DNA of 64,000 bases, from positions 62,001 to 126,000 of the forward strand of contig JAIWWG010000052.1 of NCBI GenBank assembly GCA_025435555.1. Reading direction: 5' to 3'. The notes beneath the pieces are model-generated. The model searched no databases. It was given only the letters and a program-made list of their open reading frames with translations, and was not told the origin of the DNA. Both the position numbers and the translations under genes were made by a program. Below, in pieces: positions 1 through 64,000 of the stretch. Each line of letters begins with the position of its first letter. Position 1 is the first letter of the stretch. Source of the DNA: Chytriomyces cf. hyalinus JEL632. Lineage: Eukaryota; Chytridiomycota; Chytridiomycetes; Chytridiales; Chytriomycetaceae.

Positions 1-3000
1 TCTTCGGTCGTCATCGGAGTTTCCTCCTGCCGAGCTACTATGCAGGTATGTTTGAAGCATGCGGACATGAGGGATGAGCAGAAGGGGCAGAACTCGCGCA
101 ATCTGATTCAGCAAAACCAACGCGTTTTTGACCGATTCCTACAATGCTAGCCGTTCAGCCAACGAGGCTATAAAGCTAAAATGACGGATACAAACCTTAT
201 CACCCACTTCTTCACAACCTAAGATATTCTCCGACACGCATTCAACCAAACTACGTGCCACCATCGCAAGATCGCCTTTTTTGTTGGTGTCAGCCAAGTA
301 CCTCAAAATATCTCCAAGCCCTTCGGCAGCCGGCATATTCACGCCCCCGCTCGTCAAACAATCAATCACACCGATCAGAAGGCTTACGCGGGCCTTAATT
401 TCATACTTTGCCGAGATGGGCTGTAGTGCAAAAGCGCGGCTTCGAGCATTATTGTCTGCTGATCCCGATAAACCCTCATCATTACGGGTTCCGGGAACGG
501 CAACGAACTGCTTGAAGGGAGGAAAGAGGATTTCCGCAACAGATTTGTAAGCCAAATCCTGTGATTGTAACCAGGCCTTAGTCTAAACGCAAATGCCCGA
601 GTAAAAGCAAAACCTTGATAGACGTCTCCTCATCCATCACGCGACCCATTAATTTGCATGCTATCTCAACGGTTCTGTCTTTCGAAACTGCGTCCATAGC
701 AACGCCGGTCATTGTTTCTTTTGAAATGGAGAACATGGCAATATCTTTGGCAAGCCTGATGATCCTTTTACGGACAGCAGCACCAACGTCCTGTGAAAAA
801 TTGAAGGAGTGCCCCAAGAGACATAAAAGGTTAGCATCACGTTTCCGAAAACATAACAAAAGAAAATGTACCAAGATTCTTTGAATTAAAAGCGGATAAT
901 ATTCGGTAATAAGCCCTTCTTCAAACTCCTTGGTAACGTAGCATCCAACCAACTCGACAGCGGCATCACGCACCATTTTACTAGAGTCCAACAGGCGATT
1001 TCCAATCACGTTTTTGACGCTCTTCATCCCAAGCACTTTTGCGTCCACTGCAACCACATCAGACAACGCTTTCAGCGAACGAGCGCGGAGTGTCACCGAC
1101 TCCGAATCAAGAGATGCAAGAATATAATTCAAAAGCGTTTCTCGGATTGACTGGATGTGAGACTTTTGAAATAAACACCAAGATGCAACCTTGACCAACA
1201 CGTGCCTTTCAAGGGTAGAAGGAAAGGTCAGGGTGGATGGTGATAAATAGCGAAATCTGCAGCGTATGCGTAAGTGTCAAAACTCAAGACAAGGCAAATG
1301 CAGTAAAAAAATAATACCTGTCACGAATGCAAAAATTGCCAGCAATGTCACAATATTCAAGACATAATCCCACGCATGTTGAAAGCAGCGCGCCTGATTG
1401 AAGGCTGGGAATCTTGGACAAGATGGTTGATTGAGAATGAATCCATGAAAACGTGTGAAAGCTGCAAACGGACTGCCAGAATAATCGTTAAATTCATTAT
1501 TTTCGAAAATGCATTCGATGCTCACGTCATAATTTAAGTCGTTCTCGCGTTCTGCTTTCATGGAATCAATTACTGTGGATTCAACTTCCCACAAACGAAG
1601 CAGCTTTGATACAGTTATTTCATCATCCTCGCCGCTCACGGCTTCAGGCTTAAAGGTTATTTCCGAGGCCACCGCTTTCAGGTGGGAGACTTGAATATGT
1701 GTATTGTCCAGTTTCAGACATTGAGGATCCGCAAGACCGAAGAGCCGTGCTGAAAGATGTCCAAGATAATCAAGAGCAAACGACTTAATTGCGGTATCTC
1801 CTGACTTTTTGTCATCTAAAGCTTGCGTCTGATAGAAGGGACGTTAGTCTGGAGGAAACTTAATACAAACAAAAAGCAAAAAAAGATTGGGATACCATTA
1901 ATTTGCATAGCAGGACAAGAACAACCTCTGACGCCGGCCACTCTGGCTCTCCAAGAACAACCAGCATATCTTCAACTAAATTGTCGAGAACAATGCGCAA
2001 TTCCGTTTCCGCAGATGCAACTAATGATTTGCGACTGCCAGCAGCTGCAGCAGATCCTTTACCAGGGGAATCGAATGAGCGTGTAACCAAGTATCGCATG
2101 AAAAACATTGCCGAAGAGTTGACGGATTCAAGGCCTTGTTTCGCGGTGGACAGAAACTTGGTAGAGTCATGTATCAATATTACGTCATTTCGATTATTTT
2201 GGCAATGATAAAGGCACCTTATTCACTGTCAGGCTTCCATCCTCTGCAGAGAACACATTGAGAGCGCAGATGCCCCTTCCGTTCGTTTGAATACTATCGT
2301 CCACTCCGCATGCCAATTGCCGCTTCACAAGAAACGCCTGTACTTCTTTCAAGACATCTGCTGTTGATGTGCCCGAGAACGATGATTGAAGAAGTTGCAA
2401 AAACAACGCTGAAATCATCTGAATTGCTTTTCCGTTCGATAATCTGAGGTTTGAGATACAGGAGCAGCTTTAGAGATTTGTTAAAGCACCCAAAATTCAC
2501 TCTTAACTTGTATTGGCGCAACCCCTTTTTCGCGTTTTGAAGCTTCAAGAGCTGACCAGCCACCTCTTCCAGTATTGCGTTCCGATGAGGTACAGCTTGC
2601 GCAAAAATCATAGTCAAAACATGCATCGATGCCATTTGCAGTTTATCCCATCCAATGTATACGGACAACGAGTTGACGTCGACAAAAAACGTAGAAACAC
2701 ACATGGTATATGTCTGGTGCAAACATTTCGTTTAATGGCTTGAACAAACACATGATGCCACTTACGGAAATAACAATCCCATCTTGAAAGCTGTTTTGCC
2801 GAAAAAGTTTGGCAAGCTGCTCAAAGCAACGACCCATTTTGGACATGAGAGAAACTAATCGCTTTTTGGTATTCGAATTGTCCAAGAGATTTCGAAAATC
2901 GCGAGCATTTGACAAAGAGCTTTCGACGTCATTGTCCGTGTACAAGTGGATTGCCGAATTCAGTTCGGACGCACGCGAGTTAAGAAAGGAAGATATTGTC

Positions 3001-4847
3001 GTTATCGTTTTTTCACTGTAAGCCTTAAGTCGAAAAAATGGTCAACAGTCGCTCCTTCAAATCACAAGAACAACGGTTTCCAAACCTTTCGATTCGAGCC
3101 CACGCAAATACTAATGACCAGCATTGCAAGATATGCGCTTTCCATTCCAAGAACCGATGCATCATAAAACGCGTCAAAACCTTCGTGTAAATCGATCGCG
3201 ACATCGCTCATTTGTGTGTCGCCAATCTTTTTATCGCCACCACCGCTTTCTGAATTGTTTGAAAAAGTGCCTACTCTTTCGCACAATCCAAGAACACGCT
3301 CGCAAAGTTTGAGCAACCGTTTGACCCATCCCTCGTCATCTTCAAGCTCCGCCACTTTAAAAATCCGATATGCCTCTCCCAAGTCAATCAGTTTCTTTAA
3401 CTGGCGAGTGATTGCTTCCAGCGCAATTGAATGCGGCATTCCAGTAGCTAAATCAATAATTGCGGCCGTGTCACCATGGTTTGCATTTCCCGCGGTCAAC
3501 GAATCATCGGCATGAAGCAAAGCTTGCAAAGATTCCGCGCATTTTCTCAAGGCCACTGGATCCAAGAGTTCAGTATCAGAAGAAGCAGCCGGCCCTCACA
3601 TTAAATAGTTACCATCAGCGCTTATTCGGGCTGCGCTTTCCATTCCTACAACTACTGCGTCCTTTCTACTTGGAGTCTGAATTGCCGCATCAAAAACGGG
3701 TACCGTTGCAACGGCTGTGCTCGCAGTCGAATCGAGTCGCGAGGATGAAGATGAAGACGAAATTGAGCGTACTTGCGGAGCCGGGGCACGTACAGGTGGA
3801 TTTGGGGTTCTAAATAATGCAGGCGATGGCGTTGTCAAGTTATAACTGTGTGGCGATGGTGATTTCAAGTTCGGTTCAACGGAGTTTGATCCAGGTTGTG
3901 GGTTTTTTGGATGTGGGGCAAAACTCGGTGTGGCAGGTACAACCGCGGGAGTTCGATTAATAATGTAAGGCGCATTAAAATGTCCTGGGCTCGAGTTTAG
4001 GATGGTGTGCATATCTTTCGACGATCCGCTTTGCCCTTCCAACGCGTGGGAGACAAACCGAGAGTTTTTGTGGGACGCGGTAGGTGTTTGCGGTGCGTGG
4101 AAATCTGACAAAGGGCGGAAGAGTGTATTCATAAGAGAGGCCAACTTTGTTTTTCAGCAGTTCCTTGTACCGTGAGAATATGAAGGCATAATTGACGAGA
4201 CCCCAATCAATTTTGCATAAAGCGGTTTCAAGAATGAATCATCCAGACTAGTCAGGAATGAGTTTGAACCGGAAAATGCTGTTGTTGGGATATAAATGAC
4301 TGAGTGATTCCCGATTTTGCAAAACCGGCCAGGGCATCGCTCACCTGGTATTTGATTTACTGGAACGACTGGCGTGGATAGAATAGGATTGGATGGGAAT
4401 GAAGAGTTCGATGCAGGCTGCTGTGCTGACAAGAATGACAAGTCGAGAGGGAGTTTGTCGAATGTTCTGCAGGCGAGTAAAGGTTAAACATATGCACTGA
4501 AAGAGCATTGCCACTTCATGAATGATGAACCACATACATAGCACTGTGTCTAACAGCTGCTATATTTGAGAAAGCGGCCCATTCAGCGGCAGAAACGCTG
4601 TGTTGTTCCGACACGGTTGGATTTGCAGGCATGCGCAAACTGAGCGAGGGCACTATTACGCGGGGGCAATGTTTGAAGTATGGTGAGGATGCTTGTTCAT
4701 GCTGGCCCGTGTTGAATCTACGCAGCACTCACTTCGTCCCAGCATATCCCCGCTCGCAGTAGTTAGCCCCGCAGGAGCCTGCCGCGCCCGAACTTCTTCC
4801 TCCAGCTGTTTCCATCGATCAACACTCCATTCCGAGTCGGACGTCAT
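1..4847 (-). CDS. SCC2: Cohesin loader SCC2/NIPBL (Mis4), 3' end beyond window
   Basis: Loads cohesin onto chromatin together with Scc4/MAU2 in the nucleus. The multi-exon minus-strand gene reads as a HEAT-repeat protein. Around 2.0 kb it has LVEDMLVVLGEPEWPASEV, matching the NIPBL signature FVQDLL..NKPEWPAAEL. At 0.58-1.2 kb it has SVTLRARSLKALSDVV and MVRDAAVELVGCYV, the hallmark HEAT block, then VRKRIIRLAKDIAM. An intron of 55 nt at 559-613 joins DEETSIK to DLAYKSVAEILF. The last visible exon (about 1-135) gives LLNQIARVLPLLLIPH, as in the family's helix before the C-terminal third. The N-terminal exons (4.1-4.85 kb) are Ser/Pro-rich. The start at 4847 (MTSDSEWSVDRWKQ) is inferred and the N-terminal splicing is uncertain; identity of the core is firm. 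It shares a 124-bp divergent promoter region with the next gene. Confidence 0.9.
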
Positions 4848-4971
4848 GATACCTTTTTTTTTCGTCGATTATTCGGACTTGGTTTTATGTAAAAAGGTGA
4901 AGGCTGATAAAAACAAGGTTGCAACAAAATAATTTGTCACTGAAAACAACACCAACCAAAGAAAATAACAG

Positions 4972-7053
4972 ATGCAAAGCGACTGCTCCAGAATCTTTCG
5001 AGAATCTGCGGATCATGGCTTCAAACAGGCGAATAAGCTCGAGCCCCCAGCGAAGCCAATTCACGTTCACTTCCGCCCATCCCTCTGCGGCTCGTTTACA
5101 GTTGTTGCCCAGAGCTTCAGGGTGCCTCTCTCAGATTCCCCCACTGCCTGCATTCCAATGGACCGAAGATGTCTCCTGGCTGTTTATGAACGCGCGCGCT
5201 CAGCCAAAGGAGCGGTAAGTAGTCTCCCCTTTCAAACCAAGCAAGATTAACGGAGTGGCACCTGTGTCACGACGAGCGAACATTGACAGCTTTTCCTGTG
5301 GTTTCTAGATTTTGCTCATCCCTGGCTTTGCGGCCAACAGGCAGATATTTGACTTCCATGCGAAGGACCAAGGTTAGTGTTCTGGGTCTGGGCCGCTGTC
5401 ATGTTGGCATAATTGGCAAAGAGTTAAAAAAATTTCGGACCGCCATTTTCTCACGGTGTCCTCAGGACCTTCTTTCATCGAATACTTTGCGCATTGCGGA
5501 TATGACGTCTTCTCGGTGGATATGCGTGGTACCCGTGAGTCCCTTTCGATGGGTGCCAAGCCTCCCGTGTCAGTCATTCAGCACATCGAAGTGGACATTC
5601 CCAGCGCAATCTCTTGCATTCAAAAACTTGGGCATGAAAAGGTGTTTCTGATTGGCCATAGTATGGGTGCTGCACTTTGCTGCGCCGTTGCCGGGAAATA
5701 TCCCGAACTTGTTGCCGGTGTTGTTCACCTGGCCGGTCTTTACAACTTTACTTTTTTAGTTGTGGGTGATATGGTGGACATGGCCAAAGCGCATTGTCCA
5801 CGTATTGTTCAAACGGCGATTTCTCGTGGAGCATCTGTTGCCATCAAATCCATGTGGCCCATTTTGGGTCCTGCACTGAACATCTTGAGCACTGCACTGA
5901 ACGTGGAGCCTCTTAACGCTCCGCCTGCGAGTGTAGTGGCATGTGCACGGTATTCCGCCATGTTTGTGAGGAGGCAAGTTCTGCCATTCCGCCCGGCACT
6001 GGAGGCCTTGTTGTGCCTTCGGCGCATTTTCCCAACACAAATCTCAAATGCCATCGTCAACCGGTAGGTAGCTCCCTTGAGTTCTGTCCGATTGAATCTT
6101 AATTTCCGTTTTTGTAGGCTGTATCCCAGTATTTGGCATCCTTACTCTTTTCACGACCCTATTGCCATGGCTCAGCTTGGATGTGAAAATCCAACTCTGG
6201 GAGTGTGCTTGAGCGTTGGTAAACGCGCGCTGAAGGTACTGATGATATATTTCCTGTCCGAATATTCGTTGCTCATCATCTGCACCGCAAGTTTTTGGAC
6301 ATTTACAGCGACCAAAACCACAAATCAATTGCGATGCCCGACATACAAAGCAAATCTGAAAGCGCCAACTCTCAATCCACAGCAGCACCAGCGCCAGCGA
6401 ATAATCAATACCTCCTTCCTGGCTGGGATGAACTTGGACCTTACTTTGACAGTTTCGAGCGTCTGCAACACATGCCAGTGTTTTTTTTACCCGCAAACAA
6501 AGACCAAATTGTTCGAAACGAAGATTCGCTCGCTGGGTACGAACGCAGCGGATCAAAATGGAAAGAAAGCTTGGTGTATCATGATCCCACGATATCCCCC
6601 GCCAAACAGAGCTTGACCAACGGGCTCAGTCATCCATCCAACACTGCAGCAGCAGTGGAAGCGTTACGCGCATCCTTGCCAACGCTCGCGGCTGGTACGA
6701 ACTCGTTTCTCAGTCCAAGAGACAGGGAAAATCTCAAGCGCAACGCTTCTGGCACATGTGTCCAGCTGTCGTCGTTATACAAACCGGCCCGATCAATTTC
6801 TCGCACCCCCGCGAATGCAGATGCGTCCGCAGCATCTCAGTTTCATATTGAAGATGACAGCGAGGCACGGAACGTGTCCTGGCGTTTGTTGGGCGGGTCC
6901 AGATACAAGGCGCCAGCGAGAGAGTTTGGACATCTGGACATTCTGGGTGGGATTCATGCGGAGGAGATTTGGAAGCGCATCGGCGACTGGCTCGACGTTA
7001 CTTCAACGAGAGAGCGAGACTGGAAGTTTCTGCGCCGGTTCAGTGCAAAGTGA
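4972..7053 (+). CDS. Alpha/beta-hydrolase (lipase/esterase-like)
   Basis: Five exons (4972-5214, 5309-5372, 5466-6063, 6118-6235, 6292-7053) join in frame to 594 residues. Visible landmarks are the beta-strand and oxyanion loop ILLIPGFAANRQIFDF, the nucleophile elbow GHSMG, an acid-loop candidate NKDQIV, and a late His in FGHLDILGGIHAEEIW, giving a plausible Ser-Asp-His triad. The insert between the elbow and the acid loop, plus a Ser/Ala-rich stretch after KDQIV, makes it longer than a simple lipase. Start: the frame that reaches ILLIPGF has its ATG at 4972; the ATG at 5015 is in another frame. No clear signal peptide is seen. The substrate cannot be read from sequence; it resembles polyneuridine-aldehyde-esterase-type or cholesterol-esterase-type hydrolases seen in chytrids and oomycetes. 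Confidence 0.85.
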
Positions 7054-7132
7054 CAGCGCAGTGCGACAGTATAATTTTTAACCCCCATTTCGCGTTATCA
7101 CCTTATCGACAATAATAAAATAAGACCAAATT

Positions 7133-9202
7133 ATGGACTCTCTCCCGCTGCAGCTCCTGGTCGGCGTTGGCTCTGGTGAGTGCGGGATGAATTTAAGCGG
7201 CGCTAGAAGCGACTTGTTAGTTCTGAGCAGCGATATTTGCCAGTGCTTGGGGTGTACACGATCGCGTTGGAGCTTAACACGGAACAACTCGAGTCATTCT
7301 TGCTCGGGATCGGGATCGGTGAAGACAACTAGTTGCCTTTAGCCCTGCGAATTCAGTCTGATCCTTGCTTCTTTCTGGTGTCAAGGTCTCTCAGTGTTTG
7401 CGCTTGGAAGTGTTGTGACCTCGCATAGCTACACCAACAAGACGGCCGAGAAGCCACGCTCCGAGCCAAGCATAAAAGAATCGGGACCGCCGCAGACTCC
7501 GCATCACGTTCATGTTCTGTCTCAGCTGCAAGGCATGTTCGAGCTGTCGACCAGCCAGCTGCAGCGCATTGTCAAACAGATGCTGTGGGACATGCACCGT
7601 GGCCTCGAGAAGGACAATGAAGGTGCGTTGATTTCATTCTGCGTCAGTGTTTATTCTCATACGCCAAGGTTGCTTATCAAACTCAACTCTCCCAAAAAAA
7701 TTTCTCAGCCATAAAAATGCTCCCCACACACGTATGCCATCTTCCCAAGGGCACTGAAGCTGGCTCATACCTGGCTCTCGATCTGGGTGGTACCAACTTC
7801 CGCGTCTGCGTGTACACTCTGGATGGAAAGGGCGGCGTGGAAATGCGTCAGTCCAAGTTCATGATTGCTGACGCTGTCAAGACTGGCGAGGGTGCTGCCT
7901 TGTTTGATTTCATTGCCGACTGCGTCAAGCAGTTCTTTGTAGACCATCAGGCAACCTTGTCTAACGGTGTGAATCACAAGTGGAAGCTTGGGTTTTGCTT
8001 CTCATTTCCAGTCAATCAAGTTTCAATCAACGAGGGTACGTGATAAGACATTGCCGGATCGCATGCCAAGCTGAACAATGCATGGCCTGATTTTTAAAGG
8101 AAGTCTCCTGGTTTGGACGAAAGGATTCACGGCCTCGAATGTTGTTGGCGAGAATGCTGTCAAACTACTTCAAGATGCATTCACCCGCAAGGTAATTAAT
8201 TCAAACCAAAACTTGGTACGAGAAAAAAAATCTGACCTTCATCCCTCAAGTCCTTGAATATCGAAGTCAGCGCGCTTGTAAATGATACCACTGGAACACT
8301 TATGTCCTTGGCGTACAGTAAACCAAGCACCTGTGCCGGCATGATTCTTGGAACGGGCAGCAACTGCGCATACATTGAAAAAATTGAAAACATTATCAAG
8401 TATAAAGGTTCGCGTGAAGGAATCTCTGAGATGCTCATCAACATGGAATGGGGAGGCGTGAGTGATTTCGGGGCGTCTTGCATTTACAGACCTGCCTGAC
8501 ATGCCTTTCTTGTGTTCCCCCACCAGTTTGACGACACGCATATTGTAATCCCTCGCACAAAATACGATTACAAGCTCGACAGCGACACCCCCACGCCAGG
8601 CACATGGACTTTTGAACAACTTATTTCTGGATTGTACCTCGGCGAAATTGTTCGTATCGTTTTGGTGGACTTAGCAGACCAAGGCGACCTGTTTGAGAAC
8701 TGTGGGGCAAGTCCAGAACTCAAGAAAAAGAACGCGTTTGAAACAGCCTACATGTCCAAAATTGAAATGTAAAATTTCCGCGCCCACCTTTATTTTCAAA
8801 CCCCAACTCAAACTCTGCCCTGTTTTCCCAACATCCAGTGACAATTCCCATGACTTGACCAAAGTGAAACATATCCTCGAGGTACAACTCGGCATCAAAC
8901 ATAGCACCCTCATTGACCGCCGCATCGTCAAATCCGTGTGCGCACTCGTCGGAACCCGTTCTGCACGTCTCGCTGCTGCCGGTGTCGCCGCAGTCGTGAC
9001 CAAAATGAACAAACTTGCCACACCAGGATGTATCGTTGGAATTGACGGGTCCCTATTTGAACTTTATCCAAACTACCAGAACCGTATGAGAAGCGCGTTG
9101 GTTGAGATGTTGGGCATGTGTGCGGATAATATCACGTTGGAACAAGCGAGAGATGGGTCGGGACAAGGAGCGGCACTGATTGCTGCATTGGCGGAGGAGT
9201 GA
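7133..9202 (+). CDS. HXK: Hexokinase
   Basis: ATP-dependent phosphorylation of glucose at the entry of glycolysis. Seven exons (7133-7175, 7395-7622, 7709-8035, 8100-8191, 8251-8457, 8527-8768, 8839-9202) give exactly 500 residues, typical for a fungal hexokinase. Motifs in order: MLPTHV; the phosphate-1 loop LALDLGGTNFRVC; the sugar-binding segment FCFSFPVNQ; WTKGF; VNDTTGTL with the catalytic Asp; GMILGTGSNCAYIE; and C-terminal GIDGSLFELYPNY. The first 27 residues, made by joining exon 1 (MDSLPLQLLVGVGS) to VFALGSVVTSH, are unusually hydrophobic for a fungal enzyme and could act as a membrane or mitochondrial anchor. That last point is inference. Hexokinase versus glucokinase cannot be settled by eye. 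Confidence 0.96.
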
Positions 9203-9497
9203 ATGTGAAGTTGGGTGGGAGAGGGTTGTTGGTTTTTTGGTTTGTTTTCCTTCTAATTTGTGTTTCTCTCGCGTCGTTGCGACTTTGCGAGTATATCAAC
9301 CCAGTACACGATACGGTGCCAATAAAGAATAAGCGCGTATACAATTTTATAGCTCCACAACCTCATGTTATAACTTGCCATTCGCGTGATTGAAAAATCA
9401 AAAAAGCGATAACGAAAAAATAGGCACAAAACCCCCTCTCCCTCCCCCCCAAAAAAAAACAAAACCCGCAATTTAAAAAAAGAAAGACCAAGTCAAC
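9203..9497. other. Convergent 3' intergenic space
   Basis: Spacer between the stop codons of hexokinase (plus) and threonyl-tRNA synthetase (minus). It holds an AATAAA at 9321-9326 and A/C homopolymer tracts near 9435-9480; no gene seen. Confidence 0.7.
9321..9326 (+). terminator. Candidate polyadenylation signal of hexokinase
   Basis: A perfect AATAAA lies about 120 bp past the hexokinase stop codon, with a second A-rich AATAAG directly after it. Confidence 0.5.
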
Positions 9498-12483
9498 TTA
9501 AATAAGCTGCGATTTTGCCCTCTCCTCCTTCAACTGCACAAGTTTAGGCAAAACATCTGCCAGCTTCCGCACTTCTCCCTTCGATTTCGTGTTTGGATCG
9601 TCCCGGTTACGCACATTCACGGCCTTGTTGGCCTCCTCCTCAGCGCCCACAACAAAGATGAAGTTAAAGTGCGCAATTTCAGCGTTACGAATCTTTTTGT
9701 TCAACGTCACGTCGGATGTGTCGCATTCCACATTCAGCCCAGCGTCGTGCAGCTCATCTCTCACAGACTCTGCATACTTGTATGCAGACACTGACACGGG
9801 AATCACAACAACTTGGAAGGGGGACAGCCAGAAGGGCCATTTTCCGGCATAGTTCTCCGTCAAAATCGCGCACATGCGTTCCACGGATCCCAAAATGGCA
9901 CGATGAATCATGACGGGCCGTTTCATGACACTTCCAGCACGCTTTCCAGTCTCAGGGTCAATCACGGCTTCTTCACTCACGTATTGAAGTTTGAAGCGTT
10001 CGGGGAGTTGAAAGTCGAGTTGGATTGTGGCGCATTGATGGTTTTTGCGGACAGCGTCCGTCAGCTTAATGTCGATTTTCGGGCCGTAGAAGGCTCCATC
10101 GCCTGGGTTGAGTTCCCATTTGTAGCCGCTCTTGTTGAGGGAGTCAGTGAGGATTGCTTCGGCGCGGTCCCAAGTGGCGACTTCACCGAGGAACTTTTCG
10201 GGGCGGGTGGACAGTTTCATGGACCATGTGAAGCCAAAAACGTTTTCGTAAATGTTTTTCAAAAAGTCAAAGCATCCGGCCATTTCTGTAGTGAGCTATT
10301 GGAGTTGATTACCATTCATTTAGAATACATGTATTGTTCAATTGTCCAACCCTCAAACAAATAATTACCTGTTCAAGCGTACAGAAGATGTGTGCATCAT
10401 CTTGCTGGAATCTTCTGACACGAGTAAGCCCAGACAAAGCGCCTGAAGCTTCATTACGGTGCAAAACTCCAAAGTCCGCAAACCGAATCGGCAAGTCACG
10501 GTAACTTCTGTCACGGTGGCCGAAAATAAGACAATGTCCTGGACAGTTCATGGGTTTCAGGGAAAAGGTTTCCTTTTCCACATCAAAGTGAAACATGTCT
10601 TCGTGGTAGTTTTGCCAGTGTCCACTGATTTGGAATAACTTTGCATTGTACATGTTGGGGGTAATGACTTCTTGGAAACCGCGCTTGCGGTACTCTTCCT
10701 ATTTTTTTCGCCAACGAGACAATCAGTTCATCCATAGTCGACCCCACAATGTCACAAGAAGGCAAAACGCACCCTTTGCAACTCAATCAAGTTGTTGTAA
10801 ACAATTGCGCCATTCGGTTGCCAGAAAGCAGATCCTGGACTGAGATCATGGAAAAAGAAGAGTTCCTGCTCTACACCAATTTTTCGGTGATCCCGTTTTG
10901 CAGCCTCCTCCATAAATTGCTTGTATTCCTTCATTTGCTTCACATCTGGGAATGAAATTCCGTAGATTCTTTGGAGCGAGTCGTTTTTCGCGTCACCGAG
11001 AAAGTATGAGGATGAGTTCTGTGTAAAGTTATTTTCCCATCTCAGCGCACGAAGAAAGAACAAACTTCTGAAGAAATTTCTACCTTGGTAACTGCAAGAG
11101 CCTTAATTCGACCTGTGTCTGGAATATGTGGTCCATAACATCTATGCAACGAAAGGGCCCATTAAATTCCGTTGATTCAGAACGCCAACGAAAGAAAGCT
11201 CACAAATCAATCAATGGACCACAGCGGTACACTGTAGTAGAGGTTCCATCGGGAATTTTGTCGTTGATGATATGAACTTTGTACTTGTTGTCCTGGAATG
11301 CGATAATCAGACGATTAAAAAATGTCCCAAAGATGAACAAAGTCCAGCTTGAATACCTTGAACATTTCGAGCAAGTCCGTTTTCGATACAACAAGTCGTT
11401 CAAAAACTTGCTTCTCTTTGATGGATCGGGAAGCAATGGCTTCCAATGCTGGATAATCTGCTTGAGTCACAGTGCGTTCCATTGCCATTTCGTAATAGAA
11501 TCCTTCTTCGATCGGGGGTCCGATACACAAATCGCAGCCATAGTGGAGTTCGCAGGATTCGCCCATAACGTGAGCGGAGGAATGCCAAAAGACCATTTTG
11601 CCTGTTTTTTTGAAAACGAAACGCAAAACATTGTGGATATCAGATCACATTTCGTGGCAACTTGTGTGCGTTGAGCGTTTTCGATCGGGTGTGCGGAAAT
11701 AGACCAAACCTTCAGAGTGTTCAAAGTCAAGAAGTTCAAGCTTGCAGGACCCTTCAAGCGCGCGGGTAAGATCCCAGAGGACACCGTTGACCTGGCAAGA
11801 TAAAGCAGCATGTTCGGATGAATTCGATGAAAACGCTTCTGGGGGAGTGTGAAAAGGGAAAGAGCCCCCCCAAGAGATTTGGCCGGAATAAAGCGAAAAA
11901 GGGGAAAAGATAAGTATACCTTTGAGATGACAACACGCTCTGCGAGGGACTTGCTGAGGGTTTTTGCAATTTCGAATGGCGTGGTTTCCCATGAGGTACC
12001 GTTCATATCCCGTCCATCGGGCAGGGTTACTGTGATGGGCACTCGTGGCTTTGCTGGAAAGTCAAATGGGTGAGCAAAAAACGATTTGAAGCACACAAGA
12101 GACCTGGAATGGAAAGGATATACCAGCAACAAGGGCATCGTACTTGACCTTGAGTGCGTCAAACATTGTAATGCGGTGGTCGATATAAACAGGACGTGGT
12201 GAAATCTGCAACGGGGGAGCAACGAATTCGCAGCATTGAGCGAACACATTCGGACACGCCCAATAGCCGCCCGGTAAGATTTACGGGCTTGTTATTGATA
12301 ACGAACCTCGAGAGGATGCTCGCCCACTGGAACGTCCTTGTCCTTCTTTCCCTTCTTCTCCTTGCCGGATGACTTTGCTGCTGGGGCACCCTCTTTCGCC
12401 GGTTTCCCAGCCGAAGCAGCGATAGCTTTCTTCTCCCAATAAGCGCCAGTCCAGCGCCATTCGTCAGAAGCGTCTTTCTGCAT
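9498..12483 (-). CDS. THS1: Threonyl-tRNA synthetase, cytosolic type
   Basis: Charges tRNA-Thr; class II synthetase. The N-terminus ([19 protein letters not shown]) has a Lys-rich extension typical of eukaryotic forms. Then come a TGS domain ([20 protein letters not shown]), the editing domain with the HSSAH zinc motif ([12 protein letters not shown]), the catalytic core with [10 protein letters not shown], motif 2 [11 protein letters not shown], and the anticodon-binding domain near [16 protein letters not shown]. The family usually has LSPRQ at that last site, so Arg to Phe is a departure in an otherwise ordinary protein. The gene is interrupted by several introns (for example near 10.3, 10.7, 11.1-11.3 and 12.1 kb). 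Stop at 9498-9500, start ATG at 12483. A 65-bp divergent region separates it from the next gene. Confidence 0.97.
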
Positions 12484-12548
12484 CTTTGTTTATTGATTAA
12501 GATAAAAAAGCGTAAATAAATAAAACGGACGAATATTCAGTGCAAAAA

Positions 12549-13490
12549 ATGAAGTGCCTGATCAAGCTTGGAGGAGCAGCCATCACAGCCAAGAGCGAAA
12601 ACAGCTTCAACCTAGACACAGAAACGATTGCAATCGCTGTTTCAAACATTCGAGACGCGCTGCGACAACGAAGCGACAACACGCAGGTACTTTTGGCGTG
12701 ATCCTCCCTCGCTCAACAAGTGAACTCAAAACAACCGGCCCCCCCAACACTGCCCTGCTTGTCTGTTATGTAAAATGGGATAATTATGGCAAAAAAACGC
12801 AATAAGATCATCGTCGTCTGTGGCGTGGGACCGTTCGGACACACAAACGTTGTCCGACACAATCTGCGGCACGGCGTCAAAACACCAGAGCAGCTGGCAG
12901 GACTGAAGGAGACTCTGGCTGCATGCCGCTCTGTAGCCCAACATGTTGTCGATGCAGCTTGTACGCTCGACGTCAGCGCAGTGCTTGTCAGTGGAGAGTT
13001 TATCGCCAAACAGGCCAACGGCGCAATCACGCACTTTGACACTCTTCCATTCGAGAACGCACTGGCTGCAAACAAGATCCCAGTCATTTACGGCACAATG
13101 GTTCCGGACAGTGTTCTCGGACACAGCGTCATGTCTGGAGACGAGTCCATTGCACAGCTGGCAACGTGGTGGCGTCCTGATCTCATCCTGCTTGGCTCAA
13201 ACGTTGACGGCATTTATACTCAAGACCCTATCGCCCATCCAGACTCTGCAGAGTTGATTCCGCGTATTGATGGATCAAATCTGGCGCATGTGTTGGACAA
13301 CTCTCTGTCTGGGTCAAGTGCTGCTGTGGATGTGACTGGTGGGATGAAGGGGAAGATTGAGAAACTCGTCGACACTGTAGGAGATGCTCCAGCCATTGTG
13401 TTTCGCTTGGACAGTTGCAGTAATCGTTTGTTTGACGGATTGGTGCGTGGACACATTGAGGGCAGCACCTTGATTCAGATGACTCGCTGA
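12549..13490 (+). CDS. Isopentenyl phosphate kinase
   Basis: Amino-acid-kinase fold enzyme that phosphorylates isopentenyl phosphate to IPP, the last step of the alternative mevalonate route. Two exons (12549-12686 and 12807-13490) give 273 residues. Seen: N-terminal KLGGAAIT, nucleotide loop VVCGVGPFGH with the catalytic His of the GH pair, YGTMVPD, SGDESIAQLA, GSNVDGIYT and DVTGGMKGKIE, all in the order known for archaeal and plant IPK. The usual GAGSFGH is GVGPFGH here (Ser to Pro), so the loop is slightly altered. The nearest alternative is another acetylglutamate/uridylate kinase-family enzyme, but the GH plus DVTGGM pair favours IPK. It is divergent from the threonyl-tRNA synthetase gene with only 65 bp between starts. 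Confidence 0.85.
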
Positions 13491-13798
13491 ATGACAACAT
13501 GTGGGGATGTTGACAGGTGATTCAGCGTGACAGCACTTGAGAAATGTGGTTCAGATCAGTGAGTCATTGATGACAAAAAGTGTGAGAATGGACGTTGCAG
13601 TTGTGAACATGAACAAATAAAGTTTACTACTTTCAACCCAAATACGTTTGAGCGAATGGGTATCAACGGCTAAAAAACGTGCAAATAAAGACTGAAAAAG
13701 AAAGGAGCACAGCTCTGCTGCAGAGAGACCGACTTTTTTTTTGTTGTTGCGCACAGTGAGAGTGCGATGATGCGAGATGCTTCGAAATGTCGGACCCT
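13491..13798. other. Intergenic, no gene seen
   Basis: About 300 bp downstream of isopentenyl phosphate kinase. AT-rich, with an oligo-T run near 13735-13745. No open frame with recognisable content. Confidence 0.6.
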
Positions 13799-14051
13799 TC
13801 AGAGGTCGTGAGTGTTCTTCTGGAAGTTGGCACGGTGCGCTTGGTCTGAATGATAAGGTGGGGAGGGGTAAGTAACCTGGGTTATTCGAGGCGAGGGCAA
13901 GTAGAGCTAGCTACTCACAAAGCGACATGGTGCGTTCACGGTAGTTGTTTGGCAGACTGAGAATCAAGCTTGGCTTCACTGGGGCAGCAGCAGCAGCAGA
14001 GGAGAGAGCAGCAGAGTCAGCTGGGACGGGGACGGCGACGACTGAAGGCAT
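13799..14051 (-). CDS. Small protein, RTM-LY-AH family, copy 1
   Basis: I do not recognise this family. Exon 1 (14051-13919) and exon 2 (13845-13799) join across a GTGAGT..CAG intron to 59 residues. The N-terminal half is Ala/Val/Pro/Ser-rich (MPSVVAVPVPADSAA). The C-terminal block is RERTMSLYQAHRANFQ, followed by a short polar tail KNTHDL. It shares R-T-M-x-L-Y-x-A-H and a following Phe with the genes at 14489-14774 and 15458-15708. The intron falls at the same Leu/Tyr junction in all three, although here the Tyr codon is split (phase 1) and in the other two it is not. No signal peptide or TM segment. The paralogue pattern, not database recognition, supports it as a real gene. Confidence 0.6.
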
Positions 14052-14488
14052 TGGTTGTTGGTTGTTGTTTCTGAGTGACTTGAATGTGGCTTTGACTGGA
14101 AAGTTGCAATTCCCCCCAATTTGTACCCGCGATTGCCGCCGGCTTCTTCCGTTTCCCTCGTGCTCGAAACAGATTTTTTTCTCAACAGCCACACGACCCG
14201 GGATGGGCCGAAGCGGGCACAGACCCGGCGTCACCCGACACACGAAAAATTGCGAAACAGGCCACATGGGGTCTTTCTTGAGGTGGCACCGCAAGGCATG
14301 TGCATTGGTCACTGGCCTCCCCCCCCTTGGATGTGAATGTCTATGCTCCCCCTCATTACATCTTCTTTTTTATATATGTTGAACCTCTGTGACAGAATGG
14401 AGAGAGAGAGGGGGGCTGCTAAACTCAAAACAAAACTACAAAAGTGTCGATTTACGCAGGGGGCTCAAAAAAGGGGAACTCCCGGAAC

Positions 14489-14774
14489 TTATAGTCCAAA
14501 TGCGTGATGGAAAGCGTTCGAATGAGCCTCGTACTTAGCATTGGGGGATACAAGTTGGGGATCAAAGTTGAGAAAGCTGATCAGAAAAAAGCACATTTGA
14601 AACAACTAGACTCACAAGCTGCATGGTACGAAGCCGCTGATTGGTGGATGAAGGTGTTTGGATTGAAACCCGTCTCGCAGGCAGCGATGTAGTTGCTGGT
14701 GGGGAGGATGGAGTGGGATCTTCGACTGAGACGGTGGAGGTAGCAGCAGCTGCAGTTGGTTGTTGATGTGGCAT
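14489..14774 (-). CDS. Small protein, RTM-LY-AH family, copy 2
   Basis: Unrecognised family. Exon 1 (14774-14616, 53 codons) and exon 2 (14533-14489) join to 67 residues across an 82-nt GTGAGT..AAG intron. The N-terminus is Thr/Ser/Pro/Ala-rich (MPHQQPTAAAATSTVSVED). The middle has a basic RRVS site (LPARRVSIQTPSST), a consensus-like target for a PKA-type kinase. The C-terminal block is NQRLRTMQLYEAHSNAF with tail HHAFGL. It aligns with copy 3 almost without gaps from ARRVS to the AH motif. All copies point the same way, which suggests tandem duplication. Confidence 0.65.
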
Positions 14775-14967
14775 TTTTTGTTGCTTTTTTTTTTTTTTTG
14801 CTGGCACCCGTTGAAACAAATTATGACACAATCTGTGAAGGTCACAGTTATTAAAGAAAGTTTAAGGTGGGTGGGCGACTTGAGTGCAATTTTTTTTTTC
14901 TTTTTTTTTCTTTTTTTCATTTCATTCCTGGCGACGTGGGAGACCATTTGTTGAGCAGTGCCACTTT

Positions 14968-15129
14968 TCATTCCGTCTCTCCAGACGCGTTCTGCACAGA
15001 TGCGGACGTTGAATGGGGTGGTTGTGGTTGATGTGGTTGTGGTTGGTGTGATTGTGGTTGAAGTTGTTGCAGTTGTTGGCGCAGTTGTTGTGGCAGTGCC
15101 AGTGGCTGCAGCTGTTCTTGCTTCGGCAT
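14968..15129 (-). CDS. Gln/Pro/His-rich short open frame, doubtful
   Basis: A 53-codon frame starting MPKQEQLQPLALPQQ sits between copies 2 and 3 of the small-protein family. It is made mostly of CAA/CAC-type repeats and lacks the RTM-LY-AH block. It could be a decayed fourth copy or merely repeat DNA that happens to be open. Treat as a low-confidence candidate. Confidence 0.2.
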   Translation of the reverse strand: MPKQEQLQPLALPQQLRQQLQQLQPQSHQPQPHQPQPPHSTSASVQNASGETE

Positions 15130-15457
15130 GTACTCGTCACAAGGCAATTGGCCTCGCACACTCCTCTTTCAAAGTTCAAAAGACGCGGTCGGTGGGTGCA
15201 GGAGAGGAACCGCAGTTGCTGAGAAATAACATTGGCCGTGAACTTTTCAAAGAAACAAAAAAAATTTATCATCATCAAGTGGCCCGACTTGTCCCGATGT
15301 GATTGGGTTCACATGTGACAGATTCAGCACATACACAGGCATGAGACAGTCAAAAGTGCAGAGACAGACACAGATATTATTGAATATGAAACGACACTGA
15401 CAGAATGTTGAATGAAGGAATGAAAGAGCTCAAAAAGGTATATCGTCGTTCGTGCAG

Positions 15458-15708
15458 CTACAGCCCAGAGACGGCGTCTTGGAATGCATTGCCGTGCGCA
15501 GCGTACTGCAAACGTGTAAGTTGTTAGCTGTCGCGCGATGGATGCATGTTCAAGAGAGTGTGCTTACCAGCTGCATCGTTCTGAGTCGTTGGTCTGTGGA
15601 AGAGGGGGCCTGGAATGAGACCCGTCTGGCAGAGGCTACTGCGTTGGTGGGTGTGGAGGAGACTGAGATGGAGGAAGCTGAAGCGATGGGAATGACTTGT
15701 TGTGGCAT
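15458..15708 (-). CDS. Small protein, RTM-LY-AH family, copy 3
   Basis: Unrecognised family. Exon 1 (15708-15568, 47 codons) and exon 2 (15505-15458) join across a 62-nt GTAAGC..TTTGCAG intron to 62 residues. The N-terminus MPQQVIPIASASSISVSS is low-complexity. The core is ARRVSFQAPSSTDQRL followed by RTMQLYAAHGNAFQDAV, ending SGL. It is the best-formed copy: strong splice sites, a good pyrimidine tract, and the closest match to copy 2. The conserved core contains RRVSF, a possible phosphosite. The gene runs towards the other two copies, spaced about 0.7 kb apart. Confidence 0.7.
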
Positions 15709-15969
15709 GGCTGTGTGTTTGTGATCTTTGTGTTTTGCAGAGTGGGATTCTGTGTGTGTTTTATATCCCCCTCGTTCCGGTGGCACCGCCAATAAGAAAC
15801 TAAAAAAAAAAAAGTAGCCTTCATTTTTAATAAAAAGTAATCGTGAGTGGGACTGTGTCTCAGTGACGCAATCTTCTGCTTCAGTTTATTGTACTCATTA
15901 TGGCTCACTGTCTTTTGTTTTGACTGTGTTTGACGTGAATCACATGAACCCATCTTTTGTTCCTCTTTG

Positions 15970-16055
15970 TTTTATTTTATCTCCATTTTATTTATCTCCT
16001 TTTTATCTCCTTTTATTTATCTTCATTTTATCTCCATTTTATCTGCTATTTATCT
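15970..16055. repeat. Degenerate TTTTATCTCC tandem repeat
   Basis: Pyrimidine-rich array of TTTTATCTCC-like units (variants TTTATCTCC and TTTATCTTC) upstream of the first F-box/ankyrin gene. Divergent units, roughly 8-9 copies. Confidence 0.7.
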
Positions 16056-16227
16056 TCTTAATTATTTCTTTTCATCTTATGACTTCGTGACGCTCTCCTC
16101 TGCCTCGTCTCAGTGCCCGCTGTCTCCAAACCCCTTCGATTCATAGCTGTGCTTCTCGCGTTCCATGTTCCACGCATTCACATTATATTTATACAGAAAA
16201 TCAGTTGCTCATGTTGCCATCCCCAAA

Positions 16228-17338
16228 ATGGAATTCCTCTGGCAGAAGCTGCAGTACCTATCTACCGGTGTAGGATCAGGGAAGGAGGACGGCGCCAGCA
16301 ATGCCCGTCAGTCGTACAAACGTGATATCGACGGAGCGCCACCGATTGAATGCCTGCCGCGAGAGCTACTCAACATGATCGTGACATACATCCCCATTGA
16401 AGGGAACCAGCTTCAGACGCTCGCGCTGTCGTCGCATGTTCTCTTTGGCGTATCGCTCACATCCGACATTCAACTGGCCCTCAACCATCTCCGTCTTCAG
16501 CTGCGCGACTCTCCCACAAGTCTGATGGAATCGCTCAATACAGAGCCTGTGTGGAACGCTCTCCCGCTCGCATACAAGGCTGCCGTGTATGCTGTGCTGT
16601 TGGAGACTGACAAGATTTGGTTCGAACCCTGGAGCACTCTATTTCTTTCAAATCACTCAATTTCTTACCTCCACCAACACCACCACCACCACCACACAAC
16701 ACAGGTCCATGACAAACTGCACAGTATCCGATCTCATGGCCACCCGCATCTACACACTCCTCAGCACCGTTCCATCCTTCAACCTCCACGTCAACCGTGA
16801 CCTTGCCCTCCGCTCGGCCTCACGTTTTGGCCACCTCCAAACCGCTAAGCTCCTTCTCACTCTCGGTTGCGACCCTTCAGCACGCTCCAACGACGCCATT
16901 CAATGGGCATGCACGAACGGCCACCTCCCACTCGTCAACCTCCTCATCCAGGACCCGAGAGTGGACCCCAGCACAGCCCACCAATACGGCCTCCGTCTCG
17001 CAGCCACTCTTGGCCACACTGAAATCGTACAACGTCTGCTAAAGGACCCACGCGTGTTACCCCAAGTAGACAGAAACAACACCATCAGAAGTGCAGCTGC
17101 GTTTGGACACGTGGATATTGTCCGGATTCTTTTGGCTGACCCGCGTGTGGATCCAGCAGATATGCAGTCGAAAGCGTTGTGGAGTGCTGCAGGGGAAGGA
17201 AAGGCTGCGGTTGTGGCGTTGTTGTTGGCGGATGGGCGGAGCGATCCGATGGCGCTTAATTCTCATGCGTTGCGTATCTCTGCAAAGAATGGGCATACAG
17301 AAGTTGTGCGGCTGTTGTTGCTGGATAGGAGGGCGGAT
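16228..17338 (+). repeat. Gene duplication, unit 1 (partner 22342-23452)
   Basis: About 1.1 kb aligns to 22342-23452 at a constant offset of 6114 bp. Exon 1 and the intron are almost identical; the ankyrin exon is more diverged. About 80 bp upstream of the start are also related (shared GCTTCTCGCGTTC). Confidence 0.9.
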
Positions 17339-17422
17339 CCAGTTGTTGTTGGTCTTGTAGCTGTTGTAGTAGTTGTTGTGCTCACGGTTGCAGTTGTTCT
17401 TGTTTGTAAATATTTCAAGTGA
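16228..17422 (+). CDS. F-box-like/ankyrin-repeat protein, copy 1, altered C-terminus
   Basis: Two exons (16228-16619, 16705-17422) give 369 residues. Residues about 40-75 read IECLPRELLNMIVTYIP, the LPxELL start of an F-box-like domain. After the splice the protein carries about six ankyrin repeats with the recurrent pattern GH-x-x-x-V-x-x-LL-x-D-x-R-x-D-P. F-box/ankyrin proteins usually choose substrates for SCF ubiquitin ligases. The intron (85 nt) contains a CAC repeat and is identical to that of copy 2. After RRADP the sequence leaves copy 2 and ends in a Val-rich hydrophobic stretch (VVVGLVAVVVVVV then LTVAVVLVCKYFK) encoded by GTT/GTA-type repeats. It looks like a tail anchor created from microsatellite DNA. 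Start chosen at the ATG conserved in both copies; an in-frame ATG at 16165 exists only here. Confidence 0.8.
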
Positions 17423-18049
17423 CAAGATAATAAACAGACGCGCTGCTGGTGCTGACACTAATTGCAAAACAGCAAAAAGTTTGGTCTCAATGTGATGGAC
17501 TCGCATGTGAAAGACTCAACCTGGCATGCAGGTGTTGTGGTCACGGATGCGCGACCAATTCTGGCATTGAACAATTGCTTGCAGTTCTGGTCATCGCCGC
17601 TTGTTCATTTGAATTTGTGACGACTCAGAAAAACTCTCCGCAAGGCTTTCGATTTTTGTATCGTTGCGGGGCGTGCCTTCAAAAACCCGTGAGGTGTGGG
17701 ACCTTTTGAAATGTGGAGCTAAACGCGAACGAAAAAAATGCGGGCAAGTTCATTTTGATGTATTCTGTGACTTTCAAAGGTGACGCAACGGGCGCGAGTG
17801 TCTTGCTGGGCATCTCATTCTGAAAATAGTATTGTCCGTCGACATTCTAAAATAAACTGGGTTTGACAAATTGACTCGGAAAAGTGAGGATGAGTGACTC
17901 GGTCGGATTTTAGGCACACGCACATTTAAATGCGCCGCCTCTCTCCTTCATTAAGAGCCATCCCAGCACCTTAGTCCGGCACTTGCCCAGCACTTGCCCA
18001 GCACTTGCAAACCCAACTTTTGCCCCAACGCTGAATTTGTCGAAACAAA
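17423..18049. other. Intergenic/5' flank of EF2-like gene
   Basis: About 630 bp without a convincing gene. It contains an 11-bp triplication at 17979-18011 close to the probable transcription start of the EF2-like gene. Confidence 0.55.
17979..18011 (+). repeat. Three tandem copies of GCACTTGCCCA
   Basis: Two perfect units and a third that ends GCACTTGCAAA, 40-70 bp upstream of the EF2-like start codon. Could be a 5' UTR or promoter element; function unknown. Confidence 0.75.
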
Positions 18050-21000
18050 ATGGTGAGTGCCTCTGGGCAACACCCCCATGGCACCCCATTGCGCAGATTA
18101 TGAGACGCAACTAGAGTTGATTGATCGTTGACGCAGTGCTGGAACGGGGGTGAGACGTGGACATGATGCGGACAGGAGGAGGATGAGTAAAGTTGGGTCT
18201 CTTATATATCGTTAAAACTGTCACGCAGGAGCCCAGGCTGACTGATGAGTTGCTCACCTCTTGCCTGCACTGAGACGAGCCGTCTTTTACACAGAAATGC
18301 ATTCAAGCTAAATTTACCATTTGAACATCAACGCATGCAGGTTAATCTCACGCTAAATGGTATTCACAAAACATTTTTGACTCCACTTGCGAACACCCTG
18401 ATACCAAACCCGCTCACAACCATTTTTCGCCCTTGCCTTCATTATTCTCGGTCGTACAGAGGTAATTCGCTTCCTTATTGAAGCAGCGACGTTCTAGTAA
18501 CGGCGCGATCTTGCAGATGAGAGCTCTTATGGACAAGAGGACCAACATCCGTAACGTATCCATCATTGCAGTGAGTAGTCCGCCCTCCAAAGAAATGCCA
18601 CTCTGCTCACCGATTTTTTCTTTTTTTTTTTTTTTTTTTTTTTTTTTGCATCAGCATGGCAATCATGGAAAGACTGCCCTATATGTAAGTATCTCTCTGC
18701 TAAACTTTGTCACAATGCAAATTTCATTGGTACACCATCCAGAATTCTCTTGATTTCAAAGCCGGTATTGATATCGGACGTTCCAGACATGGCGTGTACC
18801 AGGATGATTACCGTGACATCGCCGTCCGGACCAGTACTGCCCCCTTGCACTTCACCATGCCTGAAGAGGATCTCAGTGAAATTGCGCAACAGACTGATGG
18901 TGAGTTACTTTGCACCCCGTTTTTTAGCAGTCAAACGAGTTGTCATTTTCTTTTCAGGATCAGATTTCTTGATCAACTTGATTGACTGCCCAGGACACGT
19001 TGACTTTTCCCCTGAAGTCACTGCAGCCCTTCGCGTCACTGACGGGGCCCTTGTTGTCATTGACACCATTGACGGCGTGTGTATGCAAACTGAAAGTGTG
19101 TTGCGTCAAGCTCTTGGAGAACGCGTTAAACCTGTCATCATCATCAACAAGGTCGATCACGCCCTGTTGGAGTTGCAAGTTGACAAGGAATCGTTGTACA
19201 TGGCAAGTATCCATTATTCTGGCTGTTTCTCCTGCTGCGAAATCCTAAGATTTTGTTGCAAATCAAAAATAGAACTTTCGCAACATCATCAAAAATGTCA
19301 ACGTCATCATTTCAACCTACCACGTGGATGCCCTTGGTGACTTGCAGGTGTACCCAGAGAAGGGTACCGTCTGCTTTGGTTCTGGTCTTCGTGGATGGGC
19401 TTTCACCCTACCCCAGTTTGCCGCTCTTTACTCCAAGAAGTTTGGCGTTTCCGAGGAGAAGTTAACGGCCAAGCTTTGGGGCGACAACTACTTTAACCCT
19501 GCCACCAAGAAGTGGACCACCAAGGCTCAGGATGCCAATGGCAAGGACCTTGAGCGTGCTTTCAACATGTTTGTCCTTGACCCCATCTACAAGCTTTTTG
19601 ACTCCATCACGAGCTTCAAGAAAGAGGAGACTGTTGCCCTGCTTGAGAAGCTCAATATTGTCCTCGAGCCTTATGAGACTGAGTTGGAAGGAGGGCCACT
19701 TCTCAAAAGAGTCATGCGTACATTCTTGCCAGCTGCCAATGCCGTTTTGGGGATGACGTGCATCCACTTGCCTTCCCCTGTCACTGCTCAAAAGTACCGT
19801 ATGGAAGGCCTTTATGAAGGTCCCGTTGATGACGAATGTGCCGTTGCCATCAAGAACTGCGACCCAGACGGTCCTCTCATGTTGTACGTCTCCAAGATGG
19901 TTCCCACTTCCGACAAAGGTCGTTTCTACGCGTTTGGTCGTGTCTTCTCTGGTACTGTTCGTGCTGGGCAGAAGGTCCGAATCCAGGGACCCAACTACGT
20001 CTCCGGAAAGAAGGAGGACTTGTTTGTCAAGAACATTAAGAGTACTGTTCTCATGATGGGACGTCGTGCCCAAACAATTGAAGACTGCTCATGTGGAAAT
20101 CTTGTTGGACTTGTTGGAATTGACCAGTTCTTGCTCAAATCTGGAACTGTCACCACCTCTGAGTCTGCGCACAACTTGAAGGTCATGAAGTTTTCTGTGT
20201 CTCCGGTTGTCCAAATTGCAGTTGAGGTCCTAAATGCCAAAGACTTGCCCAAGCTAGTTGAAGGTCTCAAGTGTCTGTCAAAGGTTGACCCGTGTGTTCT
20301 TTGCTTCACATCCGAGTCTGGTGAGCACATTGTTGCTGGTACGAGTGAGCTTCACTTGGAAATCTCTGTGAAGGAACTTGAGGACAATTCTGATGTCCCA
20401 TTCAGATGGGGGGAGCCAGTTGTCCAGTTTCGTGAGACTGTTCAGGCTGAGTCTAGCATCACTTGTTTATCCAAGTCCCCAAACAAGCACAACCGAATCT
20501 ACATGAAGGCTCTCCCATTGACTGAGGAGCTTTCTGTTGCCATTGAGTCCAGAAGAGTGAACCCCAAGGATGATTTCAAGAACCGTGCTCGTATTCTTGC
20601 TGACGAGTTTGAGTGGGATGTTACTGAAGCTCGCAAGATTTGGTGCTTTGGTCCAGATACCACTGGTGCCAATGTGTTGGTTGATGTTACCAAGGGAGTT
20701 CAGTACCTGCACGAAATCAAGGACGCTTGCGTATCTGGATTCCAGTGGGCTACCAAGGAAGGATGCCTTGCCGATGAGAGCATGCGTTCCGTCCGTTTCA
20801 ACATTCTTGATGTAGCTCTGCTGTCTGATGCCATCCACCGCGGCGGAGGTCAAATTATTCCAACTGCGCGTCGTGTCTGCTATGCATCCTTCTTGACTGC
20901 CAGCCCAGGTATCCAGGAGCCCATATACCTTGTTGAGATCCAGTGTCCCGAAACTGCCATTGGAGGAATTTTATCTGTGCTCAACAAACGTCGTGGTGTA

Positions 21001-21264
21001 GTTATCGGACAAAAATCTGGATCGCCATTCTTCCAGGTCCGTGCCTACCTCCCGGTCATGGAATCATTAGGTTTTTCTGGAGACTTGCGCGCTGCCACAG
21101 GTGGCCAGGCCATCCCCTACTGCATGTTTGATCACTGGGAAATCATGGAAGGAAACCCACTTGAGGAGGGTACAAAGACCCATGATCTTCTTCTCCGTAC
21201 TCGTGCAAGAAAGGGGCTCAAGGTTGAAATGCCGGTCCTTGCGGACTTTTACGACAAACTTTGA
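18050..21264 (+). CDS. Divergent elongation factor 2 paralogue
   Basis: Translocation GTPase family. Exons 18050-18052 (ATG only), 18517-18570, 18655-18684, 18743-18899, 18958-19202 and 19273-21264 give 826 residues, near the usual 840. Retained: GK-T of the P-loop, switch [14 protein letters not shown], and the diphthamide loop [13 protein letters not shown]. Changed: the nearly invariant AHVDHGKST reads AHGNHGKTA. The switch I block (normally DEQERGITIKST) reads [12 protein letters not shown], losing the Mg-coordinating Thr. LHADAIHRG is LLSDAIHRG, and the domain V EEQRPGTP is replaced. The 19203-19272 intron uses a GC donor (GCAAGT). The length and open frame argue against a dead pseudogene; it may be a specialised or slow GTPase. 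The second exon lacks the usual VNFTVDQ N-terminus, so the first splice is less sure. Confidence 0.8.
18621..18647 (+). repeat. 27-nt T homopolymer in intron
   Basis: Run of 27 T directly ahead of the TTTGCATCAG acceptor of the EF2-like gene; acts as an extreme polypyrimidine tract. Confidence 0.9.
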
Positions 21265-22341
21265 AGTTGACGCTGGCTTTATTCTTGTGTTTATTGACCA
21301 TCGGGGATGGCTTGCTTCCCATTTATGTGCCTTTGTTGTTCTGAGATGTTAAATTAATAGAGATTGTTTTTGATGAAGTTGCTGACAGGTGCGTTTATTG
21401 TCGTGGTAGGTAGCAGAAGGGAAAATATATGCATGAGAATCAGCTCCCTCAGACGTTCCTCCATTCAGACGTGTCTCCTGTCCAAATCACTATGGGTCCT
21501 AGGTGTCAGGATCGAGATGGATTTCGGACATCGCGTTGTTTTGTTTTGTTATTGGTTTGGATAATGTGGTGTCCGAACATTGTGTAAATTAAGTTTCCGA
21601 GTCTTGGCAAAATGACTTGGCAAAAGGCCTCACAACTTCTCACGCAGCGGCGGTAACTTGCCGTGGATGATGCCTGGGTGCTTGTGCACTTGGGACAGCT
21701 TTGCCACATTGTGTGATCAACGGTGCGCAACTGTCGCCGTTGCGTGTTAAAACTTTAAGTCAAGTGAACTTAGTCTTTTTATTGCGTGCGGTCTGATGAG
21801 TCTCAAAACACCTTAGTTCATATCTTTGTGCATTCCTCTTCTTTGCACTGAGTCTACCTTGAATAGGATCCGCAATGTAACAGACTCTGCCGCTTGAAAG
21901 GCTGATTTCATGATTGCCTTGAAAATCCTTCACAATGACGAAGAACATCACTTTGAACGGGGTCTGGTGGTGACAACGCTTTCATTTTCTTATGATATGG
22001 ACGCGTGCTGGTGGTGCAGGAGCTGTTACTATGCAATTTGTATTCATTCCTCACACTCATGCAGCGTCAAAGGAAATCCGTTAGGTGTGCGTGGATTTAT
22101 ATGCTCTGGTTCAGGTGAAGTTCTGGTCATGTCTTCTGTTTAGGGGACTTATAATGACTCATTGCCCTTTGACGTGACTGTGTTTGATATGTTTTGTCCT
22201 CTAATATCATTACTTTATCTGATGAATTATCGTTTGTTTTCTTCTGTTTTCTGAGGCTCTTCATGACTGCGCTTCTCGCGTTCGGTGTTCCAGGCATTTG
22301 TATTATTTATTTCTTTCATCAAATCAGTCGCACTGCCCAAC
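21265..22341. other. Intergenic, about 1.08 kb, no gene seen
   Basis: No frame of recognisable content. The last ~80 bp (from about 22260) match the 5' flank of the first F-box/ankyrin copy, so the duplication includes upstream sequence. Confidence 0.55.
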
Positions 22342-23452
22342 ATGGAATTCCTCTGGCAGAAGCTGCAGTACCTATCTACCGGTGTAGGATCAGGGAAGGA
22401 GGACGGCGCCAGCAATGCCCGTCAGTCGTACAAACGTGATATCGACGGAGCGCCACCGATTGAATGCCTGCCGCGAGAGATTCTGAACATGATCGTGACA
22501 TACATCCCCATTGAAGGGAACCAGCTTCAGACGCTCGCGCTGTCGTCGCATGTTCTCTTTGGCGTATCGCTCACATCCGACATTCAACTGGCCCTCAACC
22601 ATCTCCGTCTTCAGCTGCGCGACTCTCCCACAAGTCTGATGGAATCGCTCAATACAGAGCCTGTGTGGAACGCTCTCCCGCTCGCATACAAGGCTGCCGT
22701 GTATGCTGTGCTGTTGGAGACTGACAAGATTTGGTTCGAACCCTGGAGCACTCTATTTCTTTCAAATCACTCAATTTCTTACCTCCACCAACACCACCAC
22801 CACCACCACACAACACAGGTCCATGACAAACTGCACAGTATCCGATCCCATGGCCACCCGTATCTTCACACTCCTCAGCACCGTTCCATCCTTCAACCTC
22901 CACATCAATCGCGACCTTGCCCTCAGATGGGCTTCAGGCTTCGGCCACCTCCAAACCGCCACGCTCCTTCTCACTCTCGGTTGCGACCCTTCAGCACGCT
23001 CCAACGACGCCATTCAATGGGCATGCACGAACGGCCACCTCCCACTCGTCAACCTCCTCATTGAGGACGCACGAGTGGACCCTGGTGCGGACCACCAGTA
23101 CGGCCTCCGTCTCGCAGCCACCCTCGGCCACACTGAAATCGTACAGCGTCTGCTCGCGGACCCACGCGTGTTACCCCAAGTGGACAGAAACAACACCATC
23201 AGAAGTGCAGCCACGTTCGGACACGTGGATATTGTCCAGATCTTATTGGCCGATCCACGTGTAGATCCAGCAGATATGGAGTCTAAAGCATTATGGAGTG
23301 CTGCAGAGGAAGGCAGGGCTGCGGTTGTGGCTTTGTTGTTGGCGGATGGACGGCCGGATCCGTTGGCGCTGCATTCTCACGCGTTGCGCATGTCTGCAAA
23401 GAATGGGCATACAGAAGTTGTGCGGCTGTTGTTGTTGGATGGGAGGGCGGAT
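22342..23452 (+). repeat. Gene duplication, unit 2 (partner 16228-17338)
   Basis: Partner of the copy 6114 bp upstream; see the gene entries. Confidence 0.9.
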
Positions 23453-23614
23453 CCGTCTGCTGACACATTCTTCGCCATCAAGGCTGCGTACAATGGCAAC
23501 CATGTCGAGGTGTTGAGGTTGCTGGGTGCCGACCCTCGCGTGGACCCACGTATCAAATCAGAATATTCGCCGTCGCTGTGGGGGAGAATGATGGCATTAG
23601 GATCACTTGCATAA
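22342..23614 (+). CDS. F-box-like/ankyrin-repeat protein, copy 2
   Basis: Two exons (22342-22733, 22819-23614) give 395 residues. Residues 1-130 match copy 1 almost exactly (IECLPREILNMIVTYIP), then six to seven ankyrin repeats such as FGHVDIVQILLADPRVDP. This copy keeps an additional final repeat (NGNHVEVLRLLGADPRVDP) and ends SLWGRMMALGSLA, which is likely the ancestral C-terminus. The intron, including its CAC run, is identical to that of copy 1. Likely role: substrate receptor of an SCF-type ligase, by family. Both copies flank the EF2-like gene in the same orientation. Confidence 0.85.
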
Positions 23615-23788
23615 CACCTTTTTTGGCATCTTTTTTTTTTGTAATTTTTTTTGGGTCAGGTGCCTTACGAAGTAAAGTATTCTATTTTCAAGCAAACCCA
23701 AGAGGAAAGAAATAAAATAAGAAGAAGAGGTGTAAATGAATTTAGGCAGCAACAAAAAAGAAAGGCAGACAACACAAAGAGACGGCAT

Positions 23789-23814
23789 GTCTGTCTGTCT
23801 GTCTGTCTGTCTGT
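23789..23814. repeat. (GTCT)n microsatellite
   Basis: About six and a half perfect GTCT units just beyond the 3' end of the Kelch membrane gene. Confidence 0.95.
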
Positions 23815-23836
23815 ATATACAGCAGCTCGTTGACTT

Positions 23837-26800
23837 TTACTGCGGCTGTCGCTGCTGCTGCTGCTGCGGCGGTGCACTCCGATTTTGCTGCTGCGCGTTG
23901 TTGCTCTGTAACCGTGCTGGCGGGGCAAATCCACCCCTCACAACACCCCCACCAACTGCAAGCGCAGGAGGTACTATCACTGCAGGCGGAGGAGGCACTA
24001 TCACTGTTGCTGCGACTGGAGGTAAAGCTGCAGGCACTGCTGCGGCACTCGCAATGGCCCCACCTCCACCACCACCTTGGGCTCCATTGGCGCGTTGTTG
24101 AACGGAAGGCAACAGTGGTGCAACGAGGCTCCCAACTTGTTGCTGCTGGGTCTGTCCGGGTTGAGGAACGGCAGGATTCACTCCACCCCCACCTCCACCG
24201 CCACTCACAAGTTCATCCAATGCTGCAACCCCGGCAGCTTTTTCTGCAGTGACAGGCACCACTCCATTGGCAGGGTTTGTAAGTACACTGTTGAAGCGAA
24301 TAGCTTGCTCTCGCCACCAGCTGATGTCGGTGCTGGGAGGGTTCATGGCAACGGTGCTGCCAGCCGCAAGGACAATGCAATGGCGTGGGAACAGGCCGGT
24401 ACGCCCACTGTTGAGATTGAGGCCCCGGACAAATTGGCTGTGCGGGTTCACATGGAAGTCAGAGCTGAGACTGATGACATCACCCAGACGCTGGAAAATG
24501 AAAAATTATTCGTCACACGTTGCACAAAAGTTGACAAAATTCAGGGAAAAACCACTTACCAGTTCAATCTCGTCTTTTCCAACTGGACTGTGCGGTCCCA
24601 CAACAACTGCTTGATGCTCCCCCGTGTCTGCGTCTGTATTTACAGCAACTTCGTCCCCACTGGTACTGACGGGTGCAGCGGCCTCATTGCTTACTTCTTC
24701 ATTCACTGTGCTCCGGCTTTCTAATCTACCAGCCGCACTGCTACCCGTGCTGCCACTTTCTCCATTCTCAGAGCCCATCATTGCGGCATCGTAACTCGGT
24801 AAATCATGAACATGGCTCCCCGAACTGGAGCTTCCCCCAGCCTCTTCACCGCCCCCAGCAGAACCTCCCGCAACTGCAACAGAACTCGACACATTCCGTA
24901 CAGGAGCTCTGAAAACATTTATAGTCCCGTTTGCTCCATCCAGAGACTGCGGTGATCGCTGCTCATTCCCATTTGCGGTATTCATAGGTGCAGGTGCAAC
25001 AATTGGATGCGCTCCAGTCAACACTCTCCAAGACGCAATCAGTCTGTTTCGCGGCATATCGACAACCATTGAGTTTGGACCGTTTGCTGACGTGGATGTT
25101 GGACTTGTGACACCCTCTGCTTGGCCACCTCCTGCCCCAGACCCTGTCAACACAGTAGTTGGAGGAGCAGCACCAGAAACAGGGCCACCACCATTCAACG
25201 TCCGCACGCTTGAATTCGAACTGGCAGCGGCGGCAGCTGCAGCAGCTGCCGCAGCCGCGTCCATATTCCCACTCAAACTATCGCTCCGACTTTTCGCAAC
25301 ACCGCCTTTCCCAACAGGCATCTTAAAGATGCTCGGACGCCGAGTTCCACCCGATGCACCGGCACCGCTGGAAGATGAGGATCCATTGTTGTTGGCGGGT
25401 GATAACGGGGAGAGAGGGTATGCGCCATGGTCCAGTGAGCCGCCAAGGGTGCTCCGCCGGCGACGGCGTTGGTATGTGACGACTGCAATTACGGCGCTAA
25501 GAACAATAACAACAGTGACACCGATGGCTGCACTGATTGCTGGATTCGTCGGCACGCCCGTGTTTGTGGGAATCGCTGTCGAAGCTGGACGCACACGGAA
25601 AGTAAGTATCAGATATCGTCAAACTCAATTGCTTTGACATACCAGATTCCCTGTTAAAGTCACTGATGTTTGGTAACGAGGCATGATCCCACTCAATGCT
25701 CCAATTTGAAATATGATATCGAATAAGCCCACCCGTTTGATCTGCAACTGGACCTTGGTACTGAAGAAAACCGTAATTTGAGCATAAATACACAGTATGG
25801 CAACAGAGAAGAAAAAGACACTCAACTGGCAAAACAATGTGCACCTCCCCATCACCCACTGTCACAGCCTCTGCGCCAACCCATTTGGGCAAATCTGGAC
25901 GCTTCGGTCCACTACCTGAACCACCCACATTGGTTCCGCCACTCCAATCTTCCCAAAACCACATTCCATCATAACTCGCATTCAAAACCCAAAACCGATT
26001 GGAACTACTCGTAACCCATCCAGATGGATCAGCTCCATCTCCGTCACGAAACCCTGTAGTGTTCCCAAGTCCACCAGCGTACAAATATGCGCCGTCCCGT
26101 TTCCATGCATCCGCAAACGCAAAGTCAAGACACGTGGCCGAGTCCAAAACACAAGGTCCAACAACTTGCGCGTTTGTCAAAGTTGAATAGAAATTTGCGG
26201 GTGCCGTCGGAGTTGGAGATGCGGCGGTGGATGCTGTTGTTGCCGTAAGTCTCCCAGCAAGGGTTGTTGTTTGCGCAGATGGATTCGCAATGATTGGGTT
26301 GTTGGAATCATCCAATCCTGCGGTTGTTGTGGCGGTCATTGGGGGTTGATTATTCGGTTGCGTTGGATTAAGAGAAATGATATTCGTGATGTTGAAAGTC
26401 CCATTGGAGTTGGAAGGAATTGAGGGCGCGGATGATATTGTTAAATCATGAAGAGGACGTTTAAAGAATGGATCAAACGGCTGAAAATGAACGATATACG
26501 TTGATGCGGTGATTTGAGTAGTCATATCGAACGCGTAAATGAAATTTGCGGGTGAAAGAGGAATAATGCTGGCGCTGGTGCTGGTTCCTCCGGAGGTGTA
26601 GCCACCGTAGACAAGCATGATCTTATGGTTGAAGTTGCTCACAATCTTGGCTGACGAAGCCAAGGTGCGCTTGATTTGAAATTTCGAGTCCAGAGTGATG
26701 GTGGTGGCTGTGATTGGTGATGCCGGGTCTGAAGGTGTCGTAAGAGAGAGCCGTGTCATGGTGCTGATGGGCGTCAGCCAGTTCATCTGCCCACCGAGGA

Positions 26801-27603
26801 CGTAGAAGTTCCCAATGTCGTCTGATTCAGTGACATGGTTGTACGAAGAGACGGGGTTGTTGGGAGTAGTTTTCGTCCATGAATTCGAATCGAAATGAAA
26901 GCTGTACACGTCTAAATTGAAATCGGGGTTTTTGAACATGAGCGACGAATCCATGTTCGGGGACCGCACAAAGACCGAGGTTGATCCGCCAATGAGCCTG
27001 TGGTACCAATTTAGCAACACACAAAGTATGCGCGGGGGAAAAGGGCAGAATGAGAGTGGGAAAGAGTTGCAATCAAATAGAGTGATTGGACAAATCTGCT
27101 CACCACAGGGCATTCTGGTAAAGCGTCACTGTATGTCCGCACAGACCAACAGGTATCGATGGCAACCGCATCCACGTCTTTGAGGCGGGAGAGTACGCCA
27201 GCACGATCCCCTGGCATAGTGCAACTGAGGAGGAATTCGATTGACCAGACTGTGATACGGCGGGACTTGTGGCTGCAGGTTTGACTGTTCCTGAGATGGC
27301 TGACTCCAGTGACGGGTCAAGGAACCCGCCCGTGACAAAGAGCAGCCGTGAGATTGGGTCGAACACGCTGGCGCTCATTCCCAGTGTAGACGGTGTGCCG
27401 GGAACGGGCGTTGCGCTGCGCACGAACTGAGGCACTGTTGTGGTAGATGTGGCGGCTATTGTGGTGGTCGGGGTGCCAGAGCCCGTTGTTGCGGCTATTA
27501 TTGTTTCGGATGTTGTTGTCCCAGAGTCGGCCCATCCACTGCTGGTCTCTACATCGGTGGTCGTTGGTGACGGAGAACCATCGCCTGCGCTGCTACCGTC
27601 CAT
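23837..27603 (-). CDS. Kelch-type beta-propeller, single TM, SH3-tail membrane protein
   Basis: A Ser/Thr-rich N-terminus is followed by Kelch-like repeats (LLFVTGGFLDPS; GNFYVLGGQMNW; IMLVYGGYTSGG; GAYLYAGGLGNT). Then come one TM segment (AAIGVTVVIVLSAVIAVV), a basic stop-transfer YQRRRRR, a long Ser/Gly/Ala cytoplasmic region, and an SH3-like domain (DEIELRLGDVISLSSDF, GRTGLFPRHCIVL). The end is Pro/Gly/Gln-rich. The SH3 halves are split by an intron (24491-24559) that joins KDEIEL to RLGDVI, which validates the model; other introns lie near 27.1, 25.8 and 25.6 kb. The cytoplasmic part carries DLPSYDA, an LPxY motif able to bind WW domains. The ATG at 27603 gives no signal peptide, so a 5' exon may be missing. 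Likely a surface sensor or adhesion receptor. Confidence 0.75.
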
Positions 27604-27716
27604 TCTGCTGCTGCTGTGCTCCTGATTCGATTCGAGGTGCTGCGTTGTCACAGTGCACTTTGTCGATGATTTTTGTTTTTATGGTTACTTCGATTTTAAC
27701 TAAACCAGAACCAACC

Positions 27717-29236
27717 CTAGTACACCAGTACTCGCTCGGCCACGCGCTTATCCATCCCGGTCCAAACAGGCCATTCCTTCAAATCCCACCCACCGTATTC
27801 ATACTCAGTTCCCGCTTCGCGAACTTCAAAGTCTTTGGCATCTTCTTTTCCAAGGGCATAGTCAGTTGCCTCATTGAATTTGTGCGCGTCTTCAGATTTC
27901 AGAACTCTCAACACGGCATCCCCAACCTCGGCAGCAGTATACCTCCTGTTAAACCATCCCCAGATTCTCTTTGGAAAGCCAACCCAACCCACTTGATTCC
28001 GAGCTGGCACATAACCCACTGCAGGTACGCGCACCTGATCGATGGATGCTTCTTCCACCCGAAGTTCGGTGGGAGGATACAGCCAGTTTTTCTCATATTC
28101 GACTTTGGCCGCTGCCACCTCTGCCTTGTATGCATCTATGGTTGGTTGGTCAGTGCCGTGTGGATGAAGGACATAACGTTCGTCAGGCCGTGCGTGTGGC
28201 ACGTGAATCACTCCATAGTTTAAGCCTTGAAGTGTTTCTTTGTATGCTTCGGGTCCAATACAAACAAGGCCATCCTGAAGCAGATGGTACAACCACAAGG
28301 TCAGTGCCAATGTATCTCAGGAGTTTCAAAAACAAATGTAGAAACCTGAGGGTGGAATTCTTGTAAAAGTCGCCTACTTGAGCGCAAGACGAAATCTTCG
28401 GGAGATTCGCCGGCACGTGAAACAAACCAGGTGGATGAGTCCAGCCAGTTGAACGAAGGTGGGGCCGGTGGGGGCACCAGAGGGTCTTGCGTTTTACCCT
28501 TCCAGATGTAATCCCGCACACGCGCACGCAAGTGACCAGGTTGCGATGGATGCACAAGGTGATAGTCAACGGCCGCAGCGTCAAGAACTGTCAGGTAGAT
28601 TGAAGAGCAAGTTTCGGAGCGTAAGAAAGCGGAATCCAAGCCGAATCGAAGCGCACAATCACTCAACTGGGCTTCACGTAAAGTTCGAACCATTGCTTGC
28701 CCCAGTCCCCAGGAGGCAGACAGACAATCACTCTGCGAGGACGTTCGAGAATACCGCTGGCAGTGCTTGCGAAGGTGTTTTTGGCATATGCGCAGAACCT
28801 GTCTTGCGTGTTTGATAGTGCCCGGTTATCGTATACTGCCAAAGTGACGATCGTGCCAGTGATGCCCCAGAATATTTGCCATCCGCGACTGGATGATAAG
28901 TTATCAGGAAAACCAGAGTTAAGTAAGTCAGCATTGGTGATTGCTCGTGAATGAGACAAGGCGCAGTAAAAGAGCAGCTCAAAAACTTGAGGAAACTTTC
29001 GAATCGTACCTCGGCACCCATGCGGCCCAGCCAGTCTTCTCCTTGTTTGTGTTGTTGCTGTCAGTGTTCTTGATCGGCTCATTGCTTGTCCCAGTCGCCG
29101 CGAGACCGGCATTCCCTCGAACAGCAGTCCATCTGAGCGCACTTCCGTGTCTGGCTGTCCACGTGTGTTTGAGGGCAGTCGCAGGCAATATCCTCATCAT
29201 TTTGTCGATCGAAAAAATGCAAACCAACGACGTCAT
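27717..29236 (-). CDS. TIM54: Mitochondrial import inner membrane translocase subunit Tim54
   Basis: Component of the TIM22 complex that inserts carrier proteins into the inner membrane. Exons 29236-29010, 28888-28668, 28587-28346 and 28274-27717 give 415 residues, in frame throughout. Family marks: WVPSRGWQIFWGITGT then VYDNR (membrane anchor after a P-S-R-x-W motif), RRVIVCLPPGDWG, WFELYVKPILDAAAVDY, and GLVCIGPEAYKETLQGLNYG. The residue before the first splice is rebuilt as AG|T to give the P-S-R motif conserved in yeast Tim54. The N-terminal 50 residues are less certain, since an internal ATG is possible. Confidence 0.85.
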
Positions 29237-29535
29237 GTAAAGATTTGGATAGACCCACCAGGCTCACGTGTCGCCTATGATCTCATCGTAGCATGAGTCC
29301 GTCAGATCGACAATCTACTGGCGTCGGAACCAGGTACTGGCAATCGAGTGAGCCCAAGACAGCCAGACAGACCACCGTCTTTTCGTTGGAACCCAATCTG
29401 CGAGTGATAAAAATACGGAATCAACTGCCAGTACCATTACTTGTATTCATTTATTGCACTTCCTCTTCTGTTGGAGCAAGTTATTCAGGTTTGGTTGTTT
29501 TGAAAACGGGAGAGACAGTTTGTTCCCGCCACCTG

Positions 29536-32500
29536 TCAGCTGCCATCCGCTTCTCGCGGATGCTGCCATTGTGTTTGCATCGTATCCACATGGAAGTAGT
29601 ACCCAAAGTCCGCCCCTGAAGAGCCAGGAAACACATACCGCCACTCAGGAAACCCTTCAACACTCTCGGTTCCATCATCTTCACCACCACATTCCCCTCC
29701 AATTGTACATTCCCTTGAATCTGCGACAATAACAAGAGACCGCGGTAAGCTGGATGCACTATCTTGATTTCCAGGATTTGCAGCATTTGGATCATCTTGC
29801 GTCCATGCTTTCCAGCGGTCTCCGCTTGTCCGTTTGGATGGCCCGTTGCTGCCACTTTTTTCATGACTTTTGCTAGATGTTCCGGCTACATAATCCAATG
29901 GGACAGTCTTATATTCTTGAGGCAGAGTCCAAAATGTATCTCGTGTTTGCGGATTGCTGAAAGCACCAAATAAAAATTACCCACATCAGAAAAGATGCAA
30001 TGATGCAGAATTTTGCGTCACTTACAAGTAATATGCTGTATTTTTGGCAGTCAGGGTTTTTCGCCATAGGACTCCTTCGATTTCAACCAATTCTGGCAAA
30101 TCCGTTGAATCATCTGCGTCACAGCCAGAACTGCCGGCACTCTGGGTATTTGAAGTTTTGTCAGTATTTAACTTTATCAATTGTTGTGACCTACAAGACT
30201 GACCGTTTGAGTATCTGAAGGCGCAAGTGATTTTGCCTGTGAAAATGCGATAAAGGAACGAAATTCAGCAAGGTATTCATCACCAAGAGAAATGTCAAAT
30301 TGTCATGAGAAAAAAAAAAGACCAAGATGGAAAATAACGTTCAAACCTTTCCAGATGAAAAAGCAGCCGGTATAGCTTTCTTCAACACACCCGAAGCTGT
30401 CCTCCCAATTGATCCAAGCGTTGGCGGTGTCCCTAACCCGCCAGACAGCGATCCGGACGAGCTTTCATGTGAGACGTTATCGATCCTTCGTTTCAAAACC
30501 ATTTCGGGATCGTTGATGCTTGATTTAAATGCCTCAAGCCATCGCGTGCATGCAGCCTCGTCCATGAATGTGAAGCTGATTTCGCGCTTATCGACAAAAT
30601 ATTGCAGGTATACCGTTAGTTTTGAGTTGTATCGCAGAAGCGACGTTTCGTTCACTGAAGTTGACAGAAGCCGGTTACAATGGAGCATGAAGAAACGAAA
30701 AGAAACAGCGATGGGACATACTGTGTGAATTGGATTTGATCATGACAAGTTCGTGCATGTGGTAGACGTTTTCCATTGTATACCGACCCTTTCCAATGAT
30801 CTTGGAAACAATCAGAACTTCCTTAAACAGAGTCAAATGCCGCTCGCGTGTTTTGTTTAGCTGGCAAATTCCGTCCATCAAATACTTTTTATCGTGGAAT
30901 GGCAACGGCTGGACCATCGTGGGACAGAAAGAAAGCGCAGGAAAAAAGACAAAAACAAACAAGGTAAGCAATGGGAAAGATGCCAATAAAATGCAACTCA
31001 ACTATTGACGATTCGATTTTGGAAAGCAGCGAAATAACTTTCTCTTTCTTGTCAAGCGCTTGAGTCGCCTCATTGACTTTGGCAGCAATCGATTCCATTT
31101 TTTCGCTCGCTTTTTCGAGACCGGGATAGTCTGGCATGGTTTTCGACGTGTGTTTGAGAAGCTCCCGCAGCAACAGCGGGTACCTGATGATTGAGTTAAA
31201 TAAATATAGAGAATTCGATGTCATCGCCAAATTTTGCGCGTTTTTGGCTTACTTGCAAATCCGCTGCACTGGTTTTATCTGTCGAGATGTTCGAATTTTG
31301 AGCGAAACTCCTGCAGGTTGGTCGCACAAAAAAAAAAAAAATTGCTCACCAGAAATGATTCCAAGCTAAGCCCGCGGCTTGTCGGGTTCGACGAAAGCTG
31401 CTGCATATGATGCTTGAATTTCTCCTCCGACTGCAGTTTATGCACAAGTTTCATTGCGACGGGGTAGTTTCCGCAGTACGTCGTGTATGTATTGAAATCC
31501 TGTTTTTTTTTTTTTTTTTGAAAGTGAGCGTTAATTCTCGAATCGAAAGAAAGCAGCGCACTTTCGCTGTAAAAAAAAAAAAAGACTTGCATCATTCGCA
31601 GCTAGAAACACGCTGCTTATGTCCTCCATGTATTTCCATGCGCCTTGTGCGTCAGTTGAGGGGGCTTCTTCCTTCTTGGCGTTCAACCGGTTCAAAAGGC
31701 CCTTTTCGCACCAGATGACGTGGGTAAGCACCTTCACCAGAGATGCAAAACACATAGATCCCTGATGTTACCTGATTCGCTGTTATCAACTCTTCAGCGT
31801 TGGAAAATATTGACACCGCCGTCGATTCATCAATAACTTTCCACAATAGCAACTCCTGCTTGTGAAGCTGTAAGGCAATTTTTCAAGAAAAGGTGGATTC
31901 AGTTGGATTGAACGAAATATTCAACGGATTTGCGAAAAATCAGTTTTCGTACATTAATCATGATGCCGAGATCCCTGATATAGTCCGCCTCCGTCTCAAT
32001 CAACTCATAGACGACGGAAAGTCGCATCATTTCTTGTTTTGGTAGTCCAGCATTCAAAACCATCGCCGGCAGTTTTGGGTATAGTTTCGGTGTTCCAGTG
32101 CCGGCGGGTGGAGAAGATTGGGAGGACTGCTTGGGATTTATAGGACTACTAGCTTGCGGAATTTGCTCAGTCTCGCTTCGAACTTCTGAAACTCGACCAT
32201 TGTACAGTTCTGAAGTGGATCGAAGTCGAAGTGAATTTGCCAGACTTTTGCGCTCAACGTCTTGCGCAGGGAGTGCGGGTATTGAGGCCAACGCGTGAAG
32301 CTTCTTTTGCGAGACTTCGATGGAAGAGAGGCGCTTGGATATGATATCGATCGTTTGCAGCAAATTCTCGGCAAGCGTGAGGTTGTCGGATTGGATTTGG
32401 TCCAAACGGGAGGCAGTTTCAGAGAGCGCGCCTTTCAGCCTTTCGTCCAGAGTTTCAAGAGTTTTCAAAATCGTGGGTGCAAGAGTTTCATCGGTTGATT

Positions 32501-33452
32501 GCTGAGATGCGCTGGTTTTTGATTGACGATGATCTGTTCGAGATATTCGCGAAATTGTTTGAAGCGATTCCGATTCCTGAGACTGTTTATGAGAGAATGA
32601 TTCGACAGGCGCGTTACGCGCGAGTAACGGCCCTGATTCGAATTTTTGGTCTGTTTGTGATCGAGGCTGCGACGCGAGATTCGACAGTGACTGTGTGTTG
32701 TTTAAGTTTGCGGTTGCTGCTGCTGCGGCATCGTCAAAGGCCTGTTGTACTGACTGCACATCGAGGGTGCCAGTCGGGTGTTTAAAACCTTTTTCTTGCG
32801 AAAGTAACGCGAGTTGGAGAAGGTTTCTGAGGAAAGCATCATCGCCCTTTGGGTTCGCCTGCACAAATTCAAGCGGCCTGAAAATATGTTTCCTCACAAG
32901 ACCATATGTTATCAGAGCTGGAAGTCGGTGCAGTGTAAGTACAGATATGGAACCAATTCGATCATTTGCGAGCACGAACCTGCGGAAAACGAAGCAAGAT
33001 TCTCCAGAGAGGCCATTGCTGACATGACCGGCAATTCGTTTATCCTTGAAATAGTCCCAGGGTTTATCTTGTTCATGATTTTGCAGGGCACGACCCCAGT
33101 TCGCAATTTGTCCAATAGTTTTGTTCGATCCGAGACGCTCTCGCTCAAGTCGCCAAGTTCGGACTCCACCAGACCAGCAACCCTGCACAGTGCAGAAGTG
33201 AGAAAATATGCGCTGCGCTCTTTCCTTGAGAATGACTCACCAGGTCAAAGCCAAGTCCTTGAGTCGGTTGGGGGCAGCCGAGAGGGCAGCGGCGCGACCA
33301 ACTTCGATGTCAACCAGCGACCGTGACGGGGGCAAAGTCCGTCGCTGGTTCCCGGAGTCTGCAAAGGATCCTTCGACAGGCGAGCCCAGCTGCTGCTCCT
33401 GTTTCACGGCTGCGGACATTTTCAAGTAATTTTCAGGTTTGAAAGGGGGCAT
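29536..33452 (-). CDS. Rho-family GEF with CH, DH, PH and two WW domains
   Basis: Activates Rho/Rac/Cdc42 GTPases by nucleotide exchange. Domains in order: a calponin-homology segment (LLDKLRTGVVPCKIMNKINPG); a Ser-rich linker with coiled-coil potential (TLAENLLQTIDIISKRLSSI); DH (VVYELIETEADYIRDL through RICKYPLLLRELLKHTSK); PH (RHLTLFKEVLIVSKIIG to ACTRWLEAFKSSI); then two WW domains: LWRKTLTAKNTAYYFNPQT and EWRYVFPGSSGADFGYYF followed by TQWQHP. WW1 is split by an intron that rebuilds YYFNPQ. Joins SSGK|AKSLAPSDTQT|SAGSS link PH and WW in one frame series, so the WW part belongs to this gene. About 12 exons, so small errors are likely. The start at 33452 lies 58 bp from the divergent LRR gene. 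Confidence 0.8.
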
Positions 33453-33510
33453 TGTTCGGATTTCCTTCATCACAGACATCACAGAGATACAGAGATACAC
33501 ACAGCCGAAG

Positions 33511-34488
33511 ATGCCGCTTTCCCTTTTCTCCAACTCTTCGAGCTCACTCAGCACACTTGTTGAAAAGACGCGGGATTCTCGCGCGAAGCAATGTGATCTG
33601 GGATTCAAGTCGCTGAAACTGATTCCGGACTCTTTCTGTGAGCAACCAGCGATTTATATCCATCAAGGCCTGCTGTTTACTCACACTGAGTCACTTGTAA
33701 GGGTCCCTCCAGCACGTCACCCGCGTAAACTTGTGCGGGAACAAGTTGAATGCCCTGCCCGACGATATCGTGCATCTCAGCCGATTGGAAATGCTTTCGC
33801 TGTTTGGCAACCGGCTCGTTTCGCTGCCAAAGACCATCAGCTCCCTCAGAAACTTGAAGTACCTCGTTGTCAGCAATAATATGCTGTCTGGGTTTCCACC
33901 TGGATTTGGATCATGTCCATCACTGGTGCATCTCGACGCTTCAGTAAACAAAATCAAAGAACTTTCGCCCAATTTCAAGTTTTTAAGTAAGCGCTATTTG
34001 TTCTCTTCAGTACACTGGCATACTGAGGGATGTGTTGATATATGTCCCGCATCCCACAGCGACACTCAGATCACTGCATCTCTCCCACAATGAGTTGACG
34101 CAGATTCCTGAAGAGATTGGCAACCTGACGAAGCTTCATACCGTAAGTGTGGGTTGAATTTTTTCTTGTGTGCGGGGAAGCTGATGTCCACCCTTGTGAT
34201 TTTCAGCTTGCCCTCAGTGACAACCGCCTGGCGAGTCTTCCGTCAACAATTGGAGGTTTGACGAAGCTGAACCAGCTCAGACTCGAAGGCAACTGCCTGA
34301 CCACGTTGCCCAAAGAGTTGGCGGATGCAATTGGTGCCAGTGTAGCAGGTGTGAGCGTTGAGGACAACCCGCTGGACGAGGGGTTGCGCGAGGTTATGCA
34401 GTCTGCAGGGATGGGTGGGGTGGTTGCTCTGATGAGGAGGTTGAGTTACGAAGCGCGCTTCCCTTTGAAAGCAGCAGCAGATGAATGA
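33511..34488 (+). CDS. Leucine-rich-repeat protein (LRRC57-like)
   Basis: Exons 33511-33637, 33702-33986, 34060-34142 and 34207-34488 give 258 residues. It is almost all LRRs of the plant/RAS-binding type: VTRVNLCGNKLNALPDDI, LEMLSLFGNRLVSLPKTI, LKYLVVSNNMLSGFPPGF, LHLSHNELTQIPEEIGNL, LALSDNRLASLPSTIGGL, LRLEGNCLTTLPKELADA. A short capping helix follows. The small size and the absence of other domains resemble animal LRRC57. Such proteins are protein-interaction scaffolds and the partner is unknown. It shares a very short bidirectional promoter with the RhoGEF. Confidence 0.85.
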
Positions 34489-34738
34489 AAAGATAAACAG
34501 ACGCTCTCGCAATACAAAGAGGCATCCATTAAGAGCACAGCAGAAAGAAGGTGAACAGCTGTTTTGTTTGTTCGTCCAGACAGACGGACAGGCACGCACG
34601 AATTTGCACATGTCCAAGATAATTGCGCAATCGCTTCTTTGGGGGGGGGAAAACACCATTTTTTGGGGAAGACGAAAACGAAAACTGATATAAATTTGGA
34701 CAGCGTCCTTCACATTTTCCAACATTCAAAAACCAGAA

Positions 34739-36121
34739 ATGACCAAGGAAACCTTCCTGTTCACCTCAGAGTCCGTTGGCGAGGGACACCCAGGTACATA
34801 CTCTTCAGCTTCCTTCTGCTTCAGCAACTGTCCTGCCGCCTCTCGCGCTGCGGGATGCGCTGTTGCGTGCATTGTCTGTCGCCAACCCCAAACACACTCT
34901 AATGCTGCTCTGCTTTCTACAAACAGACAAGATCTGTGACCAGGTCTCTGACGCCATTCTCGACGCCTGCCTGACCGTCGACCCCTTCTCCCGTGTTGCC
35001 TGTGAGACTGCCACCAAGACTGGTATGATCATGGTCCTCGGTGAAATCACCACCAAGGCCGTCCTCGACTACCAGAAGATCATCCGTAACACCATCAAGG
35101 ACATTGGTTACGATGACTCTGGAAAGGGTGCGTTTTCTTTTTTAGTTTGGCTGAGGGGGACTTCCTCGGCGAATTCTCTCTTTTTCGGGAAATCTGATCC
35201 TATCGCCCTTCAGGTTTCGACTACAAGACCTGCAACGTTCTCGTTGCCATTGAGCAGCAATCCCCAGACATTGCTGGAGGTCTTGTCCAGCAGGGTATCG
35301 ACATTGAGAAGATCGGTGCCGGAGACCAGGGAATCATGTTCGGTTACGCCACCGACGAGACCCCAGAGCTCATGCCCCTCACCATCATGCTCTCCCACCA
35401 GCTCAACATGAAGATGACTGAGCTCCGTAAGTCTACTGGACCAGGTGCCCTCCCATGGTTGCGCCCAGACACCAAGACCCAGGTCACCGTCGAGTACGAC
35501 CAGGAGAACGGTGTCCTTACCCCAAAGCGTGTCGACACCATCGTCATCTCCACCCAGCACTCTGAGGATGTTGACCTCGAAACCCTCAAGAGAGAACTCA
35601 TGGAGAAGGTTGTCAAGGTTGTTGTCCCAGCCAAGTACCTGGACGAGAAGACCAAGTACCACTTGCAGCCATCTGGTCGTTTCATCATCGGAGGACCACA
35701 GGGAGACGCCGGTGTCACCGGACGTAAGATCATCGTTGACACTTACGGTGGTTGGGGTGCTCACGGAGGAGGTGCCTTCTCTGGAAAGGACTGGTCCAAG
35801 GTCGACCGTTCCGCCGCTTACACCGGTCGTTGGGTCGCCAAGTCCCTCGTCGCTGCCGGTCTTGCCAAGCGTGCCCTCGTCCAGCTCTCCTACGCCATCG
35901 GAGTTGCCGAGCCAACCTCCATTTTCGTTGACACATACGGAACCTCCACCAAGTCCAACGCCGACATTCTGGAGATCATCAAGAACAACTTTGACCTCCG
36001 CCCAGGTGTCATTGTCAAGGAGCTCGACCTGTTCAAGCCCATCTACACCAAGACTGCTGCATACGGTCACTTCGGTCGCTCTGAGTTCACCTGGGAGCAG
36101 CCAAAAGCACTCAAATTCTAA
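34739..36121 (+). CDS. SAM2: S-adenosylmethionine synthetase
   Basis: Makes S-adenosylmethionine from methionine and ATP. Exons 34739-34793, 34927-35127 and 35214-36121 give 387 residues, the normal length. Signature motifs: [32 protein letters not shown] (methionine/ATP site), [14 protein letters not shown] and the P-loop-like [16 protein letters not shown]. Codon use is strongly biased to C-ending codons, as expected for a very highly expressed gene. That bias also leaves a long but meaningless open frame on the opposite strand. Yeast has SAM1 and SAM2; which one this matches is arbitrary. Confidence 0.98.
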
Positions 36122-36189
36122 AATGGGAATTCACGCGCGTCTTTCACTTTCTTCAAACATTTTCATGGCTCTTATGTCAATATGGTGAC

Positions 36190-36195
36190 AATAAA
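36190..36195 (+). terminator. Candidate polyadenylation signal of SAM synthetase
   Basis: AATAAATAAG begins about 70 bp after the stop codon and lies just before the end of the convergent gene. Confidence 0.45.
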
Positions 36196-36218
36196 TAAGT
36201 GAATTCATTGTACAAACA

Positions 36219-36863
36219 TCAGATGTTTATTTGATAGTCCAAATTCTGAAAGATCTGGGTAAACTCCTCCTTCACTCCTGCGGCCCCCGTTACCGTAAGA
36301 GCGTACTCCACCATTTGATCTGATTCCTCGGTCACTGGTTCGATTTGTCCCGGGCGCACACCGTCTGACAGATCTTGGTAAAACGGCAATGGCAGAAACG
36401 ATCCAGCATGCCCAGCATGCATGAGTCGCATCAAGCTGACGAATGCCAGCTCGGGATTGCCCATCAGTGTCAGTTTGAGAATCTCGTACATGCTGAGTCG
36501 CTCTGGTTCGCGTTCGGAATCTTGCTGTAGCACAGGTGCGATTGCGTTGACTTGGGTAGCTGCATCGATATTTCTTGTTTCGGGTAAAGAACCACTGCTA
36601 CTGCTGATTCCTGCAGGAGTATCGAATTGCGAAACGGCTGAGGCAAATCCACCATCGGTAGGTGATATATCGGTAGACAGTAAATCGGTATGTATAGAAG
36701 ACGCCGGATCGCACGCGGCAACAAGAATCGGCAAATCAGCGGGGTCCGGGTCATTGAGGGTTGTGGTGGGTTTCTGTGGATCTGGGTACACTTTCCGTTT
36801 CCGGTCGAATAGAAACAGACTTGCGAGGAACTTTCGAATCGGAAACGAGCGTGAATCGATCAT
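36219..36863 (-). CDS. Hypothetical protein, 214 residues
   Basis: Intronless frame from the ATG at 36863; I do not recognise it. It has a basic N-terminus (SFPIRKFLASLFLFDRKRK), a disordered acidic/Ser-rich middle, and a conserved-looking C-terminal half: LSMYEILKLTLMGNPELAF, then FLPLPFYQDLSDGVRPGQIE. The last part weakly recalls short motifs in fungal peroxisome- and mitochondria-associated proteins in which a helix is followed by a Pro-Gly turn. No TM segment. It is divergent from the ERICH2-like gene (112 bp between starts) and converges on SAM synthetase. Confidence 0.55.
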   Translation of the reverse strand: MIDSRSFPIRKFLASLFLFDRKRKVYPDPQKPTTTLNDPDPADLPILVAACDPASSIHTDLLSTDISPTDGGFASAVSQFDTPAGISSSSGSLPETRNIDAATQVNAIAPVLQQDSEREPERLSMYEILKLTLMGNPELAFVSLMRLMHAGHAGSFLPLPFYQDLSDGVRPGQIEPVTEESDQMVEYALTVTGAAGVKEEFTQIFQNLDYQINI

Positions 36864-36975
36864 ATCTCCTTTTGGTTTTGTGGGGGGTTGGGGGTTCGGG
36901 GGAGAGGGAGGGTTGGGGGGGAAGAAAGTGAGTGGGAGATTGACAAAAAGAATTCTGACAATATAAAAGCCCCAA

Positions 36976-37704
36976 ATGCTTCACATGAAAGCGACGGTCC
37001 CTCCTCCATCACACCTCACAGCTGCAGCCAAGTCGATGCTCGACCAAGAAATGACGTGCTCGCTGCTGATTCAGAAGGAGCTTGCACAGCTGGATGTCAA
37101 AGACTCGCAGCCCGTTTCATGTAAAAAAAAACATACATCTCGTGTTTTGCTGTCTTGTTGTTGTTGATCTTTGCGTGCACTGCTGCAGACGACGCGTCAG
37201 ATCCAATCGATGAAAGCTTGACCTTGTTTGAATTGGTACGGTCCTGACGTAATGACTGTAGTTGGAGGTTTGCTGAAATGAACGCGTTTATTTTTTTTTT
37301 TTCGCGTATTCCCCCCAGTTTCTTGTCAAGATTACGAGCAAAAAGTATGCAGAGGCTTTACAAGTGGGGACAGAGAGTTTCGTGTGCTTCTTTCTATTTC
37401 CGATATTCCGGTGAAAGCTAACGTTGCGCGCGCGGGTGATGTTTATTCAGTTTTGAAAACAGATCCGAGGAATCCGCTCATTCTGGAATATGTTCCAGTT
37501 TTGAAAGAAAAACTGCTCCTGGATTTGCAGGACGCCGCGGCAGATGCCGAAAACAATTCAGATGAGGATGATGCTTGTGAAACGGACGAAAGCACGGATG
37601 GCTCTGAACTCGAAGATGATTCCGAGTCTGGAAGTGACAGCGATATGGATACGGAAGATTCCGGGACAGATGGAGCAACTGGCTCTGAGGGTGATGATGA
37701 GTGA
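36976..37704 (+). CDS. ERICH2-like protein (glutamate-rich 2)
   Basis: Exons 36976-37120, 37189-37235, 37319-37376 and 37451-37704 give 167 residues. The conserved segment spans three splice joins: LTLFELFLVKITSKKYAEAL, then QVGTEILKTDPRNPLILEY and VPVLKEKL. It reads as a single TPR-like hairpin that resembles the C-terminal domain of animal ERICH2. The tail is a low-complexity Asp/Glu/Ser acidic stretch. ERICH2 is expressed in ciliated and sperm cells, so a flagellar role would fit a zoosporic fungus, but that is inference. Join phases all agree. Confidence 0.65.
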
Positions 37705-37788
37705 GAGTGCGAAAAAATTAAAAGTGTGAAGATATAGATATTTCCTGGGGTTTGTTTCCCATGGGGGAAGAAGGAGGAGAGTGTCTTT

Positions 37789-38889
37789 TTATTTAGCGTC
37801 AAAGGCAGGAATGGGTCCTAAATGCGAGCGTAACAACGTTTGCAACGCTTTTGACTCTACGGCCCACCTCTTCCCAAACACTGTCGCAGGACCCTCTACG
37901 AGATATGCTTGGAATTCGTCCAGGATTACAGATGGGGAGTAGTTCCATAGAATGAGTTCCTTGGTGACGTGGGTCTTGAAGCTGTCGGAAACCTGCGACG
38001 CGTCATCAAAGACTGTGGCACATGCTGCCTGGTAGGAGGGTTGCAAATAGAAAACAGCGTGGGCCCATTCATGGACGAATGTGGACTTGTCTCCGTTCAA
38101 ATGCGCAATCAAATATTGCGGTATCGATGATGATGGTGGGGACTGTTGGCGCAGTTTCCCAGAGTTTTGGTCCAGTGCCCAACCATGCCCAAAACAGAGA
38201 CCCAAGATTTCGAGTTCGGCAGCTGAAAATAGCGTCTGAGGGTCGAGAGGAACTGTATCTGGTTTGGTGGGATCGCTTGATGACACATCCAGCTGGGTAG
38301 TTTGACTAACGAGCAGAGCATCAGATGCAACAAGCTCAACCCATTTCGAGAGGGAATCCGTGGGAAAGTTGACTCCTTTCAAAGGGCCTTTTAGTTCTGC
38401 TTGTTCGTAAAAGATGTGCGGCCGTTTGAGGGCGGCTTGCAACAACGCAGCAGATGAGAAGACAAGATGAATGACGCTATTCTTTGCGGCGCTTGATACA
38501 ACGGAAGGGGGTAGGTGGTGATATAGAATGCGAGGGCTGGAAGACAACTGATTCAATGGGGCCGGTTCGTCCTGAAGGCTGGGGAATGGATCATTCGCCA
38601 CGAGCACAAGCGAGCCATCTTTGGCAGCAGCAAAGAATAGTTCGGCTGAGGAGACAGGGACGCCGTCGACGCTGACAAAGAGGGGCAACTTTTTCAGCTT
38701 GAGCTTGTTCTTTGCGGCTGCAATGATCTTGTCGAGAGAGTCTGGGTGCGTATGCATGAATGAGTGGGTTGGTGTTGGTATGGTACGGCAGCGAGGTAGC
38801 GAGAGCGACTCACGGCAGGCATCGGGAGAAAGGATGGCGAGCGAGCGACTCTTTTGGTTTGTCACGTGTGCAAATTCTACACGAACCAT
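37789..38889 (-). CDS. Putative HExxH metallopeptidase with N-terminal beta-grasp-like domain
   Basis: Two exons (38889-38814 and 38741-37789, intron 72 nt) give 342 residues. The N-terminus reads MVRVEFAHVTNQKSRSLAIL, then KIIAAAKNKLKLKKLPLFVS and VDGVPVSSAELFFAAAKDGS. This is the strand-helix-strand layout of doublecortin/ubiquitin-like beta-grasp domains. The C-terminal part holds FVHEWAHAVFYL, an HExxH zinc site. About 50 residues on comes ILDEFQAYLVEGP, whose Glu could be the third ligand as in gluzincins. No signal peptide, so it is likely cytosolic. I know no named family with this pairing. Removing the intron is needed to keep the beta-grasp strand register, which supports the model. 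Confidence 0.65.
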   Translation of the reverse strand: MVRVEFAHVTNQKSRSLAILSPDACRESLSLPRCRTIPTPTHSFMHTHPDSLDKIIAAAKNKLKLKKLPLFVSVDGVPVSSAELFFAAAKDGSLVLVANDPFPSLQDEPAPLNQLSSSPRILYHHLPPSVVSSAAKNSVIHLVFSSAALLQAALKRPHIFYEQAELKGPLKGVNFPTDSLSKWVELVASDALLVSQTTQLDVSSSDPTKPDTVPLDPQTLFSAAELEILGLCFGHGWALDQNSGKLRQQSPPSSSIPQYLIAHLNGDKSTFVHEWAHAVFYLQPSYQAACATVFDDASQVSDSFKTHVTKELILWNYSPSVILDEFQAYLVEGPATVFGKRWAVESKALQTLLRSHLGPIPAFDAK

Positions 38890-39123
38890 TTTTGAATGTT
38901 GTTGATGTCAACCAGCGATGGATAAGGCGCAGCATGTATGAGATGGAGAGAACAGCCGGGGCAGGTAATGATGCTGATGGGTGCTGGCATGTGTTCACTT
39001 CTGTTGGTTTTGTTGGGTTTGACTGACATGAGGCTTGTGTCACGCACTTTCACGAAATCCCACCAAATTCGTCCGTGTCAGCCGCAACAGAGAAGGACCC
39101 CGTTTTGCCAGCTTTAAACGCCG

Positions 39124-41001
39124 ATGAACCAGCGCAACTACACCGCATCATCGGGGTCCGTGCGCGATTGGGATGGCGCCGCCGCTTCCACGCTGGGCCG
39201 TGCAGACACACTTGTCACCCCGGGCGAACTGCAGTTTAGAACCCGCAAAGATACCTTGAAGTCAGCCACACAGCTAGGACCTACTGCCACTGCCTCGGAC
39301 CCTCCACAGCTTCAGCAAGACTGCGAATCTGTCGTCCTAAGCTCTACAGAAACACTTAAGGGGAACTCACACTTCAACTCAGCAGACCCAGCTTATCACA
39401 CGGATACCATCCATTCTGAGTCAATGCCACGATCTGTGTCTTCATACCCGTCGTCCGCGGATCGTTCAATTGACATGGCCGTATTCACCTCACCAGCTGC
39501 GTTCAAACCGCTTTCTCTTCCGCAAGCTCTTGCGAGCCCATCACCAGCAATACTGCTCTCATATCCAAAGATTAGAAAGGCCTCCACACAGTCTGCTTAC
39601 ACCAGCTCATCGCACGTCGTTGCGGACTTGCCATCAAACGCCGTTCGACCTGTCCCCTCATGCGCAGATCCCACTTCAAACGCACTCATGAGTTTCGGAT
39701 CAAGCTTAGCGAGTCCGGACACACGCGTGAATTCGCCGAAAAACTGTCACTATTCTGAATTCCCGACCGAGTCGCCTGATATGTTGGCACAACAACGAGA
39801 AACGCATCGAAAGCTGCTCTTGGAGTACGAGCGACGGACTAATCAGGTCAAGGAGCAGATGCACCATGAGCCGAACGAGAAACCGTTGGACGCACGCCCG
39901 GACACTTCCTCATCACAACCAACGAAACGAAAGATCGCATCCATTCACTGCAACACATCTAAAGCACCCTTCTTTTTTGATATCGGCATTCCCACTCGAG
40001 AACTGGCGGACTATGTGAGTCCCTTTTTTTGTTTTGTGTCCCTCACATGACCCAACCGTCGTTAATCTCCCGTTTTACATTCCCTTTCAAAAAGATTTCA
40101 ATGGTCACTTTCGCAGCGAGAATGCAAGAGTTGAACCACGTTCTCGAAGAGCAGACAACTCTGGCTGACTATGCACCAATGTACAGACTCGGAGCCCTTG
40201 TCGCCGTGACGGTGTGGACCGCCGCTTGTTCTATATTCCTTTCCCTCAGACTAGCACCTTCATTCTCGGCCGGGGTTGCATTCGGTACCATGGATATTCT
40301 GGCAATTTCTGCTGGAATTGTCGGATTTTTGGCCGGAGCGTTTGCCGTCAAGTGGTCATTTTTGAAGGATGGATGTGAAGTAAGTAATGACCTTTTTGCA
40401 TGCAAGCAAGCGAAACCCGAAAATGCGAAATCCAATGCTAAAGCGGATTTCCTTATTGTTGTTTCTGTAGTACCTGCGAACGCTCAAATCTCTTCAAATG
40501 AAATACACGCTCATTGATGCACACCACGGGCTCGTTTGGCGTCTTCACTGGAGCTACCAACCTTTACAACGTCCCCGCAGGGATGCTAGCGATCCCGAGT
40601 CTGCAAAAAACGATCCCGATATGGAACTGGAAAAGGCTACCATAAACCCTCCCTGGCTCAGCACACGCCCGGTACTGCCCAACCTCTGGGTCACTGTGCA
40701 AAAGGAGACATACTCGCTGGTTGCACGGGACGGCGGATTCGTAATGCGTCCTCCCTTATCAAGCAGTACCGTACAGAACACCCCTCGCGAAAGTTTTGAA
40801 AGCCGGATTGATTTGGGAGTTCCCGCAGATTGGGAAGTGAATGGGCATGGAAATGTCAGCGGATGGGTGGAGCAAGTTGATCTATGCTATCTTGTCGATG
40901 CGGACACGCCGCCGAGTGTAAATTTGGATTTCGCATTTGACGAGTATGGTGAGGCGTACATGCAGAACATGATGGAGTTTGACCGGGTTTCGTCCGTGTG
41001 A
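39124..41001 (+). CDS. Two-TM protein family, distant copy (no PPSY)
   Basis: Exons 39124-40014, 40095-40379 and 40471-41001 give 568 residues. A 300-residue disordered Ser/Thr/Pro-rich N-terminus ends IGIPTRELADY at the splice. Exon 2 starts ISMVTFAARMQELNHVL then LADYAPMYRLGALV, followed by two TM segments (AVTVWTAACSIFLSLRLA and MDILAISAGIVGFLAGAF). Exon 3 begins with a soluble part containing LVWRLHWSY and ends acidic. Both introns are phase 0 and sit exactly where introns sit in the tandem copies at 48.6-54.3 kb, which shows common descent. This copy lacks the C-terminal PPSY. Topology by inference: both ends cytoplasmic. Confidence 0.75.
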
Positions 41002-41094
41002 AATTTGCGCGCGTGGGTGGAGGAGCTTGATGCTTTCTTCTTGTTTTCAGTAAAGATCTCATATTATATCACGCGGAGATCAACACAGAAGACA

Positions 41095-42051
41095 ATGGCC
41101 CAAAATATCACCGGCAACGAAACCGAAGCTGGCATCGAATGGATCAAAAGCGGGCTGGTGACGGAGTACTCCAGCTGGGCGACACTGGCTTCTGGCGTCA
41201 TCCAGCTACTGTTACTGCTGCTTGCTGAACGACCGACCAGCCGCCGTTTCAAACCCACGCCCATCAACGTTATCCTTGTAGTCATGATTATAACTAATGC
41301 TGTCACGACTGTCACGTATTACCTCTATGAGAAGATGATTTCGGACTTGGTTGCTTCGTATGTCTGCCTCGGCATCAGCAATCTTGCATATGCCGTAATG
41401 TTCATTTCCATCTTTTACTACGCGTGGTTGAGGGGTTATTCCGTAATTGAGGTGGTTCTTCCATGCGCGCTGCCGTGGATACGGCCCCTCTTTGCTGTCT
41501 TTGCACTTGTGGAGGTGGCTGGCGGATTGGTTCCAGTGTTTTCATGGTTCATGACGCCCGAACAACGGGCAGTGTACGATGTCTGGTCTTCCATCCAATT
41601 CGCTGCGCAAACCGTGATTATTTCCGTGTTTGACGTTTTCATCGTGTGTTGCTACCTGTGCTACCTGTGGCAGGTCAAGAGGATCGGCGTCCAAGTCGAC
41701 ACTGCTTCTCTCAAAACAATATCCAACTTTGGAGTAGCGTCTGGGGTGCTGTTGATTGCATCACAGGCTGCTTGTTATGCTGCTGGGTGGCTTACGTGGG
41801 AAGAGGAGACGGACTTTTACCTGCTCATGTGGGTCCTCAGCTTAAACCTGACCACGGTTTATATTTATGTGCAAGTGTGGATGAAGCTGCAGTTGGTGCA
41901 TGAGGCCAAGGCTGTGTCTGCGGGAAAGAAGGATGCCATTGAAAGAGCAAAGAAGATTTCCAACCGGGCTTCCATGTCCGCCTCCATGGCAAGCCACAAC
42001 AGGCGCGAAACTCTCAAAGAAGAAAGCAGTACGATCCGACCAGCGTCATAG
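41095..42051 (+). CDS. Seven-TM membrane protein of unknown function
   Basis: Intronless, 318 residues from the ATG at 41095. It starts MAQNITGNETEAGIEW, with two N-glycosylation sequons (NIT, NET) in a short outside N-terminus. Seven hydrophobic segments follow, among them GVIQLLLLLLAE, PINVILVVMIITNAVTTV, YAVMFISIFYYAWL, LFAVFALVEVAGGLVPVF, TVIISVFDVFIVCCYLCY, ASGVLLIASQAACYAAGW and LLMWVLSLNLTTVYIYVQ. A basic Ser-rich cytoplasmic tail of about 40 residues follows. The layout is that of a G-protein-coupled-receptor-like protein, but no DRY/NPxxY motif is visible, so no class is assigned. It follows the previous gene on the same strand after about 90 bp. Confidence 0.75.
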   Translation: MAQNITGNETEAGIEWIKSGLVTEYSSWATLASGVIQLLLLLLAERPTSRRFKPTPINVILVVMIITNAVTTVTYYLYEKMISDLVASYVCLGISNLAYAVMFISIFYYAWLRGYSVIEVVLPCALPWIRPLFAVFALVEVAGGLVPVFSWFMTPEQRAVYDVWSSIQFAAQTVIISVFDVFIVCCYLCYLWQVKRIGVQVDTASLKTISNFGVASGVLLIASQAACYAAGWLTWEEETDFYLLMWVLSLNLTTVYIYVQVWMKLQLVHEAKAVSAGKKDAIERAKKISNRASMSASMASHNRRETLKEESSTIRPAS

Positions 42052-42189
42052 CTGATGTAGTTGTCGGAAGTCATTTCTTGTTGCGTTTTAAGTTGTACAT
42101 CTGCAAGATTGAAATAAAGAAGTAGAAGAAACCCTTCTTTTTGATACCATTTTATTGCAATATGCATGAGCGTTGAATGAGAGTGACGC

Positions 42190-44783
42190 TTACGGCTGCT
42201 GTGATACCTCTGCAGGGACAGACACCTCCTCCGCCCCAACCTCTGGTACTGCTACAGCCACAGCCTCCAGCACAAACTGCACAGGCACAGCCTCATCGTG
42301 TGCGCCTCCACAGCCAGTCAACCTCGCATTCGAGTCAAGAAGCAAATCAAAAATATAAACCGACACGCTCGACAAAAAAGTTTGGTACAGTTTGATTCTT
42401 TTGTTTTCCGTAACCTTGCCTGAACCAAGCGGGAGTGTTTTTTGTTTAGAAACACTGTTATTTTTTCAACTGGGTGAAGTTTTCTCACCGTCAAACACGA
42501 ACCGCTCTACTATGCCCTCGAGCGTCGAAGTTCTGATTCAAGGAACTTTAGATAAAAAGTTACATGCAATAACAGCAATATTAACGCACCCGTAGCCCGA
42601 GAAGTGTGTGCTCGTGGAGAAAGCAACCGTCCACTCGCATTCGTCGGGTGCTGTGTGGTTGCCAACAATCCACAGGCCCCTCCACAACCCAGGCTTCACG
42701 AGACAGTTTCCTAAATTATACAAACATAATCTCTTGTTAATTTCAAAGGGGTTAAAGGGTCCCAAAATAAGGGGGCGTCTTACCTCGTAGCTCAAAACTC
42801 CTCAAAAAGTCTCGATCGGCCGGATACGCAGCCGTGCCTCTCCATAATCGAAAGTTGATGCTTTCATCGCTCATGGTATTATCGGGTCTTAATGTTGAAT
42901 CAAGCAGCGTCGATGTCCAAGCGTCTTCCAGATCCAGCAGCTCGTCCTCAAACCCGAACTCCAGCGTGCTGACTCGCAATCCAAAGATTGAGCCAGTCAC
43001 CACGGATATAAGGCCTTTAAAGACGGTGACGAGCGACTTTTTCCCTCTCCACTCTGTTACGTACAAAGCGATTTTACTGTTTTCGTGTGTTCCTGAGGAA
43101 GAACAACAAGTAGCTTATTATCAGTGCTACCCCTTGTCAGAGAGCAGAGAGGGAATGATTTCCCAGATTATTAACATACCCCGTACTGATTTGTAAACCC
43201 CGCCCTTCACCAGCTCTTTCCCGTAAATGACGCCATCAACAGCTTCCAACCAGGGAAACTCTACAAACACCCACGCATCTTTCGATTCGTCAAACACTGT
43301 CCCAAAATACTGCCCCGATATAAATAACCCCCCCGGATTCGATGTCGCTGGGCACAGTCGATGAAGTTCCAAGTGTCCTGACACTGACGGATCCGTCACC
43401 ATTTTCCAATTTCCAACCAGTTCCTCGGTTCCATTATGCAGCGAAGCCGTAATTTGCACGGGGAGGTGTAAGCGGCTGGGTTCGCTCAGCTCAATGTTGG
43501 TGTCCTTGAAGCTTCCTGCATTGTTCATGGTTCCAGCAACGCGTATAATGAATAGCGCTAGAAGGACGTACCTTTAACCACGGTAGAGCCTTCCTTCACA
43601 AGTGATTTGCATGCTGCAGTACCGTCAGCTTGGCACGCAATGGACAAGTTGTAAGACTTGCATTCGTCGGCGCCGTCTTTCCGCGGTTTATCTTTGCAGT
43701 ACCATCCAGCCCATCTCCCGCTCAAAGGGTAAAGTGTATCCTCGTTGACCGCAGATTTGGAAGCTGTGCATATATGGATGGTGTCGGTTTCAACAATTCG
43801 AAGCAAGACAACTCGCCTTCATACTTACTTGCGGTTAGAGGCCGAGCTGATTTCGGAGTGGTTGTCGGGCGTGATTTTGCCGGCGATGCTTGCTCGGATG
43901 CAGGAAGGGAGGTTCCGGGACGAGAAGTTTTGGTACTTGCAGGCTTAGAAACTCGCGTTGATGATGGTGCCTGTTCTTCCTTTATAGAAGCAGTTTCTGG
44001 ACGAGATTTGCTATTACTGGGTACTGATGTTGACGGTTGTTCTTCCTTTTTGGACGCTGTTTCCGGACGAGATTTGCTGTCACTGGGTGTTGATGCTGAT
44101 TCCTGGTCAATTTGCTTATGTGCAGTTTCTGGCCGAGATGGCTGCCCTTCCTTTTTAGAACCTGTTTCTGGGCGAGATTTGCTGTTGATGAGAGTTGCTG
44201 CTGGTTCCTGGTCGAATTGTTTTCGTGCAGTTTCTGGCCGAGAGGCATTCCTGCTTGCACTTGGTTTTGGAGTTGCAGTAGTCGATCGAAAAGGTTGGTT
44301 CAGATCCAATGGAGTTTCTTCAACAGCCGCTGTGAGTTCAGCAGCCTCAGTGGTAGACGGCTGAGCATCAAACTTGACACCCGTTGTGGGCCTACTGACA
44401 GACTTTGGAGTAGTACGATTTGCTATTGAAGTTCGCTTGCTTGCGCTTTGAACCGCTTCGGCAACCGCAGTAACTGGACGAGTTGGAGGTTTGGATGACG
44501 CGGATGTGGGTTTCGAGTTCGAGCCTTTTGGTTCCAGTTCACCTATGGCTGATGTTGGTCGCGTTGATGGCTTGCTACTTCCGGATGTTTTTGGTTTGAT
44601 GGCGGGTTGTGGCTGAGCGGATGGGGGACGCGTGGTAGTCCTGCTGTTGGTTGTGGACGTTTCAACTTTCGCCCCAGGCAAGGATCCAATGCCGGAATTG
44701 GCTGTGGAACCAGGCGTTGATGCCGATTGAAGACGTGAATTTGAAACTGAGCGGTTGGACGAGGTTGTTGGTCTTGACGTCAT
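42190..44783 (-). CDS. SRPETA-repeat protein with tandem GxW-type beta domains
   Basis: Not recognised. The first 300 residues are disordered and basic, with imperfect tandem units around SKSRPETASKKEEQP (five or six SRPET copies, 43.95-44.26 kb). Several spliced exons follow: LSGRWAGWYCKDKPRKDGAD; LVGNWKMVTDPSVSGHLEL; LYVTEWRGKKSLVTVFKG; LWRGLWIVGNHTAPDECEW then FSTSTHFSGYG; and finally KVTENKRIKLYQTFL. The pattern of G-x-W, acidic turn, F-x-G-x-G and a late K-Y strand recurs about three times, as in small antiparallel beta domains used by several protist and fungal protein families. Introns near 43.8, 43.55, 43.15, 42.78, 42.59 and 42.45 kb all rejoin in frame. Start ATG at 44783. Confidence 0.6.
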
Positions 44784-45169
44784 TGTCTCACTTTAAAATG
44801 GTCACAATGGGTGGTGAGTGCCCGCCGAAAAAAGTATAGTCGGTAGCATTGGCCAGAACGTTTATTCAGTAGCATCTGTGATGCGCACGCATTGGTACTT
44901 GGTCTCTGCGGGCGTATCAGCGTTGAGTATTGGTTCGGTTTCTGCAACAGTTGTTTTTATGCAAGTTAAAATGCTTGTGCTTACGATGGGGTGGAAATGG
45001 AAAATCGCTTGGTCCAAAAAGACGTGAAAAACAGTTGCAAAAACAAGCAACCAAGGAGTAAACCACGTAAGCCGACCTTAATGCGACGCATCCTCTCTCC
45101 TCAAGACTGACTCAATCCAATTCCAGAAGCGCATCACACCGTCTAAACCCAAAAAACCTCTGTCAAATA

Positions 45170-47283
45170 ATGGTATTTTTGCCTACACTATTATCCTGCA
45201 AACTCGCTCTGACTCCGCCCGAAATGCATTGCTCGCTCTTGTTCAGTCTGGTCTGGGTCCCGTTAATATCTTCTCAGAAGGAGGTTCCGAAGAGCGCGCC
45301 GAAAACGCTCGTTTGGTGAGTTAAAACACGACTCTCGCAGCTTTCGATTCCTCTCTGTTGTTGCTCACAATCCTTTGCTTCCCTCCAGGCATCTTTTGTC
45401 GGCGCAATTGCCGTCGGAGACTTGGTCAAGAGCACGTTGGGACCAAAGGGAATGGTACGATTATCTGTGCGGAAGGTGGTGCTTAGCTGGCGGTCTCACT
45501 CTGCGTTTTCTCGCCTACCAGGACAAAGTCTTGCAGTCTCTTACGGACGGAAGCATCACCGTCACGAATGACGGCGCAACCATTCTGAAAAGCATTGCAT
45601 TGGATAACGCCGCAGCAAAAGTCTTGGTCAATATTTCCAAAGTTCAGGACGACGAAGTGGGCGACGGTACCACATCTGTTTGCGTTCTTGCTGCCGAATT
45701 GCTGCGTGAAGCTGAGCGTCTCATCAACCAAAAAATTCACCCACAAACTGTTGTCGAGGTGATTTTTTGTCTGCCAACTCTTGTCCAGTTTTTGAACGTG
45801 CTGACGCGGCACTTTTGACAGGGATACCGAATTGCGAGCGCAACTGCCCTGAAGGCCCTCGAAGAAAGTGCTGTGAACAATGGAACCAATGAGGCTCTCT
45901 TTAGAAAGGACTTGATCAACATTGCAAAAACCACTCTCAGTTCAAAAGTGTTGTCGCAAGACAAGGAATACTTTGCAAACCTTGCCGTCGACGCCGTCCT
46001 GAGACTCAAGGTGTGTTTTATCGTGTTTCACTATTATGGATTGCCTCTTACGCATCATCGCCTCATTACCAATTCAGGGAAGCACATCGTTGGAGCACAT
46101 CCAGATTATCAAAAAAATTGGAGGCAAGCTCATGGACTCATATCTCGATGAAGGTTTCATTCTGGACAAAAAGATTGGAGTCAACCAGCCAAAGCGCATT
46201 GAGAACGCCAAAATTCTGATTGCCAACACACGTCAGTTCCCTTTTTCTTCACGCGTTCGAGCCTTTTGAGCCTGATAAGTCTTTTTTGCCCCCATCAGCG
46301 ATGGATACCGACAAGATCAAAATTTTTGGTGCTCGTGTTCGTGTGGATGCCACCGGTAAACTTGCCGAGCTTGAGCGCGCTGAAAAGGACAAGATGAAGG
46401 AAAAGGTTGAGAAAATCAAAGCTCACGGAATCAACTGGTTTGTAAACTTCCTTTCGTCACACATTCAACCGTTTTTCTGATCCAAAGCTGCACAGCTTCA
46501 TTAACCGTCAACTTATCTACAACTGGCCCGAACAACTCTTCGCCGACTCTAATATCACCGCCATTGAGCACGCTGATTTCGTTGGAATTGAGCGTCTTGC
46601 TTTGGTTCTGGGTGGAGAAATTGCATCTACGTTCGATCACCCAGAGCTTGTGAAGCTCGGAAGCTGCAAACTGATTGAAGAAATCATCATTGGAGAGGAT
46701 CGCCTCATTAAATTCAGCGGAGTTGCTGCTGGTGAAGCATGTACTGTCGTGTTGCGTGGAGCAACTCACCAGTTACTGGACGAAGCTGAGCGAAGTCTGC
46801 ATGATGCCCTTTGTGTTCTGAGTCAGACTGTTGCGGAACCCCGAACTGTGCTGGGTGGTGGTTGCAGTGAGTGCTTGATGGCCAAGGCTGTTGATGACGT
46901 TGCCAGAACAACGGAGGGAAAGAAGGCCATGGCTGTGGAGGCTTTCGCCCGGGCATTGAGACAGGTGATTTATACAACTTCAATTCCATCGCGCATTTTT
47001 GCTGATATGTGTTTGCATGTAGCTGCCCACCATTCTTGCTGACAATGCTGGTTACGACTCGTCCGATCTCGTCACGCAACTCCGTGCACGTCACAATGAG
47101 GGCAAATCTTCATCAGGACTGGACATGTACAACGGATGTGTTGCAGACGTGAAGGAGCTTGGTATTACCGAGAGCTTCAAGCTGAAAAGACAGGTGCTGC
47201 TGAGTGCATCGGAAGCCAGTGAGATGATTCTGCGAGTGGATGATATCATTCGCGCTGCCCCAAGACAGCGTAACCGCCAATGA
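45170..47283 (+). CDS. CCT2: T-complex protein 1 subunit beta (CCT2)
   Basis: Subunit of the cytosolic chaperonin TRiC/CCT that folds actin and tubulin. Nine exons: 45170-45172 (ATG alone), 45247-45315, 45389-45454, 45522-45758, 45822-46010, 46078-46231, 46299-46437, 46496-46964 and 47023-47283. Together they give 528 residues, in frame. Matches: [44 protein letters not shown] (ATPase motif), [42 protein letters not shown] and [13 protein letters not shown]. The ATG-only first exon is the only way to begin the conserved SGLGPVNIF without an in-frame stop. All introns are GT..AG. Confidence 0.97.
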
Positions 47284-47425
47284 TAATCTTTTGTATCATA
47301 GGGGTTTTCACGCTTTATTTTAATTTTTTTTTTTTTTCGAAGCTCGAAGTCTTGTGTGTTGATTTTGTGGGTTGTTTGAAAAAAAAAAAAAGAGTATCAC
47401 GTCTTTGCAAAGCAATCCTTTCGAA

Positions 47426-48344
47426 ATGGATGCAATGATGAGCGCGACCATTACGGCCTCGTCGTTTAACAACGATGGCCCGTGCAGCGATATGCGTTGC
47501 TCTCCTGAGCAAGTTGCGTATGATGGGCCGGTTCGGCAGTCATACTGGCAGTCGGCACCGGGTGAGTCTGGACTACTTTTGCTTGTCTGTCTGGGTATAT
47601 AACCGCCCCACTGACTTCTTGCCCTACACAGACCCTAAATGCGGAAACACTTGGTGAGACTCGAGAAATGTTTGATGCCAACATTAACGGACCGGAGAGA
47701 TTTTTAACCATGTTCGATTTGCTTGGTGTCGGTTGGAAAACAGGCTCGAAGCAGATTGGTCGGCGGTGGGTGCATTTGACATTGACAGTTTCAGCATCTC
47801 GTATGGGCATTTGGGCCGCACGTTTTCAGGTAACGTTCACGGATTGCGATATATTCAATTCTTTTTTCATCATCTTTCATTCCATTCATCAGCCAATCTT
47901 GTCGGCCTAGCCGTAACAACGGCCAAAACGGCAACGGGACCCACAGAAACCCGTAAAATCCCATCCTCGTACCTTGCCTGCAACAGTTCCTCGTCCTCCT
48001 CTTCTTCTTTATCAGAACCGGCATACTTTAGCGCCGGCCGATTAGACGGCTGCATGTTTGAAACCGGTTGGTTCGGAGACGCCAGTCTATTCCGCAACGT
48101 TGTTGGGATGCGATTTGAATGGACGTTAAAAGCGCCGCCGTTACAAGGAGCAGTGTGTCAAATGAATGTAAACAGGATTGTAGTGAGACCTGTTTCCGAT
48201 CGCGATGGAGGGTTGAGTGGAGGTGCAGTTGCAGGGATATGTGTGGGAGCGATTGGTGCGGGTGTTGTGTTGGTGTATGCGGTGTTGTTTCATGTGCGGA
48301 GGAGGAATTTGGCGAAACGGAGGAGGGCAGGGAGGTTATTGTGA
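47426..48344 (+). CDS. Single-pass membrane protein, unknown
   Basis: Exons 47426-47561, 47632-47653 (22 nt), 47744-47829 and 47893-48344 give 231 residues. The N-terminal part is probably extracellular with a few Cys (CSDMRC, DPKCGNTW, CMFETGW). One TM segment near the end (GAVAGICVGAIGAGVVLV, then YAVLF) is followed by a basic stop-transfer HVRRRNLAKRRRAG. No signal peptide is visible at this ATG, so the start may be upstream. The micro-exon is supported because only its inclusion rejoins the frame. No family recognised. Confidence 0.6.
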
Positions 48345-48602
48345 GTTTTTATGTGTTGGTATGAGTTGTTTAGGGTGGGGGGAGGGAGGGAGGGTGTATG
48401 TTTGGAGTATAAAAATAATGACATATCGGGAAAAAAATGAGGGTTTGCAATTTGAATTTCCGACCGCACATGCACACGTGTGATTTGCAATCCTGGGCGC
48501 GTGCGTGCAACCCTTGTCAAAAAAGTGATGTCATTGCAATGTAATTAAAAGTTGCAGCAAACACCACCCGCATTCACAGATATCTACACAACACTGCTAA
48601 GC

Positions 48603-49635
48603 ATGGACGATAAAGACGCTCTGCTTCCATTTGCGCATGCGCCACGGACGGATTCAGGATTCCTGACTAGCAGCATCCATGAAGCGGACAGCAACGACAA
48701 CAGCCCTACAACCACCCAGGAGGAAGAGGACAGCAACAGCGATAACGAACTGCCGCCGTCCATCCAGCCACTCCACAACACGAGCATCTGTCTACTATTG
48801 CGGTACAACAATCCAGACCGCATCTATTTTGACGAATCAATGCCCGCAGAGCTTGAAGGACAGGTGAGGCTCCTTTTGTTTTTTGGTTGGACAGCGAGCG
48901 GCCCATCAAAAAAGAAAGAAAATTTTCTTGAACCCAAACTAAATTTTTTTTTTTGCCCATTTCGAATCCAACCCAGATATCTGCGTTTGAATACCAAACT
49001 CGAATCAAGGACATGAATGCGCGACTTGCTGGGATGAGTAGTTTGGACGATTACGCGCCGCATGTGCGGACGGGTCTTGCGGGGCTGATTGTAGCAATGA
49101 CGTTGGTGCTGCTGGCGCTTGGTGGCAGGCAGCAGAGTAATTCTGGCATCATTCTGTGGCTGTCTGGGATCGTGTTCCTTTCTGTTGTTATTTGCGCCAC
49201 GTTTTCATTCAAGCATGTGAGTAGTGTGTTCATGTCTCTGTGTTGCCAGCTCACACAAAAAGAAATGTGTGTACTGAATTTACTTTTTTGTTACAGAAAT
49301 GCGAACGCCGCATCCACCCATTTCTCGACGCATACAACACTCTTGACGAATCCATCCAACTCAAATGGACTCTGGATCCCCCACACGCACAAACAACACG
49401 AAACTTTTTCGCACTGAAGCTGTCACCAGAGAGCACACGTGTTCCATGGCAGATCCAGATCCAGTATCTGCACAAGGGAGAAGCCGTGTTCCTGCCTGCA
49501 TATGCACCGCGGGAGTCGATGTGGGCGTACCGACGGGGATCAGTTGGAAGCATCATGAGCAGTTTCAGCATCTTTGCTAATAACAACAACAATAACAATA
49601 ATCGACCGCCCAGCTACAAAAGCATGTCGGGATGA
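48603..49635 (+). CDS. Two-TM PPSY protein, tandem copy A
   Basis: Exons 48603-48863, 48977-49216 and 49297-49635 give 279 residues. A disordered acidic/Ser-rich N-terminus is followed by LRYNNPDRIYFDESMPAELE, ending at phase-0 intron 1. The membrane exon has ISAFEYQTRIKDMNARL, LDDYAPHVRTGL, then TM1 (GLIVAMTLVLLALGG) and TM2 (LWLSGIVFLSVVICATF). After intron 2 comes a soluble domain with LDESIQLKW, RVPWQIQIQYLHKG and FLPAYAP. An Asn-rich linker and the C-terminal RPPSYKS follow; PPSY is a PPxY ligand for WW domains. Both ends are probably cytoplasmic. First of four tandem copies. Confidence 0.75.
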
Positions 49636-49707
49636 GCGAGCGTGTGCATCTTTTTTTTCTTTTTAGTACTTTAGAGTGAACAAATAATAAACGTTTTTAG
49701 CAATGGA

Positions 49708-49731
49708 TTTATTTATTTATAAATAAATAAA
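49708..49731. repeat. 24-bp perfect AT palindrome
   Basis: Two 12-base arms of TTTATTTATTTA and its complement meet between 49719 and 49720, 75-100 bp past the stop of tandem copy A. Could be cruciform-prone or part of the 3' end; no evidence of function. Confidence 0.85.
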
Positions 49732-49868
49732 ATATAAATAAATGCAAACAGTGTGTGTTCAACATGAGTTTAATTTAATAGGGCTTGTTGTTGATCCCAA
49801 GTGAGATTTCTATTATTAATCAAACAGAAAGGCCGCCTGTCTGTTCTAGGAAAAAGAGAGAGCCATCC

Positions 49869-51032
49869 ATGCATCCATCGCATCCATCGCATCCATCCAT
49901 GCTGCTTCAGCCTCTGCTGCCTCTGCATACCCAGCAGTCTACACACAGCACCCATTACATCCATCAGACATACACTCCAGGCACTCCAGACACTCCAGGC
50001 TCACCCACCTCATGCAGTCCATCAAAGTCTCCGCCGCCTATCGACCCGGACATTCATTCTTCAGAACCAACCGAGTCCTCACTGCCATCACAAGATCCAT
50101 CCTCGTCACATTCAGAAATCACTGTTGCCAATCAGTCACCAAACCATTCCTCAACTCTCACCATCCCGTTCCACTATCCCTGCGACCAGCCCGAAGGAGA
50201 CCACGACGGCAAGTTCTTTAAAGAGCACATGGACTCCAGTCTAGAAGGCCTCTTGCCCGCATTTGTGTTCCACGCCCGCATGAAGGCGCTTAATGCCAAG
50301 CTGGGTGCCCTGAAGCCAAGACAGTTTGCTGACTGGATGCCCGTGGTGCGGCTGGCCGCAGTGGGCATGTTTGCCTGCGTCAGTGCGTACTTCCTGGGAA
50401 GCAGTCAAGAACGACCGGGGTTGATGCTGTGGTGCGGCAGTCTGGTGGCCCTTGTCGCTGTCATTTTTGCTTCGTTCCGGCGCTCGTCTGTGAGTAATCA
50501 ACAGAAAATTTTTGATTGTCGCCGGATTTTATTCAAAACACCCTTTCTACGCAAATAGACATTAGAGAAGGTCATGCAAACCAGCATCAACGCCTTCAAC
50601 AGACAAGACGAACATCTGCTGATACGATGGAGGCTGCTTCCCCTGCAGGCCCAGAGACACTCGGTCTTTTTCTCGTGGCGCCTTGTCCACGGATGCCGCC
50701 ATTCCATTCCATGGAAGATCCAGATCTCACACTGCAAAAAGAATGGCGATGAGGCCGTGTTTTTGCCTGAATACACGCCCCGTTTTTCAAGTACCTTTCT
50801 GTTGTGCGATCGCGGGCTTCAAGGAATCGAAGTGGCGGAGGCCTTCTCGGTGGATGGTCAGCTGGTGGAAGTGGCAGAGGGCAGTAGCTTAGCACCAGTA
50901 AGCCATGCTGGCTCCGAAGATGCGCTGAACGCTGCAGAGGATGCAATGCTGGCAAGGAGCGAGTTTGGCATTGTCGGACAAAAGACAGCAACAGCTTCAC
51001 GTCCGCCGTCGTATAAATCCTTCCTCATCTAA
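49869..51032 (+). CDS. Two-TM PPSY protein, tandem copy B (intron 1 lost)
   Basis: Two exons (49869-50489, 50559-51032), 364 residues. The N-terminus begins with an HPS repeat (MHPSHPSHPSMLL) from a CATCCATCG array, then Ser/Pro-rich disorder. The stretch MDSSLEGLLPAFVFHARM runs straight through the place where copies A, C and D have intron 1, so that intron is absent here. TM1 is LAAVGMFACVSAYFLGS and TM2 LMLWCGSLVALVAVIFA. Exon 2 has RQDEHLLIRW, SIPWKIQISH, FLPEYTP, and the C-terminus RPPSYKSFLI. Otherwise as copy A. Confidence 0.75.
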
Positions 51033-51166
51033 AAACGCATCACTTCAAAAAAGCCTTTTTTGACAAGAACGAAACGAAACTCTAGAGACACAAGGGACCT
51101 ATTTATTTTACCATTAATTCTTTAAAATGCGATCCTATAAAAAGAAAGATAAAAAAAAAAAAAAGA

Positions 51167-52770
51167 ATGGCGAGCACCAGCACACCTCGCCCGTATGCAT
51201 TCGCAGCAACAACAGCCCTGAGCGAGAGCAGAGCCGATGAATCCCGAGCATCTCATTTCGTGACACTCGAAGAGGCTGTCGAAATGCACTTTGTCGGTGT
51301 TGTTCAGGACGGCGAAGGCGGCAACAGCAGTTGTGAGAGGGTCGAGGATAGAGACCGAGACCGGGACAGAGAGAGGGATGTCTCCAGGAATAGACACCCG
51401 CTTGATAGAGAGGAGGAAGAAATCAGATCCAGTGTTGAGGCGGCGGCTGCGGAGCAGGCCTCGTTCCAGACTCGCACGATTCGGCCGGCAGTTGTCAATG
51501 AATACGCGGATGATGAAGACGAAATTTCCCGCACATCTGTGGCGGCTACAACAGTGGCTGTCCTGAATTTGCGATACAATGACCCTGACGGCCACTACTT
51601 GGACCAGGAAATGCCGTTTGAACTCGAGGGACTGGTACGGGTTAAGGTCCCCCACTATGTCTCCACATCTAAAATGTAACCCACCACTCTCTCTCTTTCT
51701 ACGCAGATACCAACACACGTCTACACGGACAGAATCACCCGCATCAACAAGCGCCTCGGCCAGTTCAGCACACTGAGGGACTACATGCCCGTACTCAGAA
51801 CGTCCATCTTTTTCGTGTTTATCGTCTTTTCGCTGCTGTTTGTTCTCCTTGCGTCACAGTTCTCTGCTGTGTTGCTATGGTGCGTCAGCTTCCTCGGTCT
51901 CGGATCCATGTTCTGTGCACTGCTCTACACTTATTACAAACCACACGTGAGTTGCTCGAAATGGATTTCCCCCCCCCCCCCCCCCCCCCCCCCCCCATTT
52001 CCTTACCTAAGACATATAAACCAACCAACAACAACACCAAAAAAAAGTATGAGCGTTTCATTGAATCCGAAATGGCAGCCTTTTGTGCACAAGATGAACA
52101 CATTCAACTGCTATGGAAAAGCGCGCGCAACTACCATCAACCCATGTTCACCTGCGACTGGTCCAAACGCGCAGCCCAAGTCCCATGGAGGATACTGATA
52201 ACCCACGTCAACAAGCACGGCGCCGATGGCCACTTTTTGCCGGCATATTCACCAGGCGGTGTCGTTCATGACGGAGCAGCAGCAGCAGAAGGGTCTCACA
52301 ACAGTGCTTTGCCGTTCTTGGTTGCAAGAGTGCAAGGAACGCTTTTGAATCCTGATGCGAATGGGACTCGACGAGGAGGAGGCGCTGACGCGGGTTCCCG
52401 CGCTGCTGCTGCTGCTGCTGCCAATACTGCAACTTCTCCTTCTTCTTTATCGTTGCCGCTTTCTCCGGCTACTGCAGAGTCAGCAGCGGACGGTACACAT
52501 CGTTTAGCCATCCCAAGCGTAGCTGCAAACAAAGCTTTACCCTCTGGAAAACGCAAAAAGGAAAATGGACGGACTCGAAGCAATGAAAACGGTGCAAGCA
52601 GTTCGTCGTCAACTGGAGGAGCGCGGGAATTTGTGGATTCTGCGCCGTTGCGGAGTGAGGATGATGACGACGATCATGATGATGATCCTGACTTTAGTGG
52701 TGACTTGCGGATGACTAAAACTGGAACTCAAGTGTCAAAACCGCCAAGCTACCGCAGCTATATTGCATAA
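51167..52770 (+). CDS. Two-TM PPSY protein, tandem copy C
   Basis: Exons 51167-51634, 51707-51946 and 52048-52770 give 476 residues. The N-terminus has a charged RDRDRDRERD run. LRYNDPDGHYLDQEMPFELE leads into intron 1. The membrane exon is exactly 240 nt, as in copy A: IPTHVYTDRITRINKRL, LRDYMPVLRTSIFF, with two TM segments. The soluble domain shows QDEHIQLLW, QVPWRILITH and FLPAYSP. A long Ala/Ser linker, an Asp-rich run and the ending KPPSYRSYIA follow. Intron 2 holds a 28-nt C homopolymer. It is the longest tandem copy because of the linker. Confidence 0.75.
51969..51996 (+). repeat. 28-nt C homopolymer in intron
   Basis: Uninterrupted C run in intron 2 of tandem copy C, between donor GTGAGT (51947) and the acceptor at 52047. 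Prone to length change and assembly error; G-quadruplex potential on the other strand. Confidence 0.9.
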
Positions 52771-52914
52771 AGAAATCATTATTTTTTTTATAAACTGTTT
52801 TTTTGAACTGTTTTCTGGGGAAATTTCATGTGGCGAGAGAACAACGAATGAAGGTCGCACACCGGGGATAAAAAAAAAAATTTCTCAGTCGGTGGTTTGA
52901 CAGCAGCTTGCACA

Positions 52915-54292
52915 ATGGTCTCACCCACAACTCCTCAGAGTCCCAGAAATCTGCGAATTGACTGCGGGGAAAGTCGCGAGCTTACACGGGAGACGGATGC
53001 ACACTCACTTTCCCCACCTTCATGCTGCCAACCGCAGATGGAAATTCAGATGCACATACCCAGCAGCCAATGTACCAATCAACAGCATCAAGGAGAGGAT
53101 AGTCAATCTTTGGAGCAGCTGCCTGTGAATGTGGGTGCAACGAACGTGGAGAAACTGCTACACTCAAATGAAGCCACTCCCACCGCCACCAACCACCATA
53201 CCCAACCTATTTCCGAAACTCGGCTGGAAACTCACGAGATTCTACCGCAACCTGTAGAATCACTACGTATTCCCACATTGTCACTTCAAAATTCATCTTT
53301 GACGCTACTGGCGGCATCTGAATTGGACCCTCATTCCCAAGACCTGCAAACACCGGTAGATACGCAACACGAACCAGGAAATGCAGCAACTATATCTTCT
53401 GCAGCTTTGCCAGTCTCAGAGGATACCACTTCGTCACGGAGGCCGTCACAAACACCGTCCACAGGCACAGTTGCGTCCGCTTCAAGCGTCACGATTATGG
53501 TGGATTCAGCAACACAAAGATTAATTTGTTTAAAGTGCAATTACGAGGCGCTGAAGCGGCAGTACTTTTGCACGGAGATGCCTCAAGAACTGGAAGGAGT
53601 TGTGAGCCCTCTAATTTTTTCGACTTGATTTGTAACACAAACACCCACACCCTCAGATATCTCAACACGACTACCGAAAAAGACTCGTATCACTCAACAA
53701 AAAACTATCACGACTCCTTATCGGCGACTATGGACCCATCCAACGAACCCTCCTAGCCCTGTTCGGCTGCTTTTCATTCACCATCCCATTTCTCCAACTC
53801 GGATCCTCCTCCATGCTCATTTACTGGATCTCCGTATGTTTCGGAATGACATCATTCGTGTACGCGATTCCACGAACATTTGTCCGATCCAAAGCTGAAA
53901 CCTTTGTTCAGACACAAGTCCAAGATTTTTCAAAACAAGATGCATCCATTTGTTTGGTTTGGAACTCGACGCGTACGGTTCGCGCTGCAACGTTTGGTTT
54001 TGATTTTCGGAGGAAGGCTGCACATGTGCCGTGGGTGATTAGTATAAAATATGTGCCAAGAGGTCGTCGCGTTGCTGCTCGTTTGCAGGGTAGTGCTGCT
54101 GGGGAGAGAGAGACGGAGAGAGACGAGGATGGCGGAGGGAATGACTGGGATTCGTGGGATGGAGAGCAGTTGCCAAGATATACTCCTTTGTTGCTCTTGT
54201 CGGACCATGGTCGTGGGCGTCGCAGTGATATGGGGTTGGTTGAAACACGCAGCGTGAGAAATTTGCCAAGCTACAGCACGTTGCCAGGATGA
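52915..54292 (+). CDS. Two-TM LPSY protein, tandem copy D (intron 2 lost)
   Basis: Two exons (52915-53601, 53657-54292), 440 residues. A long disordered Ser/Thr/Gln-rich N-terminus, then EALKRQYFCTEMPQELEGV at intron 1. Membrane exon: ISQHDYRKRLVSLNKKL, IGDYGPIQRTLLALFG, TM1 in LLALFGCFSFTIPFLQL, TM2 in MLIYWISVCFGMTSFVYA. It continues without intron 2 into DFSKQDASICLVWNS and HVPWVISIKYVPRG. The usual LPxYxP site is kept as QLPRYTP. The last residues are NLPSYSTLPG, an LPxY variant of PPxY. Ends 64 bp from the convergent VPS29. Confidence 0.75.
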
Positions 54293-54356
54293 CATAAAAA
54301 ACGACTTTTTGAATACACACAAAAAAAGCATTTTTTATTTGACACATGCCTTTCCT

Positions 54357-55587
54357 TCACACCATTTTTTTGACAAAATCCAGCTTTTCGACTTTCACGT
54401 CGCCGTCAATCAGTTTGTAGACGTACTGTTTGTGCGCGGAGCAGATGAAGAGAAAGGTGGTTCAGCCAACGCGAGAAAAAGTGAGCAAAATCGAAAACTA
54501 CTCACCACAACAACGTTGTTTCCTTGGACATCGAGCAGGGCAAAGCTCGGCACAATGTCCGACACAAGTTTATGCGTTCGAACACGCTCCTTTTCGACGA
54601 CAGTTGCTGGTGCTGGTGGTGGTGATTGAGTATTTGCGCCTTCTGCTGCTGAGGTCGTTTCCTTGGCCTTCTTCTTTCTCTTTTTCTTTGCCGGAGCGCC
54701 CCAAGCGCCAATAGGGTTGATGGGGTCATCTTCGTCATGGACATTGTCATTGTCATCCTCATCATCCTCCTCCTCCTCATCACTTCCCGACTCCTCTTCC
54801 CCATTGATAGCATTGTCTTTCGCGTCCACAGGTGATTCTTGGTGATCCAGCTTCTTTTCATCTTTGGAATCATTGGCAACCGCGTCATCATTCTTCCCAG
54901 CATCTCCATTTCCAACCTCCACATCTCCTGCAACAGTATCACTCTCTAATGCAGGCGCAGCAGCAGCAGCAGCAGGAGGCACAGGCAGAGGCACGCTCAC
55001 AAGCGGCCTAAAGGACGAGAAAGCCCCCGTCGCAGAGCCCGGATTAATATAAAAGCGACCTTCGCTCTCAAACGCTTCAAATGCATGCGTGTGACCAGAT
55101 ACGAGAACATCCACGTCCAGTTCGCGCGCAACTCCAGACAATGCAAGCCGGTCTCCCCAAGGAATGACTGAGTGGCCGTGGATTACTCCAATTCGTACTG
55201 TGCCCACGGTTACGGATGCTGAGAGAGGAAGCGGGTTTCCTGAATATAAACCAGGATGAGTGAATGCACCAGAGGCACTTTTTTAAGTAATAAACACCGA
55301 CACGAACCACCCACAAGCACTGAAGGGTCATCAAAGTCGCCTTGCACGGCCGTCATGTCCGCAGAGACGCCTCGTAGATAGTCCATTGCTTCTTTTGAGT
55401 TGACGTTTCCTGTGCAGAGAATCTTGTTGATTTTGCCTGTCTCCAAGGTGGGGGGTGAGCATTCTCTCTGCACTTGTCAGTTGGGTATTCTCTATTTACC
55501 TGGAGCCAGGAGCTTCTTGAACTTTGCCGGCAGGTCCACGGCGCGATGCGGGACATGCAGGTCGCCAATCACAAGAACAAGCACCAT
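54357..55587 (-). CDS. VPS29: Retromer subunit VPS29 with large acidic insert
   Basis: Cargo-sorting retromer core subunit with a metallophosphoesterase-like fold. The start [20 protein letters not shown], then [56 protein letters not shown] and [12 protein letters not shown] match VPS29 closely. The C-terminal exon after the intron at about 54.4-54.5 kb gives [17 protein letters not shown]. Between [13 protein letters not shown] and [13 protein letters not shown], where other VPS29 proteins have only about five residues, lies an insert of about 148 residues. It is Ala/Pro-rich, then Asp/Glu-rich, then has KKKRKKKAK. The insert is in frame in one uninterrupted exon. It sits in a surface loop of the fold, so the core could still fold. 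Confidence 0.9.
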
Positions 55588-56245
55588 TTTAAAAGCACTT
55601 TTTACATGAAATACAAGACCATTTCTCTCTCAATCCGCTTCCTTCCCGTGTGTCTCCAGACGCTGTTCAGACCTCTCCAGTGCGCCTGGAGACGTGTGAG
55701 TGGCCGTCTGCAGCAGCGGCACGTCTTCAGTCGAATTGATCGCAGCAGCGCTTGCTTCGATCAGCAGAGGGTCCAGTCCATGCGGTCCAGTCCATGCGCA
55801 GCAGCGTCGCTTTCTCTTGCGGCATGCCTGGGTTACCCGGCAGCAATTCAGCAGCCGATCTATCCCAATCTATCGAATGTCTTCCGGATCCTCCACACCT
55901 TCCGAATCAGTGGATCTCTATCTTATATCATCAGCCAGCACGCCATCGAATCGCAACAGTGGCTCGAACTTTATTCACAGGGATGCATCAGTCGAACACA
56001 GTAACCTCACCCGCTGTCAAATCTCAGCATTGCCGCTTGAGCTGTATTCAAAGGTGGCATAACGTAATCAGTATCCTCGGCCGCTTTGCCGTCGGCAGGC
56101 CGCATCATATGCACCAGTCTGGCAGAATCAATTGCACCCGTTGGACCCGCCATGCAGCACTCGTAATTTCTCTTCAATGGTGCACATCACGAACGCATTT
56201 TATTTGCTATCCTCAACATATAACGAACAGCAGGAACTAGTGTCT
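55588..56245. other. Unassigned interval with a possible F-box fragment
   Basis: A plus-strand frame at about 55840-56062 contains CQISALPLELYSKVA, which recalls an F-box start, then stops. I could not extend it by splicing. It may be a truncated pseudogene or chance; otherwise nothing is seen. Confidence 0.25.
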
Positions 56246-57280
56246 TCATTCCGCAGGCCCTTCTCCAACCCAGCCAGATGTTTTCTCCAGGTCCTCCAAC
56301 GTGCTCGCCACCATTGCCAAACGATACTCGACTTCTTCTTCATCATCACCTGACCAGTCATCCTCATTTACGGCACCAGCACTAGCCAGCTTCCAAATCA
56401 AACACGCCGCCTTGTGGAAAGCAAGTGCAGTGTGATTGGGATGCTTGGTTACGTCATCGAAAGGAATGGACACCGGCATTTCACAGCCCGAGTCAGCTAT
56501 GGCGGCATGTCGTTGGTACTTCTTATGAATCGCGCGATTTACAGTGAGATCCTCAAGACTGCGAGGATAATCTTCGTCATTATGATCATTTGTCCTGTTG
56601 ACAATCTTGGCAATGAGGCGACCGTCCACAACATCAATGTACCGCTTGAGCGCATCAAACGATCTATGACAGTTCGCGCACAGCAAAACGCCATTTTGGG
56701 CTTGAAACACCGAATGCATGCCTGCCCTTTCCAGGAGTTTTTCGATGATAGAAGACTTTTGGGCAATCAGATGAACAGCATCATCTTCATGGCACCAACA
56801 GATGAGGTACACAAGGTCCCTTTTTTACGTAACGCTGTTGAGAAGTTGGAGCGTGTTGGGTCAGTAGCGTTCGATTTTATCGGAGTTGACGATCCGGTTG
56901 GCGTTGACACCGATGACCCGTGACTACTGGCATTCGATGATCCACTTGTGCTGTGCTGTTTAAACGGTTTGATGAACCGAGCATACAAAAGGTTCAGACA
57001 CTGCTCCTCCTCTGCCTTTTCCTTGAGCCGGTTGGACCCAAATGTCCAGTAGAAGTCGCGAATGTAATCCTCTTGCCATTCTTTGTCTGGTGTATGCATC
57101 AGAATGCCATAAAGGAACCCAAACTTGTTAAACTTCCCAAACTTTCTCCAAGTAGGTTTCCGTGGCCCTGCCAAATGCCGTAGAATTTGCTACTGCGTTA
57201 AGTGCCATCTCGAAAGTTACTGGTGGTGCATCTGGCGGGGGTTGGGAGAACTCAACCACTGGCGGTGTATTGGGATCCAT
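56246..57280 (-). CDS. HNH-endonuclease-like protein, splice model unresolved
   Basis: The C-terminal exon (from about 56820 to 56246) reads ICWCHEDDAVHLIAQKSS, then NGVLLCANCHRSFDALKRY: the His-containing first half and N-x-x-x-L-C-x-x-C-H of an HNH nuclease domain, as in fungal HNH proteins of unknown role. The upstream frame gives EWQEDYIRDFYWTFGSNRL and LNLLYARFIKPFKQ. The ATG at 57280 starts MDPNTPPVVEFSQPPPDAPP. I found no unique set of introns joining the three parts: one option is a roughly 120-nt intron around 56.83-56.95 kb. A frameshifted pseudogene is possible. The acidic tail after the domain is complete (SGWVGEGPAE). Confidence 0.5.
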
Positions 57281-57915
57281 ATTTAGACTGTTTCAAAAAA
57301 AAATCCGTTGGAAAGGAAATCCTGCCTGGTAAGTACCCGAAACAAGGCTTTTGGAAACAGAGAAGTGTTCACGCAGCCACCCGCCGAGACTTTGAAATCA
57401 CACGCCAGAGTTTGCGCTTGCATTTCTTGCATAAGTACAAGCGATGGCAATTGTTTATCGCTGCCTCACTTTCGAAACACAGCAGGAGCATTTTTATAAC
57501 AGTGCAACTGCAGCTGCCTTCCCCAACAAACCTTCATTAAACAAATCTACCGTCCCGGACCCTTCACAAGCGCAGCTAATTGAGTCTCATTCGCAGCCGT
57601 CAAGTCTTCTCCAACATCTTCCAACCGACTTTAACCCTCAAAACACCCTTCTCACCCCCTACTCGCATACCAGCCAAAACATCCTTCTTGAACCACCTTG
57701 CCTCTCTTTCTTCAACAAGACTCCAATATAAAAGTCTGCATATCGTCGTTCTGTCACTTTGCTGCCATGGAAATGAGCTCTGTTCATTTCTTCTGGGTGT
57801 ATATTCCCACCAGGTTTGCCGATCACTGTCTTTTTGTTCAGACGCAGTTCATTAAAAAGCTTCGTCACAGTTTATTCTTTACTTAAAATCTGTGCATACC
57901 CTCAACGTTTACAGC
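57281..57915. other. Intergenic, no gene supported
   Basis: About 630 bp. Short open frames occur on the plus strand, but none has recognisable content or paired splice signals. Confidence 0.4.
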
Positions 57916-58083
57916 ATGCGTCCAGTGACCCGACTACCGCAGTACACGAACCGCCCGTTTCTCGCAAGGCTGCAGTCAAAGGAGGTCAAGCTCTACGCAG
58001 GCATCACAGGCATCATTGCAGGGATTGTAGTGTTTGTGCCGATGCTGTCTGGCCCAGCCAAGGACCCTGCCCCGAGCAAGTAA
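57916..58083 (+). CDS. Small single-TM protein, 55 residues, probably mitochondrial
   Basis: Intronless frame MRPVTRLPQYTNRPFLARLQ, then one TM segment (LYAGITGIIAGIVVFVPML) and a short polar tail. The Arg/Gln/Pro-rich N-terminus without acidic residues looks like a mitochondrial presequence or anchor. Size and layout recall small accessory subunits of respiratory complexes or assembly factors, but I cannot name it. It is followed after about 220 bp by another tiny hydrophobic frame. Confidence 0.5.
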   Translation: MRPVTRLPQYTNRPFLARLQSKEVKLYAGITGIIAGIVVFVPMLSGPAKDPAPSK

Positions 58084-58302
58084 ATGCTCCACCTACATCG
58101 AAGCATGCTGGATACCTCGCCAGCAGATCCAGCAGCAACATCAGCAGTTAAAATAAAAGCACTTGTTGTTATCCAACCTCTCCTGCTTTTGCCGATGTCG
58201 GAAGAAAACGGAAGGTCCCACACGTGGTCCGAAGTTTACCCTTTTCTTTTGACAGCCCTTTTTTTGACGTCACTGAAACGTATCTGAATCAGACATCCGG
58301 AC

Positions 58303-58518
58303 ATGCCCTCCACAATCACTCGAGTCATAGCCAACCTGCATTCCCCCGAGTTCAAGGTCGTTGCTGCCATTGCTAGCGGCCTTGCCGGCGCTGCCGTTGC
58401 CTTTGGAGCACCCTCAGGCACCTTCTCCAACGATGCAAGGCTGTCACAGCTGCGTCCCGAGCCTAGAGCATTCCTTCCAACGCACTCTACTCTTCGTAGC
58501 ATATCGCTGCATACCTAG
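58303..58518 (+). CDS. Small hydrophobic protein, 71 residues
   Basis: Intronless frame starting MPSTITRVIANLHSPEFKVV, then a weak TM helix (AAIASGLAGAAVAFGAPSG) and a polar Arg/Leu-rich tail. Same gross layout as the preceding 55-residue frame (basic start, helix rich in small residues), perhaps a diverged neighbour. No family recognised; could be non-coding. Confidence 0.35.
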   Translation: MPSTITRVIANLHSPEFKVVAAIASGLAGAAVAFGAPSGTFSNDARLSQLRPEPRAFLPTHSTLRSISLHT

Positions 58519-58898
58519 TGTGTTGTGTTGAAGGGCTTCCTTATCTAGTGCTGCCAAAAAAAATTCAAGTTAACTACTCGGGACACGGACCCATCCATGC
58601 AAGCTTCCGTTGCCCTCCCACGCATCACCGTTTTCAGCCTTATTCCTGTCTCTTTTTCCTGCTGCCAGTGAATTGGGCAATTTTTACTTCTTAGAACCCG
58701 TCCTCATGTCTGTTTGAGCTACCCCACCTTTTCTTCTTCGTTAATACCACCCACTGCCTGTTTGTTATGTCTGTCTACGCGAGATCTGTATTGGGGTTCC
58801 AATAAAAATGAGAGGTAGATCCAGTCACAGCGAGATGCCATTTCGTTCACCATCTAAAACTATGTAATTACTCTTTTTTCTTTGCTGTTTTTCCCCAA

Positions 58899-59723
58899 AT
58901 GTACCGGCAACTAGTTCGACGTCTGAGCACGGCAGCACCGGCATTCGCACGGAGGAGAGTTGTCCAGGGCAGTGACGCGATCGCAGCAGGCGCCGGTGCC
59001 GAAGCCGCCGTAGCCGGACTCACTGGAAAATGGGACGTGGACGGACTAACAAGGTGACGACCCGCACCCAAAAGGAAAAACAGCTACTGCCGCAGTCTCT
59101 AACTATCAAAAACAAACAACAACCAAAACCTGGTCTCTACCGAAAACTTCATTCAAAAAAAAACCCATCATCAATACGCAAAAAGATACGAAGTCGATCT
59201 CGCTGAAACGGCCGTCTGGGTCGGCAGTCTTCTTTCAGACATGGGCTCCCCACTCTCATCGCAATCAAAGCTCGTTAAAAACAGTTTCAACCCATCCGCC
59301 GTCGGAATCGCTCTCGAAGAAACGAGATCTTTCGTATACGAGTTGCAAGAATCACGAGCGAATGGAACCCCTTCAAATGCATCCCTTCACGTGCGTGTTG
59401 CAGACCTTAAACTGGCCCCACCTGCGCAACACAAGTTTCTTCAATTGGCTGCACCGTTTTATAATGGAACGGATCTTGTTACGATGCATTCGACCGATGC
59501 GAGTCTTTCGGCAGCGGCAGCAAAGTTGAGCTTGTTGGAGCAGTTGGACGCTATGCTGGTTGAAGCGAAGAAGACGGACTCGCCATCAGCCGAACTGCTT
59601 GCAAAACTGCCGATTGATTTGAGGCATTTGAAGCGTCAGAAGAGAAATCTCTCGTTTCCTGAGCACTGGAAAAAGCCTGTTCCTCAGCAACAGAAACCGG
59701 GTCAGGAGGAAGCGGCTTTGTGA
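58899..59723 (+). CDS. Mitochondrial small ribosomal subunit protein mS35-like (Rsm24)
   Basis: Exons 58899-59053 and 59186-59723 give 230 residues. The first exon is a classic presequence: MYRQLVRRLSTAAPAFARRR. The body has SLHVRVADLKLAPPAQHKFL then LAAPFYNGTDLVTMHS, matching the V-x-V-x-x-L-x-L...K-x-L-x-L-x-G-x-x-Y pattern of mS35/Rsm24, and ends with FPEHWKKP. Part of the mitoribosome small subunit if correct. The match is by pattern only and the protein is somewhat short, so another mitoribosomal protein is possible. Confidence 0.5.
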
Positions 59724-60177
59724 AGCTGGTCTCTGGAAACCTGATTGTTTATTTACTTGCTTGGCAATAAAAAGCAAAGTCAGAACGAAAACAAGACCCA
59801 GTCTCACAGTTTTATATAACTGTATGGATGGGTGAATCCTGCCCTGTAAATGCAGGAAGTTGCAGCGTTTGACCAATCACAGCACTTTGGCTTTGCATAA
59901 ATATTCCCACTGAAATTTCATAATATCAGACCCTCAACTCGGACTGAAGAAGAGACCGCGCCTTCCCGTGTCACTGCTGCCTCGCTGATTCCGCGTCTGA
60001 AAAGCTCCTGCCTGTGTGGGTGAATGTCGCCCCTTTGGGGAGTGGGTCGCCCGTATCATCTGCAGCCAGTGGGCCATTGCGTTCTTGACGCACTCATTCC
60101 TGCCTCACATGTTCAAGTTACACATAAATATATTTTCATTTCGTTTCAACAAACCAAAACAACAAAAAACAGGTTCA
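59724..60177. other. Intergenic/5' flank
   Basis: About 450 bp; contains an AATAAA near 59766 for the preceding gene and AT-rich sequence. A 5' exon of the next gene (signal peptide) could hide here but I cannot place it. Confidence 0.4.
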
Positions 60178-61170
60178 ATGTCCAAGGACTGTCGCTGGGT
60201 CCAGGACCAATACACCCGTGCATACCGCTACGCCATCAACCAATGCCCGTCACGCAACCCGCTCAACTGTCTCTGCTCCGTCGAGATCCTCGAGCTCATC
60301 TTTGAGGCCGAGGCTGCCTGCACTGGCATCCGCTCCTTCAAGTCGCTCGACCATGATTTTGCCGATGCAGCCACCTTTGAGGCTTTCTGCAAGTGAGTTC
60401 TGGCCCTGCATGCGCTGAATGCGGTTTGTCTTTGAATGCTGACCCCACCTCTCCACCACCCCAGATCCAACGGCATCATTTTCGAACTGATCCCCACGGG
60501 GACCGAGTCTCGAGTGTGGGGTCTGGAAGGACACGCCACTGGAACGTTTGCTTTGGATGTGTTTGTTCCAGAGCAGGAGGGTCTTGAAACAGCCACTGCA
60601 ATTGCCGCTGCTGCCGCCGAAATGCAAGAAGGCCCCAACGAAACCGATTCGGACGCCGACGATGCTCGTCCAACTGGCAGCAACATTTCAGACTTTGTCC
60701 CCCCCACCGCTACCAGAACCGGTGCCGGTCTGGAGGCATCTTTTGACGGTAAGGGAAGCTTGGCCGCCTTGAATGGAACGATCGAGAATGCAAACACACT
60801 TCCCGCGTCTATGCCGCAAACCACAATCATTGCCATCGTTGCCGCTGCTGGGCTTGTCTCTGTGCTACTACTGTGCGTTCTGTTCCGCTGTTGCAGGCGC
60901 TCTGCATCCACAACTCCAAAAGACGTTTCAGCATCAAAAGGATCCAAAACGAGAAGTGACAGCATCGAAAACTTACGCGCTGCGGAATTGGACGATGCGG
61001 ATCTAGATGATGAAACCGCCGTCATTATGGAACCCGAGGATGGGGCCAAAGGCACGGAGGAAAGACAGGGCCGCCGATCAATGTCCAATCCCTTCAAACC
61101 AACGTGGAACTACTTTAGTGCAAACGATGGAACTGAGGATCTTGAGAACGCAGGCGCCGCTGCCGCTTGA
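60178..61170 (+). CDS. Single-pass membrane protein with Cys-rich outer part
   Basis: Exons 60178-60392 and 60465-61170 give 306 residues. The N-terminal domain has five Cys (KDCRWVQDQ, INQCPSRNPLNCLCS, EAACTGIRSF) followed by FCKSNGIIFELIPTG. Then come a Ser/Thr/Asp-rich stalk with NET, NIS and NGT sequons, a TM segment (TTIIAIVAAAGLVSVLLL), CCRR, and an acidic cytoplasmic tail of about 100 residues. A type I orientation would need a signal peptide, which is absent at this ATG, so the 5' end may be incomplete. No family recognised. Confidence 0.6.
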
Positions 61171-61280
61171 ACCGATTAGTGTTTGGGGAGTGTGAAAGTC
61201 TCCTGCTTGTGCGATTATTTGTATGCTATTTGATGTTGGTTTTTGAAATACTGAATGAAAGTTATGCGTTGCGTGTTTGT

Positions 61281-61858
61281 TTACTTCTTTTTCTTTTTAC
61301 TGAGATATCGGTCCAGTGCACTTGTTCCGCCCAGTTTCCGTTTCGCTCCTGCACCAATGTCCCTCGATGTGACAGCAGCGCCGGGGTGGGTGTGTTGTGC
61401 GGCGGTGTTGCCCATTTCTTTATCGCCATTCTTTGCATTGGTAATTTTGACAGACTTTGTTCGGCTGTCTTCGGCCTCCTCTTCGGCGTGTATTGCGGCA
61501 GCCCGCGCAACCTGTGCTTCAGCTTTTTTGGCAACAATCTTTGCCTCCAGCTTCTTTTTCTTCTGGCTTGCCTCGCCGGGAAACGTGTTGTACAATCTGG
61601 GAAGCAGAGGTAGAGCGGGGGTTGGAACAAGAGTCGTCGCAGCTGATGAAGCAGCCAAAAAGAAACTCGGATCATGTTTTACCTCGGCTGGTTGCTGTTG
61701 TTGACTGGTTTTCCTTCAGTGCTTCTGATAGACTTCTGTTCCTTCGCAGGCGCTGGCTCTTTCGGCAGCCAGTCGTCGATCATTTGCCTGACAATGTTGA
61801 TGGACACTTCAGACTTGATGCGGAACGTTTCCACCGACGCTCGGTCGTTGGTTGCCAT
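61281..61858 (-). CDS. Lysine-rich coiled-coil protein, frame offset near 61.7 kb
   Basis: N-terminal part from the ATG at 61858: TFRIKSEVSINIVRQMIDDW then LPKEPAPAKEQ. C-terminal part: VKHDPSFFLAASSAATT, LPLLPRLYNTFPGEASQKKK, a Lys/Ala/Glu helix (AKIVAKKAEAQVARAAAIHA), and KLGGTSALDRYLSKKKKK at the end. It looks like a nuclear, RNA- or chromatin-associated accessory protein. The two parts lie in different frames. Only a GT..AG stretch of 20 nt would join them exactly, too short for a normal intron, so either the true intron is longer or there is an indel. Not identified. Confidence 0.5.
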
Positions 61859-61902
61859 CTTTCTTTTTTTTCTATGCTTTAAAATTTACACATAAGAACT
61901 TG

Positions 61903-62751
61903 TCACTGTTTCCCCTCCAAAAACATGGCCAGCTCGTTCCGCATCACCATCACGCTCATGTTCTCAAGGTCCTTGTACACGTTCGCAATAATTTTCTATC
62001 GCCAGCGTGTGTTGAGGGCTGTGCGTCAGCATTCAAACATGCCCAAAAAAGAAATTTCACACCAAACCTTAATGAGGGCATCGAACCGCTTACTGGCATC
62101 CAGATACCCTTGCCCACAGACATCCTCCGTACCATCAATTAATTTGTTGTACGCCGCAATAAGAGCATCGCAAAGGGACATGAACACCTGGCAGTAGTCT
62201 AGGTCGAACGGCAGATCGGGCGTCTCCAGGTACTGATAGACACCAGTTTCCAAGAATGTTGCCGTGACATTAGATAGATCGTTTGGCTGCACTTGACGCC
62301 GCCGAAAGAGGTCGGTTGGCTGATTATGAGGGAGATGAAGTTGAACACACCCCATGAAGTTGCAAAAAACAACTGAAATATTCGCATACAATCACAACTC
62401 GCTTCGCTTCTGTTTCGTTTTCGTACTCGAGCAGCAGAACATTGAGCGCCTTTACAAACTCGACGGGATTTGCAATCACGAGAAGACCGCCAACGCTGAG
62501 GCCGAGGTACTTGTACTGCCAACACCGCTTGGCTGAGACGGCATTGTCGTAAGCGTCTGCCTGCAACAGAGATACATATGGGATGAGAGCAGGACTCGCA
62601 GCAGCTGTTCCCCAGCAAGCATCACCAGCAAGTCGGGCGTCACTCGCACCGTGTCCAGATAGAAGGCCGTCCCCGAATGCATGTGCTGCAGATGCGCCAG
62701 TGTCTTGACACGAGTCTGCACAAGGTTGTCCAGCTGTTCATAGTGGCTCAT
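61903..62751 (-). CDS. Helical protein, unidentified
   Basis: About 215 residues in four exons. Exon 1 (62751 to about 62650) is MSHYEQLDNLVQTRVKTLAH; exon 2 (from 62560) has SAKRCWQYKYLGLSVGGLLV; exon 3 has FLETGVYQYLETPDLPFDLD and YLDASKRFDALIK; exon 4 is KIIANVYKDLENMSVMVMRN, ending ELAMFLEGKQ. The final helix pattern (K-I-I-x-x-V-x-K-D-L-E ... R-x-E-L) looks like that of conserved eukaryotic trafficking or cytoskeletal accessory subunits, but I cannot name it. Introns at about 62561-62649 and 61.99-62.04 kb have good acceptors. Confidence 0.55.
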
Positions 62752-62878
62752 TTTGATATTGATGGTTGTTGGAAATTAATTTACTGAGACTGCAGGTTTC
62801 CTTTGTTCAGAGCGCGTCTTTGTTCTTCCAGTTTTCTTCCCAACGCCCCTGAAACGGGGAGCCCCTCTCGCGATACCA

Positions 62879-64000
62879 ATGAGCTCGAATCCATCTGCTG
62901 CCATGCAGGAGGACGCAAAGAACTACTTTGAGCGGAAGGATATCAACCTGATTATGGAGGTACGCGTCTAGCCAGCTTCTGCGTCCAAGTAACCCGCTCT
63001 CTTAACCCTCCCTCTCCATCCCACACAGAGCATCATGACCGGCTTAGTCTTTGAGCAACCCGACGACCCGCTCACATACATCGAAGACTGCGTCAAGCGT
63101 CTGAAGCAGGCCACAACGCCCTCCGTCAAGCCACGCCGCGTCCACTGGGACGCTTTCATCCCCACCGACGCACAAGAAACAATCAAGAAGCGAAAAGAGC
63201 GGGCAAAGATTCTGCGCACAAACGCCAAAGTCGTGGACGTGACGAAACCTGTCCGGCCAGCAACGCAAGGCCGTGTTGTTCTTCCTCCAGTCTCGGCGGG
63301 CGGTAGCGGGGCTGTCAAGACGCGTCCAGTATCCCGCTCAAAGAGTGCTAAGCAAGAGCCGGTTTTGCTGTCTCATCCGAATATCATTTTTGTTCTTGGG
63401 TAAGTTGTTTCCCCTTTCAAACTCACACAACCTTCTTTCAGAGGAGCTAAAAAGCAAAAACCGTTGGGAAAACACAGCGGGCCTGGAAGTGGGAAGGGAA
63501 CACAATGCGAGCGTCTCGCCAAAGAATTCAAACTCACGCATCTTTCAACGGGAGACCTTCTGCGAGCTGAACTGGAACACGGAACCGACATTGGACGAAA
63601 ATGCGATGCGCTCATGCGAGAAGGAAAGATTGTCCCAATGGACATTATTCTGGGACTCCTCAAATCCGCGATTGCTGGCAACATGGAAACACCGGGATTC
63701 TTGATTGACGGGTTTCCGAGGGCCATGGACCAAGCGCTCGAATTTGAAAAGACCATTGGAAAATGCCGCGCAGTGCTGTGTTTCACGTGCCCGTTGACAG
63801 TGCTCGAGCAGAGGCTGCTTGAGCGGGGAAAGACTTCGGGAAGAGCAGACGGTAAGCTTTCTTGCCTCTGTCTCGCCATAACATCTATATATCAGTTGCT
63901 ACCCACCTTTGCTGACTTTTTTCTCCTTTTAAGATAATATTGACACGATTCTGAAGCGATTCAAAACGTTTGAAGAACAAAGCATGCCTGTAATTGATTA
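62879..64000 (+). CDS. Adenylate kinase with RIIa docking domain (AK5-like), 3' end beyond window
   Basis: Exons 62879-62959, 63029-63399, 63478-63851 and 63934 onward. Residues 12-50 (DAKNYFERKDINLIMESIMT, GLVFEQPDDPLTYIED) match the RIIa/Dpy-30-like start of animal AK5. A linker follows, then the kinase: IIFVLGGPGSGKGTQCERL, HLSTGDLLRAEL, GFLIDGFPRAMDQ, and the start of the lid region (RGKTSGRADDNIDTILKRF). The acceptor at 63477 was chosen because it rebuilds the GGPGSGKGT P-loop exactly. RIIa domains dock to AKAP-type helices, often in the axoneme, which fits ATP supply in the zoospore flagellum. Catalyses 2 ADP to ATP plus AMP or a related nucleoside monophosphate reaction. Confidence 0.88.

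Follow-up and report, generated by a model that had tools for sequence, protein, structure and literature searches.

A chytrid array of four predicted two-transmembrane proteins with C-terminal PY motifs, possibly divergent relatives of Erf4/GOLGA7

The accessory subunits of the DHHC S-acyltransferases, Erf4 and GOLGA7, are among the closest described counterparts of the proteins reported here. According to two reports, the Erf4/GOLGA7 subunit stabilises DHHC enzymes and in yeast protects Erf2 from polyubiquitination and degradation (PMC7586229, PMC10076531). In yeast without Erf4, Erf2 is polyubiquitinated and degraded, and because of this effect a link between Erf4 and ubiquitin already exists (PMC7586229). 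GOLGA7 is described in PMC12528901 as a peripheral protein that dips into the membrane next to the DHHC enzyme by a pair of short amphipathic helices; an RDYS loop after the first strand touches the DHHC zinc-finger region. In a library made up mostly of open-access papers, the literature on Erf4 with Rsp5 or PPxY, and on chytrids with Erf4 or GOLGA7, yielded no family like the present one.

In the window, by which we mean the whole 64,000-nucleotide stretch of DNA that was analysed, four genes (g1 to g4) lie on the plus strand at 48603-54292. As predicted GT..AG gene models with assumed start codons, they have intact frames and encode 279, 364, 476, and 440 amino acids. The original prediction had placed four same-strand genes here, and the open reading frames are intact and end exactly where it put their ends. 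The features are as follows.

48603..49635, plus strand: g1, 279 aa; exons 48603-48863, 48977-49216, 49297-49635; ends PPSYKSMSG
49073..49123, plus strand: g1 TM1, hydrophobic window aa 120-136
49148..49198, plus strand: g1 TM2, hydrophobic window aa 145-161
49492..49509, plus strand: g1 LPAYAP, motif in translation
49606..49617, plus strand: g1 PPSY, from the ninth-last residue
49869..51032, plus strand: g2, 364 aa; exons 49869-50489, 50559-51032; first intron absent; ends PPSYKSFLI
50343..50393, plus strand: g2 TM1, hydrophobic window aa 159-175
50421..50471, plus strand: g2 TM2, hydrophobic window aa 185-201
50763..50780, plus strand: g2 LPEYTP, motif in translation
51003..51014, plus strand: g2 PPSY, from the ninth-last residue
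51167..52770, plus strand: g3, 476 aa; exons 51167-51634, 51707-51946, 52048-52770; ends PPSYRSYIA
51803..51853, plus strand: g3 TM1, hydrophobic window aa 189-205
51866..51916, plus strand: g3 TM2, hydrophobic window aa 210-226
52237..52254, plus strand: g3 LPAYSP, motif in translation
52741..52752, plus strand: g3 PPSY, from the ninth-last residue
52915..54292, plus strand: g4, 440 aa; exons 52915-53601, 53657-54292; second intron absent; ends LPSYSTLPG
53750..53800, plus strand: g4 TM1, aa 261-277; AF2 helix 25-46 of exon 2
53819..53869, plus strand: g4 TM2, aa 284-300; AF2 helix 52-94 of exon 2 extends beyond TM2
54170..54187, plus strand: g4 LPRYTP, motif in translation
54263..54274, plus strand: g4 LPSY, from the ninth-last residue

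Sequence identity is low, as had been claimed (g1 is 32, 31, and 27% identical to g2, g3, and g4, respectively). The invariant columns of the g1-g4 alignment include M..LEG, R, N, PW.I.I, LP.Y.P, and PSY, and the proposed common layout is borne out, with two hydrophobic segments, LPxYxP, and a terminal PPSY (g1 to g3) or LPSY (g4) in all four genes. The conserved intron sites and the MPxELEG junction hold for three genes each: the first intron, after ELEG, is absent from g2, the second, after TM2, is absent from g4, and the junction is missing from g2, which has HMDSSLEG with a 6-residue insert ahead of the motif.

A set of four is too few, since a fifth gene in the same window (E) and 12 genes elsewhere also belong, which brings the family to at least 17 genes in the 37.8-Mb genome.

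39124..41001, plus strand: E, 568 aa; exons 39124-40014, 40095-40379, 40471-41001; two TM; without LP/PPxY

Both introns of E are at family positions, and against a profile of the 16 other cores E scores 54.9 bits, which none of 5000 shuffles reached; its C-part alone scores 4.5 bits, which 25 of 5000 shuffles reached. One member, F0, was assembled without exon 1.

The two-TM layout is seen in each array protein, in which the two hydrophobic segments have 17-residue Kyte-Doolittle means of 1.6-3.0. By hydropathy, all 17 paralogues have two such segments, separated by a loop of 2-16 residues with 0-1 Lys/Arg, and the 15 residues on each outer flank of the hairpin contain 1-5 Lys/Arg. Additional, weaker hydrophobic peaks occur in F2, G, G2, and J. 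In contrast with this two-segment hairpin, orthodox Erf4 and GOLGA7 have a single hydrophobic peak. Because of the charges that flank the hairpin, both of its ends, and hence the tails, are predicted to be cytosolic.

The C-tails of 15 of the 17 paralogues contain [LP]PxY, with 21 motifs altogether. In 2000 shuffles of the tails the mean was 0.7 and the maximum 5, so that none reached the observed 15/17, in a test in which LPxY joined the pattern only after it had been noticed and the paralogues are related and thus non-independent. Of the 16 N-tails that could be assembled, 6 also have PPxY, and 10 of the 17 proteins have it in one or the other tail; in E and I, no LP/PPxY was found. LP/PPxY motifs are thus commoner than chance in these putatively cytosolic tails, and they are candidate WW ligands. 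In the paralogue pairs C/F2 and G/G2, for which dN/dS over the whole protein is 0.20 and 0.13, the motifs of both the N- and the C-tail persist although the tail sequences around them diverge. Together with the 15/17 C-tails, this agrees with the original prediction that the constraint is on the two-TM form and the PY motif.

It had also been suggested that no named family has this form. However, the N-terminal MPxELEG...LN block points to Erf4/GOLGA7, at scores below curated thresholds. Among 24,736 Pfam models, Erf4 (PF10256) matches 7 of 15 N-parts at E up to 10 (best E, 3.6e-4), and no other model matches more than one. With the 16 whole cores, Erf4 is likewise the most frequent Pfam match (8/16 at E up to 1; best, 0.0012). 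Individually, g1 matches at E 0.0032 (0.00099 with its N-part alone) and g4 at E 0.0057 (17.1 bits); in members and consensus sequences, the match lies within Pfam model positions 7-68. When the 16-core profile was compared with 177,635 PDB sequences, GOLGA7 ranked first and second (8hf3_B and 9oa6_B; E 0.028 and 0.032), and it was also the top match of a profile of the N-parts only (E 0.24). With the full profile and with the TM-less profile alike, the score of the GOLGA7 fragment (10.8 bits) exceeds that of every one of its 5000 shuffles; with the N-part profile alone, 4 of 5000 shuffles reach it. In the array clade, a Tyr is aligned with the RDYS-loop Tyr in 6/6 members. These results are weak singly but concordant, and the N-terminal strand-strand-helix part is likely to be recognisably homologous to Erf4/GOLGA7.

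The genome also encodes possible partners. An Rsp5-type gene (locus C1:660226-662189) has three WW domains in one frame at C1:660349-660891, followed by a HECT domain to 662189. An orthodox Erf4 is present at C232 (Pfam E 3.4e-12), and DHHC genes are represented by 14 loci with 17 matches at exon level.

Our preferred explanation, to which we assign a probability of about 0.5, is that the array encodes divergent Erf4/GOLGA7-like two-TM proteins whose PY motifs recruit Rsp5, perhaps to acyltransferase complexes. In place of the GOLGA7-type membrane part there would be a TM hairpin whose two ends face the cytosol, and the cytosolic tails would carry the WW-ligand motifs, with LPxYxP just past the last strand and PPSY/LPSY at the end, or with PPxY in the N-tail. 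The protein would be kept within a membrane complex by its Erf4-like part and hairpin, and its partner there might be a DHHC S-acyltransferase or a client that is recognised instead. An Rsp5/NEDD4-type WW-HECT ligase would be drawn in by the PY motifs, and either the partner or the protein that carries the motifs might then be ubiquitinated and consequently sorted or degraded. More tentatively, a Ras S-acyltransferase accessory subunit may have been duplicated in this lineage, gained a TM hairpin and PY tails, and given rise to a set of at least 17 adaptors, each for its own client, through which S-acylation complexes are coupled to Rsp5.

The PY motifs in 15/17 members and the two TM segments would also suit a possible reading that overlaps with our preferred explanation, in which the proteins are anchored adaptors for non-DHHC membrane clients (transporters, SNAREs) in the manner of Bsd2/Tre1/Ssh4/NDFIP, with the Erf4 fold as a scaffold only. 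Gene number and divergence are as expected of client-specific adaptors, but the clients are conjectural, and a new use would be required of the Erf4-like surface.

Rather doubtful, although it too overlaps with our preferred explanation, is the proposal that these are S-acyltransferase subunits in the Erf4 sense, which would stabilise or localise a DHHC enzyme and would use the PY motifs mainly for their own Rsp5-dependent turnover. The Erf4-like N-part is consistent with it, as are the DHHC genes, two of whose 14 loci look Erf2/DHHC9-like to us. Two Erf2-like enzymes are, however, too few to be one-to-one partners of 17 genes, and an orthodox Erf4 is already present at C232. GOLGA7 does touch DHHC enzymes (PMC12528901), but RDYS itself is not kept: at its aligned place it occurs in 0/15 members, where Tyr is found in 7/15 and an aromatic residue in 11/15 (E and F0 are outside these counts). 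The shortage of Erf2-like enzymes and the loss of RDYS also weigh against our preferred explanation.

We consider it unlikely that the Erf4/GOLGA7 likeness is due to chance and that these are PY-tailed membrane proteins of some other, unrelated family. It is true that all matches are sub-threshold. The Erf4 cut-off is 29.3 bits, whereas g1, the best of those with a stated bit score, reaches 19.3-19.5 and the consensus sequences 13.2-18.9; for other members, E-values of the same order imply a sub-threshold score too. A whole-genome PF10256 search at E up to 10 found the orthodox Erf4 only and 0/17 family members. Of three family consensus sequences, one has Erf4 as its top match; with the remaining pair DUF2207_C outranks it, as do SUR7 and DUF6232 with one. 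The genome's own Erf4 is matched weakly (of 5000 shuffles, 118 reach its score when the full profile is used, 230 with the TM-less profile, and 1504 with the N-part profile). The C-half is unmatched: Erf4 appears in 0/16 C-parts, GOLGA7 was not found, nothing else matched, 1795 of 5000 shuffles reach the GOLGA7 score with the C-part profile, and that profile gives the orthodox Erf4 no score. In hhalign, the 16 cores against a two-sequence alignment of orthodox Erf4 and GOLGA7 gave a weak 15% probability (P 0.0018, 40 columns). Neither a profile of g1-g4 alone, run against the PDB, nor a phmmer search that started from the family consensus retrieved anything, and a profile that includes GOLGA7, which is circular and has no evidential weight, did not retrieve yeast Erf4. 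Against chance, one model of 24,736 recurs in 7/15 N-parts, GOLGA7 leads an independent PDB search, and the order of elements is preserved by eye. Separately, the C-terminal helix-strand pattern resembles GOLGA7 by eye only.

An AF2 model of exon 2 of g4, for which seven exon rows from the window were supplied, has a pLDDT of 58.6, and only its helices are usable (helix blocks, 68-85; strand part mostly <50 and unfolded); Foldseek against the PDB gave unrelated proteins (best E 1.8). Because the model is poor and no match has E <1, we make no claim about the fold. PHROGs gave 0 matches at E up to 0.01. Two NCBIfam matches, each in a single member, were judged to be chance. Other Pfam matches were to DUF2207_C (5/16), Wzy_C (2), and TM7S3_TM198 (1; E 0.0024), with SUR7 and others for the consensus sequences; they are below cut-offs where these were printed, and those with a printed place span the TM hairpin. 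Since these matches are sub-threshold, run through the hairpin, and do not recur with the N-parts alone, we reject a transporter or enzyme family.

Tyrosine sorting signals for adaptor complexes follow the pattern YxxPhi, and PPxYxxL of ENaC is an overlap of such a signal with a WW ligand. It is quite improbable that the C-terminal Tyr motif here is a sorting signal of this kind (YKSM, YKSF, YSTL), or such an overlap. By sequence, g1, g2, g4, and the F1 N-tail PPDYRSM fit the pattern, but YRSY of g3 and the terminal PPSYKK of A do not, and the Pro ahead of Ser-Tyr persists in members whose +3 residue has changed.

If the more tentative reading of a duplicated accessory subunit is correct, an S-acylation helper has been turned into a ubiquitin-ligase adaptor family. 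A membrane-spanning, Erf4-like set with ligase-binding motifs would join S-acylation and NEDD4-type ubiquitination in one protein and would show a route from accessory subunit to adaptor family. The Rsp5/NEDD4 adaptors Bsd2, Tre1/2, Ear1/Ssh4, and NDFIP are likewise membrane-anchored and carry LP/PPxY, and they probably differ from the family in fold and TM number. Compared with Erf4 (PF10256, the yeast Ras palmitoyltransferase subunit), the family is sub-threshold and has two TM segments, PY tails, and 17 copies. Human GOLGA7/GCP16 (8hf3, 9oa6) differs in being peripheral, in having RDYS, and in having one hydrophobic peak and no LP/PPxY in the PDB fragment. Nevertheless, its Y......F....PAELE..I block aligns with g1 without gaps, and, as in the family, a membrane-entering middle part is followed by a helix, with the order of elements kept by eye.

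The original prediction placed a tandem array of four two-TM proteins on the plus strand at window 48603..54292, and the ends of four intact gene models with canonical introns coincide exactly with that span. These genes (g1 to g4) encode proteins of 279, 364, 476 and 440 residues, respectively, in intact frames, and g2, g3 and g4 are 32%, 31% and 27% identical to g1. All four share M...LEG, an R....N helix, two hydrophobic segments, PW.I.I, LP.Y.P and a terminal PSY, and in each the first residue of PPSY or LPSY is ninth from the C-terminus. The description of the array is sound, and the claim of conserved intron sites holds in part: the intron that follows the LEG block is missing from g2, and the one that follows TM2 is missing from g4. 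The neighboring genes, assigned by eye, are as follows.

Window 46446-47283, plus strand: end of a CCT chaperonin subunit gene
Window 54340-55850, minus strand: Vps29-like metallophosphoesterase gene carrying a long acidic insertion, adjoining the array

When the assembly that contains the window (37.8 Mb, 242 contigs) was searched with six proteins one by one, and with a seventh to check exhaustion, at least 17 family genes were found. Sixteen of the 17 were assembled whole, with starts assumed; F0 was assembled without its first exon.

Family genes by contig
C191: g1 to g4, and E (window 39124-41001)
C167: A and B
C177: C and D; H and J, some 80 kb away from them
C35: F0, F1 and F2
C32: G
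C193: G2
C201: I

E, which lies outside the span originally described, encodes 568 aa with long tails and has both intron positions as in the family. In a midpoint-rooted tree of 16 cores (F0 left out), a branch with support of 93/90, slightly below the program's strong mark, separates g1 to g4, A and B from the other cores. This branch is present in 92% of bootstrap trees, and under this root E adjoins the group. Related members also lie side by side at C35:323905-326704 (L047/L035; F0, F1 and F2) and C177:291634-293290 (L032/L034; D and C), perhaps as a duplicated block; C and F2 are 64% identical.

Sequence comparisons make it likely (probability about 0.85) that the family is distantly homologous to Erf4/GOLGA7, the accessory subunit of DHHC S-acyltransferases, with the N-terminal part carrying the homology. 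Weak Pfam Erf4/GOLGA7 matches span the MPxELEG block in g1 and g4, and g2 and g3 have none. Among the 16 cores, Erf4 is the commonest Pfam model (8/16 at E up to 1, best 0.0012). N-parts alone, which are free of membrane segments, match Erf4 in 7 of 15 cases (best E of 3.6e-4), and no other Pfam model matches more than one of the 15. When the 16-core profile was compared with PDB sequences, GOLGA7 from two structures came first (E of 0.028 and 0.032), as it did with the N-part-only profile (E of 0.24). These results correct the earlier statement that no named family of this form is known. With either the full or the TM-less profile, none of 5000 shuffles of the GOLGA7 fragment scores as high as the fragment itself. 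No printed score of a family member reaches the Pfam Erf4 cut-off, and a genome search with that model found orthodox Erf4 only and none of the 17 family genes. Erf4 ranked first for one of three family consensus sequences, hhalign gave a probability of 15%, and the C-terminal part had no match by Pfam, PDB profile search or shuffle comparison. The genome's orthodox Erf4 is poorly matched, its score being equaled by 118 of 5000 shuffles with the full profile and 1504 of 5000 with the N-part profile. The RDYS loop of GOLGA7 touches DHHC zinc fingers (PMC12528901); in our alignment this loop is not conserved in the family, and its Tyr is aligned in 6/6 array-clade members. We therefore call the family Erf4-like and do not class it as Erf4.

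C-tail LP/PPxY motifs occur in 15 of 17 proteins (21 motifs; across 2000 tail shuffles the mean was 0.7 proteins and the highest count 5) and N-tail PPxY motifs in 6 of the 16 assembled proteins (shuffle mean 0.6, maximum 4). The proteins compared are paralogues rather than independent cases, the tail boundaries were chosen manually, and shuffling leaves shared descent uncorrected. The exceptions in the C-tail are I, which has APTY instead, and E, whose long tails both lack LP/PPxY. In the pairs G/G2 and C/F2 the motifs are kept while the tails drift, with whole-protein dN/dS of 0.13 and 0.20 (for C/F2, at a dS of 1.3, near saturation). Both kinds of PY motif are recognized by Nedd4-family WW domains (PMC8509885). 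The reading of these membrane proteins as putative adaptors is strengthened.

The same genome also encodes orthodox components. Seventeen exon-level DHHC matches group into 14 loci, two of which we take to be Erf2/DHHC9-like by sequence.

C232 (L008): orthodox Erf4, 143 residues, three exons joined by eye (Pfam E of 3.4e-12; GOLGA7 match E of about 1e-6)
C111:241186 (L061): Erf2-like DHHC gene
C30:22465 (L065): Erf2-like DHHC gene

The two Erf2-like genes are nearly identical in the pieces seen and may have arisen by recent duplication or represent two alleles. Two DHHC relatives (L063, C13:338762; L064, C229:90899) have DHFC in place of DHHC and are perhaps inactive or altered. Among 25 WW matches, three lie in one frame directly before a HECT domain at C1, a gene that by its predicted domains is an Rsp5-type ligase.

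All 17 family members have paired hydrophobic segments with a loop of 2 to 16 residues, and four (F2, G, G2 and J) have extra, weaker peaks elsewhere. An AF2 model of g4 exon 2 has a helix, then TM1, then a long helix from TM2 onward, with block pLDDT of 68 to 85 for these helices; the model does not resolve the rest. Flanking charges would place both protein ends in the cytosol, where the PY motifs could be accessible to Rsp5. In contrast to this pair, the genome's orthodox Erf4 and the GOLGA7 fragment each have a single hydrophobic peak. In complexes with GOLGA7, a pair of short amphipathic helices inserts into the membrane next to the enzyme (PMC12528901); in the family their place is taken by a hairpin.

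With 17 family genes and only two Erf2-like enzymes, the numbers speak for putative partners other than DHHC proteins, besides a possible DHHC enzyme. Yeast Erf4 protects Erf2 against polyubiquitination and ERAD (PMC7586229). The family protein would be an Erf4 relative that recruits a ligase rather than shielding from one, which we infer would be a natural turn of Erf4's role in yeast.
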